Shown here: positions 1-64,000 of the stretch, piece after piece | Layout: each line of letters opens with the position of its first letter | How positions within the stretch are numbered: the stretch's first letter is position 1 | Assembly (NCBI GenBank): GCA_005798335.1 | Contig: SYJV01000533.1 | Coordinates: 1 to 64,000, forward strand | Reading direction: 5' to 3' | Origin: Planctomycetaceae bacterium | GTDB lineage: Bacteria > Planctomycetota > Planctomycetia > Pirellulales > Pirellulaceae | DNA length: 64,000 nt | Program-made: the position numbers and the translations under genes | Notes under the pieces: model-generated | What the model was told of the DNA's origin: nothing | The model's input: only the letters and a program-made list of their open reading frames with translations | Database searches by the model: none

Positions 1-115
1 CAGGCGTATGTCAATCCAGGCTCTCACTCGCTTGCGCTTCGGGCTTGTACTGGTATATTCCCATCTGCCGCTCGCCTAAAAACCCGATGGGTTAGCGAGT
101 GTGGCCGATATCGGA
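1..115. repeat. Dispersed palindromic repeat (partial, at window edge): 'cactcgcttgcgcttcgggcttgta..ggtatattcccatctgccgctcgcc..gcgagtg'
   Basis: Shares 'CACTCGCTTGCGCTTCGGGCTTGT' and 'ATTCCCATCTGC(C/T)GCTCGCC' with sequence near 53.9-54.15 kb; related core at 9377-9446. Confidence 0.6.
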
Positions 116-185
116 ACGTGAGCCGATGCATTCACAAGGCTTGCCGGTTTCAAAACGTGAAACTTAATCGACGGAGATTCGTACC

Positions 186-1673
186 ATGACTCAGTTACTG
201 AATCAAATTCACACAGTTCGGGCTCGCCAACAACGAGAGTGGGTCTGGTCGTGTTTGTCGTGGGTCATGGTTGTCGGCGGAGCGGTTTCGTGCGCAGTGG
301 GACTGGCCAGGTTGGCGATGCCCGGTTCGTTTAGCTGGACTTGGATCGTGGCCCCAGTGATTTTGGGAGCTGGTGCCGGGGTCGTCTACTCGTTTGCAAC
401 TAAGCGTTCGAAGAGGCAAGCGGCCTTTGCCATCGATCAAGTTTGCAAACTGAAAGATCGTACGCAGACGGCACTCCAATTCATTCAAGCGGCTGACGTT
501 GATCCGCTGCGACGTTTGCAAGTCGAAGATGCCGAACGCCATGCCGCAGCGATAAACCCGAAACAAGTTGTGCCGATTCGCCGACCGCGGTTGTGGGCAC
601 TGGCGATTTCACTGACCGCGGCGGCTGCTGCATTGATATTTCTATCGAATCCTGCCAAGGAAGTTCAAGCATCTCAGCAAACCAACGCTGTCGTCGAAAT
701 GCAAGCCGATCGCATCGACGAGGAATTGAAAGAACTGGAACAACTGTTAGCGGAGGAAAAGACACCGGAGTTGGAACAGGTCGTCGAGGAACTCAAGCTA
801 CTGGCTGAACAATTGAAGCAACCCGATGTCGATCCAAAAGAAGCATTGGCTAAGTTGTCGCAAGCGGAAGCGACGCTGCAACAGATTCAAAAGCAATTGA
901 GTGACACTCAGGCCGCAGCCGAATTGCAAGAAGTCGGTAAGGCACTATCGCTCTCCGAAGCCATGGCAGCCGCTGGCCAGGCCTTGTCGAAAGGCGAACT
1001 GCAAAAAGCTGCCGAGCAATTGGAGAAACTCGAGATGCCCGAATTGGATCGCCAAACCGAAAAGGCGATTACTGAAAAGCTCGCCAATTTGAATCAGGGC
1101 AATCAGGACGGTGCTCCCAAAACGAAGTCGCAAGAGTCGGCCGCTCAAGTCAGCGAAGGATTGTCCCAAGGCAACCGCGGGAAGTTCAGCGACGGCATGA
1201 AAGGGTTGGCTAGCGAAGCTCGTAAACAAGGAAACCGTAAGAAGCTCTCCGATTTGCTAAGAAAGCAATGCCAATGCTTGAGCGAGTGCAAGAGTCAGTG
1301 CGAAGGTGAATGTCGCAATCAAGCTGAATCTATCAAGAAAGGCGGGACAAAGGCAGGCACCGCAGCCAGCGGTAATCAGCCGGGAGAAAAAACGTCCAAG
1401 TTTAATGCTAAGCCAAAGATGGATATTAAGGGTCAAGAGTCGAATTCGGGCGAATCCGAAGTGGAAACTGAAACTGGTAACGAGCAACAGCAGGAGGCCG
1501 TCCGCGCTTATCGCGAAAAGGCTGGGCAGTACGAAGCCCTCAACGAATCGGTGCTCGAACTAGAGTCCATCCCCTTGGGGCATCGGCAGACGATTCGAAA
1601 GTACTTCCAAATGATCCGCCCGAGCGATTCCGAAACCGACGCCGTCAACACATCCACGAAGGAATCGAAATAG
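186..1673 (+). CDS. Hypothetical membrane protein, two N-terminal TM segments, long coiled coil and Cys cluster
   Basis: 495-aa ORF; hydrophobic segments near the N-terminus, heptad-like EELKELEQLL region, CQCLSECKSQCEGEC motif. Confidence 0.75.
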   Translation: MTQLLNQIHTVRARQQREWVWSCLSWVMVVGGAVSCAVGLARLAMPGSFSWTWIVAPVILGAGAGVVYSFATKRSKRQAAFAIDQVCKLKDRTQTALQFIQAADVDPLRRLQVEDAERHAAAINPKQVVPIRRPRLWALAISLTAAAAALIFLSNPAKEVQASQQTNAVVEMQADRIDEELKELEQLLAEEKTPELEQVVEELKLLAEQLKQPDVDPKEALAKLSQAEATLQQIQKQLSDTQAAAELQEVGKALSLSEAMAAAGQALSKGELQKAAEQLEKLEMPELDRQTEKAITEKLANLNQGNQDGAPKTKSQESAAQVSEGLSQGNRGKFSDGMKGLASEARKQGNRKKLSDLLRKQCQCLSECKSQCEGECRNQAESIKKGGTKAGTAASGNQPGEKTSKFNAKPKMDIKGQESNSGESEVETETGNEQQQEAVRAYREKAGQYEALNESVLELESIPLGHRQTIRKYFQMIRPSDSETDAVNTSTKESK

Positions 1674-1714
1674 GCGACGAGTGCTTACCGTGGGATAAAA
1701 AAGGCGCTTACCAA

Positions 1715-2266
1715 GTGTCCGAGCCATTCCCGACAGAGATCCTGCTCAAGGCTTCGCGATTTCAAATCGAGAGAGTATCTAGGGTATTGCGCGATGGAAC
1801 GGTTTTTTCCCGTGAAATCGTGCGCCACCCAGGGGCTGTTGTTATCTTGCCGATACTGCAGGATGGACGCATTTGCTTGATTAAGAACTTCCGTATTACA
1901 GTCAATCGAGAGTTATTGGAATTGCCCGCTGGGACACTTGAGCCGGGCGAACCGCCGATCGAAACTGCTGGCCGTGAATTAATCGAAGAGACCGGGTATC
2001 GCGCCGGGAAAATTGTTCCCTTGTGCGAGTTCTTTATGTCGCCGGGAATTCTTGACGAGCACATGTATGCATTTGTGGCGACTGACCTAGTTGCCGGTGA
2101 CCCCGCGCGAGAAAAAGGCGAGGAAATTGCGAACCACTTGGTTGCTATGGTCGAACTGGATCGACTCATGCGCGATGGATACATTCAAGATTCAAAGTCC
2201 CTTTCGGTAATCTTGTATTACCTTAGGTTCGGGCCGCCGTGTAAAACTGGCACGATGAAAATCTGA
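1715..2266 (+). CDS. NUDIX hydrolase, ADP-ribose pyrophosphatase-like
   Basis: Nudix box GRELIEETGYRAGKIVPLCEFFMSPGILDE; GTG start. Confidence 0.88.
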   Translation: MSEPFPTEILLKASRFQIERVSRVLRDGTVFSREIVRHPGAVVILPILQDGRICLIKNFRITVNRELLELPAGTLEPGEPPIETAGRELIEETGYRAGKIVPLCEFFMSPGILDEHMYAFVATDLVAGDPAREKGEEIANHLVAMVELDRLMRDGYIQDSKSLSVILYYLRFGPPCKTGTMKI

Positions 2267-2331
2267 TCGCAGAAATGCAATGCGAACGGTCCACCCAGCT
2301 CTTTCTTAACCATTAACCAGAAAAAACTCAT

Positions 2332-2829
2332 ATGCGCAGCAAATTTCTTGCGATCGCAAACGTGGCGCTAATGATGATCACGTCGACACTTCTGGCGGAA
2401 GTGCATGACGAGAGAGAATTCCGCTTGTACCCCGCCGATACTACCGAGTGGAAAGCAGGCCCGCCGTCACTGCCGCCTGGCGCGAGGATTGCCGTGTTAG
2501 AAGGCGATCCTGGCAAGGAGGGACCGTTTGTGTTTAGAGTGAAGGTGCCAGATGGCTACCGCATCCCACCTCACACTCATCCCAAAACAGAACGAGTCAC
2601 AGTAATCTCAGGAATTTTCAATATCGGCATGGGAGAGAAGTTTGACGCTACACTCACTCAGCCGATGCCCGCTGGGACATACGGTTACTGGGAAACTGGC
2701 ATGAAACACTTTGTATGGACCAAAGGGGAGACGGTCGTGCAGTTCCATGGAATTGGGCCATGGAAAATTGAATACGTGAACCCAGACGACGATCCACGGA
2801 ATAAAAATACAAGAAAGAATTCGCAGTAA
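2332..2829 (+). CDS. Secreted cupin-domain protein
   Basis: Signal-peptide-like N-terminus, PPHTHPKTERVTVISG cupin motif. Confidence 0.8.
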   Translation: MRSKFLAIANVALMMITSTLLAEVHDEREFRLYPADTTEWKAGPPSLPPGARIAVLEGDPGKEGPFVFRVKVPDGYRIPPHTHPKTERVTVISGIFNIGMGEKFDATLTQPMPAGTYGYWETGMKHFVWTKGETVVQFHGIGPWKIEYVNPDDDPRNKNTRKNSQ

Positions 2830-2906
2830 TCGGACTCGACAGTAGTGCGACTGACCAAAAAATGAGTACGAGATTGGTCTAGGCACAGCCGATGCCACAT
2901 AAAGAG

Positions 2907-2978
2907 CTGAGGCGCAGGGACTTGAACCCCAACTAACGGAGCCAGAATCCGTTGTGCTGCCAATTACACCACGCCTCA
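2907..2978 (-). tRNA. tRNA-Gln(CTG)
   Basis: Reverse complement folds as cloverleaf: 7-bp acceptor TGAGGCG/CGCCTCA, anticodon stem ACGGA-TTCTGGC-TCCGT, T-loop GGTTCAAGTCC. Confidence 0.93.
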
Positions 2979-3243
2979 AATTTCGTCGCGCCGCCGAAAA
3001 TTTTCGGGGACGGAATGTATGCAGGTTAGAATACGTTGCGCCATTGGTCAAGCCCCGGCGCCACGATTCCCTAATACGCAAAATTCGCATTTTGATGCAG
3101 AACGGAATATTCGATTAGATATCCCATTTAATAAATTCTAAAGCAGCTTCGCCAGAGATTTTCGGAATTGCGCGCAGCGGCACTATAATTTATAGTCGGG
3201 TCCAATGGGCTCCAAGAAAGTGAGCCGTTGGCACTAACCGGCA

Positions 3244-4611
3244 CTAACCTCGGGAGCCAAAGTTACTGTGCCCAGACGAATCTTCCGCGCAGACTCCCAA
3301 AACAGCGCAAAGTTCTTTGTAGGCGAAGGCAATTTGGTCAAGGCAATCTTGGCTGGTGAAATCGTTCAAACTAATGGAAATGGGATAGCATCGCTGGATG
3401 ACATCGCGCAACTTGTCGGCCAAGTGTTCGTTCAACCTGAGTCGAGCCGGCATTTGAGACAGCGTTCGACTATCAGCCGGAATTCTCAATCGCAAGCAAG
3501 CTGGGCCGCCACCGCCCGACATGCTCTGGTCTAACGCGACGAACTTCGTTTCGGCAATTGGTATATTAGGATCGCTCACGAACGATTCGATTAAGCACCG
3601 CGCATTGGTAATCGACTGGCATTGAGATGGGCAGATCATTACGCTCTCGTTTGGATTCGATGTAACGGGCGAAACGATTTGGCTGTTGAAGACGTAGGAC
3701 TTCACTGCGTCTGACAATGACAACTCGCTGTCGCTGACAACGCGTCGAATCAAGAGATGACCGGTATGTTGCTCAAACGCGGTCTCCAGTCGCTGCAGCT
3801 CTGCATCGCTGTCGATGTAAGCTCGTTCGTGGTGAATTAGCAGATCCTTGTGACTGGTGGCGATCACATCGTTATGAAATACACCAGCGTCAATCGCGTC
3901 GGGATGTTGCTGCAGGAAAAACGTCGTGGTCGATTTCAGCCGATGTCTTCGGGCGATCGCATGGCAGGCGGCCAGCGATTGCCGCGCGGCAAATCGATGG
4001 GATGAGCGAGCACTGCCTCGCTCGCCATATACGAAAACATTAAATCCAATCTCCAAATTGAAATCCGACAACCGCATATGATTTGCGGCGCCTTCGTCGC
4101 GCAGAGGCACAATCGCCGGCAGAGGATCGTGAACGGTATGAAATTTGGGAATGGAAAAAAGTTCTCGAAACTGCCTGGCCCGATCGAAACACTCGGTCGC
4201 ACGATGCCTACTGCTGATCAAGTTCGCTGGAGTAAAGTGGTAACATCCGTCTGTGCTGTCGACCGCAGGAGTTACTGTGGCCGAATTCGCAGCCCACATG
4301 AATGCGCTGCTAAACGCACTGGACAAAGCCTGTGTGTCGATTTGTGCGGCTTGGGCAAATTGTTGGCGTGACGATCCCTCGAATCCAAGTTGTGAAAAGA
4401 TCCGCTCGTCCGGCCGAACCAGCGGCGGGAGAACAAATTGAGGTAAACCTAATTTGGCCACGAGGTTGGCTTTTTCTACACCTTCCAAAGCCGCAGCGCG
4501 AGGATTGGCTGGCCGAAATCGATGTTCGAGCGAAGCAATATTTCCAACTCCCAAGCCACCGAAGTGATGCGATGGGCCGACCAACGCATCGATGTTTACT
4601 TCCACGAGCAT
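3244..4611 (-). CDS. astB: N-succinylarginine dihydrolase
   Basis: VNIDALVGPSHHFGGLGVGNIAS N-terminus and overall AstB-like sequence; overlaps astD. Confidence 0.92.
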   Translation of the reverse strand: MLVEVNIDALVGPSHHFGGLGVGNIASLEHRFRPANPRAAALEGVEKANLVAKLGLPQFVLPPLVRPDERIFSQLGFEGSSRQQFAQAAQIDTQALSSAFSSAFMWAANSATVTPAVDSTDGCYHFTPANLISSRHRATECFDRARQFRELFSIPKFHTVHDPLPAIVPLRDEGAANHMRLSDFNLEIGFNVFVYGERGSARSSHRFAARQSLAACHAIARRHRLKSTTTFFLQQHPDAIDAGVFHNDVIATSHKDLLIHHERAYIDSDAELQRLETAFEQHTGHLLIRRVVSDSELSLSDAVKSYVFNSQIVSPVTSNPNESVMICPSQCQSITNARCLIESFVSDPNIPIAETKFVALDQSMSGGGGPACLRLRIPADSRTLSQMPARLRLNEHLADKLRDVIQRCYPISISLNDFTSQDCLDQIAFAYKELCAVLGVCAEDSSGHSNFGSRG

Positions 4612-6101
4612 GCTTGGCCAACCTCGTCCAGTCCAGGCATCAATTTACGAGCTTCGCTGAGTTCATGGCTTTCCAGCGAAGCTACCGGATAACTGCAATA
4701 ATCAGCCGCAAAGAACCCGCTTGGTTGATGATTGCCACTGGCTCCGATGCCGCCAAACGGCAATCGTCCGCTGGCTCCCGTGGATTGACGATTCCAATTC
4801 GCGACTCCCGCGCGAACCCGATGAAGAAAGTAGTGAAAATCGTCGACCCTTTCGGTGATCAGTCCCACTGCTAAGCCATATTCAGTTCGATTGGCCAGCT
4901 CGATTGCGTCGTCAAATGTCCTGGCCCGCTGGATCGAAAGCAATGGGCCGAAATGCTCGTCGTCCTCAAGTGGCAGGCCTGTAACATCGATCAGCCCTGG
5001 GCTCAGAAGTGAACTGTGAGAGGATAACAGCTCCATGTTGAGCACGACGCTGGCACCTGCCTGCCGCAGCTTTTCTTGGGCTGCAAGCATGCGTTCGGCT
5101 TGCTGCTGTCGGATAACTGGCCCCATGAATGGCTGTGGGTGGTCCAGTGGATATCCAACGCGGATCTTGCCCACCAGTTCCTTCAATCGCAAGATAAATC
5201 GGTCGGGCTGTGCCTGTTCTGTGAGAATCAACCTTCGAGCGCAAGTGCAGCGTTGACCGGACGTGATAAACGCCGAATGAATCACTGTGATGATAGCCAG
5301 ATCTAGATCTTGTAGTTTGTGCACAACCAGCGGATTATTGCCACCCATTTCAAGCGCCAGAACTTTATGCGGCTTGCCGGCAAATGCGCGATGCAAACTT
5401 TCACCTGCCCGACGGCTGCCAGTAAACAGTACACCTGCGACGCGATCGTCAGCAACCGCTGCTTGTGCAATACTCGCGTCACCGTGCACGAGATTGATGA
5501 CTCCATCGGGAAGGTTGGCACGCTGCCAAGCCTGCACCAGCCATTGTCCAACTCCTGGCGTTAGCTCGCTGGGTTTAAACACAATTGTATTGCCTGCCAA
5601 AATCGCTGGTACTATGTGGCTGCCAGGCAAATGAGCGGGCAAATTAAATGGACCCAAGACCAACATAATTCCGTGCGGGCGAAAACGAGTCACTGCCAAG
5701 TAATCGCCTTGCTGCTCAGTAGTTGTCCAACGTCGTGCGAGCAATGCGTCGATCGAGTTGTTAATTTTCCCAATCACTGTTCCAACTTCGAGATCGGCTT
5801 CCCAAAGTGGCTTGCCAGTTTCGCGAGCGATCAGAGCCGTCAACTCTTCGCGGCGCCCCGTCACCACTTCTGCAAAATTGCGACAGACATTCATGCGATC
5901 CTGGAGCGCAGTCTCACACCATTTCGGAAAAGCATCTTGCGCGGCACTGATCGCTTGTTGCACTTGCGAAGAACTGGCGAATCGTCCCGTCCAGACTTGC
6001 CGATCGTCGGCGAAGCTAGTACTTGCCCAATCAGAGCCATCGCCGGGCAACCAACAACTGCCAATCTTCTGCAGACCTGGGACGGGATCGGCGGGGATCA
6101 T
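4596..6101 (-). CDS. astD: N-succinylglutamate 5-semialdehyde dehydrogenase
   Basis: Aldehyde dehydrogenase motifs LALEMGGNNP and SGQRCTCARR; in operon with astA and astB. Confidence 0.92.
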   Translation of the reverse strand: MIPADPVPGLQKIGSCWLPGDGSDWASTSFADDRQVWTGRFASSSQVQQAISAAQDAFPKWCETALQDRMNVCRNFAEVVTGRREELTALIARETGKPLWEADLEVGTVIGKINNSIDALLARRWTTTEQQGDYLAVTRFRPHGIMLVLGPFNLPAHLPGSHIVPAILAGNTIVFKPSELTPGVGQWLVQAWQRANLPDGVINLVHGDASIAQAAVADDRVAGVLFTGSRRAGESLHRAFAGKPHKVLALEMGGNNPLVVHKLQDLDLAIITVIHSAFITSGQRCTCARRLILTEQAQPDRFILRLKELVGKIRVGYPLDHPQPFMGPVIRQQQAERMLAAQEKLRQAGASVVLNMELLSSHSSLLSPGLIDVTGLPLEDDEHFGPLLSIQRARTFDDAIELANRTEYGLAVGLITERVDDFHYFLHRVRAGVANWNRQSTGASGRLPFGGIGASGNHQPSGFFAADYCSYPVASLESHELSEARKLMPGLDEVGQACSWK

Positions 6102-7141
6102 GTGCTAACCTCGTTGGTAGTGCGAGATTGTGGATGCTGCGGCAGTAAGGTCAGGGTTTGTCCAACCGACAATTCGAGTGCGGCTGCAGTCTCCGACGTA
6201 ATTCGCACTCCGCCGGAAACTGCTTGAACGTGTGCCACGGTAGCACGAAATCCGCTATGGCAGTTCGCGGCAATGATCGGCGACGGCGAATCCACGTCAG
6301 CGAGTTCCACGAGCGTCGCTTGACGAGTACGCTTAACTGCGTCTATCGAATCGCGTCGGCAACGGACCACCGGGCCGCCGTCGAAGATGTCGATCATATC
6401 GCTGATCGAAAACCCCTCGGCGGTCAGCATCGCTAGCGCGGGCCTTGTTTGTGGATGCACTTGGCTGAGCACTTCCTGACCGGATTGCGGCAACAGACAA
6501 GTGTAAATGGGATGGCGCGGCATCAAGTCTTCGATAAATCGCTTGTCGACCGTCGATAGGCTGTCCGCTTGCGGAAACTCCATACGAAAAAAGTGTCGGC
6601 CGATTGCATCCCAAAATGGGCATGAGCCGTTTTCATTCACGACCCCACGCATTTCTGCGATCACCTCCGCCGCGAATCGTTTAGGGTGGCGAGCCATGAA
6701 CATAAACCGAGATAGACTCAGCAGGCGACCTCGTCCTTCGCCGCGAAATTCCGGCAGTAAAAACAAGCTGCCAATCTCCGTGGGACCATCGTGAATTTTT
6801 ACCAATTGCAAGGATTCGATGCGGTGAGTTATCCCCAGCAATTCTGAAGCTTGTGTTTCGACCACACGTCGGTAACTGTAGAACGGTTCATAGCCACCAG
6901 TCTTGGAGAAGATGCACGAGGTACCGACCAGCTTGCGCGATTCTAAGTCCTCCATCACAAAAACATAGAGATCGCCCGCCGCTTTCTCTGTCTTGCGAGT
7001 AAAAGCAAAATGCGACAACTCCACGCGTTCGGTCAATTGATCCTTGGAGATTTGTAGCGTCGTCAAGCCGTACGTCGCTTGCTCGATCAAGCCCCAGAGT
7101 TGGTCGATGTCGTCCAGGCGAACTGCTCGCAAGATTACCAC
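6098..7141 (-). CDS. astA: Arginine N-succinyltransferase
   Basis: VILRAVRLDDIDQLWGLIEQATYGLTTLQ; LLPEFRGEGRGRLLSLSRFMFMA; 4-bp overlap with astD. Confidence 0.92.
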   Translation of the reverse strand: MVILRAVRLDDIDQLWGLIEQATYGLTTLQISKDQLTERVELSHFAFTRKTEKAAGDLYVFVMEDLESRKLVGTSCIFSKTGGYEPFYSYRRVVETQASELLGITHRIESLQLVKIHDGPTEIGSLFLLPEFRGEGRGRLLSLSRFMFMARHPKRFAAEVIAEMRGVVNENGSCPFWDAIGRHFFRMEFPQADSLSTVDKRFIEDLMPRHPIYTCLLPQSGQEVLSQVHPQTRPALAMLTAEGFSISDMIDIFDGGPVVRCRRDSIDAVKRTRQATLVELADVDSPSPIIAANCHSGFRATVAHVQAVSGGVRITSETAAALELSVGQTLTLLPQHPQSRTTNEVST

Positions 7142-7174
7142 AGCAGATCTCCGCTCCCAAGCACACTGCGTCGT

Positions 7175-8584
7175 CTAGAATCTGTTCAGTACATCGTCGA
7201 GAATTGCGCAGGCCATTCGAATGTTGTCGTCGGTAGTGACACCAGGAGGTGGCAGGAAGCGAATTCTCGTTGGGTCGTGCCCTGCCACAAACCCCATTAG
7301 CCCGGCAGCATACATCATATGCACCATTCGCGTCGCGTGCTCGGAGGAACCATCACCTGGAGTGAACGCGATCATCATTCCCAGACCGTATGGACCCTGG
7401 ATTTTTCCAGAATGCTTGCGCGACAGTTGTTCCAAGCCATCGGCGAACACTTGATGACGCTGCATATTTCGGCCATTGGGGCCAAAGCAACCCGCACTTT
7501 CAAGTTGATCGAGGACGGCCGCCGAAGCTGCCACAGAGCTGCTGGCTGCGGTGAACGTCTGGCTGAGCACCGGTCCCTTGGGTTTCAATGATTCTCGATA
7601 AAGCGTTCCACATAACTGTGTGATTTTGCCAAAGGAAACGATATCTGCCACGTCGTTCAAACCAAAATGCTGGAACGCAAACGGTTGGCTCAAACGTGAA
7701 AAAGTTTGAATTTCGTCGAATACCACTAACAGCCCGTCTCGCTTGGCTCGGTCGATGAGCCTGCCAAAAAAATCAGTCGTTCCGGGATAATAGCCACCTT
7801 CGCCTGAAACCAACTCTAACCACAGCGCTGCGTGTTGACCGGGGTATCGGTTTAACAACTTGTCCAGTTCGCCCACAGCTCGCTGTTGGCTGGCATGCGA
7901 ATAGGTCGCGTCACCATTGGGTAGGTAATCGACTGCTAACGTCGTGGGCAGTCCGGCGCGATATTGTGGTCGATCGGTAAGTTGAGCTGTCGCCAGCGTG
8001 CGGCCAGCAAAACAGTTATCGAGCGCAATGATGCGATGTGCTGGAAAACGATTGTGAAAGGCGATCTTCAGCCCATTCTCGTTCGCCATGGCACCGCTGG
8101 TGGATAGCAAGCAGTGGCCGAGCTGGGCGCCGAATCGATTCGCCAACGCCAACATGCGCTCGCAAACCACAATCGAAGGCGGATGCTGCTGCAGGTTTCC
8201 TTGCATGATCGTGTCTTCCAGCGCAGCACGAACGCTGGACTTCAACAGACTTGGATGGCTATGGCCAAGACCATGCACGCCAATACCACAAATGAAATCC
8301 AATTTGATGCTGCCGTCCGCCAACTCGACTAGCGCACCGCGCCCCAATCCACTGGCCAAGTAAGGAAAATAAGGCGCTCCGCCGCGAGCTTTTCCCAGTC
8401 GGTCGATCAACTGTTGGTAATGCTGAACTAACTGAGGCTGTGCGGTGCGCGGCACAGTGATGTTGCCTTGGGCATCGCTCAGAGCCGCCAGCAATAGTTG
8501 CATAGCTTGTTCGACTCGAGGGTCCGCTCGAAATCTCTCCGCCAGCAAACTCTCTGCATGATCTGAAGGATTCACGAACTCCAT
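7175..8584 (-). CDS. Class III PLP aminotransferase, lysine epsilon-aminotransferase-like; possible AstC replacement
   Basis: VVFDEIQTFSR and DIVSFGKITQLCGTLY PLP-lysine region; immediately upstream of astA on the same strand. Confidence 0.88.
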   Translation of the reverse strand: MEFVNPSDHAESLLAERFRADPRVEQAMQLLLAALSDAQGNITVPRTAQPQLVQHYQQLIDRLGKARGGAPYFPYLASGLGRGALVELADGSIKLDFICGIGVHGLGHSHPSLLKSSVRAALEDTIMQGNLQQHPPSIVVCERMLALANRFGAQLGHCLLSTSGAMANENGLKIAFHNRFPAHRIIALDNCFAGRTLATAQLTDRPQYRAGLPTTLAVDYLPNGDATYSHASQQRAVGELDKLLNRYPGQHAALWLELVSGEGGYYPGTTDFFGRLIDRAKRDGLLVVFDEIQTFSRLSQPFAFQHFGLNDVADIVSFGKITQLCGTLYRESLKPKGPVLSQTFTAASSSVAASAAVLDQLESAGCFGPNGRNMQRHQVFADGLEQLSRKHSGKIQGPYGLGMMIAFTPGDGSSEHATRMVHMMYAAGLMGFVAGHDPTRIRFLPPPGVTTDDNIRMACAILDDVLNRF

Positions 8585-8656
8585 TTGCTAAATGGCTCCG
8601 ATTTAAAGATGGTCAATACCTGGTAGTATCCTGCGCGGATAACGACGAGGCGAGCT

Positions 8657-9226
8657 TCATCGCCACTGAATTGTAGCGCCGGCGTCGGTCATGTGAATGT
8701 CTACGGCGGACCGAGTGGAACCAGTTCCCTGATCGCGTGGCCCGATGGCTTGAACGTTGGAGCCAATGATCGTATTTGCCCGCATTCGTTGGTCGATCAC
8801 CATTTCCCGTAATCGCTGAAGGTATTCTGGATTGACCGCGAGCACTTGATTGACCTGGTCCGCAGTCTCGCCATACGCTTCCACGCTGACTTCGTCAAAC
8901 TGGTCAACGGTGAGCTTGACGTCTAACTCGCCAGTCGCACCCGAACTGCGAAACCAATCTCGCAAGCGAATCAAAAACGCATCGAGCGATTCATTTTGAC
9001 GTGCGTTAGTGTCGGGCTTCTGCGTCGGTTGATGAGCGGCGGGACGTTTGGTGGTTAATGAGCGTAGTGCATCGACGAATCCCTCGCCGATGGGCTGTGC
9101 CACGTCGGTTGCGCTCTGTACGAGTTTGTTCGCAATTGGTGTTAGGGATGCCAGAAGCGCTGGAGACAGTTGCATTCGAAGGCTACTCGTCACATTTTGA
9201 CAACCAGATCGCAGTAGTTGTGCCAT
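8657..9226 (-). CDS. Hypothetical protein
   Basis: 189-aa ORF, same strand as the ast operon, ATG start, no recognised domain. Confidence 0.55.
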   Translation of the reverse strand: MAQLLRSGCQNVTSSLRMQLSPALLASLTPIANKLVQSATDVAQPIGEGFVDALRSLTTKRPAAHQPTQKPDTNARQNESLDAFLIRLRDWFRSSGATGELDVKLTVDQFDEVSVEAYGETADQVNQVLAVNPEYLQRLREMVIDQRMRANTIIGSNVQAIGPRDQGTGSTRSAVDIHMTDAGATIQWR

Positions 9227-9376
9227 TCAATTTTATCGGTACATTTTGACTGGCTTGTCCAGCCAATTTGACTGGTAAACAATGAATCCTGGTACCTGCG
9301 ATTGCAGGAACACTGGAAACCTGGAGAATTTAGTACCGATTCAATTCAATAGGGCGAGCGTTAGACCGGTTTTTCC

Positions 9377-9446
9377 AATACAAGCCCGACGCGCATGCGA
9401 TTGCGTCGATCCCGCCATGCACTCGCTTGCGCGTCGGGCTCGTATT
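9377..9446. repeat. Palindromic dispersed repeat AATACAAGCCCGACGCGC...GCGCGTCGGGCTCGTATT
   Basis: About 28-nt arms with about 25/28 complementarity; core related to 1-115 and 53892-53955. Confidence 0.7.
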
Positions 9447-9512
9447 CGGACATAGTTGAACTTGGACGGCTATGGCATCGATTTTTGATCAAAAGAGAGG
9501 GATTTGTATAGC

Positions 9513-10103
9513 ATGACGACCTCGAAACTACGTTTGCTTGTAATTGTCTATTTCAGTTTGGTAGTTTTGCTGCGGTTTGTTCCGCACGCATCGAACATGG
9601 CGGGATTTTGTGCACTAGCGTTGTTTGCTGGTTGTTACCTGAACGCCTGGCAAGGCATGATCGTCGGCTTTGGGGCAGTCGCAATCAGCGACATGATTGG
9701 CCAGTGGATGCAGATTCCGGGAATGGGGTTTTATACTCGAGAAACAATGTTGGCTGTTTACTTGGGCACCGCGCTGCCGGGCGTGCTGGGATGGTTGTTG
9801 AGCAAAATGGACTGGCGATTTGCCGCAATATCGGGTTCGCTTCTCTCTACACTAGCCTTTTTCGTGGTCACCAATTTTGCGTCCTGGCTTGACCCACTGA
9901 TGAGTTACCCGCCGACTTTGGCTGGCCTAGTTCAATGCTATTTTGCTGCGATTCCATTTATGGGAGGCACATTGGCCGGCACGATGGCGTTTTCGTTAGC
10001 TTTTTTTGCCACCCATCATTGGCTGGAGAGTAGAGCAATTGCACTCAATTGCTCACAACTTGCCCCGAATTGCTCGGAACGAAGAGAGAATAAAAACGAT
10101 TGA
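9513..10103 (+). CDS. DUF6580-like integral membrane protein
   Basis: Multiple TM segments; FVPHASNMAGFCALALFAGCYLNAW...SDMIGQW. Confidence 0.75.
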   Translation: MTTSKLRLLVIVYFSLVVLLRFVPHASNMAGFCALALFAGCYLNAWQGMIVGFGAVAISDMIGQWMQIPGMGFYTRETMLAVYLGTALPGVLGWLLSKMDWRFAAISGSLLSTLAFFVVTNFASWLDPLMSYPPTLAGLVQCYFAAIPFMGGTLAGTMAFSLAFFATHHWLESRAIALNCSQLAPNCSERRENKND

Positions 10104-10123
10104 GGACAATCGCTCTACTCTCC
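10025..10123. repeat. 99-bp inverted-repeat element (GGAGAGTAGAGCAATTG ... CAATCGCTCTACTCTCC)
   Basis: 17-nt arms, 16/17 complementary; internal hairpins GAGCAATTG-CACT-CAATTGCTC and CGATTG-AGGA-CAATCG. Confidence 0.75.
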
Positions 10124-10164
10124 TCATTCAGCCAGATCCATCGAGTTTTCAAGAGGGCGTCTCC

Positions 10165-11208
10165 ATGATCAAAGCAGGCATCGCCGGCGTCGGCTTCATG
10201 GGTTGGATTCACTATCTAGCCTACCAGCGATCGACCCAAGCCAAGCTAGCCGCATTCTGTACTCGCGATTCTCGGAAACGCTCCGGAGATTGGCGAGGAA
10301 TCAAGGGCAATTTTGGCCCACCCGGCGAACAAATCGATGTCAGCGCACTGCAAGTCTACGATACCCTGGAATCGATGCTTGACGACCCATCCATCGATTT
10401 GATCGACATTTGCCTTCCGCCACACTTGCATGTAGACGCGGCGCTCAAATCCCTTGCGGCCGGCAAACACGTGTTGTGCGAGAAGCCGCTGGGGCTCGAC
10501 ACCAACCAATGCGATCAAATTCTGGCGGCAAGTCAGAAGTATAATCGCTCCGTTTTGGTTGCTCAGGTCTTGCCGTATATGGGCCAATACGAATACGTCT
10601 ACAAGGCTGTTGCCGAGGGCACGTTGGGCAAAGCGCTGTCGGGCTACTTTAAGCGAATCATTTCACCGCCTGATTGGATTCCTGATTTCTACGACCTCAA
10701 ACGAATCGGCGGTCCGTTGATCGATTTGCACGTGCATGATATGCATTTTGTTCGAATGGTCTTCGGAATGCCCCGGCGAGTAATGTGCACCGCTGCGATG
10801 AAAGACGGTGTCGTCAAATTCTGCCATTGTTTGCTCGAATTTGACGATTCCCAAACGATTGTTGCCACCTCCAGCGGCGTTCAAGACCAAACCAGCCGAC
10901 CATTTACGCACGGCTTTGAAATGGTCTTCGAGAAAGGCACTGTCCAGTTTGAACTGGCGGTACTCTCCGACGGCCTGGACATCATGCCCCTTAAGATCAT
11001 GACCACCGATGGCAAAATCCTGCGCCCGGAACTGCCAGGCGCGGACGATATTTCTGCCTTCGCCAACGAAATTGATGATGCCGTAACTAGTATTCGCCAA
11101 GGCAAACCACAACGCAGACTCGATGGCCAAGTCGCTCGCGACGCAATTCACATTTGCCACTGCTTGCAACTATCTGCTCAATCGCGCGGTTGGGTGAATT
11201 GCCAGTAA
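10165..11208 (+). CDS. Gfo/Idh/MocA-family oxidoreductase
   Basis: MIKAGIAGVGFMGWIHYLAY Rossmann start, GKHVLCEKPLGLD motif; ORF-track start at 10006 judged too early. Confidence 0.9.
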   Translation: MIKAGIAGVGFMGWIHYLAYQRSTQAKLAAFCTRDSRKRSGDWRGIKGNFGPPGEQIDVSALQVYDTLESMLDDPSIDLIDICLPPHLHVDAALKSLAAGKHVLCEKPLGLDTNQCDQILAASQKYNRSVLVAQVLPYMGQYEYVYKAVAEGTLGKALSGYFKRIISPPDWIPDFYDLKRIGGPLIDLHVHDMHFVRMVFGMPRRVMCTAAMKDGVVKFCHCLLEFDDSQTIVATSSGVQDQTSRPFTHGFEMVFEKGTVQFELAVLSDGLDIMPLKIMTTDGKILRPELPGADDISAFANEIDDAVTSIRQGKPQRRLDGQVARDAIHICHCLQLSAQSRGWVNCQ

Positions 11209-11253
11209 GCCGAATGCGAAAAGCACTCTCACAAACTTACTGCTCAGCTACCG

Positions 11254-12558
11254 CTAGGGAGCAGACTTTTGGCGATCATACTTCTCCGTGTATTTGCGAT
11301 AAAGCTGCTTGTGCCGATTATCGAGATCGACCTTTCTGCCTTGAACAAAGGCGTGGGTAACTTGTGTGGGCGTTTCTAGGATGTTCCCGTCCGCGATGAA
11401 TAGCGTAGCATCATTGCCAACTTTGATTGCCCCGATACGATCGGCCACGCCAAGGATTTCTGCCGGAGAAAGCGTGATAGCTCTTAACGCAACCTGTTCA
11501 CTCAGGCCATACGCGGTGGCTGTCGCAGCATGGTAAGGCAAATTGCGCAGGTTGCTGGCGCCAAATCGTTCGGTGGCCGAAATGCAAAACTGCACACCCG
11601 CCGCGTGGAGTCGCTGAGGCAGCGTGTAGGCTGAGTCGTAGGCCGAATGTCGGTACGTTGGCAAACGATAAACCCCACTAACGATCACAGGCACATTTTC
11701 CCGTCGCAATAATTCGGCACATTCGGGAGCTTCGTAACCCCCAAAGATTATCAATCGCAATTTCCTTTGCTTGGCAAATGCGACCGCCGATTGGATCTGC
11801 GCTACGCTGGTTGCGCCAACGATGATCGGCATTTTTCCGTCAAGTGTTTTCGCTAACGCCTCCAATCGCAAATCGACAGCTTGCGTGGCATCGGACGCGC
11901 GGGCTGCTGCGTAACGTTGCGCTTGAGAAAATAATTGATTGAGCGTTTCTAAATCATCGTTGGAACGACCAGAGCCGGTATTGGGGGCCGTCATTCTTGG
12001 CCAATTAATGTGCATGGCACAGTCGGCCTGCAGGGCCATATCTTGGGCGTTCCAGCCGTCTAACATCATTAGTGACGACTGCCCTGAGATCAGACCTCCG
12101 GTCGGAGCACTCAGCGCCACTAACAACCCATTAGCGCGCGCGACCGGTATCAATTCGCTGTCGGGGTTGAAGGCCGCGACCGCACGGACGTTCGCATTGT
12201 TCTCGCCAGTTTCGCGATGATCGATCGTCGCACGCACCGACTCTATCTCGACTAGACCGATGGGAGAGATCGCATCGATCAAGCCCGGATAAACGTGGGC
12301 GCCTTTGGCTTCCAGGCGCTCGGCATCGGCCGGGAATGCTACCGATCTGCCAACTGCGGTAATTTTGCCGGCGCTAAATACTACGCTTCCATTTTCGATG
12401 GCATCGCCACTGACGGTATGTACCGTCGCACCCATGATAACAATCGATCGAGTCTGTTTGGCACCGGGAATTTGATCGGACGCCAATCCGATACTCGCGC
12501 ACAAGATAACCACGAGTGCTACGGCGATATTCGAAGATGATTTTACAAGTTGCATCAT
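11254..12558 (-). CDS. Secreted amidohydrolase-family protein
   Basis: Signal peptide; GAHVYPGLIDAISPIG and C-terminal ILGVADRIGAIKVGNDATLFIADGNIL typical of amidohydrolases. Confidence 0.85.
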   Translation of the reverse strand: MMQLVKSSSNIAVALVVILCASIGLASDQIPGAKQTRSIVIMGATVHTVSGDAIENGSVVFSAGKITAVGRSVAFPADAERLEAKGAHVYPGLIDAISPIGLVEIESVRATIDHRETGENNANVRAVAAFNPDSELIPVARANGLLVALSAPTGGLISGQSSLMMLDGWNAQDMALQADCAMHINWPRMTAPNTGSGRSNDDLETLNQLFSQAQRYAAARASDATQAVDLRLEALAKTLDGKMPIIVGATSVAQIQSAVAFAKQRKLRLIIFGGYEAPECAELLRRENVPVIVSGVYRLPTYRHSAYDSAYTLPQRLHAAGVQFCISATERFGASNLRNLPYHAATATAYGLSEQVALRAITLSPAEILGVADRIGAIKVGNDATLFIADGNILETPTQVTHAFVQGRKVDLDNRHKQLYRKYTEKYDRQKSAP

Positions 12559-12647
12559 TTTTGAGTTTCTCGAAAGTACAACAGCGAGCCTCGGAGGAAA
12601 TTACGGGACAATTAATTGAGCGAACGGCGAGGACCCAAACCTAGGCA

Positions 12648-15600
12648 TCAGCGGTGCTCTTGCGAACTCGCGTCTAAAGCATGACCTTCGTGAGTTTGTT
12701 CGTCGTGATCGTGGTCGTGCTGGTGGCAAAATTCGTCGTAGCGCACCCACCACAGCGAAGGATCGTTGGAGTCGCTTGAATCGCTAGCCATTTTTTCGCC
12801 CGATTTGAGAATCTTGCTTACCAAATGCAATCGCAATTCGTCGCTCTGCTTGCGGTTGAGAATGTCATCCTGACGATCGAAATATTTGCGACCATCAATC
12901 CATGTTTGTTCGCAGCGCGACAGAGTCGATAACGGCGAACCACTCCAAACAACAAAGTCCGCTTGCTTGCCTTTTTCGAGCGACCCAACCCATTGATCGA
13001 TGCGCAATTGCTTGGCCGGATTGAGCGTCACGAACTTGAGAGCTTCCTCGGGCGCCACGCCGCCGTACTTGATTGCCTTGGCCGCCTCATGGTTTAGATG
13101 CCGCGCCAGTTCACGGTCATCGGAATTGAACGAAACGATGACACCGGCTCGATGCATCAGCGCACCATTGAATGGAATCGCATCCAATACTTCGAACTTG
13201 TAAGCCCACCAGTCGGAGAAACTCGAGCCGGTCGCGCCGTGTTTGGCCATCGCATCGGCCACTTTGTAACCTTCCAAGATATGCTGTAGAGTCCCGACCC
13301 GAACTGAAAAGTCGTCCAGCGTTTTTAGAAAAGCAAGAATCTCGTCCTGCCGATAACTATGGCAGTGAATCCAGCGTTTGCCGTCCAAGACTTCGGCCAA
13401 CGCATCCAATTCCAGATCGCGCCGCGGAGGCAAGCCACGAGGACTGTTGGCCCATTCGGAGCGCTTGCGCGAGTACAATTTGGCCGCTTCGAAACGATCG
13501 CGTATGATCTGCTCGACTCCCATGCGTGTTTGAGGATAGCGAACGGACGTACGCTCGGTCCAATTGCTTTGCTTAACATTTTCGCCAAGCGCAAATTTGA
13601 TACCGGCTGGCGCCTCGACCATTTTCAAGTCTTCATCCACCGCACCCCAGCGCAGTTTGATAACTTGATTTTGACCGCCAATTGGATTCGCCGAGCCATG
13701 CAACACGTTTGCCGTAGTAACGCCTCCAGCCAGTTGCCGGTAGATCGAAATGTCGTTCGAGTCGATGAAATCACCAATGCGAACCTCGGCCGTGACAGCT
13801 TGCCCGGATTCATTCACGCCACCATCGGTGGCCATATGCGAGTGACAATCGATGATGCCAGGAGCAACATGCATATTACTGCCATCTACGATCGTCGCAC
13901 CCTCAGGGACTTGCAAGTTCGGTCCAATCGCTTCGATCCTTCCTTCGTGGATGATCATGTCAGCAGATGGCAATTTTCCCTGCGGGCCGCACGTCCAAAT
14001 GGTCGCGCCGCGAATCATCAACCGACGAGGTTGCTCTGGTCGCTTATGCAATCCAAAGTCGCCGAACGGATAATTGAGTCTTGAAATAACAACGTTCGAA
14101 GAAGCATCGCTTGCAGACTGGTCCTTGCCTGTCTCCTGTTCCGGCAAATTCTCGGCCCGTGCATCTTGCTTGGCGTCCTTGTTCGATTCGTGCGAAGGCT
14201 GCGCAAGTGCTTTACCGGCTAGCAGCCCGTGGAGGGAACTTGTTCTTCCGTTAGGCCACAGAATACTGCCGCTCAATTGGACCGATTCGCCAGTTGAAAT
14301 CGCAGTTGCAGAGATATGCGCAGGTCCAGACAATTTCTCGATTCCCAGGACTTCAGCATGGAAATAAGCGGCAATTCGTTCGCCTCGCGCCCCGAGCTGC
14401 TTGAGCTGGGCACTTGCAGATTTCTTGTCAGTCTGGGAAGCTGTAGAGTCAGTTTGTTTCTTTTCCGGTGCTTTTGCTTCGTCATCTAGTTTGCCTTCCT
14501 GCGCTATTCGTCCGGCAGGCTTATCCTGCATTTTCTCCAGCGACATTTCCAGCGCCGCTGGAAATCCGCTTGGTCCGTTCAGCGTCAGCGACCAGCGACC
14601 ATTGAGATCTATTGAGTTAGGATTCTGATCGTATTGCTCGCGTTGGCCCTGCACCCAAGTTTCCACGATCTTGGTCGATCGATCCCATAGAGGGCCATTG
14701 GTTACGAGCAAATTAGCGAGCTTGCCCACGTCCAGCGAGCCAGTGAGTTCGCTGACTCCCAACAGTTCGGCAGGGCGCGTCGTCAGCGCCGCAAGCGCTG
14801 TCGATCTGTTCAGGCCTCGATCGATCGCTTTGCGAACTTGAGCGAGCAACTCGGTGGGTTCGGACAATCCATCGGTGGAGAGTACAAAGTGAACTCCCGC
14901 CTTCTCCAGGCGAGCGGGATTCTCGGGAGCGAGTTCCCAGTGCATCAGCGTTTGCAGAGACGTTTCCGCAATGGATTCCGACGATCCAACTTCGGGCGGC
15001 TTGGGGAAGTTAACTGGCACTACAATCGTTCTACCAGTTGCCGCAATGGCATCGATCTGACGATACTCACGACCAGAACCTCGAATTATCGCTTTTAAGG
15101 CAAACTCTCGAGCAAATCGATCGGCGCGCAGCGCGAACAACTCGTTCGGTCCATCGAGCATTACTGGTTGCTGGCCACGCGAGGCGCGCTCGAGACTTTC
15201 GAGCGCTTCGTTGCGATCGGGTTGCGGTAGCGACGGATCGGCGTGAAACGCCTGCGTGGCTTGTTGATACCACATTGCATCCAGCATCGTCTGTCGCGCC
15301 AGAGCAACGGCCCCCATGGGACTGTTCGGATAACCACCTCGTTGTGCTCCGCGCGACGGCAGCAAGCGAACGTGCTGGAACACTGCCGGGCGAAGCAGAG
15401 TCGTCTCGATGGCTGCGTCCGATGTGGTCAGCACACAACTGGAGCCCTTGAAGATTCGATCCGCTGGAACTGCCAAGACAATGCCAAATCCTGCCTTGCG
15501 AAACTGGGCCAGTCGTTTGGTGTCTCGCGAGATCTGCAAATCCATGCGGCGATTCGGGACTATTTGGGCATTCCAATGGTCCGCCGGAACGGAAATCGGA

Positions 15601-15947
15601 GTCGATTCCATTTCCACAAACGCATCGATTAGCGCCGGATAGACATACTTTCCGGCGCAGTCGATGACTTGAGCATCGGCAGGTCTTGAAACGTCAACAC
15701 CGACGCCGACGATTTTGCCGCTTCGTACCAGCACGTCCCCGCGGAACATTTCTCGCTGGTGGTCGCGTACTACAAAACCATTCTTGAGCAACGTTGCCGA
15801 GGGAGGGTTGAATCGAACGCCCTCGTCAGGAGTCGTACCAGTTTGTGCATTGACCAGCGTAGCGAACGACAACAGCCAGATTGCCAATCCACGACCGGTG
15901 GCAACACACGTTCGGTGATCGCTCAAATTCCTATAGATCAGCATCAT
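12648..15947 (-). CDS. Two-domain (tandem) secreted amidohydrolase
   Basis: 1099 aa with two amidohydrolase modules: CAGKYVYPALIDAFVE...ELLGVSELTGSLDVGKLANLLV and HVAPGIIDCHSHM...QLRIDQWVGSLEKGKQADFVVW; His-rich C-terminus. Confidence 0.88.
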   Translation of the reverse strand: MMLIYRNLSDHRTCVATGRGLAIWLLSFATLVNAQTGTTPDEGVRFNPPSATLLKNGFVVRDHQREMFRGDVLVRSGKIVGVGVDVSRPADAQVIDCAGKYVYPALIDAFVEMESTPISVPADHWNAQIVPNRRMDLQISRDTKRLAQFRKAGFGIVLAVPADRIFKGSSCVLTTSDAAIETTLLRPAVFQHVRLLPSRGAQRGGYPNSPMGAVALARQTMLDAMWYQQATQAFHADPSLPQPDRNEALESLERASRGQQPVMLDGPNELFALRADRFAREFALKAIIRGSGREYRQIDAIAATGRTIVVPVNFPKPPEVGSSESIAETSLQTLMHWELAPENPARLEKAGVHFVLSTDGLSEPTELLAQVRKAIDRGLNRSTALAALTTRPAELLGVSELTGSLDVGKLANLLVTNGPLWDRSTKIVETWVQGQREQYDQNPNSIDLNGRWSLTLNGPSGFPAALEMSLEKMQDKPAGRIAQEGKLDDEAKAPEKKQTDSTASQTDKKSASAQLKQLGARGERIAAYFHAEVLGIEKLSGPAHISATAISTGESVQLSGSILWPNGRTSSLHGLLAGKALAQPSHESNKDAKQDARAENLPEQETGKDQSASDASSNVVISRLNYPFGDFGLHKRPEQPRRLMIRGATIWTCGPQGKLPSADMIIHEGRIEAIGPNLQVPEGATIVDGSNMHVAPGIIDCHSHMATDGGVNESGQAVTAEVRIGDFIDSNDISIYRQLAGGVTTANVLHGSANPIGGQNQVIKLRWGAVDEDLKMVEAPAGIKFALGENVKQSNWTERTSVRYPQTRMGVEQIIRDRFEAAKLYSRKRSEWANSPRGLPPRRDLELDALAEVLDGKRWIHCHSYRQDEILAFLKTLDDFSVRVGTLQHILEGYKVADAMAKHGATGSSFSDWWAYKFEVLDAIPFNGALMHRAGVIVSFNSDDRELARHLNHEAAKAIKYGGVAPEEALKFVTLNPAKQLRIDQWVGSLEKGKQADFVVWSGSPLSTLSRCEQTWIDGRKYFDRQDDILNRKQSDELRLHLVSKILKSGEKMASDSSDSNDPSLWWVRYDEFCHQHDHDHDEQTHEGHALDASSQEHR

Positions 15948-16148
15948 GAGATTCCTGAGATCGTCAGAAAAACCGAGGGAAACTCTAATCGATTCGATGA
16001 CTACACTCCGACAGATTAATCTAGCGGCAGTGTGATTTCACCGAGGCGGCCGAAAAAAACAGCGAATGTTCTGGTCTTGCGCGCCTGAACTTTCGATCGC
16101 GCGTTCAATCCCAGCTTTCCCATAGAATGACGATGTTGATCAGTCGGT

Positions 16149-17576
16149 TCAAGCAAGTATTTCCTGTACCAGCTTGCCATGCACGTCGGTTAGTCGAAAA
16201 TCGCGACCTGCATGATGAAAAGTCAGTCGCTGATGATCGAAGCCCATCAGATGCAAAATCGTGGCGTGCAGGTCATGTACGTGGACTCGATTTTCTACCG
16301 CTCGATAGCCAAATTCATCTGTGCTACCGAATGCCATGCCCCCTTTGATTCCCGCTCCCGCCAACCAAACCGAGAACCCGTGGTGATTGTGATCCCGACC
16401 GGTGGGATTGCCGCCGCCGATGGGAATCTCCACTGCAGGCGTGCGGCCAAACTCGCCCCCGCATAACACCAGTGTCTCGTCGAGCAAACCACGGTTGGCT
16501 AGATCCGTCAATAAAGCGGCGATCGGACCATCGGCTTCGCGCCCCAGATTTCGGTGATTCTTGTCAATGTCGCCATGCGAATCCCAGGGTTGGACGTCAC
16601 CATGGTAGCACTGCACAACTCGCACGCCACGTTCGATCAACCTCCGCGCAATCAACAATTGTCGTCCGTGCACGTTGTCCGCTTGGTACAGATCTCGCGT
16701 GGCTTTGGATTCTTGCGAAATATCGAGCGCATCGGTTGCTTCTATTTGCATGCGAAACGCAAGCTCGAACGACTGAATGCGGGCTTCAAGCTGAGCATCG
16801 TCGTTACGCGGAGCTTGATGAGTGCGATTGAGCGTAGCGAGCAAGTCGAGTTGTCGGCGCTGATCGGAATATTGGATACTCGGATTCTGAATATTCGCGA
16901 TCAACTCGGTAACTTTCGACTTGCGTGTATCGAGGTAGGTTCCCTGATATATTCCGGGCAAGAAGGAACTACGCCAGTTGGACGAATCTGCCACTGGCAA
17001 ACCTGGGCACATCGTAACAAAACCAGGTAAGTTTTGATTTTCGCAACCCAAGCCATACGTAAGCCAAGATCCATAACTCGGACGCGACAATCGTTCGTCC
17101 CCGGTGTTCATCAACCGCATGCTTTGTTCGTGGTTGGGCGTGTTAGCGTACATCGAGCGAATGACGCACAGGCGATCAGCGTGTTGGCTGGCAGTTTTCT
17201 GAAATATTTCACTACACCATAAACCGCTTTCGCCGTATTGAGCAAACTTGAATGGCGACGCCAGCGCGACTCCGGTCTCGCGCTCCGTGGTCAAGTTGTT
17301 AAACGGAAGTTTCTTGCCACCCCATTTCGTCAATTCAGGCTTGGGGTCCCAGGTGTCCACCTGCGACGGCCCGCCATTGAGGTAGATGTGGATGATGTGC
17401 TTGGCCTTCGCGGGATAATGGGGTTCGCGAGGGGCCAGCGGATTATTCGACCTGTCGCCAACGGTCGCATCAAATGTCTTGGCATTCAACAAACTTGGCA
17501 ATGCCAGCATGCCCAGGCCAGTTCCCATCGAGCCCAGTATTTCACGCCTCGACAAAACTCTCCGATGCATTTGCAT
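16149..17576 (-). CDS. DUF1501 (sulfatase-like) protein
   Basis: Tat-like SRREILGSMGTGLGMLALPSLL; HIIHIYLNGGPSQVDTWDPKPEL; CGGEFGRTP. Confidence 0.92.
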   Translation of the reverse strand: MQMHRRVLSRREILGSMGTGLGMLALPSLLNAKTFDATVGDRSNNPLAPREPHYPAKAKHIIHIYLNGGPSQVDTWDPKPELTKWGGKKLPFNNLTTERETGVALASPFKFAQYGESGLWCSEIFQKTASQHADRLCVIRSMYANTPNHEQSMRLMNTGDERLSRPSYGSWLTYGLGCENQNLPGFVTMCPGLPVADSSNWRSSFLPGIYQGTYLDTRKSKVTELIANIQNPSIQYSDQRRQLDLLATLNRTHQAPRNDDAQLEARIQSFELAFRMQIEATDALDISQESKATRDLYQADNVHGRQLLIARRLIERGVRVVQCYHGDVQPWDSHGDIDKNHRNLGREADGPIAALLTDLANRGLLDETLVLCGGEFGRTPAVEIPIGGGNPTGRDHNHHGFSVWLAGAGIKGGMAFGSTDEFGYRAVENRVHVHDLHATILHLMGFDHQRLTFHHAGRDFRLTDVHGKLVQEILA

Positions 17577-17626
17577 GTTCGCACCTCAACCATAGGTCTC
17601 TATTAAAATCGCCCGGCGTCGAGTGA

Positions 17627-20518
17627 CTAGTCGATGAAAATTAGTTCGTTGCTCATCAGTAAAACTTGCGATAGTTGTTCGAGCGAGCCCTGTTGTCGAA
17701 ACTCTCGGCAGGCAAGAATCTCTGGCTCAGTTGGCTCGCGTCCCAAGACTATCGTAAATAGCTGTTGCGTTTCTTGTTCCGAACTCACGGAACCAATTCG
17801 TTTGGCCAATGCGCTGGCTCGATCGAGCATGAACTGCGAATTCAACGCGAATAAGGCTTGCTGCGGTACAGTCGTCATCGGGCGGCGCGACGTTGAAGTA
17901 TCGGCGTTGGCGAAATCAAACGTTTGGACGATTGCAGGAATATTTTGACGCTCTACAAAACAATACACCGTTCGCCGATGGTTGCCTGGTTCGGTTATCA
18001 GCGGTGGACGGCCATACATCGTGTCGTCCAGTTCGCCACTTAGCGCCAACAGTGAATCGCGCATTTGTTCAAAGTCCAGACGACGGCGATTGGCCCGCCA
18101 CCAGAGTTCATTTGACGAATCGCCAGCAGCTTGCTTGGCCATTTGTTCAGAAGCAGCGAAACGCGAAGATCGCTGATACGATTGCGAGGAAACGATCAGT
18201 GTGTGCAGCGGCTTGGTGCGCCAACCAGTGCGAATCAAGTAATCGGCCAAGTAGTCGAGCAACTGGTGCTGGAGCGGGCGCTTGGTTTGTAATCCGAAAT
18301 CGCCGGGGCTCTCCACTAGTGGCTCACCAAAATGATGCATCCAAACTCGATTCACCCATACTCGCGCGGTCAATGGGTTCTGGGAATTTGCGATCATGGT
18401 AGCCAGATTCAACCGTCCGCCTCCATCGGTAAATTGCGGGCGCTCGCCAGTCGAAAGAGCCGCCAGAAACCGACGCGGCACCGGCGCTCCGCGCGAGCTG
18501 GGATCGCCTCGTTGAAAGATCACTGGATCACACAAGACTTCCGCGTCGTGGACCACCATCGCACGCGGCGCGGCATGCTTGTGTGTGACTGCAATTGCAT
18601 CCAGCTCTCTGACCAATTCACGATACTTGTCACCCGGTTGACGCGACAAGTACGCGGCGATGTCTCGCTTGGGAAACCACAAAGGACCATCGCGCGAAAC
18701 CAGCAGCGCCACAAGCGGATCGTCAACCTCGACCGAGCCGTCGGCGGAAGTCTTGCCGACTAGCGAGGGAGCTGCTTTGGCCCACGCATTGTGGACGATC
18801 GTGCCATAGACTCTCGCGATATCCGCGCGACTACGCGGTCGCGCGGCGACCAACCCTTCGATGATACGAGTGTCGACACCCCGAGCCTTCCAGTCGTTGG
18901 GCCGCATCTCAAGAGCTGGGACCGCACTTTGTTCGGGCGGCGACTGGACTTCTTCAGTCTGCGATTGACTGACCGTGCTCGTAAGATTCGTGGTAGGCTT
19001 GGCTTGGCGAAGTTGGGCAGGATCCGCCGATTGGCCAGCCGAACGCATTAGATCGTGCCACGGACCAAAAATTGGATCGTCGGGAAAAGCTCGGCGCGCG
19101 ATTAATTCCCTCCATCGTTTAGTAATCTGAGGACGCAGTTGATCGGGAATTAACGAGAGAAAGAAGATCGTAGTCTCGGCCACATCCGGCTCGGTAGTGG
19201 CGACCTTGATCAAGTAGTCAGGTGTTTGCTTGCGGGCAATTTCCAAAGTGGATTCATAATGCTTCTGCTGTTGGTCGTAAACCTCGTCCAGCTTAGCCTT
19301 AAACTCTTTTTCGAACGCTTGTCCGCCCGCAGTAACTGGAGCGATGCGAGGTCGATCGTAGGGTTCGATAGAGCTTGCAAAGACGCCGTAAAGGGAATAG
19401 TAATCTGCTGTGGGAATGGGATCGAATTTGTGGTCATGGCAACGAGCGCAACCGATGGTCAAACCGAGCAGTCCGCGCGCGACGACATCGATTTGGTCGT
19501 CAATGATATCGTGCCGGTTGTTATCAAACATGCGGCCCAAAGTCAAAAAACCTAGCGCGGCCAGTTCTGGCGCATTGGGCGGCAAGCCCATGCGATCAGC
19601 GGCCAATTGTTCGCCGATGAATCGGTCGAAGGGCTTGTCCTCATTAAACGAGCGTATGACATAGTCTCGATAAGTGTGCGCAAACGGACGCACGCGTGCA
19701 TCGCCATACATGAGCACACCGTCTTTTGCATCGGAGTATCTGGCTACGTCCAACCAGTGCCTGCCCCAGCGTTCACCGTAGCGCGGTGAGGCGAGCAAAT
19801 CTTCCACCAAGCGCGGGAAGTCATCCGGCGAAGTGGCCAACTGCTTGGCTGTCGGCGGTAAGCCAATCAAGTCGAGTACCGTGCGCCGAATGAGTGTACG
19901 ATGATCGGCAGGTTCCGTCGCAACGAATCCGCGCTCTTTAAGTTTCTGGTCGATGAGATAATCGATCGGATGAACATTGAGCGCAATTGTTGGCGCATTG
20001 ACGGGTTGAAATGCCCAGTGATCGCGCGCGGCGACGTCGATCTCGGTGACTATTTTCTCACCGCTGCGCGGATCGGGCGCGCCTTGCCGAATCCATGTTA
20101 CGATGTCCTCGATTTCGGAGTCCGCTAACTTCCCACCGGCCTCTTGCGGTGGCATGCTGAGTTTTGCGTCCCGATACGAAATCGCTCGGATCAGTAAACT
20201 GGCCGATGGATCCCCCGGCACGATTGCAGGCCCCCGTTCACCGCCCCGCTCCCAACCGTGTTTGGAGTCCAATCGCAGCTTGGCGGACGCCTCATCAGGC
20301 CCATGACACGAGTAACAACGATTGGCCAGCAGTGGGCGAATACGATTCTCGAAAAATCGCTGTCCCTGATCTTGCTCAGCGTGTGCAAGCTGGCTCGCTG
20401 CGCAAATCCAAGCAAACAGATAAAAGGAAACCCGTAATTTGCAGTGCAGCAATGGCATGGTACTGGATATTTCTGGTACGGAGAAACGAGAAATAGATTC
20501 GATCAGGCGGGCAAGCAA
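17627..20518 (-). CDS. PSD1/DUF1549/DUF1553 protein with planctomycete-type cytochrome c domain
   Basis: ANRCYSCHGPDEASAKLRLD haem motif; GERWGRHWLDVARYSD; NPLTARVWVNRVWMHHFGE. True start may be an internal ATG near 20458. Confidence 0.92.
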   Translation of the reverse strand: MLARLIESISRFSVPEISSTMPLLHCKLRVSFYLFAWICAASQLAHAEQDQGQRFFENRIRPLLANRCYSCHGPDEASAKLRLDSKHGWERGGERGPAIVPGDPSASLLIRAISYRDAKLSMPPQEAGGKLADSEIEDIVTWIRQGAPDPRSGEKIVTEIDVAARDHWAFQPVNAPTIALNVHPIDYLIDQKLKERGFVATEPADHRTLIRRTVLDLIGLPPTAKQLATSPDDFPRLVEDLLASPRYGERWGRHWLDVARYSDAKDGVLMYGDARVRPFAHTYRDYVIRSFNEDKPFDRFIGEQLAADRMGLPPNAPELAALGFLTLGRMFDNNRHDIIDDQIDVVARGLLGLTIGCARCHDHKFDPIPTADYYSLYGVFASSIEPYDRPRIAPVTAGGQAFEKEFKAKLDEVYDQQQKHYESTLEIARKQTPDYLIKVATTEPDVAETTIFFLSLIPDQLRPQITKRWRELIARRAFPDDPIFGPWHDLMRSAGQSADPAQLRQAKPTTNLTSTVSQSQTEEVQSPPEQSAVPALEMRPNDWKARGVDTRIIEGLVAARPRSRADIARVYGTIVHNAWAKAAPSLVGKTSADGSVEVDDPLVALLVSRDGPLWFPKRDIAAYLSRQPGDKYRELVRELDAIAVTHKHAAPRAMVVHDAEVLCDPVIFQRGDPSSRGAPVPRRFLAALSTGERPQFTDGGGRLNLATMIANSQNPLTARVWVNRVWMHHFGEPLVESPGDFGLQTKRPLQHQLLDYLADYLIRTGWRTKPLHTLIVSSQSYQRSSRFAASEQMAKQAAGDSSNELWWRANRRRLDFEQMRDSLLALSGELDDTMYGRPPLITEPGNHRRTVYCFVERQNIPAIVQTFDFANADTSTSRRPMTTVPQQALFALNSQFMLDRASALAKRIGSVSSEQETQQLFTIVLGREPTEPEILACREFRQQGSLEQLSQVLLMSNELIFID

Positions 20519-20527
20519 AACGCAAAG

Positions 20528-21175
20528 TCAATCGAAGGGAGGAATGAAAATCCTAACACCAATATTTGTGCTGGTGCAGGAGAACTCAATTTTCACGTTT
20601 CCCTGGCACAACGCATTCAGTCCAAGGATCGGTAACAAAGTGCCATTTACGTCCATCGTATCGCCCGTCATTAAAGCGGAACGTTCAATCTCCGAAAAAT
20701 GCCTATTCCATTTCGCATAACTGATGTGCTTGCCAATTAGCGGCCTCTGGTTCAAGAATACGTCGATTCCTTTGTTACCCAAAGGTAGCCGATAGCTGTC
20801 ACGTGTTCCAGCTTGACCGTTTTCAACTCGTAGCCAAACATCCGCCAGTAATGTCGGTACCAGCGCACAGCCATCCAACCTCTGAATACGTCGAGGACTC
20901 TCTGGGTTAAACATCCATTTTCTTTCGTCGAGGCCGGATGCGCGTAAGTGAGATTCTCTCAACGTTAACGTCGAATTGCTGCCGGTATCTATTATCGCCG
21001 GAAATCGAGGCGTTTCGGAAGGCAATTCCGATCGTTCATTGGACGGAAGATACTGAGGCAACGGGCGAAGCGAAACCCAAACAATCGTTTGATACGGTCG
21101 AAGAACATATTCTTCGCCGTCGTGAACAACTTTCCGGAGTAGATTTGCACCAAATGTAAGTTCATCAAAAAGCAT
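20528..21175 (-). CDS. Retropepsin-like aspartic protease-family protein
   Basis: FPAIIDTGSNSTLTL (DTGS) and C-terminal LLPILGLNALCQGNVKIEFS; start placed at MLFDELTF. Confidence 0.65.
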   Translation of the reverse strand: MLFDELTFGANLLRKVVHDGEEYVLRPYQTIVWVSLRPLPQYLPSNERSELPSETPRFPAIIDTGSNSTLTLRESHLRASGLDERKWMFNPESPRRIQRLDGCALVPTLLADVWLRVENGQAGTRDSYRLPLGNKGIDVFLNQRPLIGKHISYAKWNRHFSEIERSALMTGDTMDVNGTLLPILGLNALCQGNVKIEFSCTSTNIGVRIFIPPFD

Positions 21176-21182
21176 TGCGCAT

Positions 21183-21791
21183 TTATCTTGTGATCGGGAA
21201 CCAGGCATCGCTAATGCTAATCTCGTCATCGTCGGGCGTCACACTGGCCACTACAAATTGATCGGACGAAAGGGACTTTTCACATTTTTCAATCAAGGTT
21301 AAATCGTTGTCCGATACGCCACATCGACCATCGCGGGTATATGCGACCCACTTGCCGAGCATGGAGCTATCGCGCAGTAACAAGGGCAAGTCGTCCCGAA
21401 ATCGTCGCTCCGCGGCCAGATAGTCATTGTTGGCAGAGACAAGGAAATCGGCGTATGAATCGCCTTTTTGGTAACAACCGCTAGCACCAACTCGTGCAGC
21501 CGCCTTCTTGTCATCCGACGTCAATCGACCGCAATGTACTGCGACCAACACGCTCGGACGGATCGAAAGAAACTCTTTCACGTGGGAAAAGTCACTTCGA
21601 TTGCATCGATCAGTTACCACACCCACAATTGAGGTGTCGTTCTGGAGGCATTTCACAGCAGATTCAATCGGATCATCAGCCGAGACCAACAACGAACGCA
21701 ATCCGAATTTCGACCAGACATAGCCTTGTTCGGCAACCGATGGAAGATCGCTAGGAACATCGTCAACAAATAGAATTGTCTTGTTCGCCAT
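21183..21791 (-). CDS. Response-regulator receiver domain with C-terminal DUF5678-like region
   Basis: KTILFVDDVPSD and VVTDRCNRSD receiver signatures; GKWVAYTRDGRCGVSDNDLTLIEKCEKS tail. Confidence 0.7.
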   Translation of the reverse strand: MANKTILFVDDVPSDLPSVAEQGYVWSKFGLRSLLVSADDPIESAVKCLQNDTSIVGVVTDRCNRSDFSHVKEFLSIRPSVLVAVHCGRLTSDDKKAAARVGASGCYQKGDSYADFLVSANNDYLAAERRFRDDLPLLLRDSSMLGKWVAYTRDGRCGVSDNDLTLIEKCEKSLSSDQFVVASVTPDDDEISISDAWFPITR

Positions 21792-21793
21792 AA

Positions 21794-21990
21794 TCAAATT
21801 GCCTCCGCGACCGGAAGTTGCAGAGTCACCTGGAAGAACTTCCCATACTCACTGTCTGCCCTAACTTTACCATAATGCTTGAGGATAATCCACTTGACAA
21901 GAAACGCCCAAACCCAACTTCTTTTCCATTTGTAGTAGACGGAGGAATCATTCGCTCGTTGAGAAGTTTCAGCAACGAAGTTGGAGCCCA
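21794..21990 (-). pseudogene. Histidine kinase C-terminal remnant (HATPase G2-box region), frameshifted and truncated
   Basis: Minus-strand frame gives AFLVKWIILKHYGKVRADSEYGKFFQVTLQLPVAEAI*, matching the HATPase C-terminus; the upstream part (LNERMIPPSTTNGKEVGFG) is in a different frame. Confidence 0.65.
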
Positions 21991-22467
21991 GCCATTGGGC
22001 CTATTCCTTTGCCAGCATTCTCTTGCCATTCACGATAGTTTCCTTGGCAATGGAATGAGGGTAGAGGAATGGCAAGGTTTTCGTTTCGGCAAGAGCCTCG
22101 ACCTTTTACTTCTCATGCCGCTTGTCGTCTTCCAGAACCAAAGCGACTTTTTTGTGAACGCCAAGCGCGGCCATTGGGCCTATTCCTTTGCCAGCATTCT
22201 CTTGCCATTCACGATAGTTTCCTTGGCAATGGAATGAGGGCAGAGGAATCGTGAGGTTTTCGTTTCGGCAAGAGCCTCGACCTTCCACTTCTCATGCCGC
22301 TTGTCGTCTTCCAGAACCAATGCGACTTTTTTGGGAACGCCAATCGCGGCCATTGGGCCTATTCCTTTGCCAGCATTCTCTTGCCATTCACGATAGTTTC
22401 CTTGGCAATGGAATGAGGGCAGAGGAATCCCGAGGTTTTCGTTTCGGCAAGAGCCTCGACCTTCCAC
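21991..22467. repeat. About 180-bp tandem repeat, roughly 2.7 copies (offsets 180 and 178 bp)
   Basis: GCCATTGGGCCTATTCCTTTGCCAGCATTCTCTTGCCATTCACGATAGTTTCC recurs at 21991, 22171 and 22349. Confidence 0.92.
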
Positions 22468-22470
22468 TTC

Positions 22471-24084
22471 TCAGTGCCGTTTGGAGCGCACATATTCGAT
22501 CAGCGAACTTACTAATTGTTCGTCGGTCGGTTGTTGTGTTTGAATCGCTGCGGGCCAGCCGACGCATTCGAGTTGGTTGGAAATCTCGGGGCTAAAACTA
22601 ATCGGGCGAAGAGATTGAAAATAAGCCCGAAAAACCGTCGCACATGTTCTGGCGATCAGTGGACTGGTGATTGTGATCCACTGAATGCGATTTTTATCGA
22701 TTAACTCCAGAATGTGTGTGGGCACTTCGCCAACGGGTCGACTGCGATACGACACGACAGAGTCCACACGCGCACCTTTGTCAGACAGGCCGTCGACCAG
22801 CGCCGGTTGACTCTGATCAGCGAGAATCGACAACCACTGTTGACCAGCGATCGAAGTAGCAAGTTCGTTGACTAACCCCGCAGCCCCAAAATGTTGCGGA
22901 ACGATGTCGGCTCGCAGTCCGAATCGCAACAAGCGCTCAGCCGTTTTCGATCCAACCGCGGCAATCGTACAACCAGAAAAGACTCTCGCGTCCAAACTTA
23001 GCAGGGTGAGGCGATTAAAAAAGGCTTCCACTCCATTAGCGCTGGAAAAAGTGATGCCCGAGTAACATCCTTTAGATAGTCGATCGATACAATGATCGAG
23101 ATTGGAGAAATCATCGATAGGATCGATGCGAGTCATCGGTTGGCAATACACATCTGCACCCAGTGCGCGAAGCGATTCGGCAAGCTGATCTGCTTGCGAA
23201 ACGGGGCGCGTCACTAGTACGCCGACGCCTCGAAGGGGACGATTGGAGTACCAATCATATTGCTCTCCAAGTCCCGCGACTTGGCCAACAACAACAATAA
23301 TCGGCGGTCTCAGGCCGGCTCTGAGTCGCGCGGCGACCTCGCCTAACGAACAGCGAAACACTAATTGGTCTGACCACGAGCAGCGACGAATCACCGCTGC
23401 TGGCATGGAATCGGGCATACCTGCCTGAATCAATTGCTCTGTCCAATGTTCCGCAGAAGTAACGCCCATGTAAAAAACGAGCGTTCCTGGAAATTTGGCC
23501 AGCGAGATCCAATCGATCGGTTGTGGTGTTCCATCCTGCTGTTGGCCAGTGATGAAAGCAACTGCGGAAGCATGGTGGCGATGGGTTAAAGGTATTCCGA
23601 CGTAGCTTGCCGCCGCCAGGGCTGCGGTGATTCCAGGAACAACTTCAAATGGAATCCCGCAGTTGACCAACACTTCTAATTCGTCGGCAGTTCGCGCAAA
23701 AACTGCCGGATCGCCTCCTTTGAGCCGCACCACGTGCTTGCCTGCTTGGGCCAAATCGACTAAGCGAGCATTAATTTCGTCCTGGGTCCACATTTTCCCA
23801 GTACCATGTTTGCCGACCGACACCCACTCGGCTTGGGGTGCGTGCCGGAGTAGCTGTTCGTTTGCAAGCGCATCGTACAGGACAATATCAGCTTGACGAA
23901 GTAATTCCACGCCACGAATCGTGATCAATCCTGGATCACCTGGCCCGGCACCAACCAAGCTGACACGGCCCGACTTGTTGTGGGTAGAAGATGTTTTTGG
24001 GCCTAAAGAAAAAGGTGACTGGACAGAAAGTCTGTCATCGGGCATGATATGCGGTTCCAACAAGCGTCCAAAATGGTGGATCAC
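22471..24084 (-). CDS. cobA-hemD: Fused uroporphyrinogen-III C-methyltransferase / uroporphyrinogen-III synthase
   Basis: VSLVGAGPGDPGLITIRGVELLRQADIVLYDAL and VRLKGGDPAVFAR (SUMT); C-terminal GVLVTRPVSQADQLAESLRALGADV (HemD). Confidence 0.92.
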   Translation of the reverse strand: MIHHFGRLLEPHIMPDDRLSVQSPFSLGPKTSSTHNKSGRVSLVGAGPGDPGLITIRGVELLRQADIVLYDALANEQLLRHAPQAEWVSVGKHGTGKMWTQDEINARLVDLAQAGKHVVRLKGGDPAVFARTADELEVLVNCGIPFEVVPGITAALAAASYVGIPLTHRHHASAVAFITGQQQDGTPQPIDWISLAKFPGTLVFYMGVTSAEHWTEQLIQAGMPDSMPAAVIRRCSWSDQLVFRCSLGEVAARLRAGLRPPIIVVVGQVAGLGEQYDWYSNRPLRGVGVLVTRPVSQADQLAESLRALGADVYCQPMTRIDPIDDFSNLDHCIDRLSKGCYSGITFSSANGVEAFFNRLTLLSLDARVFSGCTIAAVGSKTAERLLRFGLRADIVPQHFGAAGLVNELATSIAGQQWLSILADQSQPALVDGLSDKGARVDSVVSYRSRPVGEVPTHILELIDKNRIQWITITSPLIARTCATVFRAYFQSLRPISFSPEISNQLECVGWPAAIQTQQPTDEQLVSSLIEYVRSKRH

Positions 24085-24104
24085 TAGTGTACGAGATTTG
24101 ATGA

Positions 24105-24383
24105 ATGCCTAATACCAAGAGTGCCAAGAAACGTTGGCGAAAGAGTTTAGAACAGCGCGATCGCAATCGCGCCGAGAAATCGAAATTGCGTTCGATTATT
24201 CGCAAGGCTCGTGAGGCGGTTCGCGATGGCAAGATCGAGGATGCTCAAACGATCGTTCGCGAATCCGGCAGAATGCTTGATATTGCTGCGGCAAAAGGCG
24301 TGATTCACACGAACAAGTCATCGCGCCTGAAGAGTCGGTTGAGTCACATGATCGTGGCCGCGAAAGCTAAAGTGGCGTCATAA
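24105..24383 (+). CDS. rpsT: 30S ribosomal protein S20
   Basis: MPNTKSAKKRWRKSLEQRDRNRAEKSKLRSIIRKA; C-terminal GVIHTNKSSRLKSRLSHM. Confidence 0.95.
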   Translation: MPNTKSAKKRWRKSLEQRDRNRAEKSKLRSIIRKAREAVRDGKIEDAQTIVRESGRMLDIAAAKGVIHTNKSSRLKSRLSHMIVAAKAKVAS

Positions 24384-24411
24384 CCACTCCGATTCGTATC
24401 CCGAAAATCAA

Positions 24412-24448
24412 AAACCCGATGAATCCAAAAACTGGATACACCGGGTTT
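24412..24448 (+). terminator. Putative terminator hairpin after rpsT
   Basis: AAACCCG ... CGGGTTT stem followed by a short T-rich stretch. Confidence 0.5.
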
Positions 24449-24539
24449 GTAGTTTTGCTAGCTGCCTTTGCATTTGATACTTGCACAAGCATTGAGGCCT
24501 AGTCAACATTCGGTCGCCTGGCGGAACCTCGTTTAACCC

Positions 24540-24670
24540 CAATACCGTTCAACGAACGTGGGATAAGCTTCCAGCGCTTCCAGCTTGTCAACCTGTAGCG
24601 GAGTTTCGCCATTGCATGCACAAGATATTGACAAGCTGGAAGCTTATCCCACGTTCGTTGAACGGTATGG
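24540..24670. mobile_element. MITE-like palindromic element, copy 1 (131 bp, 9-bp internal insertion)
   Basis: CAATACCGTTCAACGAACGTGGGATAAGCTTCCAG...CTGGAAGCTTATCCCACGTTCGTTGAACGGTAT; same arms and core as copies at 48759 and 53969. Confidence 0.88.
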
Positions 24671-24710
24671 AGTTAAACGAGGCGACCGAAGGCGACGGAG
24701 TTGATTGACC

Positions 24711-26129
24711 TTAGAACGTGTAGTTTAAGCCCAAGTCGACGCCTTGCATCCAGAAGCTGCTTTCCTGGAAGTTGAACGCGGGACGATTTCCGGCGGTTCC
24801 TCCCAGGGCTTGCGAATAGTCGACTGTCGAATCGATTTGTCGACCGGCAAGTGCGACGTGCGACCAGTACATAAAGGTATAACCGCACGTCAGTTGCAAG
24901 TTACAGTCGACACTGTAACCTAACTTCGCGCCCAGCTCAGGCAAGAAAGCGAATTGATTTCTTTCCAGCGTACCGATGTTACTTTGCTGGGCGAGCACGC
25001 CGCCACGGTATGCGACGGTTCCCGGATTCGGCACTGGATTAGTTTGTACCGAGAAACCGTCGATGCGAACCGATTCGTGCATATTACCAAGACTTACTTT
25101 CAGCAGTGAAGTAAGCGACATGCGATTGCGATGGACGGTGGTTTGCAGGCCAAGATGACCGCCGTTAAATACGTTGTCTGCATCGAACAAGTCGAGCGTA
25201 CGCACTTGGGTGCCATCTGGAATCAGATTACCCGTAAATCGATCAATGGCATTGGCATTGATCGCGATCGAATCCTGTAGCCGATTGAAAGTATAACCAC
25301 CCAGGAAATCGACTCGATAGTCGCACGACCTTGCTACCAAGAATCGAGCAGAGCCTTCGGCACCAATCATGTCCAAGTCGCTCGTCGCAGTGACGCTACC
25401 GTCTGAGGCAGCAACCGCACCTTGGCGCAATGCTATCAAATAAGCGTCGTTCAGGTTTGTGTTAGTGTTATAGAAAGGAATTCCGATCGAAGGATTGCCG
25501 GTAGACGTGTTGGAATATTCCTCGCGTGCAGTGAAAATTCCGTAGGCTCTTCCGCCAATGCCGATCTTTTGGCAATCATCCAAATAGAATCCTGCGGCCA
25601 GACGAAAGCCAGGTAGCAATCCAGCCGAAATTCCATCGCCGCCCCCCAGTTGTGAAACAACTCCAGTGCTTCCAAGGGCGGGTGACACACCTTGCGGTGC
25701 GGTGGTTACCAGCGGCGGCGAATATCGCCGCTGCCCAAACCACAACAGGGATTCCGCTTCGAACCATCCCAAGCTGGACAGCGGTGCCGAGCTACACAAT
25801 TGGCTGGTTAGCGATCCACAGCTCGTCGAGCAACTCGCTGCTGTGGGCGCTACCGCGCTATAGCTAGGTGTATCAGGTGCATGGGGATGGTTACTGGATA
25901 CGTATCGCCCCTGCGACTTGAATTGCTGTGGTCGCTGATCGTCGTAGAGAGTCAATCGTCCAGTGGCATCATCGCTGCTTGGTCCGTCTCCGACGTGGCG
26001 AACGTTGGAAGCTCCGGATTGGCTGAGCACCGAGCCCATCCATGGTTGCGAATTATCCTGAGCATCGGACTGCTGCAAGCAAGTGGTGCTCGCAAGAGCT
26101 AAAGCCAATAGTACTTTTTTCATTTTCAT
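24711..26129 (-). CDS. BBP7-family outer-membrane beta-barrel protein
   Basis: Signal peptide MKMKKVLLALALASTTCLQQSDAQ; WFEAESLLWFGQRRYSPPLVTTA; GFRLAAGFYLDDCQKIGIGG. Confidence 0.82.
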   Translation of the reverse strand: MKMKKVLLALALASTTCLQQSDAQDNSQPWMGSVLSQSGASNVRHVGDGPSSDDATGRLTLYDDQRPQQFKSQGRYVSSNHPHAPDTPSYSAVAPTAASCSTSCGSLTSQLCSSAPLSSLGWFEAESLLWFGQRRYSPPLVTTAPQGVSPALGSTGVVSQLGGGDGISAGLLPGFRLAAGFYLDDCQKIGIGGRAYGIFTAREEYSNTSTGNPSIGIPFYNTNTNLNDAYLIALRQGAVAASDGSVTATSDLDMIGAEGSARFLVARSCDYRVDFLGGYTFNRLQDSIAINANAIDRFTGNLIPDGTQVRTLDLFDADNVFNGGHLGLQTTVHRNRMSLTSLLKVSLGNMHESVRIDGFSVQTNPVPNPGTVAYRGGVLAQQSNIGTLERNQFAFLPELGAKLGYSVDCNLQLTCGYTFMYWSHVALAGRQIDSTVDYSQALGGTAGNRPAFNFQESSFWMQGVDLGLNYTF

Positions 26130-26455
26130 AGTTGAATTCTCGCTAGTCGGAGCAAGCGTTTGAGTCGTTACAAGTAGATCGACCAGACATAACGTTACTT
26201 CGAACAAAAAAGGCAGAACCCGCACGAACCTCCCAAACGCCCTATATTTCGCCAGCGAGCCAACTTAAGTACCAACACGAAATGCATCCATTTACGTAGA
26301 ATAAAAACAAGACCTAATGGACGGCCGAATTGCGAAAGTGCCTCGCGGCGACGCGATGGCGATTGGCGACGATAGTAACGCTCGTCGCATATCGTGCTCC
26401 CGAACCTACTCAGTTCGACAATTGATGCAACAAATTCGTCACAGCGAAATGAATC

Positions 26456-28498
26456 ATGGATCCCGTTGACCACCTGACCACCGAATCCACCACGCCCATT
26501 TCAATCCCAACCAGCTCCGAGGAACGGCGTCCCAGCGCGACAACCAATCGTGGTAGCGCTTATCCACGCATTGCCGCGGGATGGATGTTGCCCGGAGCAG
26601 GTACGATTCGAGTGCGAAAATGGATGAATCAGTTTCGGCAAGCCTCGGAACTTGAGGACCGATTGCGTCAGTGTGATGATGGCCAAATTCGCAAAGAGAG
26701 TTTGTCGCTGCGGTTTCGTGCGATGAGTGGCGAACCATTATCGAAATTATTGCCCGAAGCGTTCGCACTAGTGCGCGAAGCCGGTCGGCGTACGCTGAAC
26801 ATGCGACATTTCGATGTTCAATTGATCGGTGGAGCGGCGCTGTTTGATGGCTGTATCGCTGAGATGCAAACCGGCGAAGGCAAGACCTTGACCGCGACCT
26901 TGCCACTGTATTTGCACTCGCTTGCCGGTAAGGGAGCTCACTTGGCGACCGTAAACGATTACTTAGCCGAGCGTGACGCGATATGGATGCGTCCACTCTT
27001 TCAATTGCTAGGAGTGTCCGTTGGCATAATTCTCACCGAGTGCACGACCGATCAGCGTCGAGAGGCATATGCCTGTGACGTGACCTACGGAACGGCCAAA
27101 GAGTTTGGGTTTGACTTTCTTCGCGACCGACTGCTGCTGCGCGCAATGGGTCGAATACAAAGCGACTTTCTGGGCCAGGGTAGTTCCGAGCGTTGGTCGA
27201 CCAAAGGGGACCAACCGGTACAGCGCGGAATGCATTTCGCGCTCGTCGACGAAGCGGACAGTATCTTGATCGACGAAGCTCGCACTCCACTGATCATTGG
27301 ATCGCTGGGCGACGAGGGACGTGAATTAGTAATCGCAACATTCCGTTGGGCCGCCGAACATGCTCCCAAATTCGTACAGACCGAACATTACACCATCGAA
27401 GAGGATGCTCGCAAGATCGAACTCAATGGCCGCGGACGATCGTTGGTTCGCGCGCTTCCTCGCGACAATATGATCCGCCAAGTAGCTTTGGTAGACATGT
27501 ACGAATACATCGAACGCGCGATAAAAGTTCTGCGTGATTTTCATCTCGATCGTCAGTACGTCATTCGCGATGGCGAGATCGTCATCGTCGATGAGTTTAC
27601 CGGTCGCTTGGCTGAAGGACGAAAGTGGCAAGCGGGCATCCACCAAGCGATCGAAGCCAAGGAACGTATCGAAGTAACCGTACCGACCGGTCAAGCCGCG
27701 CGAATCACCGTGCAAGATCTCTTTCAGCGTTATCGTTACCTGGGAGGAATGACTGGTACAGCAGCCACCAGCGCTCCCGAATTACGCCGTATCTACAAGA
27801 CGCCCGTCGTGCTCGTGCCCACCAACCGACCTCCATGCCGCACTCGCTTGCCCGATCAAGTTTACGGTACGATGCTGCAGAAATTCGAAGCGATCGTCAA
27901 CGAAGTTCAACAGATGAATGAAATGGGTCGTCCTGTTCTGATCGGCACCCGGTCAATCGACAAGTCTATGCTTCTATCAAAAATGCTGACACAAGCTGGC
28001 ATCGGCCACGATGTGCTCAACGCAAATGAAATTCAGCGCGAAGCAGAAATTGTTGCCAAAGCGGGTCATCGTGGACGCGTGACCGTGGCGACAAACATGG
28101 CGGGTCGCGGTACGGACGTAAAGCTTGACGCGGAAGTCCGCGAGTTGGGTGGAATGCACGTGATTTGCACTGAAATGCACGACGCGGCACGCATCGATCG
28201 ACAATTGATCGGACGTTGTGGACGCCAGGGAGATCCCGGCTCTTATCGCCAGTACTTGGGACTGGACGACGACATACTGTTGACTGGATTTGGTCAAAAA
28301 CGATCCACTCAACTCGGTAATCTCGCGAAGGGCTCGGCCACAACGTTTCACTCCCTAAATAAGATGTTCCGCAAAGCTCAGCGGCGAGTCGAACGCAAGC
28401 ATTTTCGCGACCGCATGGTCTTGCTCCATCACGAACGCGAACGTACTAAAATGCAGATTGAAATGGGACAAGACCCCTACCTAGATACGGCCGAATGA
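26456..28498 (+). CDS. secA: SecA-family translocase ATPase, short form
   Basis: MQTGEGKTLTATLPLYL, FALVDEADSILIDEARTPLIIG, TVATNMAGRGTDVKL, LIGRCGRQGDPGSYRQYL; only 680 aa. Confidence 0.92.
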   Translation: MDPVDHLTTESTTPISIPTSSEERRPSATTNRGSAYPRIAAGWMLPGAGTIRVRKWMNQFRQASELEDRLRQCDDGQIRKESLSLRFRAMSGEPLSKLLPEAFALVREAGRRTLNMRHFDVQLIGGAALFDGCIAEMQTGEGKTLTATLPLYLHSLAGKGAHLATVNDYLAERDAIWMRPLFQLLGVSVGIILTECTTDQRREAYACDVTYGTAKEFGFDFLRDRLLLRAMGRIQSDFLGQGSSERWSTKGDQPVQRGMHFALVDEADSILIDEARTPLIIGSLGDEGRELVIATFRWAAEHAPKFVQTEHYTIEEDARKIELNGRGRSLVRALPRDNMIRQVALVDMYEYIERAIKVLRDFHLDRQYVIRDGEIVIVDEFTGRLAEGRKWQAGIHQAIEAKERIEVTVPTGQAARITVQDLFQRYRYLGGMTGTAATSAPELRRIYKTPVVLVPTNRPPCRTRLPDQVYGTMLQKFEAIVNEVQQMNEMGRPVLIGTRSIDKSMLLSKMLTQAGIGHDVLNANEIQREAEIVAKAGHRGRVTVATNMAGRGTDVKLDAEVRELGGMHVICTEMHDAARIDRQLIGRCGRQGDPGSYRQYLGLDDDILLTGFGQKRSTQLGNLAKGSATTFHSLNKMFRKAQRRVERKHFRDRMVLLHHERERTKMQIEMGQDPYLDTAE

Positions 28499-29598
28499 TG
28501 ATTGACTTCGCTGCTCGCAGATCGAGACTATTGAAGCTTGTATCCGGCGCGAGTGCGCACGCGCTGTTGGTGACCAATCCCGTGAACGTCACCTATCTGA
28601 CCGGCTTTACCGGCCACGACAGCTATCTTCTGCTGGCGCCTGGTCGAGCGCTAATGATCAGCGATCCCAGGTATGAAGAGCAAATTAGCGAAGAATGTCC
28701 TGAACTGGAAACTTACATTCGTTCGCCTGGCGTTGTGCTAGCCGCTGCCACAATCGCACGACTAAAAAAACTGAAGCTGCCGACGATGCTTGTGGAAGGC
28801 GACTCAATGTCGGTCAACTTTCATCAACTCATCGCATCCGCATTGAAGAGCACCAGCATCACATCTAGTTCGGGACTGGTAGAATCGATTCGCATGATCA
28901 AAGATCCATTCGAAATCGCGGCGATTCGCCGCGCGATTGTGATGGCAGAGCGAATCTTTACGAGTTTGCGAGCTGGGTTGCGATCAGATCACACCGAACT
29001 GGATGTCGTGAATGAATTGGAACGCCAAGTTCGTCAAGTTGGCGGACGTGGTACCAGTTTTTCACCGATTGTGGCGGTCGGTTCGCGAGCCGCTCTGCCA
29101 CACGCCGTTCCGTCGCAGCGAACGATCGGCGAAAGTCCGTTTGTGCTAGTGGACTGGGGAGCCCTCGAAGGCTTGTATCGCAGCGACTTAACACGAGTCA
29201 TCATTACTGGGAAACTGCCTCCAAAGTTTCCAAAAGTCTATGCGGCAGTATTGGACGCCCAGCGCGCTGCTATCGCCGCGATCCGGCCGGGCATTTTGGC
29301 AAAGGAGGTTGACGCGATAGCCCGCGGTCCGATTGAGAAAGCTGGATTCGGTTCGAGGTTCAATCATGGATTGGGACATGGAATCGGTCTCGACATTCAC
29401 GAAGCGCCTAGACTTGGAAAAAACCAAGAGCAGTCGCTGCAAGCCGGAATGATTATTACCGTTGAACCTGGAATTTACTTCCCAGGATGGGGAGGCGTGC
29501 GACTCGAAGACGATGTCCTCGTCACCCGAGAGGGGTGTGAAGTTCTCAGCAGCTTGCCTACCGACATGGACGCAAACCGCATTGAGTTGCTCGCCTAA
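28495..29598 (+). CDS. M24-family aminopeptidase (Xaa-Pro type)
   Basis: VDWGALEGLYRSDLTR, NHGLGHGIGLDIHEAP, MIITVEPGIYFPGWGGVRLEDDVLV metal-ligand motifs. Confidence 0.92.
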   Translation: MMIDFAARRSRLLKLVSGASAHALLVTNPVNVTYLTGFTGHDSYLLLAPGRALMISDPRYEEQISEECPELETYIRSPGVVLAAATIARLKKLKLPTMLVEGDSMSVNFHQLIASALKSTSITSSSGLVESIRMIKDPFEIAAIRRAIVMAERIFTSLRAGLRSDHTELDVVNELERQVRQVGGRGTSFSPIVAVGSRAALPHAVPSQRTIGESPFVLVDWGALEGLYRSDLTRVIITGKLPPKFPKVYAAVLDAQRAAIAAIRPGILAKEVDAIARGPIEKAGFGSRFNHGLGHGIGLDIHEAPRLGKNQEQSLQAGMIITVEPGIYFPGWGGVRLEDDVLVTREGCEVLSSLPTDMDANRIELLA

Positions 29599-29669
29599 TT
29601 TCCAGATCGCTGCTACAATCTTCCCGCAACTTGGGCAAGAATTATGCAGTTGATCGATGGAAGAATTAA

Positions 29670-30140
29670 ATGGCAGAGTCGCTCGAAGGCGAGGAAGACA
29701 TCTTTAGCGTAGATCGAATTCGACGTTTGATCGATTTAATGAAGGAAAACGATCTCAGCGAATTGGATTTGCGACAAAACGAACAACAGATCCGTTTGGT
29801 ACGAGGTGGTGTTGAGGCGAAAGTACTGCCTGCCGCTCCCGCATTGCCAGCAATTCAGCCGCCACCGCCGAGTCCGTTGGTTGAGGACGGAGCGCACCTT
29901 GTCACCATCAAGTCGCCGATGGTGGGTACTTTTTACAACCGTCCAAATCCAAAGGCTGACACGTTTGTCAAGGTTGGCTCTTCGATCGCTGCGGACTCGA
30001 TCGTTTGCATCATCGAAGCGATGAAGGTATTTAACGAAATTCCAGCGGAATTGCATGGAAAAATCGTCGCCGTTCTAGTGCAGAACGAAGAATCGGTCGA
30101 CTTTGGTCGTCCGCTGTTCAAAGTTGATACCCGCGGATAA
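29670..30140 (+). CDS. accB: Acetyl-CoA carboxylase biotin carboxyl carrier protein
   Basis: Biotinyl motif CIIEAMKVFNEIPAEL, SPMVGTFYNRPNP. Confidence 0.95.
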   Translation: MAESLEGEEDIFSVDRIRRLIDLMKENDLSELDLRQNEQQIRLVRGGVEAKVLPAAPALPAIQPPPPSPLVEDGAHLVTIKSPMVGTFYNRPNPKADTFVKVGSSIAADSIVCIIEAMKVFNEIPAELHGKIVAVLVQNEESVDFGRPLFKVDTRG

Positions 30141-30151
30141 CTTGCCCCTGA

Positions 30152-31501
30152 ATGTATAATCGAATTCTAATTGCGAATCGCGGCGAGATTGCTCTGCGCA
30201 TCATACGAGCGTGCAAGGAATTGGGCGTCGAGTCTGTAGCGGTATTCAGTGAAGCCGACCGCCAGTCCGCGCACGTACGTTATGCCGACGACGCGATTTG
30301 TATCGGGTCCAGTAAGTCAATCGACAGCTATCTGCGCATCGATCGCGTTATTGCAGCGGCGGAAGTCAGCGGCGCAGACGCGATTCATCCTGGATACGGT
30401 TTCTTGGCAGAGAATGCCCAGTTCAATGAAATAGTGCGCAATTGCGGTATCGATTTCATTGGTCCGACTCCTGAAGCGATGGAAAAACTGGGCGACAAAG
30501 CCAGTGCTCGCGCGGTGGCCAAGGCGGCTGGCGTGCCGGTCGTACCAGGTAGCGATGGCTTGATACAGGACGAAGCCGACGCTATTTCCGCCGCCAAAGC
30601 AATCGGTTATCCAGTACTCATCAAGGCGACCGCAGGCGGTGGTGGAAAAGGCATGCGAGTGGCACCCGACGAGGTGTCACTGCGAACGGCCTTGCAGCAG
30701 GCTCGCACTGAAGCTCAAGCCGCGTTCGGCAATGCGGGAGTCTATTTGGAAAAATTCGTGGACCGGCCGCGGCACGTAGAAGTGCAGATCATGGCGGACC
30801 TGCATGGAAACGCAGTCCACTTGTATGAACGCGATTGTTCCGTGCAGCGCCGCCATCAGAAGTTGATTGAGGAGAGCCCCTCACCATTGCTGCCGCCTCA
30901 CACGCGAAGCGCGATTTGCGAGGCCGCAACGCGACTGGTAATTCAAGCCGGATATACCAATGCAGGCACAGTCGAATTCATCGTCGATCAACACAATAAT
31001 TTTTATTTCATTGAAGTTAATGCCCGCATTCAAGTCGAACATCCGGTCACGGAAATGGTTACCGGTATCGACCTCATTCGCACTCAAATCGAGGTGGCCA
31101 GCAAGCAGCCGCTCCCCTATCGACAATCGGACATCAAACTCACCGGCGCCGCAATGGAATGCCGCATCAATGCTGAGGATCCAACCAAAAATTTCCAACC
31201 CTGCCCGGGTTTGATTAAAGGGATGTTCACTCCCGGTGGATTGGGAGTGCGCTTCGATTCCCATGCGCATGCTGGTTATATCGTGCCACCGTATTACGAC
31301 TCTATGATTGGCAAATTGATCGTTTACAAACCTACGCGCGAGGCTGCCATTGCCTGCATGTTGCGAGCGCTGGGCGAATTACGCGTCGACGGCATCGCAA
31401 CCACCGCGCAGTTCCAGCAACAGGTGTTGCGGCATCCGACCTTTGTCGCTGGCACGGTCGATACAAAATGGGTGGAACGCGAGCTATTGTCAAAGCACTA
31501 A
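30152..31501 (+). CDS. accC: Acetyl-CoA carboxylase biotin carboxylase
   Basis: [57 protein letters not shown]. Confidence 0.96.
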
Positions 31502-31517
31502 CAAGGATTGAGTAATC

Positions 31518-32801
31518 ATGGCTGAGGCATCCAATATCAAACGCGTTGCGATGCTCTTTGCGGGAGGTCCCGCCCCAGGAGCAAATGCCGTCATCTCTAC
31601 CGCCGCACTGGCGTTTCTCAACGCTGGCATCGAGGTCATTGGAATCAAGCATGGATATTCCAACTTGATCGATTTCGACACAGCCAAGCCGCTGGAAGAA
31701 GGCAAGGCATTCATGCGCATCACGCACGATCACTTGCATCACAGCCGATCGTCGCAGGGAATTATGATCGGCACCGCGCGGACCAATCCAGGAAAGAGCG
31801 TTTCGGCGCCAGAGCATCTCGACGACGACGCGCGGTCTGCTCCACTGCAGCGAGTATATAACGCGCTCTGTTCGATCGGTGTCGATGCGCTGATCTCGAT
31901 TGGCGGTGACGACACACTGAAGACTGCGAATAAAATGAAGCTGTTTCAAGATCGTTTGCCCGCTGGCTCCAAACGCTTGCCAGTCGTCCATCTCCCCAAA
32001 ACGATCGACAACGATTACATGGGAATCGACTTTACGTTTGGCTACTTCACTGCCGTAGAATTTCTGGCCAGTGAAATGCGCAACTTGAACCACGACGCCG
32101 CTGCTGCTCAGGCCTATTTCCTGTGTGAATCGATGGGGCGCAGCGCCGGTTGGTTAGGCTACGGCGCCGCGATCGCCGGTGAAGCTTGCATGGTCATGAG
32201 CGTCGAAGATATTATCGGACCTCTGAGTGGTGAGGAAACCGTTCCCGACGAGTCTGGGAATCTAGTGACTCGGAAGATCATGAACGTTGAGAAAATCATC
32301 GACAAGATGGTGCGCGCCATGCTCGCCCGCGAGGCTCAAGATCGCAATTACGGCGTGATTGTGATTGCTGAAGGGATGGCCGAATACTTGCCGTACAAAT
32401 TTCTGGAAGGTATTCCTCGCGACGAACATGGGCACGTGTCGATTGCCAATCTGAATTTAAGCAAGATGATTGCCGGCTTGCTGATGGCGGCCTACAAGAA
32501 AAAAACTGGTCGCTCGCGAAAAGTCACCGGGTTGCAATTGGGCTACGAGAGCCGCTGCGCTCTGCCTCACGCTTTCGATATTATGCTTGGATCTCAAATC
32601 GGCGTTGGAGCTTATCGCGCGCTGATTGAGAAAAATTTGAACGGAGTGATGATCTCCGTAGGCGGCCAAATGGAGCTTTCGTTCGTACCATTTGAACAAC
32701 TCGTCGATCCACAAACGCTGGTCACGAAAGTGCGCTATATTGAACAGGACAGCGATTTCCACAAGCTGGCTCGGTTCGTAGAGACGATCACGGATGACTA
32801 G
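31518..32801 (+). CDS. 6-phosphofructokinase, PPi-dependent type
   Basis: GGPAPGANAVI, ISIGGDDTLKTANK (GGDD), PKTIDNDYMGIDFTFGYFTAVE. Confidence 0.9.
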   Translation: MAEASNIKRVAMLFAGGPAPGANAVISTAALAFLNAGIEVIGIKHGYSNLIDFDTAKPLEEGKAFMRITHDHLHHSRSSQGIMIGTARTNPGKSVSAPEHLDDDARSAPLQRVYNALCSIGVDALISIGGDDTLKTANKMKLFQDRLPAGSKRLPVVHLPKTIDNDYMGIDFTFGYFTAVEFLASEMRNLNHDAAAAQAYFLCESMGRSAGWLGYGAAIAGEACMVMSVEDIIGPLSGEETVPDESGNLVTRKIMNVEKIIDKMVRAMLAREAQDRNYGVIVIAEGMAEYLPYKFLEGIPRDEHGHVSIANLNLSKMIAGLLMAAYKKKTGRSRKVTGLQLGYESRCALPHAFDIMLGSQIGVGAYRALIEKNLNGVMISVGGQMELSFVPFEQLVDPQTLVTKVRYIEQDSDFHKLARFVETITDD

Positions 32802-32919
32802 TCATGGCTACATTCGTAAAAACGTGGATTGCCATCGAGTTTAGTCGTTAGAGCTCTGCCCACGCTGATAACTGTCGCGACCAATTAAATCGCCCAAGAG
32901 CGCTCAAATTCATCGTACC

Positions 32920-33630
32920 ATGTCGACACTCAAAATTCGCCCAGTCAAAATCAAACGCAAGTTCACTAAGACCAGCCCTGGAAGCGTCTTATATCAATGC
33001 GGTGACACGATCGTGTTGTGTACCGCCAGTATCGAAGCGAAAGTTCCACCCTGGCTGGTCGGTTCCGGCAAAGGCTGGGTAACCGCAGAATACAACATGT
33101 TGCCTCACAGTACGGCGCAGCGCAAGGCCCGCGAACGCAGTGGTAAAGTCGATGGGCGAACCACGGAAATCCAGCGGTTGATCGGGCGCAGTCTGCGATC
33201 AATCGTCGATATGGAAAAGCTGGGCGAACGCATGGTGACGGTGGATTGCGATGTGCTACAAGCTGATGGCGGCACGCGAACGGCTAGTATTACCGGCGGA
33301 TTCATCGCGTTGGTCGATGCATTGCACTCGGATTTTGGGCGATGCGCACCTGACGTTCATCCCATTCGCGATAGCGTCGCGGCGATCAGTGCGGGAATCG
33401 TTGGCGGCAAACCGATGCTGGATCTCGACTATGAACACGATGTAGCGGCCGATGTGGATATGAACATCGTTATGACCGGAAAGGGGCGCTTTTGCGAAGT
33501 GCAAGGCACAGGCGAGGAAGCCACTTTCGACGATGACGATCTGGCAGCATTGATCAAATTGGCTAAGGGAGGTATTCGGCAATTGACTGATCTGCAGCGT
33601 GAGGCCCTTGGCAAGCATTGGCCTCTGTGA
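32920..33630 (+). CDS. rph: Ribonuclease PH
   Basis: GSVLYQCGDTIVLCTAS, WVTAEYNMLPHST, RKARERSGKVDGRTTEIQRLIGRSLR. Confidence 0.95.
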   Translation: MSTLKIRPVKIKRKFTKTSPGSVLYQCGDTIVLCTASIEAKVPPWLVGSGKGWVTAEYNMLPHSTAQRKARERSGKVDGRTTEIQRLIGRSLRSIVDMEKLGERMVTVDCDVLQADGGTRTASITGGFIALVDALHSDFGRCAPDVHPIRDSVAAISAGIVGGKPMLDLDYEHDVAADVDMNIVMTGKGRFCEVQGTGEEATFDDDDLAALIKLAKGGIRQLTDLQREALGKHWPL

Positions 33631-33648
33631 GTATTGAGGAGTTAGCGA

Positions 33649-34161
33649 TTGAGCAATGTGATTTCAACAAATAGTGGTCATCCGCTGGTGGGAATTATCA
33701 TGGGCAGCCGATCGGATTGGGAAACCATGTCCGCTGCCGCAGAAGTGCTCGGCGAATTGCAAGTGTCCTGCCAATGCCATGTCGTTTCGGCTCATCGAAC
33801 TCCTCAATGGATGTTCGAATATGCGCGCACCGCAGAACAACAAGGTCTAAAAATCATTATTGCAGGCGCTGGAGGTGCGGCGCACTTGCCGGGCATGGTA
33901 GCCTCGATCACGATACTTCCTGTATTGGGAGTCCCCGTGCGAAGCAAGGCGCTTAATGGCTTGGATTCATTGATGTCCATCGTGCAAATGCCTGCTGGTG
34001 TACCCGTCGGGACAATGGCGATCGGTACGCCCGGTGCTAAGAACGCTGGACTAATGGCGGCGCGCATGCTGGCCACCGCTGATAGCAATTTGCGAGAACG
34101 TCTTCGAGAATGGACCGCTCGCCAAACGCAGAGCGTCATGGACGATATCCTAATCCAATAG
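33649..34161 (+). CDS. purE: 5-(carboxyamino)imidazole ribonucleotide mutase
   Basis: [45 protein letters not shown] start. Confidence 0.95.
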
Positions 34162-34202
34162 TCCCGTTAGACTCGGGGAACCCTTCAGCATATTAGGCCG
34201 AC

Positions 34203-35369
34203 ATGGATCATTCAGGAATCATTCTACCTGGAAGTTGGTTAGGCGTTTTCGGTGGTGGCCAGCTTGGTCGAATGTTCGCGCATGCTGCTCAACGGCTGGG
34301 GTACCATGTCGCCATTGTTGATCAAGACGCTCAATGCCCTGCCGCTCAAGTTGCCGACCGTGCCTTTGTAATCGCTCAAGCAGGAAACGAAGCAGAAGTA
34401 ATTGCCCAGTTGGCTCGAGCTTGCTCAGCCATCACGCTCGAGTTCGAGAATGTCTCCGCAGCTTGGTTGCGGCAAGCCGAGGAGTTCACGTTGGTTCGTC
34501 CGGGGGCAAATTTTCTTGAGCTGTGCCAGGATCGGCTTCGTGAAAAGAGTTCTTTGAGCAGTGCTGGTTTTCCCACTACGCCGTTCGCGTCCGTGGTATG
34601 CCCGGATGATATTCGCGACGCTGTTCAGTCGTTGGGATGGCCGCTGGTTTTAAAGACCGCCAGTTCGGGATACGACGGTAAGGGCCAAATTGTCGTTCGC
34701 AATCAAGCAGAAATCGATTCTGCTTGGAAGAACCTAGGAACAGATCGAGCGATCGCCGAGAAGATGATCCATTTTCAAGCTGAGGTTTCGCTGATCTGTG
34801 CGCGCAATGCCCGCGGACAAATGATTGCGTATCCACTGCTCGAAAATGAACACGCGCACCATATTCTCGACGTTACTCGCTGTCCCGCCCGCCCAGAATT
34901 CGTTCGCGTCGAAACTGAAGCCCGTGAAATTGCCTTTGGCATCGCCAGTCACTTCGAGGTACAAGGGCTTTTCTGCGTCGAGTTCTTCGTGGCCACAAAT
35001 GGCAAGCTGTTGATAAATGAAATTGCTCCGCGACCGCACAATTCGGGCCATCTCACTATCGAGGCATTTTCGTGTAGTCAGTTTGAGCAACAAGTTCGTG
35101 CGGTTTGCAACCTTCCACTACAGATCCCCAATCAAATCGCACCGGCCGCCATGGCCAATCTGCTCGGCGATCTCTGGGCCAGCGGGCCGCCAGCTTGGGA
35201 AAGAGTGCTGGCCAGCCGCGACGCTCGTTTGCATCTGTACGGAAAAGCCACCGCTAGGAACGGTCGAAAAATGGGGCATTTGACTTGCCTGGCCGAATCG
35301 TCCGACCGCGCGGCTGAAATTGCCCGGAGCTTGCGCGGCGATTTAGTTCGACGCGACATACGATCATGA
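34203..35369 (+). CDS. purK: 5-(carboxyamino)imidazole ribonucleotide synthase
   Basis: GVFGGGQLGRMFAHAAQRLG, GYDGKGQIV, NEIAPRPHNSGHLTIEA; follows purE. Confidence 0.95.
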   Translation: MDHSGIILPGSWLGVFGGGQLGRMFAHAAQRLGYHVAIVDQDAQCPAAQVADRAFVIAQAGNEAEVIAQLARACSAITLEFENVSAAWLRQAEEFTLVRPGANFLELCQDRLREKSSLSSAGFPTTPFASVVCPDDIRDAVQSLGWPLVLKTASSGYDGKGQIVVRNQAEIDSAWKNLGTDRAIAEKMIHFQAEVSLICARNARGQMIAYPLLENEHAHHILDVTRCPARPEFVRVETEAREIAFGIASHFEVQGLFCVEFFVATNGKLLINEIAPRPHNSGHLTIEAFSCSQFEQQVRAVCNLPLQIPNQIAPAAMANLLGDLWASGPPAWERVLASRDARLHLYGKATARNGRKMGHLTCLAESSDRAAEIARSLRGDLVRRDIRS

Positions 35370-35803
35370 CTAACCAGCTCGCTCAAGTTTTCGCTTATGG
35401 CACATTGAAGAATGGGCAATGTCGCCAACACTATTGGGCACACCGTCCTCGCGAAGTCGCGCTTGGGTGGATTCATGGCGCGCTATTCGATACTGGTCCC
35501 TATCCCGCGCTCGATGTCGGCGACGATCTGGTCGCGGGCGAGTTGTGGATGTTTGAGGACGATCAAATCGACGAAATCTTGCATGTGCTGGACGACGAGG
35601 AAGGATACTACGGTCCAGCATCGTCGGCTAATCTCTACACTCGGCGAATAGTCACATGCGAGACTCAAGATGGCCGGACGCTTGACGCTCATGCATACTT
35701 TTACACTCGCCGAAGTGAATTCCCCACGTTTCGTCGTCTGCATCCGAACGTCCAGTGGAATCACCGGCACTTCGCTATCTGGCCAACGGGCGGAAAGTGG
35801 TAA
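35366..35803 (+). CDS. Gamma-glutamylcyclotransferase-like (AIG2/YtfP) protein
   Basis: VFAYGTLKNGQCRQHYW, GALFDTGPYPAL, HVLDDEEGYYG. Confidence 0.88.
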   Translation: MTNQLAQVFAYGTLKNGQCRQHYWAHRPREVALGWIHGALFDTGPYPALDVGDDLVAGELWMFEDDQIDEILHVLDDEEGYYGPASSANLYTRRIVTCETQDGRTLDAHAYFYTRRSEFPTFRRLHPNVQWNHRHFAIWPTGGKW

Positions 35804-36714
35804 TCCATGTTCCAGACGATGTATCAACTATGATTGCGTGGAACGGTCCCAACGATGGATGCTATGGTTGGATACGCCGTCGAGTCGAACAGGCAACGAC
35901 GATCGCAACATTTCATGCTCATGATCTCGACGCAATTTTGTCCACACCTCAGTGCACTCGCATTATCGTCGCAGTGCGAAACAGGCTGGACTATCCTTGG
36001 CAGTTGGTTCGCCGTTTGGAACAGCAGTCGCAAGTTTTACCGTGGGCGCTGCTGGTCGATAATTGGTGGGATGGAGCGCGACGTACAGGTATTGGCAACC
36101 CAGGACATATCATTTGGCCCTGGTATCGTTGGTGGGAAGGGTGGTTCCCGTGGTTGTATCCAGAGCGGTGCATCGCATCCCACAACACAGCGCAACTATT
36201 CTCGCCCGTTCACGCGCCGATTGATACGCAACGAGCAATTGGTTTCAACCAATCAACCACCCAACAGCAGGTCAGTAGCAAGCGATTTTCCATGACTTCG
36301 GAAAAACCACTGTTGATATTTGCGGGATGCTCTACAACCGCCGAATCGTGGCGCGAGTGTGCCAAGCTGGTAGGATTGCAAACACGCGTTTTCCGATCGC
36401 CCGAGGCATGGCTGGAAATGTCAATGAAAAGTGACGCCGCACATACTGGGTGCTTATTGATCGACGATTCTGCTTACCTTGATGCTCCGGTTCAGCAGCA
36501 GGTGAATCGTATGAACGAGGACATTCAAGCGATTGTCGCACAGTATCCAAATTGTCCACTCGTCATCGCCGCGAATATGCCGCGCTGGTCCGATTGGAAT
36601 CTTTGGTCCAGCTCCGGTGCTTGCGAAATCATCGCCAAGCCTGCCTACGGAGTTCCATTATGCCAATTTCTCAATTCAACTTTCCAAACCGATGCAGCAG
36701 TCGAAGTTGAGTGA
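35797..36714 (+). CDS. Hypothetical protein
   Basis: Overlaps the stop of the preceding gene (GTG start at 35797, stop at 35801-35803); Trp-rich WPWYRWWEGWFPWLYPE segment; no recognised domain. Confidence 0.65.
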   Translation: MVIHVPDDVSTMIAWNGPNDGCYGWIRRRVEQATTIATFHAHDLDAILSTPQCTRIIVAVRNRLDYPWQLVRRLEQQSQVLPWALLVDNWWDGARRTGIGNPGHIIWPWYRWWEGWFPWLYPERCIASHNTAQLFSPVHAPIDTQRAIGFNQSTTQQQVSSKRFSMTSEKPLLIFAGCSTTAESWRECAKLVGLQTRVFRSPEAWLEMSMKSDAAHTGCLLIDDSAYLDAPVQQQVNRMNEDIQAIVAQYPNCPLVIAANMPRWSDWNLWSSSGACEIIAKPAYGVPLCQFLNSTFQTDAAVEVE

Positions 36715-36916
36715 GGCTTAACCAGCACGGTACGGTCGTTATTTGATGACGAACACTGCGTGTCGTGCATTGCATTTAATAGAACGGAGAGTTACGGTGA
36801 GTGCACAAATGGAATTTCGCTCCTAGTGTCTTGAGCGGACAAACGTAGAATTCACGAGATCCTGCATGGGCTCTAGCAGTCCGCCGACTAGATAAAGCGG
36901 ACCTTGGCGCAATGTC

Positions 36917-37636
36917 ATGAAAGTAACTGCCTTGAGCGACGATAATTCTCAGAGAGCCCAAGCCGCGCTGCGGTGCTTGCGAACGGCTGGCCAAACCGTT
37001 TTGCCAAGCCTACTGCTTTGTGACTTCGGTAACTTGGAACGCGAAGTGCGGCGTTTAGAAGAGGCTGGGGTACTAGGGTTACATCTGGACGTGATGGATG
37101 GTCATTTTGTCCCCAACCTGACCTATGGGATGCCTGTTGTGGCCGCGTTGCGAAAATTAACGCCACTTCCGCTAGATGTCCACCTTATGATTTCCAATCC
37201 CTCTAGATACGTATCTCAATTCGTCGATGCCGGTGCGGACGTGTTGACAATTCACGCGGAAGTCGATGAGCCGCTTGATGTTACGCTAGAAACCATTCGT
37301 TCGGAGGGGTTGGGGGCAGGACTAGCAATAAACCCGTCCACTTCAATAAAAGTTGTCAAAGAGCTATTGCCGCTTTGCGACTTGGTGTTAATTATGAGCG
37401 TTAACGCTGGTTTTGGTGGCCAGTCGTTTAATCCCGTTGCGCTCGAAAAACTCCGCTTGATGAAAGACGCGGTTTCGCCTGGCACGCTCTTGGAAGTAGA
37501 CGGCGGAATCAATCTTTCGACTATACGTGGTTGTCGACAAGCTGGGGCGAATATGTTTGTGGTGGGTTCGGCTTTGTTTAGCCAGGCCAACTATCAAGCT
37601 GCGCTTCAGCAACTCAATAACGAGCTGCAGCGATAG
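36917..37636 (+). CDS. rpe: Ribulose-phosphate 3-epimerase
   Basis: LHLDVMDGHFVPNLTYG, PLDVHLMISNP, LIMSVNAGFGGQSF, EVDGGINLSTI. Confidence 0.95.
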   Translation: MKVTALSDDNSQRAQAALRCLRTAGQTVLPSLLLCDFGNLEREVRRLEEAGVLGLHLDVMDGHFVPNLTYGMPVVAALRKLTPLPLDVHLMISNPSRYVSQFVDAGADVLTIHAEVDEPLDVTLETIRSEGLGAGLAINPSTSIKVVKELLPLCDLVLIMSVNAGFGGQSFNPVALEKLRLMKDAVSPGTLLEVDGGINLSTIRGCRQAGANMFVVGSALFSQANYQAALQQLNNELQR

Positions 37637-37660
37637 CCAATCTGTTTTGTAAAGGCTTAC

Positions 37661-38239
37661 ATGTTTGATGTTTTGTTGATCCGTCCTGGTTCGACAACGT
37701 TTGATGAAGAAGGACGCATGAAGGGAGCTTTGGATATTCCACTGACCCCAGATGGAACTCGGCAGGTGGAACTAGCCGCCGAACAACTGGCAAAATACGA
37801 CCTCGATTGTTTGTACGTCGCGCCCTGCGAATCCGCACAACAAACGGGATTGCTGTTTTCCAAAAGATGTGGATGGAAGCGTAGAACTGTTGAGTGTTTT
37901 CGCAACGTCGATCACGGTTTGTGGCAAGGGAAATTGGTTGAAGAAGTGCGGCGCCACCAACCCAGAGTTTATAAGCAGTTTCAGGAAAGCCCGGTAAATA
38001 TTTGTCCACCCGGTGGCGAATCCTTAGCGGATGCTCGCCAGCGAATCGATGCAACAGTTCGCAAGTTGGGGCGCCGTCATCGCGGAGGATTAATTGGACT
38101 GGTAGTCCCAGAGCCGATGGCATCTTTGGTGCGATGCGCGTTATTGGGTTGTAGTTTTGGTGACGTTTGGAAATCGGAGCTCGATGCGGGCAACTGGGAG
38201 TTGATTCGGGTTGAAGCGCCTTGCCCAGTTTTAGCGTAG
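37661..38239 (+). CDS. Histidine phosphatase (phosphoglycerate mutase-like) family protein
   Basis: [32 protein letters not shown]; note RPG in place of the usual RHG. Confidence 0.78.
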
Positions 38240-38259
38240 CACTCGGAAATAAGTCGACA

Positions 38260-39093
38260 ATGGACTCAGTTTCAACCAATGGACGCGTAGCGAGAAAACG
38301 TGAAATTCCAGCCGGCATTTTTATTAAATGTCCAGGCTGTAGTGACACGATTTATCGCAAGGAAGCTGAGCGACTATCGAACGTGTGTCCCAAATGCCAG
38401 TACCATTTTTACGTCTCTGCCAGAGATCGCATGTCGCAAGTCCTGGACGAAGGGACGTTTGAGCCTTGGGACGAGGACATTTTTCCCACGGACCCACTAC
38501 AGTTTCAGGACAAGAAACGCTACGCCGAACGATTGACTGACGAGCAGGCGCGGACGGGGCTTACCGATGCAGCGCTGACCGGGACCGGGATGATACGTGC
38601 TCGACGCGTGGCTATCGGAGTTACCGACTCGGCGTTTATCATGGGCAGTATGGGGTCGGTTGTCGGTGAACGGCTCGCAAGGCTCGTAGAGCGAGCCACC
38701 GCGCAATCGCTGCCCTTGATAATCATCAGTGGTTCTGGCGGCGGCGCACGCATGCACGAAGGAATCTTGTCGCTGATGCAAATGGCGAAAGTATCTTCCG
38801 CACTGGCACGTTATCACCGCGCCGGAGGTCTGTATATTTCGGTTCTGACCAATCCCACGATGGGAGGTGTAGCCGCCAGTTTTGCGTCGCTCGGTGACTT
38901 GGTATTCGCTGAACCCAAAGCGCTGATTGGCTTTGCGGGACCGCGAACCATCAAAGCAACAATCAAAATCGAATTGCCCGCGGGATTTCAAACCAGCGAA
39001 TTCTTACTTGAGCACGGCTATATCGATCGCATCGTTGAGAGGAGCCGTTTAAAGAGCGAAATCGCGCGTGCCATCGATTATTGCGGGAAGTGA
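38260..39093 (+). CDS. accD: Acetyl-CoA carboxylase carboxyltransferase subunit beta
   Basis: Zinc finger [61 protein letters not shown]. Confidence 0.95.
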
Positions 39094-39099
39094 TTTCGC

Positions 39100-39990
39100 A
39101 TGTTGGGGCTATTAAACAAACTGAGAAATCTGTTTGGCGGTTCGCGTCAAATACCGCTGGCTGTCGAAGCCAGGTTCGAACGACTGCGTTCAGCTGTCAG
39201 CGGAACGATGAGCAACTTTATCGTCGCCCGTGATCGGCGCTCCAATCGCGTCGTCGGGGTAAAAATCTGCGACCAAGAAAAGGTGCAGTTTTTTGAAAGC
39301 CGATTCAAGGGAATGAACAAACCCAGCGAAGGGCAAATCGCCGCCTCGCTTCACCATCCGAATGTCGTGGAAACGTTCGAATACGGAATGACCAACAAGG
39401 CAGCTCCGTATCTCGTCATGGAATACATCGACGGAGCGGGGCTGCAGCAAGTTATCCAAAATCGCGAAGAGCAGCGAGTCAAGCCTCATCGTATGGCACT
39501 CATTCAACAAATGGCCGAGGCTCTGCAGTATCTGCATGGACAAGGGTATATCCACCGTGATATTTGTCCACGCAATTTCTTGTTGTCGTCTGACTACAGC
39601 CGGGTCAAGCTAATCGATTTCGGGCTGACGGTGCCGGCGACTAAGGAATTCATGCAGCCTGGCAATCGCACAGGTACACCGCTGTATATGGCCCCAGAGA
39701 TTGTGCGTCGCAAATCCACGGATCAGCGCGTCGATATTTTCTCTTTCGGAGTTACCGTTTACCAATTCTTGACTTATGAATTACCTTGGCCCGGTGACGA
39801 CACGAGTGGTCTAGCCGCATTGCATCACGATACATCGCAAGCGACTGATATACTCTCATATCGTCCCGATCTGAACAAATCTCTGGCGACTTTGGTGATG
39901 CAGTGTTTGCGTGCAAACCCTGCCGAACGAATCCAATCTATGGATGTCTTTCTGTCACTATTGAAGCCCATTCACTCGGAAGTTGCGTAG
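39100..39990 (+). CDS. Serine/threonine protein kinase
   Basis: VVGVKI Lys, HRDICPRNFLL catalytic loop, LIDFGLT, GTPLYMAPE. Confidence 0.9.
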   Translation: MLGLLNKLRNLFGGSRQIPLAVEARFERLRSAVSGTMSNFIVARDRRSNRVVGVKICDQEKVQFFESRFKGMNKPSEGQIAASLHHPNVVETFEYGMTNKAAPYLVMEYIDGAGLQQVIQNREEQRVKPHRMALIQQMAEALQYLHGQGYIHRDICPRNFLLSSDYSRVKLIDFGLTVPATKEFMQPGNRTGTPLYMAPEIVRRKSTDQRVDIFSFGVTVYQFLTYELPWPGDDTSGLAALHHDTSQATDILSYRPDLNKSLATLVMQCLRANPAERIQSMDVFLSLLKPIHSEVA

Positions 39991-40340
39991 CTTCGAAACT
40001 GGTTATCGGCTTGCCCCTGACCACTGCAGACTACAACTTGGACAATCCTTTTGCAGTTGCCGTGGGCAAAGCGACGGGGTACAAGACCGTACAAACCAGC
40101 TATGTGCTTGGCCACCAACCCAAGTCATTCGACTGGCGCTTGTGCAAAGCCAAACAACACCTACTCCGTGCTTTCCCAATGAGCTTTTTGTGCAAGTGTG
40201 CGAACGGCTCAATCAGATCATTCAGGTTGACTGAAGAATTCTGCGGTGCAGAATGGACCGCGTACTTCGCCATCAGCTCGGCGGCCTCTGTCAAACTTTC
40301 AACTGGCATGTTGATCAACTCCGGACGCAAGAAGTTGAGT

Positions 40341-41912
40341 TCACAACTTCCGCCAAAATCCCGGCAGAAAAAGTACGAGGATGCTGAATAGTTCGAGCCG
40401 ACCGAGAACCATCAGGAATACGAACAGCAGTTTGCTCCCAGTCGCAAAATTGGCATAGTTGACCATGGGGCCGGCAACGCCCAGCCCTGGTCCCACATTG
40501 TGCAATGTCGCAGAGACCGCGCTGGCACAGTCGAGCAGCTTGTGATCGAGGTGGTTTGTCAGATTGCCGCCACTAGCACTGAGCCATTGGCGATCTGGTT
40601 CGATCATTATCAAGACTAACCATGAGGCCGTAAAGATCGCGGCCACGAGTCCGAAGAAGACGAGAATGTTCTTGCGCAACTCGACATCATCGAGCACTTG
40701 ATCGCCTAGCCGCAGAGGTCGGACCACGCGTGGTCGGTAGGCGAGTTCTAGTTCTTGACCGGCGATCTTAGCGAACAAGACATGACGAATGACCTTCATG
40801 CCACCCGCCGTGCTGCCAGCACAGCCACCGACAAACATCAGCAACAGCAAGATGCCGCGTCCAAAATTATTCCACTGATCGAAGTCGCAGGTCGCGTAAC
40901 CTGTGGTCGTCATGATCGACACTACTTGAAACAGTGCGAGGCGCAGCGCGCTAGAATAGTCACTGAAATCACCGCGCAGCATTCCGAACAAAATCACTAA
41001 CCCAGTAGCGCCGCCAATGATGGCTAGGTAAACCTGCCACTCGACATCCTTCAAGCCTTTGATAATCCTGCCGGTTAAGAACAAGTACAGCAGCGAGAAA
41101 TTTGTGCCCGCCAAAATCATGAACAGCACAGAGACATACTCGATGGCGGGGCTATGAAAACTTCCCAAGCTGACGTTGTAATTGCTGAATCCGCCCGTTG
41201 CCATGGTTCCGAATGCGTGGCAAGTCGCATCAAAAGGCGACATGCCCAGTAGTATGTAAATCAATACGAGCATGGCGGTCAAGCCGCAATAGATGATCGC
41301 AAAAGCCCAAGCCGTCTGCTGCACGCGGTTGTGCGTTCCGTCTTTGGTCGGACCTGTAACCTCGGCCCGCAACATGGACTTTCCAGCCGAACCCTGTCCT
41401 AGCAACGCGACCAGCAGCACAACAATGCCTAGCCCGCCCAGGAAGTGCGTGCTAGCTCGCCAAAACAAAACGCAGTGCGGAACCAGTTGCGGATCTTCAA
41501 CATTCGTCAACACCGAGGCACCGGTCGTGCTGAAACCCGACTGAGCTTCGAAGAGGGCATCTGCAAAGTTCATCGGCACTTCAGGTTCGCGAAGTGTACC
41601 GCTAAACAGATAGGGGAGTCCGCCCAATGCTGTGGCGAGTATCCAGCTTAATCCCACCGTTGCCATGGCTTCCTTGCGATACAATTGCCCGGTCGCATTG
41701 CGGCTAAACAGTAGAAACGCTGCCCCGATCGCCGAGCACGTGACGCAACTGGCAACTATTCCAAAAAAACCTCGCCACTCGAATTGCTGCGGCGTGGGCA
41801 AACCAAATCGCCAGCCAAGACTGGGATGTGCCCACGGTAGCGAAAACAACATGGAAACGGCCAGCAGAACGCAAATCACTCCAAGCATTCGGCTCAGTAA
41901 TCGGTAATTCAT
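40341..41912 (-). CDS. trkH: Trk-type potassium uptake protein TrkH
   Basis: Multi-TM; QSGFSTTGASVL, GTMATGGFSNYN, MTTTGYATCDF, GGCAGSTAGGMKVIR selectivity-loop motifs. Confidence 0.93.
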   Translation of the reverse strand: MNYRLLSRMLGVICVLLAVSMLFSLPWAHPSLGWRFGLPTPQQFEWRGFFGIVASCVTCSAIGAAFLLFSRNATGQLYRKEAMATVGLSWILATALGGLPYLFSGTLREPEVPMNFADALFEAQSGFSTTGASVLTNVEDPQLVPHCVLFWRASTHFLGGLGIVVLLVALLGQGSAGKSMLRAEVTGPTKDGTHNRVQQTAWAFAIIYCGLTAMLVLIYILLGMSPFDATCHAFGTMATGGFSNYNVSLGSFHSPAIEYVSVLFMILAGTNFSLLYLFLTGRIIKGLKDVEWQVYLAIIGGATGLVILFGMLRGDFSDYSSALRLALFQVVSIMTTTGYATCDFDQWNNFGRGILLLLMFVGGCAGSTAGGMKVIRHVLFAKIAGQELELAYRPRVVRPLRLGDQVLDDVELRKNILVFFGLVAAIFTASWLVLIMIEPDRQWLSASGGNLTNHLDHKLLDCASAVSATLHNVGPGLGVAGPMVNYANFATGSKLLFVFLMVLGRLELFSILVLFLPGFWRKL

Positions 41913-41944
41913 CCAAGCATACTCGTCAGAGCAGGAGGCAATTT

Positions 41945-43286
41945 CTAGTTGGGCTGAAATGAACGCATCACATCGCTCAGTTGCGACTGGCAAGCCAAGA
42001 CCAGAGCGGTATCGCCTTCATGCAGTCGATCTCGAGCTGTCGGGACGCGCACATATTCCTTTTGCATCACGGCAGTTACCAACGCTCCTTCGGGAAGAGT
42101 TGCTTCAGCCAGGGTGCATGTAGTAACATGTGCATTCTTGCCGACCTCCAGTTCGAGAATGAACACTTCGCTGGCAGGCAGTTGCAACTGCGAAAGCACG
42201 GGCCCTTCGGTCAACAGCCCTAGAATTTGGCGCGCCATCGCGTCGCGTTCACTGACCGCAACATCGATACCCAGTTTGCTGACGATGCCAGCGTAATCCG
42301 GCCGGCCGACAATCGCCATGATCTTCTTCGCTCCGAGGTCTTTCGCCTCGATCCCTGACATGATGTTATTTTCGTCGTTTCCCGTGCACGCCACGAAATA
42401 ATCGCAGCCGCCTACGCGTTCTTCTTCAAGTACCACTTTGCGAGTTGCATCGGCACGCACGACGGTCGCCCGCTTTAGGTGCGCGGCCAGAAAATCGCAG
42501 CGCTGTGCCGAAGCATCCATCAACAGGACGCGGTAACGTTCGCTCTCTAGGGCTCTAGCGAGATGAAATCCTGTCTCGCCGCCACCTGCGATCACTACGA
42601 ATTGCCGCGTGGGATTTCCGTGGTCGAATACCTTCTTGATGGCCTCGACTTCCTTTTGGCGACCAATCAGACTGATCCAATCTCCCAAGCGAACTTCGTC
42701 CTGAGCACTGGCGATCCACGTTTTGTCGCCGCGTTGAATCGTCCCCAAGCGAACGTTGGCCGACAACCCCAATTGCTTCAATGGGAGGTTCAGCGAAGCA
42801 CTCTTCTTATTGACCTCAAACTCAACGACTTCCAACTGCCCTCGCGCAAAGTGTTCGAGCGTGATGCTTTCGGGGTTGCGAATGGCTCTCGCAAGCTCCA
42901 TCGCCGTCAAGTGTTCCAGGCTGAGCAAGCGATCGACATTAAAATGCCGCTGATAGTCAAAAGTGCTCAGGTCGCGAAACACCGGTGCATAGACGCGCGC
43001 CACTGCCCGCTTGGCACCCATGGCTTTTGCCATGCTGGCCGCGATAAGATTCACCTCATCAGAACCGGTCACGGCCAAACAAACATCGCATCCCATGACG
43101 CCAGCTTGAAACAAAACGCTCGACTGAGAAGCCGCTCCCACCATGGCCTTTACGTCCAAGTCATTATTGACGCGTCGAACATGCTCAGGATTGGAATCCA
43201 CGACAGTGACATCGTGTCGATATCGGCACAGTAGTTCGGCAACCCAAGTGCCTACTGTTCCCGCCCCCAGAGTTAAGACTTTCATA
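41945..43286 (-). CDS. trkA: Trk system potassium transporter peripheral protein TrkA
   Basis: MKVLTLGAGTVGTWVAELLCRYRHDVTVVD; second Rossmann domain FVVIAGGGETGFHLARAL; adjacent to trkH. Confidence 0.92.
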
Positions 43287-43355
43287 TGATTGCCGAGTTG
43301 GTCGACCAGCCTCACATTTGTTGAACGGCCCGTCGAAGCAAATTTAGATCCACGA

Positions 43356-43550
43356 TTAGACCATCCACGATGCAAATTGCAGAACAGCGTAAGAGACTAA
43401 CATGAACGTGGTGATCCACACAAAAGTGCGTTGAGCTTGTACCAGCACTAAATCAGCTCGCTCATGCCGTGTGCCGCCAACTACCAACGAGACGGAGATG
43501 ACCAGCGGGAAGTAAAGCAGTAAATATTCCAGCGACATGCTGATGGGCAT
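43356..43550 (-). CDS. Small membrane protein
   Basis: MPISMSLEYLLLYFPLVISVSLVVGG...; two TM segments; start placed at 43550. Confidence 0.65.
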   Translation of the reverse strand: MPISMSLEYLLLYFPLVISVSLVVGGTRHERADLVLVQAQRTFVWITTFMLVSYAVLQFASWMV

Positions 43551-43563
43551 TGGGGTCAACTCC

Positions 43564-44157
43564 TTACACTTGTGCCACAGGCGAACTTGAGCCACTCGCG
43601 CCAGCCTTCGGCGGTGCCGGCTTTTTATCGTCACCTGTGGAATCCTTTTCTCCCTTAGGTTTGGTCGTCGGTGGTGGCAAAGGCCCAGCGAATGCGTCAA
43701 ACATCACTAACATGTTCAGCAACCCGGCAATCATGGTGTACAAAGTACCCATGTCCATCCCGGAAGCGGTTTCTGCATTCCACTGAGACAAATCATCCGT
43801 GCTGCTCGGTGGAGCCATAAACTGACCAGGTTTGCCATAATAAGCTTGGTATGCAGCAGGCATCGCAGGTAGCCCAATTCCGGCTTGTATCACGTACTGC
43901 CAACGCTTTTCCACGGAATTCCAGGAGGCGTAAACGCAGCGCCCACCTCCAACGAACATGCCAAGTGCAAAACTGCTAAGGATGCTCAAAAAGAAGATGC
44001 TTGATTTAGCATATCGTCGCTGATAAAAATGGCCGGCTCCAGGAATCAGCCAAGCCAAGATCACAGCCAAATAGCGATTTCGCAAGTTGAGCAGCTCGCC
44101 ATCTGCCATGATTACGCTGTCACCGCGAGTAACAGTGTTTTTCGTGCTGACCATCAA
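43564..44157 (-). CDS. DUF6677-like membrane protein
   Basis: NRYLAVILAWLIPGAGHFYQRRYAKSSIFFLSI; Pro/Lys-rich C-terminus. Confidence 0.8.
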   Translation of the reverse strand: MMVSTKNTVTRGDSVIMADGELLNLRNRYLAVILAWLIPGAGHFYQRRYAKSSIFFLSILSSFALGMFVGGGRCVYASWNSVEKRWQYVIQAGIGLPAMPAAYQAYYGKPGQFMAPPSSTDDLSQWNAETASGMDMGTLYTMIAGLLNMLVMFDAFAGPLPPPTTKPKGEKDSTGDDKKPAPPKAGASGSSSPVAQV

Positions 44158-44456
44158 TGGCCTTCTCCGGAATGGAATTCAGTCAACCTTTATCAGTGTA
44201 ATTGTACCAAGATGTGCCTACTTCACCAGAACAGTGAAAGCGGGCGCTCAAGCAGTTCTGCCGCCGCTTGTGGAGTTATTCGCGGAGGTAACTCTAGGCT
44301 TGGATTTACCAACCGCAGTCTGTCCGAGAATTTAAGAACTCACTCCCGACAACTTGCGTTGACGATGAGAATGCTACGATGCAGATTAGCATTGGCCACA
44401 ACATGCGCATTTCCTTGGCAGACTCTCGGCGTGCCGCCGGCGTTCGAGTTCGCTAA

Positions 44457-44690
44457 CTACTTGAATGAACTCTCATCGAATTCTGCAAAATCGACGCTTC
44501 CGCCGCCAAACTGATCTCCCGTTTGACCGTCTGCGACCCCGTCGTCGGTCATCGATATGCCCGGTTGCGTAGACATCATCTGTTTCGCTGCCAACGCTCG
44601 TGCTTTGTTCTCTTGAATTGCTACGACGATGGTGGTTACCACCAGTCCAAGCATGAACAGTATCCAGAGAATTGGCCAAATGGTAACCAT
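44457..44690 (-). CDS. Small single-TM protein
   Basis: 77-aa ORF MVTIWPILWILFMLGLVVTTIVVAIQENKARALAAKQ, acidic tail. Confidence 0.65.
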   Translation of the reverse strand: MVTIWPILWILFMLGLVVTTIVVAIQENKARALAAKQMMSTQPGISMTDDGVADGQTGDQFGGGSVDFAEFDESSFK

Positions 44691-44998
44691 CGAAGAACTT
44701 TCGGCAGCGAAAATGAAACTGGTGTTGTATACAAATAGGCTAGTTGCATTGGGTATCGTCGGTCAAGATTGAGAATAGAATTTTCGGGCTTAAAGAACTA
44801 TCGATGCCATTCGAGAAACGGCTCACTTTCTTTCCGTTGGTTGGGAAAGGTTGGTATTTTCTCGGTTAGGCAGAGTCGAATTCGTCCGTTTCGCCAATTG
44901 GTGTCCAGCTATCGACTACACTCTTTTTCGAAACAATAATCGAGTGCCAATTTTGAATATCGTCCGTTATCGACCACTGACTATTGGAGCATTTGTCC

Positions 44999-47119
44999 AT
45001 GTTTTCCTTTAGTGATCAGCCATTCCAATCGAATCGCCCGATCGCCCGGAGAGAGATACTGCGAGTTGGAAGTCTATGTGCCGCAGGATTATCGGTGCCC
45101 AATTTGTTGTGCGCCAGCGATCCAAAGAAAGTCCGTCCGTCTGCGGACAATATGTTTGGGCGAGCCAAGAACATCATCTTCTTATTTCTTGCAGGCGGGC
45201 CTCCACAACACGAGACGTTCGATCCCAAACCCTTAGCGCCGGCAGAAATCCGTGGTCCGTTTCAGCCGATCAGTACTAACATTCCAGGAATCCAGTTTTG
45301 CGAGCTTCTTCCGCGCACTGCCAGCATGGCGGACAAACTAGCCATTTGTCGCTCATTATCGACAGACGACAACAACCACGATGGTTCGGGCTATCAAGTG
45401 CTTACGGGCTACAAGTACATTGGACCAAATTCCCGGACGATTCAGCCGACGGATTGGCCATATTTCGGATCGATCATCAAGCGATATCGCCCCAGCGAGC
45501 TGCTGCCGCCGCTTTCGACGGCATGGATCCCAGACCTGTTTCGACTCAACGAGAGCGTTACGCCAGCAGGTCAAACCGGCGGATTCATGGGAGGAATTTG
45601 GGATCCAGATCGATTTGTTGGAGATCCATCTCAGGCTAATTACGAAGCGCCGGGGATCAGGTTGGGACCTCTCGGCGTAACGGATATTCGCCGACGGTGG
45701 GAATTGCTTTCTCAGATCGAACAACCGCTCGAAACATCAACGCGCCGTGTGGCCACTGCACGATACGACAACTACCAACAGCAGGCCTTTCAATTGCTAA
45801 CGTCGGGAAAAGCTCAAGAGGCTTTCGCAGTCCACCGTGAACCCACACGAATCCGTTTGCGCTATGGCATGAACGCATGGGGCCAAAGCGTGTTGCTGGC
45901 ACGACGACTGATCGAGGCTGGTGTACGATTGGTTCACGTTCAATGGCCGCGTGAACCAGGCGACAATGCCGTCGACAATCCCTTGTGGGATACTCATGCA
46001 CAGAATGCGGACCGCGTAGAGGATGTTCTGTGTCCTCAATTTGACCTGGGCTTTTCTGCGCTGATTGAAGATCTTGACCAACGTGGTTTGCTGGACGAAA
46101 CACTAGTTGTGGCAATTGGAGAATTCGGGCGTACTCCCAAGATCAACAGTAAGGGAGGGCGTGATCATTGGGGACACGTGTTCAGTTTCGTATTGGCGGG
46201 TGCGGGAATCAGCGGTGGGCAAGTCTATGGTGCCAGCGATCGACACGGCGGCTACCCGCTTGAAAATCGCGTTTCGGCCGGAGATTTCACTGCAACCCTG
46301 TTTCACCTGGTCGGACTCGATCATGAATCCAAATTTCGGGATCAACAGGGTAGAGAACATTTGCTCACCAACGGCCGGCCGATATTCAAGATGCTTGGTG
46401 TCGAGCCTGCTACGAAAGAGCGAATGACCAGCTCGGGCGATGTCGCAAGAATTCCACCGTTTGATCCTCAACTGACCTTGATGCACTCCGCTTTTTCCTC
46501 TGCCGCACCGATGCGCCCGCTCGATGCGCCGTCGCGCCCTAAGGGTTGGCGAGCTAGTCCCATTCTAGGTGCCGATGAAAGCGGGTTAGGAGTTTGGCAA
46601 GTCGGCCAGCTCGCATTCGTCGGTGTTCGTAACTTGGGCCATTCGGCAGCCAAGATCTTCGAGCGAGGCGCTGCGGCGATTATAGCTCAAGAAGTACGCA
46701 GCCCGTTCGCTGGTAAGTACCGGTTGGCAGTGCGATTGCGGCCTGAGACGCCTACCTGGAAAGACTTTGATGAACTATTTGCCAAGCACTTTGTGTGTCG
46801 CTTGGAGTTCTTTGAATTCACCGATGTCAACAAATCTGCGGCTGCTCGCAAAGAACTGGCCAGTCTCAACTTTCTGCCCACATCGGCCAATTCAATCGAA
46901 GATTTTCAAACCATCGTCTTGGAGAAAGAGTTCGTCAACCCCAAACCGGGCGCGAACTTCTCGTTTGGGCTCGGCCTAGGAATCGCAATAGTAGTCGAGA
47001 AGATTTCCAGCGGGTCTCCGAAATTGCCAGACTTGGGTCCGATAGCAATTGGCTTGAGGGTACTCGACTTCAAGCTCGAATTCCAAGGCAAGCCGCGCGA
47101 TGAAAACGTAACCGTTTGA
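44999..47119 (+). CDS. DUF1501 protein with long C-terminal extension
   Basis: RREILRVGSLCAAGLSVPNLL; KNIIFLFLAGGPPQHETFDPKPLAP; VVAIGEFGRTPKIN. Confidence 0.9.
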   Translation: MFSFSDQPFQSNRPIARREILRVGSLCAAGLSVPNLLCASDPKKVRPSADNMFGRAKNIIFLFLAGGPPQHETFDPKPLAPAEIRGPFQPISTNIPGIQFCELLPRTASMADKLAICRSLSTDDNNHDGSGYQVLTGYKYIGPNSRTIQPTDWPYFGSIIKRYRPSELLPPLSTAWIPDLFRLNESVTPAGQTGGFMGGIWDPDRFVGDPSQANYEAPGIRLGPLGVTDIRRRWELLSQIEQPLETSTRRVATARYDNYQQQAFQLLTSGKAQEAFAVHREPTRIRLRYGMNAWGQSVLLARRLIEAGVRLVHVQWPREPGDNAVDNPLWDTHAQNADRVEDVLCPQFDLGFSALIEDLDQRGLLDETLVVAIGEFGRTPKINSKGGRDHWGHVFSFVLAGAGISGGQVYGASDRHGGYPLENRVSAGDFTATLFHLVGLDHESKFRDQQGREHLLTNGRPIFKMLGVEPATKERMTSSGDVARIPPFDPQLTLMHSAFSSAAPMRPLDAPSRPKGWRASPILGADESGLGVWQVGQLAFVGVRNLGHSAAKIFERGAAAIIAQEVRSPFAGKYRLAVRLRPETPTWKDFDELFAKHFVCRLEFFEFTDVNKSAAARKELASLNFLPTSANSIEDFQTIVLEKEFVNPKPGANFSFGLGLGIAIVVEKISSGSPKLPDLGPIAIGLRVLDFKLEFQGKPRDENVTV

Positions 47120-47366
47120 GCAGCGTACTCGTTGATGATCGCAACAAATCGAATCGTCCGCGTCAGTTACATTTTTGAATTGGGTGAATCTTCACAAATG
47201 CCGGAATTCAATGCAGTTTTCGGTTCAAATCGCTGCTCACCCGTAGTGGCACATTGCAGCACTACGAATCGAGACAATATCTCTCTTAGCCATGGTGGTG
47301 TGGCGCTCTATGTTAGGCTATTTTGAGGCGGAATCGGGCCGAACTGTCTACGGAGGAGTCGCGAGA

Positions 47367-48707
47367 ATGGTGAATGTTTCAAAATACGAGCAAGCCGAGC
47401 GCGAAAAGCGCGAGTTACAACGTCTCCCAGATGAATTTTCCGATAGTGACATCCAAGAGTGGATAAATCGCTTGTTCATTGAGGAGGAGGATCCCGTCAG
47501 TAAAAGGCGAATTGAGTTACTTCGCACCGATGCTCTACCATTTCTCGTCAAAGCTCTGGAAGATCCGCGGATTGGCGTGGTGAAGTTCGCACAGTCGAAC
47601 CGAGCATTCACGGCTCGTTCGCCACTCGAGAGAATCGTCCTCTTATTGTCGCGATTGCGCGCCTATGATGCAGTGCCCGCGTTGGTGCGGCTTATGGAAC
47701 ATCGCGACAGTCATTTTCGTCGGTTCGCGGCCAAAGGATTGGGGAGTATTGGCACACCCGGGTGTATCGCTCCCATGCTGCGAGCGCTCAGTGAAAAGGA
47801 AGATGAAGTGATTCAGGGCGCTTTGGGAGGCATCTTGGCCGGTTCAATATGTGGCAGTGGCACGCCAGAGTTCTTAGACTCGATGTTTCCCGCGATTATA
47901 AAACTATTGAATCGTCAGGTAGAGTTCACGCTGCCTTCGGCGGCGGGCATGTTGTTAACGATTGACGCGGAATCCGCAGTGCCAGTGCTGTTATCGCCAA
48001 AATACTTTTCCGCCAATAATCCCGAAGTGCACTCTCTGATCGCGGCGTTAAATTTGAAGGATTACCTCGTACCCCACCACATCCTGTTGCCGTTCATGGA
48101 CGCAATTCGCCCCCGCGCGCAAAGATATCCATTCAACTTTGCCTACGGCGAAGCACTTATTGCCTATGCCAACAATCCCGATGCTAACGCTCGCAATACT
48201 ATTCGCGCCGCGCTGCGATCACGAAATGAAACGATTCATGAGTTCGCCGCTGAGGCGATGGAATTGTTCTACGGTGTCGACTATGCCATTGGATCCGTAG
48301 TAGTGGAGTACCAAAGAACGGGGTTTGATTCGATGACTGGACCGCAGCGACATTACCTAGCGGTGACCGAGTACAACGAAGTCTGCGAAGACGATCACCA
48401 CGCTCATTACTTTATGGGATCGTCAGGCGACCACTGGCCCGATGCGTTGGAAGGGTTCAAAGCGATGGGGGCCATAAATCGGGCAAGGATTTTAGAAGGC
48501 GCGACGCAGTTGTTTGGCCCCACGGGACCGTCCACCGATCAAGACATTCGTCGGCAGCAGCTCGAGAGCTTTTCGCCACGCCAGGACGAAATGTTGATGG
48601 AATTCGATGAAGCCTACTTCAGGAACTACCCATTGGAAAACTTGTCGACTCTAATGTCTCGATACGCGACCGCGTTCAATCATCATTTCACGCCAGTGAA
48701 ACACTAG
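47367..48707 (+). CDS. HEAT-repeat protein with C-terminal DUF4375/DMP19-like domain
   Basis: VPALVRLMEHRDSHFRRFAAKGLGSIGTPGCIAPMLRAL; C-terminal HYFMGSSGDHWPDALEGFKAMGAINRARILEGATQLFG; GGAGGAG ribosome-binding site. Confidence 0.72.
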   Translation: MVNVSKYEQAEREKRELQRLPDEFSDSDIQEWINRLFIEEEDPVSKRRIELLRTDALPFLVKALEDPRIGVVKFAQSNRAFTARSPLERIVLLLSRLRAYDAVPALVRLMEHRDSHFRRFAAKGLGSIGTPGCIAPMLRALSEKEDEVIQGALGGILAGSICGSGTPEFLDSMFPAIIKLLNRQVEFTLPSAAGMLLTIDAESAVPVLLSPKYFSANNPEVHSLIAALNLKDYLVPHHILLPFMDAIRPRAQRYPFNFAYGEALIAYANNPDANARNTIRAALRSRNETIHEFAAEAMELFYGVDYAIGSVVVEYQRTGFDSMTGPQRHYLAVTEYNEVCEDDHHAHYFMGSSGDHWPDALEGFKAMGAINRARILEGATQLFGPTGPSTDQDIRRQQLESFSPRQDEMLMEFDEAYFRNYPLENLSTLMSRYATAFNHHFTPVKH

Positions 48708-48758
48708 GTATACGGTACGCCCAGTTCCGCATCAGTCCCAACGGGACCGTTCTAATCC

Positions 48759-48880
48759 CAATACCGTTCAACGAACGTGGGATAAGCTTCCAGCTTGTCA
48801 ATATCTTGTGCAAGCAATGGCGAAACTCCGCTACAGGTTGACAAGCTGGAAGCTTATCCCACGTTCGTTGAACGGTATTG
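48759..48880. mobile_element. MITE-like palindromic element, copy 2 (122 bp, core inverted)
   Basis: Perfect 43-bp arms CAATACCGTTCAACGAACGTGGGATAAGCTTCCAGCTTGTCAA/TTGACAAGC...CGGTATTG; core is the exact reverse complement of copy 3. Confidence 0.92.
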
Positions 48881-49220
48881 GGCCTAATCCCATGTGAATC
48901 GTTCGTCCAATGACAATTCATGCAGAACGAAAGGCAAGGATGCTTGCTGCGGTTGCCAACGCAGCCATGGTAGCCGAAATTGGACTGCTTCGAGTTTCGC
49001 TTGGCGGCAACGAATTCGCGCCAGTCGCTGTGGCTCGCGAGCGCTGGGTGTCGAGCACGGCGCAATCGTTATTTCCTGAAGTCCCTCGACGTGAAGCACC
49101 GCCGATGCCAGTGCGAATGACAACGACTCACTCCATATTTTGCCTTCCAACAGCGCAACGTCCGGCGATGCGGTAAACGAATCTCCAGGCATTGATCGTC
49201 GATCGAACCACCGCTTGGTA

Positions 49221-49321
49221 AGGATCGCTCGATCAATTACTGTCCGATAGTCGGCTTTCGCTCCGCGAAAGCAAGGTCCTTTCGCGGAGCGAAGGGCGAC
49301 TATCATTTGTCGAGCGATCCT
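49221..49321. repeat. About 100-bp interrupted palindrome
   Basis: AGGATCGCTCGA...ATAGTCGGCTTTCGCTCCGCGAAAG / CTTTCGCGGAGCGAAGGGCGACTAT...TCGAGCGATCCT. Confidence 0.82.
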
Positions 49322-49593
49322 AAGCTGGCTGCGAGAAAAGTCGGGCGCAGGCAATGACCAGATTGGTCCGAAAGATCGCATTAGGGAATTTAGTTTCAAT
49401 CGCCGTTTGTTGGTGCTGGTCCATTCAGTTGGGACCATGTAACAATACCGGACAAACTCGAGCCCCAAGCCGCGCCGCACCACACGCGACGTTGAGCGCC
49501 GCGCCACCGGAATCGTCTTCGATCTCGCACCAATGTGTCCTGTTGCTCCTACACATTCGGTCGAATTTCTTAATCCTGGTACTTATTTCAGGA

Positions 49594-51180
49594 CTATTCC
49601 TTACACGCAGACCTGATCAGCGTGCTTGGCGAGTCGGCATCGGTTTCCCAAATTGATCGCGAGCTGCCATACTTGTCGATCACCATTTGCCGCCAATCGT
49701 CACGACAGCTTCGCGCCCAGATAATTTGCGACTCAGCGATATTGGCTAAGTTGTAAACCCACTCTTGGTGAACGTTATGGTTCTCGCGGTAGTGCACGAA
49801 CACAAGGTGCTTGCCACCAATCCCGTTGAGTTGTGCTTCGATTTTAAAACGTCGCATGGACCACTCTTGCGACTCGGCGGCATGGCTTTCGGTCATGACC
49901 CAAACAATCGACAACAGCGAATACGCCGCTACGGTTGCGACAATGAACCTTGGGCGGATTTTCGCCAAGCAAGCGACTCGACGCAGGGCAAGGGTTGCCA
50001 AGATCGCTAGCCACGGAACGATGGGTGCCAAATAGTGCGGAGCAGACCAATGCGTAATACTGGTAGCGGTCACAAGCGAAATGACTCCCAGCACGGACCA
50101 GCGCACCAGACTACTTACTCGCCACAGCACGATTGCAAAACAGGGGACAATTGCCAGCCACCAGCCCCAGAAATCTCGAATCATCGCTAGGCGCTGGAAG
50201 ACTCCTCGGAGGAATCCGGCCACACCGGTGTAGCGCGAGTACTCGCCGACGGACCACGAGTTAATTTTTTCGAACAGAGCAGGCATTGAGTTCTCGCCAG
50301 TCGTTGCCATTTCCGGCGCTTGTGTTGCTTGAGTAATGAACAATGGTGCCACTGCATACTGAGCTTCGTGAAGTTGATAAGGCATACATAACCATGAGCC
50401 GGTGGTCGCAAAATTGTGCGCAGCAATGACGATGATCGCTAGCGTAATGCAAGGTAGGCCGCCCAGGGAGGCTGTCATCAAACGCCGAGCGGTTATCTGA
50501 CCTTCGATGCCCCAGTGCCAAACTAAACTCCCCAGGCACAGCGCTGTGAAGATAAGGCCTTCAAATGGTCGGCATAACGACATCAGTCCGATTCCGAAGC
50601 CTAGTATGATCGAAGCAAATATCGAGTTCCTTTTCCTCAATCGAACGACCGAGCCCACGATGATGGATGCCGCAGTTGCTGTCAACCAGCCGTTCATGTA
50701 ACTCCGAGACCATTCAGTATGCATGGCAGGATGCAGCGCGATCAACATTCCTCCGATCAGTGCCCAGCGACGTGGTACCACTGCAGCCAATGTCCACGTA
50801 ATTGCGGCAGAACAAAATCCGGCTCCTAACCAAAGCCCAGCGGTGGGAGTTCCGAAGAGGACCCAGCCCAAGGCTAGAAGCGCACCTGGCCCGAGAGGGT
50901 ATTTTGATGAATACGTTGGCACCAAGATCGTATGGAAAGATTGAAACGCCTGCCAAGCTTCTGGAGTCGGATTGGACAATCGACCGTGGCGCAGAGTATC
51001 GGCGAGTAGCAGATGACTGAACTCGTCATGGATGCTCGGCACCGGCCACCGCACCCAAGACAGTACCATCGCGATGAAAAACCCCAGCAAGCCGACAGCA
51101 CCGAGCATGAATCCATAGTGACGGCGGGCAACAGCTCGTGTGTAACACTGAGCGTTTCGCTGCCTGATTGATATGCGCAT
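49594..51180 (-). CDS. Multi-TM glycosyltransferase (ArnT/PMT-like)
   Basis: PVPSIHDEFSHLLLADTL first-loop Asp/Glu motif, YSSKYPLGPGALLALGW, about 10 hydrophobic segments. Confidence 0.75.
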   Translation of the reverse strand: MRISIRQRNAQCYTRAVARRHYGFMLGAVGLLGFFIAMVLSWVRWPVPSIHDEFSHLLLADTLRHGRLSNPTPEAWQAFQSFHTILVPTYSSKYPLGPGALLALGWVLFGTPTAGLWLGAGFCSAAITWTLAAVVPRRWALIGGMLIALHPAMHTEWSRSYMNGWLTATAASIIVGSVVRLRKRNSIFASIILGFGIGLMSLCRPFEGLIFTALCLGSLVWHWGIEGQITARRLMTASLGGLPCITLAIIVIAAHNFATTGSWLCMPYQLHEAQYAVAPLFITQATQAPEMATTGENSMPALFEKINSWSVGEYSRYTGVAGFLRGVFQRLAMIRDFWGWWLAIVPCFAIVLWRVSSLVRWSVLGVISLVTATSITHWSAPHYLAPIVPWLAILATLALRRVACLAKIRPRFIVATVAAYSLLSIVWVMTESHAAESQEWSMRRFKIEAQLNGIGGKHLVFVHYRENHNVHQEWVYNLANIAESQIIWARSCRDDWRQMVIDKYGSSRSIWETDADSPSTLIRSACKE

Positions 51181-51200
51181 CGCACTGTCGGCTACAACGC

Positions 51201-52619
51201 TCACTTTCGAGCAAGCCGCAAGACGCTTAGCAGAAAACTGCTCGCCGCAGCTTGAACACCCAAGGCCACCGCACCAACGGCAGGAATCAATGTCCGCATA
51301 GTGTGCGAATAATCTAAGGGCCCAAATCCACTGCTGGCCCACGACAACGCTTGCCAGGATACTGCGCACGAGCCAGCAAACATTAATCCGACAGACACCG
51401 ACAAGCAGAGTTCGAGTGTGAAAATGCGGGAGAGTTTATCCAAACGGCGGTCGCGAGGTAGCAAGCCTTCGCTCCCAGCAAACGTCTTGGCCAAAACCGC
51501 ACACCAAATCATTTGAGCTCCGACGAGTATTGCCAGCATCGCGACCAGCATCGTGTGCGCGTCAAATTGAACACCGAATACGTTTGCGCGGCAGCATGCC
51601 AGCGCGAATCCGATGCAACCGTACAATGCGGTCGATAAACCCGGTATGAGAAAGGTCCAACGCGGACTTTGCAGCATGAAGAACCGTAGCGTTCGCCAAC
51701 CATCCCGGAAGGTGCGCAGGTGGGGACCGCGTGAGCGCCGTCCGTCAGGATAAAGTGTGATGGGGATCTCGGAGATGCGAGCATCGAACAGTCGACTCTT
51801 GATGATCATCTCCGTTGCAAACTCCATCCCAGTGCAACGCAGATCCAGTCGGTTGTACAAGTCTCGGCGAAAACCTCGCATGCCACAGTAAACATCATGA
51901 ACGGGTGCTCGAAACATGTTCCGCACCATCCATGTCAATACCGGATTGCCCCACTGATGGAGCACGGGCATTGCTCCTGGCATGATACGACCGCCACCGT
52001 TTGGTAGTCGGCATCCCTGCACCAGGTCGGCCCCTTCGGTCAGCTTGCGGTAGAACTTGAGCGTGTCCGTAAAATCGTAGCTATCGTCTGCATCCGCCAT
52101 GACAATATACTTCCCACGTGAGGCAGCGATACCGGCCATCAGCGCAGCACCGTACCCTCGCTGGGAAACATGGACCACTTGTGCACCAAGCGTTTCAGCG
52201 ATTTCGATCGAATCATCGCGGCTGCCATTGTCGGCGACAATTACTTCCCCAACGATTCCAAGTTTTTCGATAGCGTATTTGGCTTTTAAGACGCAATTGC
52301 CGACAGTGTCTGCTTCATCCAGGCATGGCATGATGATGCTTAATTCAATCGGTTCAACGATTGGTTCAGCTAGCGCGATTGACTCCACACGCCCGACATG
52401 CTGAGTATGCGTCTGCTCAATTGCATCATCCAATTGGAAAGCAGCCCCAGCCAGTCTGTCCGCTGCGGCATCCACAGCCAACAAATCGACCAAGTGGTCG
52501 AATTGATGCTCCATCTCTTGTCGATTGCCTGAGGACTTGCCTCGTCCTGGCAAGGAAATGTCGAGCAGTTCTTTTTGATTGTTGACGTTGGCGAGGAACT
52601 GGGTGGATGAACCGCTCAT
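51201..52619 (-). CDS. Family 2 glycosyltransferase (dolichol-phosphate-mannose synthase-like) with C-terminal TM segments
   Basis: LSIIMPCLDEADTVGNCVLKAKYAIE, VIVADNGSRDDSIEIAE, KYIVMADADDSYDF. Confidence 0.92.
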   Translation of the reverse strand: MSGSSTQFLANVNNQKELLDISLPGRGKSSGNRQEMEHQFDHLVDLLAVDAAADRLAGAAFQLDDAIEQTHTQHVGRVESIALAEPIVEPIELSIIMPCLDEADTVGNCVLKAKYAIEKLGIVGEVIVADNGSRDDSIEIAETLGAQVVHVSQRGYGAALMAGIAASRGKYIVMADADDSYDFTDTLKFYRKLTEGADLVQGCRLPNGGGRIMPGAMPVLHQWGNPVLTWMVRNMFRAPVHDVYCGMRGFRRDLYNRLDLRCTGMEFATEMIIKSRLFDARISEIPITLYPDGRRSRGPHLRTFRDGWRTLRFFMLQSPRWTFLIPGLSTALYGCIGFALACCRANVFGVQFDAHTMLVAMLAILVGAQMIWCAVLAKTFAGSEGLLPRDRRLDKLSRIFTLELCLSVSVGLMFAGSCAVSWQALSWASSGFGPLDYSHTMRTLIPAVGAVALGVQAAASSFLLSVLRLARK

Positions 52620-52854
52620 TGCTGGAACTCATCGTTGGTGACACGTTTCGACAAAAGACCTTTATGAAACGTAAATCACACAGCGGGCCGGTCAAATGGT
52701 CTGGCCTGCTTTGGCGCTACCTTGCATGCCAATGGTAGCGACTGTATCGATTGGAGCGGTTGTCGATCAAGATTCAAGCATGCGGCAGACTAAATTGGCA
52801 ACATGCGCGCCTGTCATTCGCCGTCGATGTCGAGCAAGAACATTCGCCCCGAAC

Positions 52855-52879
52855 GATCGGTGTAGAATTTACACCGATC
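52855..52879. promoter_or_regulatory. Perfect 10-bp inverted repeat GATCGGTGTA-GAATT-TACACCGATC in intergenic region
   Basis: Exact dyad in the gap between the XRE-type gene and the GT2 gene. Confidence 0.5.
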
Positions 52880-52956
52880 ATGTCAGTAGTTCAGTTGCGA
52901 ATGCATTTGTTGATGATCAGCTAAGTTCAACTGAGACGAGAGATTGGAGGTTTCCA

Positions 52957-53541
52957 TTATTCAGTACGTTCAAGCAACTCGGTCGAAATCGGCTGTTCTA
53001 AGATTCTGCTCAGAATGTCAGTTCCACGACGTGAACCAAATTGTGGCCAAGCACCGATGTCGCGCAATTCCGGCATCAACTGCTCCAACTGCTCACACAA
53101 CATCTCGGACAGCCGACGAACTCGCGTCGCGGATTTGAGCTCCCGAATTGCTGCTGCAGTTTTCATAATGCGTACCAACTGAGCACGCTCCTTAACCGGC
53201 CGAGATAACGGATCGCAATCGCTTTCGACGAGATCCGCAATGGGAACATCCAACGCCTCTTGCCAAGCCAATAACTGGCGTAGGCTTAGGTTGTAATTGG
53301 GTTTCTCCTGCTCCCTCAATGTCTTTACGTCGAGGCCCGTTCGGCGGGCAATCGTGCGCAGCGAAACCCCTTGCTGTTTTCGTACCTCTGCAATTCGATT
53401 CAGGATTCGAGGCTCTCGTTTCTCACGATTTTCCTTGCCATCCGTTTCATAATCAGTTTGTGTTGAGCATCCTAATCCCGAATCTGTTACTCCAATTGCT
53501 GCATGTTCCAAACAAAATACGCTAGCCAGAACCGACGACAT
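52957..53541 (-). CDS. XRE/HTH-type DNA-binding protein
   Basis: RILNRIAEVRKQQGVSLRTIARRTGLDVKTLREQEKPNYNLSLRQLLAWQEALDVPIADL; AAGGAG ribosome-binding site before ATG at 53541. Confidence 0.82.
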   Translation of the reverse strand: MSSVLASVFCLEHAAIGVTDSGLGCSTQTDYETDGKENREKREPRILNRIAEVRKQQGVSLRTIARRTGLDVKTLREQEKPNYNLSLRQLLAWQEALDVPIADLVESDCDPLSRPVKERAQLVRIMKTAAAIRELKSATRVRRLSEMLCEQLEQLMPELRDIGAWPQFGSRRGTDILSRILEQPISTELLERTE

Positions 53542-53657
53542 TAAGTTCTCCTTGTGTGCCCGAGGTTCCCCCACCACTGAGAGAGCGGACGGACGCACAC
53601 CCGAACCGCAACCGACCATTTCGACAGCCTTTTCAGACGAAAAGTTCCCCAACTCTT

Positions 53658-53696
53658 TACACACTTCGGCTTATTTAATCCACCTAAAAGTGTGTA
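53658..53696. promoter_or_regulatory. Candidate operator: TACACACTT-N21-AAGTGTGTA upstream of XRE gene
   Basis: Perfect 9-bp inverted repeat about 115-155 bp upstream of the preferred XRE start. Confidence 0.4.
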
Positions 53697-53891
53697 TTTT
53701 CGCCCGGCAAGCTGACACTCTTTAGCGAAGCAGATCTCACGAATGGTCTCATCAAATTTCGAAATTTTTCGCCAAAAGCGTATCTTGCTCTGAAACATTT
53801 CAGAGAGCTCACGCACGTAATCGATGGCCGATGCGCTCAAATCGCTGGTCAACCGCTCATAAAGCGAGCGGCAGATAGTTTCTTACCAAGA

Positions 53892-53955
53892 CAAGCCCGA
53901 AGCACTAGCGAGTGTATGCCAGGATTGACGCACTCGCATTGCGCATCGGGCTTGT
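53892..53955. repeat. Dispersed palindromic repeat ACAAGCCCGAAGC...GCATCGGGCTTGT
   Basis: Inverted arms; shares the CGGGCTTGTA core with window start and the 9377 repeat; continues past the MITE as GGTAAATTCCCATCTGCTGCTCGCC. Confidence 0.7.
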
Positions 53956-53968
53956 ATTCGCTTAGGCC

Positions 53969-54090
53969 CAATACCGTTCAACGAACGTGGGATAAGCTTC
54001 CAGCTTGTCAACCTGTAGCGGAGTTTCGCCATTGCTTGCACAAGATATTGACAAGCTGGAAGCTTATCCCACGTTCGTTGAACGGTATTG
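53969..54090. mobile_element. MITE-like palindromic element, copy 3 (122 bp) with 10-bp target duplication CGCTTAGGCC
   Basis: Perfect 43-bp arms around a 36-nt core; identical CGCTTAGGCC at 53959-53968 and 54091-54100. Confidence 0.93.
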
Positions 54091-54430
54091 CGCTTAGGCC
54101 TTGGTAAATTCCCATCTGCTGCTCGCCCAAGTAGGCGAGTTAGTCCTCGCTATGCATACGATGAAGTGGCACTACAATTGTTCCCGACAAAGAGGATTGA
54201 AATTAATGCTGGCATGAGAATGTCGCTTTACAGGACAACGACTTTCACTAACAATGTCCTGCCGCAATGATCCGGGTTCACGGATCGGCTCTGGCAGTAC
54301 AGCGATCTTCGTAGGAGTGGCTTGCATGGAACATCGTCGCTCATTCGTTCCCCAATGCGCTTCGCCTCATCGTTCGCGTCATTTCTCGAGGTCGCTGTCG
54401 CCAGTCAACCACTACTAGATCGGTGCAAGG

Positions 54431-55234
54431 ATGTTGCGTTTATCCGTTAGCGAGTTGTCAACCTTTCGCTGGACGTTTGAAGAAGACGTCTTGCATTACA
54501 AAGCGGCTGGTTTTCAAGCGGTCGGAGTATGGCGAGCCAAATTGGCAGACTATGGCGAGGAGAAGGGAATTGAATTGCTGCGCGAGCATGGAATGTCGGT
54601 TTCATCTCTGCAGTGGATTGGTGGCTTTACCGGGCATGACGGCCGCAGTTTTCGGGACAGCCTGCACGACGGCTTGGATGCTATCCAGTTGGCAGCGGAT
54701 TTGCGAGCGCACACTGTGGTTGTGCTTGCCGGCGGACGTTGCGGACACACCAAGAGCCATGCGCACCGATTGTTGATTACCGCCCTTGAGGAACTCACCG
54801 AGGCCGCTGAGGCCGTTGGCATCCAACTCGCCTTGGAACCGATTCACGTTGGCTGCGCGTACGATTGGAGCTTCGTTACCGATATCCCACAGTGCTTGGA
54901 TATTATCGCTCGTATCGGCCGCAAAAACTTGGGCTTGGTGTTCGACTGCTACCACTTGGCGCAAGATCAGTCCGTCATGGCCTGGTTGGAGTCGATCGTT
55001 CCGCACGTTCGTCTAGTTCAACTGGCTGACGCGAAACATGCTCCCATGGGAGAGCAAAATCGCTGCCTCCTCGGGCATGGCCGTGTTCCGCTACAGCATA
55101 TTCTCGCTACCTTCCATGCCGGCGGATACGATGGTTTTTATGAACTGGAAATGTTGGGTGAAGAAGTCGAGCACCTGGGGTACGAGCAGATCCTCGGCGA
55201 ATCTCGAAAAGCAGCAATGCAGTGGATTGCGTAG
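54431..55234 (+). CDS. Sugar phosphate isomerase/epimerase (xylose isomerase-like TIM barrel)
   Basis: GIQLALEPIHVGCAYDWSFVTDIPQCLDII, NLGLVFDCYHLAQD, YDGFYELEML. Confidence 0.87.
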   Translation: MLRLSVSELSTFRWTFEEDVLHYKAAGFQAVGVWRAKLADYGEEKGIELLREHGMSVSSLQWIGGFTGHDGRSFRDSLHDGLDAIQLAADLRAHTVVVLAGGRCGHTKSHAHRLLITALEELTEAAEAVGIQLALEPIHVGCAYDWSFVTDIPQCLDIIARIGRKNLGLVFDCYHLAQDQSVMAWLESIVPHVRLVQLADAKHAPMGEQNRCLLGHGRVPLQHILATFHAGGYDGFYELEMLGEEVEHLGYEQILGESRKAAMQWIA

Positions 55235-55449
55235 TTGACATCGCTGGCGCTGCGTCAGATGAACGATTGGAGTTTTCTCTTAAAGCAAATTCTGTCGTCA
55301 CAACTTTAATTGCCGCATATGGGGACTTCCCATGCGCGCGGCTATTGAGCAATAATTGAGCAGAGCGGCGTTTTGCTTGACTCTCTTGCGAGAATAGTAC
55401 GACGGCGAACGGTTAGCGTGCGACTATCATCGAACTATGCAATCAAAGT

Positions 55450-55522
55450 GCGGGTGTAACTCAGTTGGCAGAGTGACAGCTTCCCAAGCTGTATGTCGAG
55501 GGTTCGAACCCCTTCACCCGCT
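55450..55522 (+). tRNA. tRNA-Gly(CCC)
   Basis: Cloverleaf: acceptor GCGGGTG/CACCCGC, anticodon arm ACAGC-TTCCCAA-GCTGT, T-loop GGTTCGAACC. Confidence 0.94.
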
Positions 55523-55924
55523 CTTCTTACCTCGTTTGCACGCTTGGTGACTGGGCAATGTGCATCTGCGAGTAGGATTAGCTTATTACTCACGAGTAAA
55601 ATCTCCGGCCAAGAATCCAGTTGCGTTCACAAAAAGATATAGGGAAGACCTCGCGACCCAACCCAATTACTCACCCCAACTCAATCACTCACATTGATCG
55701 CGAATATCTGTTCGCTGGATTATCCCAGAGTTGAAGCGGTGGTTGCTTTTTTCCGTGTTTGTTCTGTGTACTTCTGTGGCCGCAGCAATACTGTTTAGCA
55801 TTCGCAACAATCGGCCATTGAAGAAACACGTGCACCACACGGAAGGTCTTGATGGCAATGCCGCAACGCGAACTAACGGGAAACCCAGAAACTAAGCCGT
55901 CCATAGTTTAGTTTAGACGGTGCA

Positions 55925-56248
55925 TTAGTCTTCCTCAACCGCTTGTTTAATCTTGTCTACGAGATTGGCACGAGTTAGCGATGTTTCTTGGATGCGCTGT
56001 ACGTCGATACCCAAGTAACTTCCTAAGCGCAACGCCAGATCGATGTCTCGAATGCCATGATACTGATTTACCACACGATGTTCAAAGTAAATGGTCTGAG
56101 CGTCGAAATCAAAACCTGATTCAAAACAATCGACCATTTCCTCTATCCAATTGTTGGGAACTCCACGAGCCCGACAATGTTCGATTGACCATATGTCGTC
56201 GCCTGTACATTCGGACAGCAATGAGAGCGCAACGAGTCGATTGAACAT
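55925..56248 (-). CDS. Hypothetical protein
   Basis: 107-aa ORF with protein-like composition; no recognised domain. Confidence 0.6.
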   Translation of the reverse strand: MFNRLVALSLLSECTGDDIWSIEHCRARGVPNNWIEEMVDCFESGFDFDAQTIYFEHRVVNQYHGIRDIDLALRLGSYLGIDVQRIQETSLTRANLVDKIKQAVEED

Positions 56249-56259
56249 GCTTGGAGCAT

Positions 56260-57057
56260 TTAGCCGGTTACGAGATTCTCGAGCTTCTCCAGGCGATGTG
56301 CGAATTCCGCCAGCATTGATCGCAGGCCGGCAACTTCCTCGCGCAGTGCGACGATTTCCGCGGCTGTTACGCTGGCTCCCATCGTCGAAGGACTTCGAGG
56401 TGCGGATGGCGAAGCAAGAGAGTGCGAGGCGCCGAGATCATCGTCTGCGTCGGTGGGATCTTCTTCGCCAGTGTGGCCAGCAAATTTGCTCTTGAGTGCG
56501 ATCAGTTCTTCCGCGAGATAAAGGTTGTGGGTGAACAACTGTCCTCGACCCGGTGGAGTGAGTGGAATCACTAGGTTACGTTCCATCAATTGCTTGATAA
56601 TTCCCTGCAGCGTTCCCAAGTCCGGGATCGGTTCAAAACGGCTGGCACGTACTCGCAAATCCCCTGCAGTTTGTTCGCCGCGCAGCAGCAACTCAGTGAT
56701 GACCGCGGCTTCAGCGCCTTTGACTCCCAGCCAGTTATATCCGTAATGGCGATACTTTGGCACGCGACCGCTGCCGTGCACTTCTGCTGCCGCGCCGATG
56801 CGTCTTAATTCCGCGAGACCATCCTCGACTTGTTCGCTGGACAAATTCATCATCGGATGGCGATTGCTCTTTTGATTGGCACCGGTGACCAACGCCGTCA
56901 ATGTCATCGGATAAGCATCAGGAGTCGTGCGCGCTTTCTCCATCAAGACCCCCAACAGCCTCCGCAGTTTGCTTGGAACGGGTTTCCAAGACGGCGCAGG
57001 TTGAGCCTGCGAGCCGCTGCTGAGGCCAGATTCTTTTTCCGACGATGAATCAGGCAT
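56260..57057 (-). CDS. YceH/DUF480-family protein
   Basis: LRRLLGVLMEKARTTPDAYPMTLTALVTGANQKSNRHPMMNLS; RGEQTAGDLRVRASRFEPIPDL; C-terminal coiled coil. Confidence 0.92.
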   Translation of the reverse strand: MPDSSSEKESGLSSGSQAQPAPSWKPVPSKLRRLLGVLMEKARTTPDAYPMTLTALVTGANQKSNRHPMMNLSSEQVEDGLAELRRIGAAAEVHGSGRVPKYRHYGYNWLGVKGAEAAVITELLLRGEQTAGDLRVRASRFEPIPDLGTLQGIIKQLMERNLVIPLTPPGRGQLFTHNLYLAEELIALKSKFAGHTGEEDPTDADDDLGASHSLASPSAPRSPSTMGASVTAAEIVALREEVAGLRSMLAEFAHRLEKLENLVTG

Positions 57058-57130
57058 GATAGGCTGCTCTTATTGAAGGATTGAATTCCGACCTTGGGCA
57101 ATCGCCGCGCGAACTCAGTTAATTGCCGGC

Positions 57131-57913
57131 TCACTGTTTGATGCGAAACATCTCTTGGTGCGGCAGCAAACTGCCTCCATCAATGTTCAGCGTTGATCCG
57201 TTAATGTAATCGCTGGCGGCGTCACAAAGAAATAACACGCCGCGAGCAATTTCTTCGGGTTTGGCGAGTCGCCCCCAAGGCAATCCCGCACCGCGCGACA
57301 TCAGTTCATTCTCGGCAAAGAATTTTCGCTCGCCCGGCGTATCGGTCCATCCAGGATGAATGATGTTGACGCGAATTCGAAACTGAGCCAATTCGACCGC
57401 GGCCGTTCGCGCCATCTGATCGACGGCGGCTTTGCCCATATTGTACGCCATCGATCCGGGAATGGCCTTGTTTGCGTGAGGTGAACTGATGCAGACCATA
57501 GAGCCGCCAGTCCCTTGGGAAATCATGATTTGGGCAGCGGCGCGAAACAAATAAAAAGGCCCCCACATGCAAACGTTAATCGTTCGTTCAAAGCCTTCCA
57601 TTTTGGCCCGATAGAACAATTCGCGATCACTGTAAGCGGCATTCGACACCGCGATATCTAATCTTCCGAAATGCTCTTTGGCCTTTGCGACTATGGCTTC
57701 CACGGCCACTTGTTGCGTCACATCCGCTACAGCGGGAATTGCCTGACCACCTTCAGCTTGAATCTGCTGGACGGTCGCGTCGGGCGACAGGATATCGTTG
57801 ACCACGATTTTCGCACCCGCGCGAGCGAGCGCTATCGCACTAGCAGCTCCGATTCCTCGCGCGGCTCCGGTAACAATGGCTACCTTATTTTCCAATCCTC
57901 GCTCAACAGTCAT
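57131..57913 (-). CDS. Short-chain dehydrogenase/reductase (SDR)
   Basis: VAIVTGAARGIGAASAIALARAGAKIV, AVSNAAYSD, AYNMGKAAVDQMART. Confidence 0.93.
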   Translation of the reverse strand: MTVERGLENKVAIVTGAARGIGAASAIALARAGAKIVVNDILSPDATVQQIQAEGGQAIPAVADVTQQVAVEAIVAKAKEHFGRLDIAVSNAAYSDRELFYRAKMEGFERTINVCMWGPFYLFRAAAQIMISQGTGGSMVCISSPHANKAIPGSMAYNMGKAAVDQMARTAAVELAQFRIRVNIIHPGWTDTPGERKFFAENELMSRGAGLPWGRLAKPEEIARGVLFLCDAASDYINGSTLNIDGGSLLPHQEMFRIKQ

Positions 57914-58014
57914 CCAATCGCTTTCCTCACTTTAGATCTTGAAGTCGTTCGTTATTGCGTAGTTAACTTATCACGACAGCTCGCGAACAGAACTACTCGA
58001 ATCGAGGACATAGT

Positions 58015-58467
58015 TTAGTGGCGCAGTACTAAATGAATACCCAGCCACAAGCAAATTGCTCCAACACAGCGCAGCCAATTGATTGGCTGTTGGCGAAATC
58101 CTAGCCAACCGAAATGGTCCATGACCAAAGACAATCCTATTTGGCCAGCCAATACCAATGCGATCCAGCGCGCGGCCCCCAGCTTCGGCGCGACCAACAA
58201 GGAAACTGTGACCATGTAGGTTCCGATCAAACCACCGGTCCAGGCCCACAGTGGCAGCGCGCTCAATTTAGCTAGCGATGGAACTCCGATCCGCATCGTT
58301 GCCGCTACCAGCAACAAAGCTAACAAACCGGTCGCAAAGCTGATGATCGAAGCTTGCAACGGATGCTCGCATTGTCCCGCCAAAGTTCCATTTACGGCTG
58401 GTTGCAATGCCATCACACAGCCAGCCACTAAGGCCAATAGAATTGGCAACCATGCGAGTTTTTCCAT
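58015..58467 (-). CDS. DMT-family transporter, DUF606/YdcZ-like
   Basis: 150 aa, TM-rich; LALVAGCVMALQPAVNGTLAGQCEHPLQASIISFATGLLAL. Confidence 0.87.
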   Translation of the reverse strand: MEKLAWLPILLALVAGCVMALQPAVNGTLAGQCEHPLQASIISFATGLLALLLVAATMRIGVPSLAKLSALPLWAWTGGLIGTYMVTVSLLVAPKLGAARWIALVLAGQIGLSLVMDHFGWLGFRQQPINWLRCVGAICLWLGIHLVLRH

Positions 58468-58533
58468 AATCCGTCCCTGAACATCATTGTTGGTGCTGTC
58501 TGAGAATTCAAGTCTAAAATCTCAGGCGCGAAT

Positions 58534-58902
58534 CTATCCTAATACCGCTCGAAGTTTGTTGTCCGTTTCGACCGAATTGAACTCCAGCTTGCCGAATCCT
58601 CGCAACGCGCCTAACTGGACCGCGGCATCTTGGTGGTCGGCATAATTGGTAATGAGCATCACAGGAATGGTGCTTAGTTTCTCGTCGGCCTTCAGCAGTT
58701 TGATAATCTCGATGCCGTCCGAATAATCGCAATCCAACTTGCGATTGATCAGTACCAAATCAAAATTGCCCGCTCGTAATTTGACCAGCGCATCTTCGGC
58801 CGCGTCCGCTTGAACTACGTCCGCCGAGAATTTGGCCTGAATCAGTCGCTTGATCGATGCATGATCGGGTGAACAGTTACCAACATCCAAAACAAATTTC
58901 AT
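58534..58902 (-). CDS. Receiver-like (response regulator) domain protein
   Basis: MKFVLDVGNCSPDHASIKRLIQ...FDLVLINRKLDCDYSDGIEIIKLLKADEKLSTIPVMLITNYADHQDAAVQLGALRGFGK. Confidence 0.8.
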   Translation of the reverse strand: MKFVLDVGNCSPDHASIKRLIQAKFSADVVQADAAEDALVKLRAGNFDLVLINRKLDCDYSDGIEIIKLLKADEKLSTIPVMLITNYADHQDAAVQLGALRGFGKLEFNSVETDNKLRAVLG

Positions 58903-58945
58903 CGCGCGCCGACACCTTCGCTGACTAAAAAGATCCTCACTCAAA

Positions 58946-59167
58946 CTAACGAAGTTGAGTGACGTAACCAACCGGACTTTTATGAATTGAAGGCTGGGAC
59001 TTCGATTCGGACGAGGCAAATTTTTTCGATTCGGCAGAATGCGAGGTCGTCAGCGATTCAGAATTCTTACGCTCGTTTGCTGCAAACTGGGAGGTAATCG
59101 ATGTGGCCATCATCCCACTTAGAAACGAAGCAAGGATTAAAAGTACCGCTTTGAATTCGTTTGTCAT
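58946..59167 (-). CDS. Small membrane-anchored Ser/Lys-rich protein
   Basis: MTNEFKAVLLILASFLSGMMATSITSQF signal anchor; start placed at MTNEF. Confidence 0.5.
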   Translation of the reverse strand: MTNEFKAVLLILASFLSGMMATSITSQFAANERKNSESLTTSHSAESKKFASSESKSQPSIHKSPVGYVTQLR

Positions 59168-59226
59168 GTATCTTGAGTTTCGCATAAGAACCAAATTAAT
59201 AGAAGAGATTCAGGCCGCCGCAGTTG

Positions 59227-59586
59227 CTACTCCAGCCACTCGTCGGCTGGATCGAATTTGGGTGAAGCGACAATAACTACTCGCATGCGGCCGATAGCGC
59301 GATGCCATGTTCCAGGGTGGATGGTGATCGCCATCTCAGGGCGAACTGGAACGCGCTGGTCGTTTAATTCCATACAAGCGTCCGACTCGCACTGAAGGAT
59401 GAAATACGTTTCGGTGATTCGACGATGGTAGTGCCGTTTGGCATTCATTTCGATTTGAGTCAAATGCAACGAGTACGGAACGCTGGGCTCTTCCATTAGA
59501 CCCCTGCGGGCAATGCCGCACGGGCACTCGACTCCCGGCATCACGCTGTAATCAGTGATTTCGTAGGCTGCGGTTGCGGTTTCCAT
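59227..59586 (-). CDS. Cupin-domain protein
   Basis: MNAKRHYHRRITETYFILQCESDACMELNDQRVPVRPEMAITIHPGTWHRAIG; upstream ORF part overlaps a palindrome, so the internal Met is preferred. Confidence 0.82.
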   Translation of the reverse strand: METATAAYEITDYSVMPGVECPCGIARRGLMEEPSVPYSLHLTQIEMNAKRHYHRRITETYFILQCESDACMELNDQRVPVRPEMAITIHPGTWHRAIGRMRVVIVASPKFDPADEWLE

Positions 59587-59642
59587 TGACTCCACGTCCG
59601 ATGATTCACGGGCTCGCACTGGCAGGTCAGATACTCGTTGTC

Positions 59643-59750
59643 TAACCCGCAACCGTAGTCGAGGATTGTACTGAAGTTCAGCGCAAATCACTGAGGTTCA
59701 GCGCAAATCAATGCCAAACTATGGCAATCCTCGCCTGTGGCTGCGGGTTA
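59643..59750. repeat. 108-bp inverted-repeat element TAACCCGCAACC..GAGGATTG / CAATCCTCG..GCGGGTTA
   Basis: 26-nt arms, 22/26 complementary; inside, GTTCAGCGCAAATCA is directly repeated. Confidence 0.7.
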
Positions 59751-60496
59751 AACGAGCTTCAGACCATGCTAGGCTTGCACCAAAGTCGCTGCCAGATCGC
59801 CGAGTTGAATAATGTACTCGAAGGGGTACCGATTAGGCAATCGTTGTCGGTTGAAACATACGTCGGAAGTTACTTTGGCCCTGCGCGACCAAGACGTTGG
59901 AAAAATTTTTTTGGCATGGGGGGGCAGGTCTTGAACTAGAAATGCCACAGCCCTTAAGTGTGGGGCAGAGTTAAGTTGATCGGTGGGTATCGATTAAGTC
60001 GGTCGGTAGAGTCAACTCAATCCGCCAGCCTTCCGCGAGCGTAAAATCCGAGAGAGAGCATTGACGTAAGTCGCTATCCCAAAAATTAGTTGGCGCTGCT
60101 CAAGCGATACTTCTGGAGCGACCGATACCATCTTTTGAACCGAGTCGTCGTGGTGATCGCGACGGTTGTCTGCGACTTGGTTTAGAACAGCCGGATAGCG
60201 AAATTTGAGCCCACGGAATGGCTCGTCCGGACGCTGGTAAAGGAACAGAATTGAAACCGTTAGGGAGTGCGGAACACCATGATTTTCGCCCCGCAGCGAA
60301 AAGCGTGTCACCGTCGTCGGCTCAACGAAGTCGAATAGACCCGCTCCCGAATGCGGAATCTGTTCGTGGCCGATCAGGCTTGAGGGCGATTTCAGCGGCG
60401 GCTTCGTGCGCCGAAACCGGCCTCAACCAATTGCACCCCCAAGAGAGGCCTGACCTTTCCAGAGTTGTGGTTCATCGTATAGGGAGTTGTGGCTCG

Positions 60497-61384
60497 ATGA
60501 AATGGAACATACTTGTAGGATCGATGGTACTGGGCGCTAGCCTGTGTACCCAAACCTTCGCGGGTGGATTGCTGGACCGCATGCTCGGATTGAAGGGTTG
60601 CGGATGTGACAGCACCTGCTGCGATACAACGCCGGCCTGTGCCGCTCCAAGCTGCGGATGCGAATCCGCGTGTGGAAACGGCTGTGCGCCAGCATGCAAC
60701 AGCGGCTGTGCCGCACCAAGTTGCGGAATTGAGAATGCGTGTGCTCCGGCTTGCAACACTGGTTGTGCGCCGAGCTGCGGAATTGAGAACGCATGTGCTC
60801 CCGCTTGCGGCAGTGGATGCGCTCCGAGCTGTGGAATTCAAAGTGCCTGTGCGCCGAGCTGCGGAATTGAAACATCCTGCTGCAAGCCACGCCGCAAACC
60901 ATTGCTCGAACTGGTTCGTGCATTGCATCGGTCGAAATGCAATCTGCTTGGTTGCAATAGCGGTTGCAATAGCGGTTGCGACACCGGCTGCGATCCTTGC
61001 GGATCCGCCTGTGCGCCAACTTGCGCAGCACCAAGCTGTGGTTGCGAAACCGCCTGTGCACCTGCTTGCAACACTGGTTGCGCTGCTCCGAGCTGTGGCT
61101 GCGAAGTTGCTGCTCCTTGCGGTTGCGACACCGGTTGCTGCGGTCGAAAGGGTGGCCTGCTGGGCAAGATTTTCAAGAAGCGAGGATGCTGTGATACACT
61201 GTCCTGCGATTCTTGTGGATGTGCATCAGTAAGCACCGGTTGCAGCTCCTGTGGCTCGGCTCATGCCGCTGCCCCAGCCGCTCACAGCCACGTAGCTCCT
61301 TCGGCACCTGCACCAATAGTCGATCCAAGCGCCTACTTGCAAAACAATCGACGCGTCATTCAAGCTACCAGCTACGTTCGCTAA
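60497..61384 (+). CDS. Secreted cysteine-rich repeat protein
   Basis: Signal peptide MKWNILVGSMVLGASLCTQTFAG; repeated CAPSCGIENACAPAC units; about 51 Cys in 295 aa by hand count. Confidence 0.82.
   Translation: MKWNILVGSMVLGASLCTQTFAGGLLDRMLGLKGCGCDSTCCDTTPACAAPSCGCESACGNGCAPACNSGCAAPSCGIENACAPACNTGCAPSCGIENACAPACGSGCAPSCGIQSACAPSCGIETSCCKPRRKPLLELVRALHRSKCNLLGCNSGCNSGCDTGCDPCGSACAPTCAAPSCGCETACAPACNTGCAAPSCGCEVAAPCGCDTGCCGRKGGLLGKIFKKRGCCDTLSCDSCGCASVSTGCSSCGSAHAAAPAAHSHVAPSAPAPIVDPSAYLQNNRRVIQATSYVR
60640..61130 (+). repeat. Degenerate Cys-rich coding repeats within the 60497 CDS
   Basis: Recurring tgcgc(t/c)ccgagctg(c/t)ggaattga.. and tgcaacactggttg units. Confidence 0.7.
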
Positions 61385-61418
61385 TAAGCGAATTTGGTAG
61401 CCCTGAGATGCGCAAATG

Positions 61419-61460
61419 AAAAGCGGCTCGTCAGATTCAGTTCTGACGAGCCGCTTTTTT
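61419..61460 (+). terminator. Rho-independent terminator downstream of Cys-rich gene
   Basis: AAAAGCGGCTCGTCAG-attcagtt-CTGACGAGCCGCTTTTTT, perfect 16-bp stem plus T-run. Confidence 0.93.
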
Positions 61461-61618
61461 CGTTGGGAAACAGGTTGTAAGCTTGGAATATCAAATCTCA
61501 ATTCGCAAATCTGCACCGGCGTGTACCCTTTGCGAAAGCGGCTCGAAAGAAATATGATCCATGGAATGCCGCAATTCTGGCGGTAATCTCTCGTTTCCAT
61601 GGGAAGCATCGACAGCTC

Positions 61619-62125
61619 ATGCATGCACAAGTAGTCCAAAGTTTAGTCATCCGCATGGCCGATCTTGATCGTCGCGAAGACCAACAGGCGGTACTGGAAA
61701 TCACGGACCAATATGCTCAGCACGCGATGGGCGGTTCGCAGCCGTTGAGGCCAGATGTGCGAGCGCGATTGATCGAAGGATTGCGATCGCACCCGATGAC
61801 GCGAATTTTTCTGGCTTGGCAGGGTGATACGGCCGTTGGCATCGCCACCTGCTTTGTTGGATTCTCTTCCTTCGCAGCCAAACCGCTGATCAACATACAC
61901 GATTTGGCCGTGGTATCGGATCGTCAAGGCCAAGGAATCGGACGACGGTTGATCGAATCGGTGGTCGAGTATGCACAGTCGCTCGACTGTAGCTCCGTGA
62001 CACTCGAGGTTCGCATGGATAACTCGCCTGCCCGCAAGCTGTACGATCGCATGGGTTTTCAACAGGTCGGTGATGTGGTCACTCAAGAGGCGATGCTGTT
62101 TGGCAAACTGAAACTCTCGAATTGA
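61619..62125 (+). CDS. GNAT-family N-acetyltransferase
   Basis: IHDLAVVSDRQGQGIGRRLIESVVEYAQ; VRMDNSPARKLYDRMGFQQVGD. Confidence 0.92.
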   Translation: MHAQVVQSLVIRMADLDRREDQQAVLEITDQYAQHAMGGSQPLRPDVRARLIEGLRSHPMTRIFLAWQGDTAVGIATCFVGFSSFAAKPLINIHDLAVVSDRQGQGIGRRLIESVVEYAQSLDCSSVTLEVRMDNSPARKLYDRMGFQQVGDVVTQEAMLFGKLKLSN

Positions 62126-62152
62126 GTTTACTATCGTTGGGAGCGTTGTCTT

Positions 62153-63532
62153 TTGAACAGACCGGACATTGATTGGCAAGCTGTACTCGGGCCACTGTTC
62201 GGTACAGATATCATTCCCAGTCATGAAATCCAAGAGTTGGAAAACGCTACCAGGACTCACGTGCGGCGAGCGCTGCGCATGCGTTCCAATGATGCTCCTC
62301 ACCATCTGCCGTTTGCAACCGAGGCGGTTCCATGGTACGAACCTGGCAGGTTCTTGGTCGATTCAACTGTTCGACCGGGTGCGTTTCTTCAGTACGCTTC
62401 GGGCGGTTACTACATTCAGGACGCAGGCTCCATGCTGGCACTGGCTCTCTGCGACGCGCGGCCGGGGCAATTGATCTGCGACGTTTGCGCCGCACCAGGC
62501 GGCAAGTCCACGGGCTTGCTCGATCGACTTGGCGGCGCTGGTCTCGTGTTGGCCAACGAAGTCATTCATTCGCGCGTGGGTATTTTGGAGTTAGCTTTGG
62601 CGCGCAGCGGGTTCGATAACTACTTGATTCACAGCTTAGAAACCGAATCGCTGGCCCGCGTCTGCGGCGATGTGTTCGATTGTGTGCTGGTCGACGCTCC
62701 TTGCACTGGCCAATCTATGATCGGCAAGGGCAAGCAGTCGCTGTCGGCTTTTAGCGCGCGACAGATCGAACACAGCGCCGCGCGACAACAACGTATTGTT
62801 CGCAATGCAGCAGCGCTGGTTCGCCTCGGTGGCCGATTGGTATATTCCACATGTACTTTTGCCCACGCCGAAAACGAGGGCATCCTCCAATGGTTGTGCG
62901 AATTATCAAACGACTGGCAGCCGATAATCGAACCGAAGCTGAACCATTGGGCGAGCTACCTGCCGGGCACCTATCGACTTTGGCCTCATCGCGATCAATG
63001 CGCTGGGGCATTTGCAGCAGCCTACCGCCGCATTGGCAACCACGACGTTCTGCTCGATGATCAAGCTGTGGCGGGCCGTCGGCACGTTCCATTCGACGCG
63101 CGCAAAAAAGCCAACTGGGTGGAAGCTGACTTTCCCGCTGCAGATTATTGGTCCGAGCGAGTTGCTGGACAGTGGTTTCGACGTGGCGATCAGATCCACC
63201 GATTCCAACAGGCGACTCCGCACGACTGGATTGAATTGGCTGTCGCTGGTGTCGAAGTTGCGAAAATTCAATCGCGGGATACTGTCCCGAGCTTTCCGTC
63301 CGCAGTCGCCGGGGCCAATTTTCTCAGCGGTGTACATTTTTGCGAACTCGACGATCACGATGCGAGTCGATTCATGGCGGGAGAAAGCCTGATGAGCGGG
63401 GAGCTGGCCGATGGTTGGACCGTGGCCTGCTGGCGATCGCACCCGCTTGCCTGGACAAAATTCGTGTGCGGCACCCTTAAGAATCACCTTCCCAAGCCAC
63501 TGCGCCAACCGGGCTTGCGTGCAAGTATGTGA
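62153..63532 (+). CDS. RsmB/NOP2-family rRNA m5C methyltransferase (RsmF-like)
   Basis: QDAGSMLALALCDARPGQLICDVCAAPGGKSTGLLD, VDAPCTGQSM, RLVYSTCTFAHAENEGIL; TTG start. Confidence 0.92.
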   Translation: MNRPDIDWQAVLGPLFGTDIIPSHEIQELENATRTHVRRALRMRSNDAPHHLPFATEAVPWYEPGRFLVDSTVRPGAFLQYASGGYYIQDAGSMLALALCDARPGQLICDVCAAPGGKSTGLLDRLGGAGLVLANEVIHSRVGILELALARSGFDNYLIHSLETESLARVCGDVFDCVLVDAPCTGQSMIGKGKQSLSAFSARQIEHSAARQQRIVRNAAALVRLGGRLVYSTCTFAHAENEGILQWLCELSNDWQPIIEPKLNHWASYLPGTYRLWPHRDQCAGAFAAAYRRIGNHDVLLDDQAVAGRRHVPFDARKKANWVEADFPAADYWSERVAGQWFRRGDQIHRFQQATPHDWIELAVAGVEVAKIQSRDTVPSFPSAVAGANFLSGVHFCELDDHDASRFMAGESLMSGELADGWTVACWRSHPLAWTKFVCGTLKNHLPKPLRQPGLRASM

Positions 63533-63618
63533 ATGGTGCTACCCACACTCAGCCAGTGTTTGTAGACTACATCACCATGCAAGTGTATTAACCATTTGAT
63601 CAAGCCAAAGATTGACCC

Positions 63619-64000
63619 ATGCCGCCAACATTGAACAAATATAGCAGTCGAATTACCCAACCCAAAAGTCAGGGCGCGTCCCAAGCAATGCTGTATGCCA
63701 CCGGCCTAAAACCTGACGATATGAACAAAGCCCAAGTCGGGATCGCCAGCGTTTGGTACGAAGGCAACCCGTGTAACATGCATTTGAATAAGCTGGCCGA
63801 CGCGGTCAAGGAAGGGGTCACTGCAGCCGGGTTGGTTGGCATGCGATTCAATACTATCGGTGTCAGCGATGGCATCTCGATGGGAACTGACGGCATGAGT
63901 TACTCGTTGCAATCTCGCGACTTGATTGCGGATTCCATCGAAACGCTTATGGGTGGCCAATGGTATGACGGTTTGGTTGCCTTGCCGGGCTGTGACAAGA
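63619..64000 (+). CDS. ilvD: Dihydroxy-acid dehydratase, N-terminal part (runs off window)
   Basis: [36 protein letters not shown]...[39 protein letters not shown]; absent from the ORF track because it is open at the edge. Confidence 0.93.

Follow-up and report, generated by a model that had tools for sequence, protein, structure and literature searches.

The window, that is, the whole stretch of 64,000 nucleotides that we analyzed, carries on its minus strand a gene for a receiver fused to a DUF5678-like domain, followed by a gene for a retropepsin-like protease and preceded by what is left of a sensor histidine kinase gene (Table 1). Both open reading frames lie at the positions given by the initial annotation, and the motifs ILFVDD, VVTDR, GKWVAY, DTGSNSTLTL, and ILGLNAL, which it had read from the letters, are all present. 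A GGAGG in the last codons of the kinase remnant precedes the ATG of the receiver gene, and the start of the protease, MLFDEL, is found 7 bases past the stop codon of the receiver gene. A longer protease start at 21229 finds no support in the relatives.

Table 1. Features of the receiver-DUF5678 and retropepsin-like locus (positions are those of the window).
Feature	Position	Strand	Remarks
Retropepsin-like aspartic protease gene	20528-21175	minus	215 aa, start MLFDEL; profile-based assignment
LPILGLN, second retropepsin motif (hydrophobic-hydrophobic-Gly)	20615-20635	minus	alignment A6
Catalytic DTG within PAIIDTGSN	20981-20989	minus	D63-T64-G65 of the 215-aa form, numbered from the 21175 start; alignment A6
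Receiver-DUF5678 fusion gene	21183-21791	minus	202 aa from ATG
DUF5678-like beta-beta-alpha-beta output domain	21222-21407	minus	A7 profile match, hhalign, AF2
CheY-like receiver domain	21432-21791	minus	residues 1 to ~120; AF2, Foldseek, alignments
GAF-type sensor histidine kinase remnant	21797-22000, recognisable at 21812-21904	minus	C-terminal end of HATPase domain only
179-bp tandem repeat, 2.7 copies	21991-22483	no strand	fills the site expected for the rest of the kinase gene
Uroporphyrin-type gene	22471-24084		upstream of the kinase remnant; named by sequence only

Pfam returned zero matches for both window proteins even at E 10, and relatives were therefore required to assign the domains; NCBIfam and PADLOC gave nothing usable for the two proteins either. 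For the N-terminal part of the fusion, PF00072 had no match in the window protein and scored only 12.8 bits, below its cut-off, in the homologous fusion of genome G022, while the fusions of G480 and G553 (described below) pass this cut-off. The AF2 model of the receiver, made from a two-sequence alignment, reached a pLDDT of 85 with the strand and helix order of CheY, and a Foldseek search of the PDB found 264 chains at E ≤ 0.001 (best E 5.1e-6); all of the 50 matches listed out of these 264 are receiver domains or response regulators, in agreement with the receiver first suggested from the sequence. The acidic pair D10 and D11, the phospho-acceptor D61, and K109 are the same in the window and G022 proteins. 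At the Thr/Ser switch position the G022 protein has Ser and the window protein has Cys87, so the usual switch residue is missing from the window copy.

The C-terminal domain was modeled with strands at residues 148-152 and 155-160, a helix at 163-173, and a strand at 180-183. The window protein itself has no match to PF18929 (DUF5678), for which the Pfam cut-off is 23.2 bits, and the same domain is found without a receiver in relatives of the order (G066, G086, G384, and G117). The cut-off is exceeded by L074, a close relative belonging to the same subtype as the window (27.5 bits), and by L098, a bridging member (28.6 bits). When nine of the DUF-like domains were aligned with 26 DUF5678 copies by hhalign, the probability was 96.4 and the E-value 1.2e-9, against 0.18 for the reversed control. 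Within the 64 kb, the receiver-DUF5678 frame was the sole match of two HMMs, one of the DUF-like domains built without the window and G022 (E 1.7e-10) and one made from canonical DUF5678 copies (E 0.001). By these profile comparisons, the C-terminal domain is homologous to DUF5678 (PF18929); the resemblance seen in the initial annotation holds, and the outcome it had allowed for, that no DUF5678 match would be found, is contradicted. Matches of the DUF-like profile to PDB sequences were synthetic PPR repeats and were rejected, as no single stretch passed alone in the best six.

The protease was compared with its relatives in alignment A6, in which the D and G of the DTG are invariant in 13 of 13 proteins and L181, P182, and G185 are conserved; the proteins of L077 and L081 have a residue other than T in the catalytic motif. 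Common to these 13 sequences, all from the order, are FPAILDTG.N...I.E.HL..W and PRLPLLGL. A protease-family HMM built without the window and G022 recovered the window protein with an E-value of 1.8e-15. The next frame in the window, at 56946-57179, was a weak match (E 0.007) and was rejected because it lacks the DTG. Aligned by hhalign to the retropepsins linked to DUF5678, the window's protease family matched over 123 columns with an E-value of 4.7e-4 (reversed control, 0.37); this 13-sequence alignment replaced an earlier comparison with three sequences, which had given a probability of 12.5. Against PDB sequences, the A6 profile found just three matches, all of them retroviral proteases, at marginal E-values of 0.09 to 1.2. 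These profiles and the DTG and LPILG motifs point to a divergent retropepsin-like protein, as had been proposed, whose putative retropepsin fold is supported by sequence comparison; the AF2 model, made from two sequences, had a pLDDT of 38.5, too low for its Foldseek result to mean anything. Thus, of the structure predictions that had been suggested for both proteins, the one for the receiver gave clear support and the one for the protease gave no usable model.

The 204-bp frame of the kinase remnant ends in FLVKWIILKHYGKVRADSEYGKFFQVTLQLPVAEAI, and its part FLVK...TLQLP is 51.6% identical over 31 aa to the C-terminus of the G022 kinase, which occupies the same position (E 0.001 when the window was searched by tblastn with the G022 kinase, and E 2e-7 by direct blastp). 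H-box, N-box, and G-box are absent upstream of the window's receiver gene, and the kinase is truly dead, as originally claimed, since its last ~31 residues are all that survive. This kinase was not found elsewhere in the window's genome, which is weak evidence since the same search also overlooked the remnant. The copies of the 179-bp repeat, which adjoins the remnant as well as the uroporphyrin-type gene (at the 3' end of the latter), are 94-95% alike and occur nowhere else in the genome; the assembly consists of 558 contigs, and an assembly fault at the repeat is a slight possibility.

A scan of the genome contigs with the window protein alone found no relative, and a two-row alignment matched only G022 in its public form, JAGQPF010000745.1 from Planctomycetales bacterium isolate HKST-UBA33. 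Altogether, four receiver-DUF5678 fusions were found, in the window, G022, G480, and G553. The window and G022 fusions are 37% identical and form one lineage; the other two have canonical domains, with E-values of 7e-11 (receiver) and 5e-8 (DUF5678) in G480, and a receiver Pfam E-value of 1e-16 and a DUF5678 score of 22.7 bits, slightly below the cut-off, in G553. The DUF and receiver subtypes differ strongly, from which we infer more than one origin for the fusions. A retropepsin gene comes next after three of the four (window, G022, and G553), which answers the neighborhood check that had been suggested. In G022, the same gene pair stands directly behind an intact 1181-aa GAF/HATPase kinase, and in G480 a 1799-aa six-GAF kinase lies directly upstream of the fusion; no adjoining kinase was seen for the G553 gene, which is on a short contig. 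The full arrangement of kinase, receiver, DUF, and retropepsin occurs in 2 of 241 genomes of the family and is rare. Other matches were discarded: the one in G804 was a chance match to the wrong strand of an unrelated gene, those in G036 and G161 were ordinary receiver proteins, and the remaining weak matches in the family-wide search of 241 genomes covered the receiver part only.

At the G480 locus, no retropepsin was detected. The gene that follows the fusion encodes a 235-aa protein (L051, 6985-7692, minus) with GHIAVYW and NCHNCVTWAVDTL, a possible His/Cys motif, and without a Pfam match; from its motifs, it is possibly a permuted NlpC/P60-like peptidase, and DUF5678 may have in it a further effector.

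To see how far DUF5678 and retropepsins keep company, we searched 392 genomes of the phylum, detecting retropepsins at DUF5678 loci with leave-one-out HMMs. A same-strand retropepsin adjoins or is fused to DUF5678 at 26 of the 35 loci examined above the cut-off, a descriptive fraction because the loci are partly non-independent, several coming from one genome. The corresponding figures were 2 of 7 for sub-threshold DUF5678 loci and 0 of 10 for receiver-only loci. For the window's own subtype in the order, 13 of 14 DUF-like loci, including the window, come with a retropepsin, which is truncated in one case. The statement of the initial annotation that the two families are often neighbors was thus correct for this phylum, and the opposite outcome, no co-occurrence, is contradicted. 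In two copies in G446, DUF5678 and the retropepsin share a single 206-aa frame (L020, 1271-1888; L060, 2391-3008), and the fusion copy that was scanned passes the Pfam cut-offs of both DUF5678 and Asp_protease_2. G086, G384, and G553 each have about four to six DUF-retropepsin paralogues.

Several variants were seen along the way. In L075 (1956-2276, minus) and L077 (1948-2271, minus), a small upstream protein of the EYVLVRADVYDKVKAVL type, which has no Pfam match, replaces DUF5678 before retropepsins of the window's subtype, and in L080 (1920-2396, minus) a EYVLVRADVYDKVKAVL-like stretch is fused ahead of a DUF5678-like domain. DUF5678 shares an open frame with dUTPase-like sequence directly before a retropepsin in L054 (2707-3438, plus), by fusion or read-through. 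The window's genome has a second DUF5678-like gene (L010 on G000:C413, 1453-1665, plus), beside which no retropepsin was found.

We propose, with a probability of roughly 0.55, that the window locus is a decayed three-gene signaling operon in which the receiver-DUF5678 protein phospho-gates the retropepsin. The ancestral operon would have had the order sensor histidine kinase, receiver-DUF5678 response regulator, and retropepsin-like protease, and its basic unit would be a widespread two-gene module, a DUF5678 protein encoded just ahead of, or fused to, a retropepsin, which DUF5678 most likely binds as a regulatory subunit. Where a receiver is joined to DUF5678, phosphorylation of Asp61 would alter the contact between DUF5678 and the protease, and the altered contact would switch proteolysis on or off without transcription. 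The conserved order, the tight spacing, and the fusions within one frame point to a direct action of DUF5678 on the protease, and the addition of receivers to DUF5678 suggests that this action can be switched by phosphorylation. The domains, gene order, recurrence, fusions, and kinase remnant were observed directly, and the ‘phospho-controlled aspartic-protease module’ of the initial annotation is the best reading, in which the physical binding, the phosphotransfer and phospho-control, the catalysis, and the direction of control are inferred. Against this mechanism we count Cys87 and the lost kinase in the window, the G480 locus without a detected retropepsin, the rarity of the arrangement, and the unmodeled protease fold. 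With the kinase lost and the other two genes intact, the remaining pair may now be an orphan, be fed by another phosphodonor, or stand at the start of decay. In a wider form, which we put forward tentatively and at slightly under even odds, DUF5678 would serve bacterial retropepsins generally as a regulatory subunit, and bacteria would have fused it more than once to a receiver, which would give a two-component kinase direct control over the gating of a retrovirus-type protease.

The window copy could also be merely decaying, as a horizontally gained operon whose kinase was deleted and whose two other genes are free of selection. The cut of the kinase beside a local tandem repeat, the Cys at the switch position, the absence of the pair from all 14 genomes searched in the rest of the genus, and the GC content of the protease gene (47.1%, versus 53-55% in its neighbors) all point this way; yet both frames are intact over 1.25 kb and retain DTG, LPILG, D61, and K109, and we regard this explanation as rather unlikely. 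Less probable still is a toxin-antitoxin or defense-like pair, in which DUF5678 would restrain a potentially harmful retropepsin effector and the receiver fusion would let a sensor release it. Short two-gene units, often overlapping and with the DUF first, a patchy distribution with several paralogues per genome, and the partner swap in L075 and L077 would suit such a pair, whereas one-chain DUF-retropepsin fusions would be unusual for it, and apart from very weak PADLOC candidate matches for the fused form (E 0.003), no toxin, antitoxin, or defense family was matched.

Instead of inhibiting the protease, DUF5678 might deliver substrates to it as an adaptor; the phosphorylated receiver would then hand a target protein to the retropepsin, by analogy with RssB and ClpXP. 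Response regulators are known as protease adaptors, as set out for RssB, sigma S, and ClpXP (PMC4428439, PMC7226468), and G480 suggests that a receiver-DUF5678 protein may serve a different effector, but no conserved third gene presents itself as a possible target, and we consider the adaptor role improbable and the least favored of these explanations.

DUF5678 has no known function, and its recurrent neighborhood together with the single-chain and receiver fusions amounts to a specific, testable proposal for its role. If the phospho-gating reading is true, retropepsins join the short list of proteases under direct two-component control, and the output is post-translational and of a kind undescribed in the literature searched. 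The G022 operon, as the intact form with its kinase, is a better functional model than the window pair, and for experiments G022 and G553, the latter with canonical domains, are to be preferred to the window copy. In the literature searched, neither the DUF5678-retropepsin pair nor its receiver variant is described, and planctomycetes and retropepsins do not appear together; as coverage was partial, this absence is no proof of novelty. There, DUF5678 is named only in work that, by title and abstract, concerns an unrelated subject, and a retropepsin and a response regulator meet only in work on Vibrio, where the regulator governs the genes of another family of retropepsins.

Among known systems, RloA and RimB of Pseudomonas and APRc of Rickettsia are likewise bacterial retropepsin-like enzymes with a DTG (PMC12239564, PMC4140852). 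The Rlo enzymes differ from the window protein in having signal peptides and belonging to the rlo operon, and DUF5678 is unmentioned in the Rlo paper (PMC12239564). RssB and CpdR, which work with ClpXP, resemble the proposed system in that a receiver controls proteolysis post-translationally; there, an AAA+ serine protease is served by adaptors, whereas here an aspartic retropepsin would be paired with DUF5678. SpoIIGA of Bacillus is a signal-controlled bacterial aspartic protease that sits in the membrane and is triggered by a secreted protein. It shares with the window the use of an aspartic protease in signaling and has neither a receiver nor DUF5678. With the pairs of DUF5678 (PF18929) and clan AA retropepsins (PF13650, PF13975, PF00077, TIGR03698), the window shares gene order, strand, a homologous DUF, and the two protease motifs; its divergent protease escapes Pfam, and to the pair it adds a receiver before DUF5678 and an upstream kinase.

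Follow-up and report, generated by a model that had tools for sequence, protein, structure and literature searches.

A recently active 122-bp MITE of the IS4 group with REP-like palindromes inside its arms in a Planctomycetaceae bacterium

The element at positions 53959-54100 of the window (the whole stretch of 64,000 nucleotides that was analysed) is a genuine IS4-group MITE that has been very active recently. In all probability an IS4-group DDE transposase acting in trans mobilised it; its IS4-type ends most likely first came to lie on either side of a REP doublet (REPIN) already resident in the genome, and this composite later multiplied. Observed directly were the ends, the copy number, the near-identity of the copies, their duplications and target preference, an empty paralogue, and matching IS4-group insertion sequences (ISs) in relatives. 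The transposase would bind the approximately 18-bp ends (CAATACCGTTCAAYGAA), excise the element and reinsert it at palindromic CGYTTARRCG-type sites, where a cut staggered by 10 bp would produce the 10-bp duplication.

The perfect 43-bp arms, 36-nt core and 10-bp duplication that a preliminary description had placed at 53959-54100 are exactly as it located them. The element is bounded by two copies of the 10-bp duplication CGCTTAGGCC on the + strand, at 53959..53968 (left) and 54091..54100 (right). The left arm (53969..54011) and the right arm (54048-54090), complementary over their full 43 bp, enclose the core (54012..54047, + strand), which resembles the spacer of a free REP doublet on contig C75 (L284). 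Each arm begins with a terminal inverted repeat: on the left an IS4-group type end, CAATACCGTTCAACGAAC (53969..53986, + strand), whose first 17 bp are those of the IS4-group IS ends of relatives bar one C/T, and on the right its reverse complement (54073..54090, - strand). Further in, each arm has a 23-bp GTGG-tagged REP-like palindrome, GTGGGATAAGCTTCCAGCTTGTC (53987..54009, + strand, and inverted at 54050..54072, - strand), found also at C14 and C75 and in relatives without the terminal repeats. It contains, at 53996-54004, the sequence GCTTCCAGC that serves in other copies as the insertion site of a Tn5-like element, MITE-B. The folding energy of the element as single-stranded DNA is −55.1 kcal/mol, compared with −12.8 ± 2.5 for shuffled sequences (z −16.9). 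The window copy lies in an intergenic region between predicted genes. An Rfam search gave only mir-576, which scored 47.6 bits where the cut-off is 99, and this below-threshold match was dismissed as a chance likeness of a long hairpin.

Bacterial MITEs are 70-300 bp long, with terminal inverted repeats and no coding capacity (PMC3733652). The non-coding 122-bp element with its perfect 43-bp arms falls within this description and resembles such MITEs also in its target duplications, high copy number and probable mobilisation in trans, whereas its long arm differs in being a composite of an IS4 end and a REP-like palindrome.

The window holds two further copies. One, at 48759..48880 (- strand), is a letter-identical 122-bp copy whose flanks, GGATTAGGCC and GGATTAGAAC, are alike at 8 of 10 positions. 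The other, at 24540..24670 (+ strand), is 131 bp long, carries GCTTCCAGC in tandem in its left arm and lacks an intact 10-bp duplication; its flanks (CCTCGTTTAACCC ... AGTTAAACGAGG) are inverted, not duplicated, possibly owing to insertion into a palindrome or to rearrangement.

Searching the host genome (8.46 Mb, 558 contigs) with the 122-mer, a check suggested by the preliminary description, revealed many further copies, at least 40 of them letter-identical, while none was found in the relatives searched. Likewise, a scan of a named genome collection for the exact arm gave no match. The 17-bp end, with up to two mismatches, matched the host genome 355 times and a reversed control 4 times; chance is therefore excluded, and the number of elements is thus approximately 175. 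From these, 60 distinct copies were examined as a sample, not as an exhaustive list. Their lengths were 122 bp (n = 53), 131 bp (n = 5), 118 bp (n = 1) and 126 bp (n = 1), and 35 of the 53 copies of 122 bp were identical to the consensus, the remainder differing by 1-6 changes. Listing the flanks, as had also been suggested, showed an exact 10-bp duplication in 42 of the 60 sampled copies and one with a one-base mismatch in 6 more. The insertion sites differ among copies, which lie at unrelated positions with fresh duplications. The target is itself a palindrome (~CGTTTAAACG), roughly CGYTTARRCG, and its logo is symmetric with a peak of TTA/TAA at the centre (TTA|TAA). The examined copies, mostly near-identical and freshly duplicated at their targets, yield an exact target-site model. 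Several contigs (L002, L003, L004, L007, L012 and L025) stop about 10-20 bp from a MITE copy flanked by CGTTTAACCC, and it seems that the MITE repeat together with its favourite target breaks the assembly.

The flanks of the window element belong to a dispersed repeat (CGGGCTTGTATTGGTAAATTCCCATCTGCCGCTCGCC) that occurs at window positions 38-120 and 53940-54130. It comes in two subtypes, distinguished by an additional CGCTTAGGCCTT in one of them, and hosts several MITE insertions. The preliminary description rightly assigned positions 38-70 to this repeat, but was mistaken in taking them for a paralogous empty site, as they read GGGCTTGTAC-TGGTATATTCCC without the 10-mer CGCTTAGGCC. The true paralogous empty sites are two loci of another repeat subtype than window 38-70 (L059 and L076), both reading GGGCTTGTATT-CGCTTAGGCC-TTGGTAAATTCCC, with the 10-mer present once and no insert. 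The view of a recently active non-autonomous element thus gained support from the many near-identical copies, their exact duplications at differing sites and a true empty paralogue. Since no intact transposase was found in the host assembly, this activity cannot be claimed to be current.

A search for ISs with matching terminal repeats, likewise proposed at the outset, identified IS4-group elements in relatives and none in the host assembly. The 17-bp end is present in 25 of the 242 family genomes searched, with 0 control matches, and is shared with an autonomous IS4-group IS in G174, G170, G243 and G128. The IS of G174 is 1471 bp long. It is bounded by perfect 18-bp ends (CAATACCGTTCAATGAAG) and flanked by a 10-bp duplication (CGTTTAACGA), and encodes a transposase of 459 aa, to which the relatives in G170, G243 and G128 are 66-76% identical. 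The G174 transposase matches both Nterm_IS4 (PF13006, 56.6 bits) and DDE_Tnp_1 (PF01609, 28.3 bits) as well as the NCBIfam model NF033592 (IS4 family; 152 bits, above the cut-off), placing the same-ended ISs in the IS4 group of the IS4 family (E. coli IS4 / InsG type). Target duplications in the IS4 group are 10-13 bp long. Those of the partner family measure 10 bp at L168, L170, L172 and L173, with one or two mismatches at L171, L174 and L175, and the same CGTTTAAC-like target is used. Remoter IS4-group relatives (37-43% identity) have ends of the CAATACCG or CAATACTG type and 10-bp duplications, some of them imperfect. In one relative, G170, the IS sits beside MITEs: this genome has both an IS with MITE-type ends, the flanks of which are unlike each other, and MITEs of 134-156 bp with exact duplications. 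In contrast to the ISs, the window element is non-coding and only 122 bp long, and the likeness between them is confined to the first ~17 bp. Only the outer ~18 bp of the 43-bp arm, not its full length, form the transposase end.

In the host assembly, no Nterm_IS4 protein was found, and the best match to the partner transposase was a fragment with 22% identity that had no recognisable ends. The host's five DDE_Tnp_1 genes were rejected as partners, none having CAATACC ends of its own. A 1699-bp element of G020 was likewise rejected as a second autonomous partner: it is a Tn5-like IS that sits within a MITE arm and has a 9-bp duplication (TCGTAACCT). Transposase fragments, mostly at contig ends, are present in G004, which belongs to the host's genus. 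Scanning the named genome collection for the transposase gave as sole match a known MAG contig of a Pirellulaceae bacterium, the contig of the G174 IS. As far as sequence comparison goes, the partner family is identified in the genomes of relatives, not in the host assembly. The earlier suggestion of a transposase acting in trans agrees well with ISs that share the ends, the duplication length and the target of the MITE. Because none was found in the host assembly, we only infer that such a transposase made the host copies, the enzyme having presumably been lost or lying in an assembly gap.

The inner part of the arm is a putative REP, to judge from its form: the GTRG tag, the palindrome, the inverted pairs and the dispersal. 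Related genomes without the IS4-type ends CAATACCGTTCAAYGAA, for example G011, G013, G027 and G030, also have the REP core motif in dispersed copies. GTRG-tagged inverted palindrome pairs, the hallmark of REPINs, also lie dispersed outside the MITE: inverted REP pairs without terminal ends occur in the host genome at L283 and L284, and free doublets of the REP class carried by the local MITEs, again without the ends, in G004 and G197 (L237, L238) and in G170 (L306:4591). The flanks of free REP copies bear no trace of IS4-type ends. In small samples of G126 and G003, no clear free doublets were found. Sister MITEs that share these ends, in G003, G004, G020/G197/G198, G126 and G170, have GTRG-tagged palindrome pairs of other kinds inside them, as though IS4-type ends had captured REPINs more than once.

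The L284 locus (G000 C75:17300-19600) is a REP cluster between pilin-like genes with a prepilin-type N-terminus. It includes a free doublet and a second doublet that has a degenerate IS4-type end on just one side, the latter a possible intermediate. Short tandem arrays of REP units are present at L033/L042 (G002 C106:8472-8573) and at L319:2213-2467 in G170, the latter with several tandem doublets and with a Y1 transposase gene on the same contig.

REPINs and GTAG-tagged REPs have been described (PMC3116915, PMC3733652), and GTAG/CGTC repeats have been reported in Planctomycetes. The inner part of the element resembles them in consisting of two inverted GTRG-tagged palindromes of ~20-25 bp that are also free in the host and in related genomes, but differs in that its REPs travel within IS4-type ends with 10-bp duplications and that a linked RAYT was not found. 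Could the element nevertheless be a pure REPIN spread by a RAYT, its outer 18 bp merely part of the repeat? The architecture of the inner arms, two inverted GTGG-tagged palindromes, and the 17 Y1_Tnp matches in the host genome would fit. However, none of these 17 loci adjoins or carries the REP of the MITE, the ends match IS4-group ISs, and the exact 10-bp duplications in most sampled copies are a DDE signature, so we regard this explanation as very unlikely. Target duplications are not known from IS200/IS605-type enzymes. In each of G170 and G197, the REP class is present at a distance of a few hundred bp from a single Y1 locus. Even less credible is a fixed structural or regulatory hairpin under selection. 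The fold is indeed very stable and the window copy intergenic, but the copies sit at unrelated sites with fresh duplications, an empty paralogue exists, the 122-bp form is absent from the other relatives searched and orthologous conservation was not seen.

An ordinary internal deletion of an IS4-group IS, a common origin of MITEs, deserves more weight, although we consider it unlikely. The REP-like palindromes would then be decayed pieces of the MITE instead of captured cargo, and the free REP copies could indeed be decayed MITEs: most REP matches in the host lie within the MITE, with 392 counted against ~350 expected from its arms. On the other hand, past the first ~17 bp the MITE is unlike the IS, the same REP class occurs in the four related genomes named above that lack the CAATACCGTTCAAYGAA ends, free doublets are without IS4-type ends, and same-ended MITEs hold unrelated REP classes in different genomes. 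Capture of a REP doublet by IS4-type ends is accordingly our preferred reading.

The usual view is that REP hairpins are spread by tyrosine transposases dedicated to them. Repeated capture of REP doublets by IS4-type ends, if real, would be a second, easily testable route for hairpin multiplication. We are evenly divided on the wider proposal that, among Pirellulaceae, resident REPINs of unrelated classes have time and again been enclosed by IS4-group ends. The resulting chimeric REPIN-MITEs would spread REP hairpins through DDE cut-and-paste and not through RAYTs, and would serve as landing pads for Tn5-like MITEs targeting the REP loop. A description of IS4-ended MITEs carrying REPs was not found in the literature, though this does not prove that none exists. 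What sets this IS4-group MITE apart is its chimeric REP make-up together with the Tn5-like element nested in it.

The nested element, MITE-B, is 196 bp long with ends CTT(G/T)TTATACCCCACATCTTT and makes a 9-bp duplication on insertion, its sites being mostly GCTTCCAGC in the REP loop, whether of a free REP or of the 122-bp MITE. A 1574-bp IS on contig C54 (L119 79-1652, G000), encoding a Tn5-like transposase with Tnp_DNA_bind and Dimer_Tnp_Tn5 domains, is the probable partner of MITE-B. On either side of this IS lies a partial MITE copy, the two having the 9-mer in opposite orientations; the duplication of the IS itself is therefore unconfirmed, and the arrangement possibly reflects recombination or misassembly. 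At the MITE-B site, always in the same arm, each of the five 131-bp copies of the MITE has a doubled GCTTCCAGC or a doubled one-base variant of it. We read the doubled 9-mer, including that at 24540-24670, as a footprint of MITE-B excision. In one copy (L077), both 9-mers carry the same base change (GCTCCCAGC), which favours a separate insertion and excision event there; the other 131-bp copies may stem from one common event, as all five footprints are in the same arm. The nested element and its footprints form a readable record of insertion and excision. Insertion sequences that target REPs are known, among them ISRm22 of the IS4 family (PMC1525189). MITE-B and its relatives are similar in inserting at one point of the REP palindrome, but MITE-B, 196 bp long and non-autonomous, sits inside a second MITE, and its footprints are 9 bp long.

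Two further ISs were noted: one at L117 684-2193, with CAGCCCTGTGAAGGTG at its ends and a duplication of 11 bp (GCGTCAATGGG), apparently interrupts a long reading frame, and another at L116 1175-2953 has ends CTACGCCGTGAACCTT and a 9-bp duplication (GGTGGCACT).
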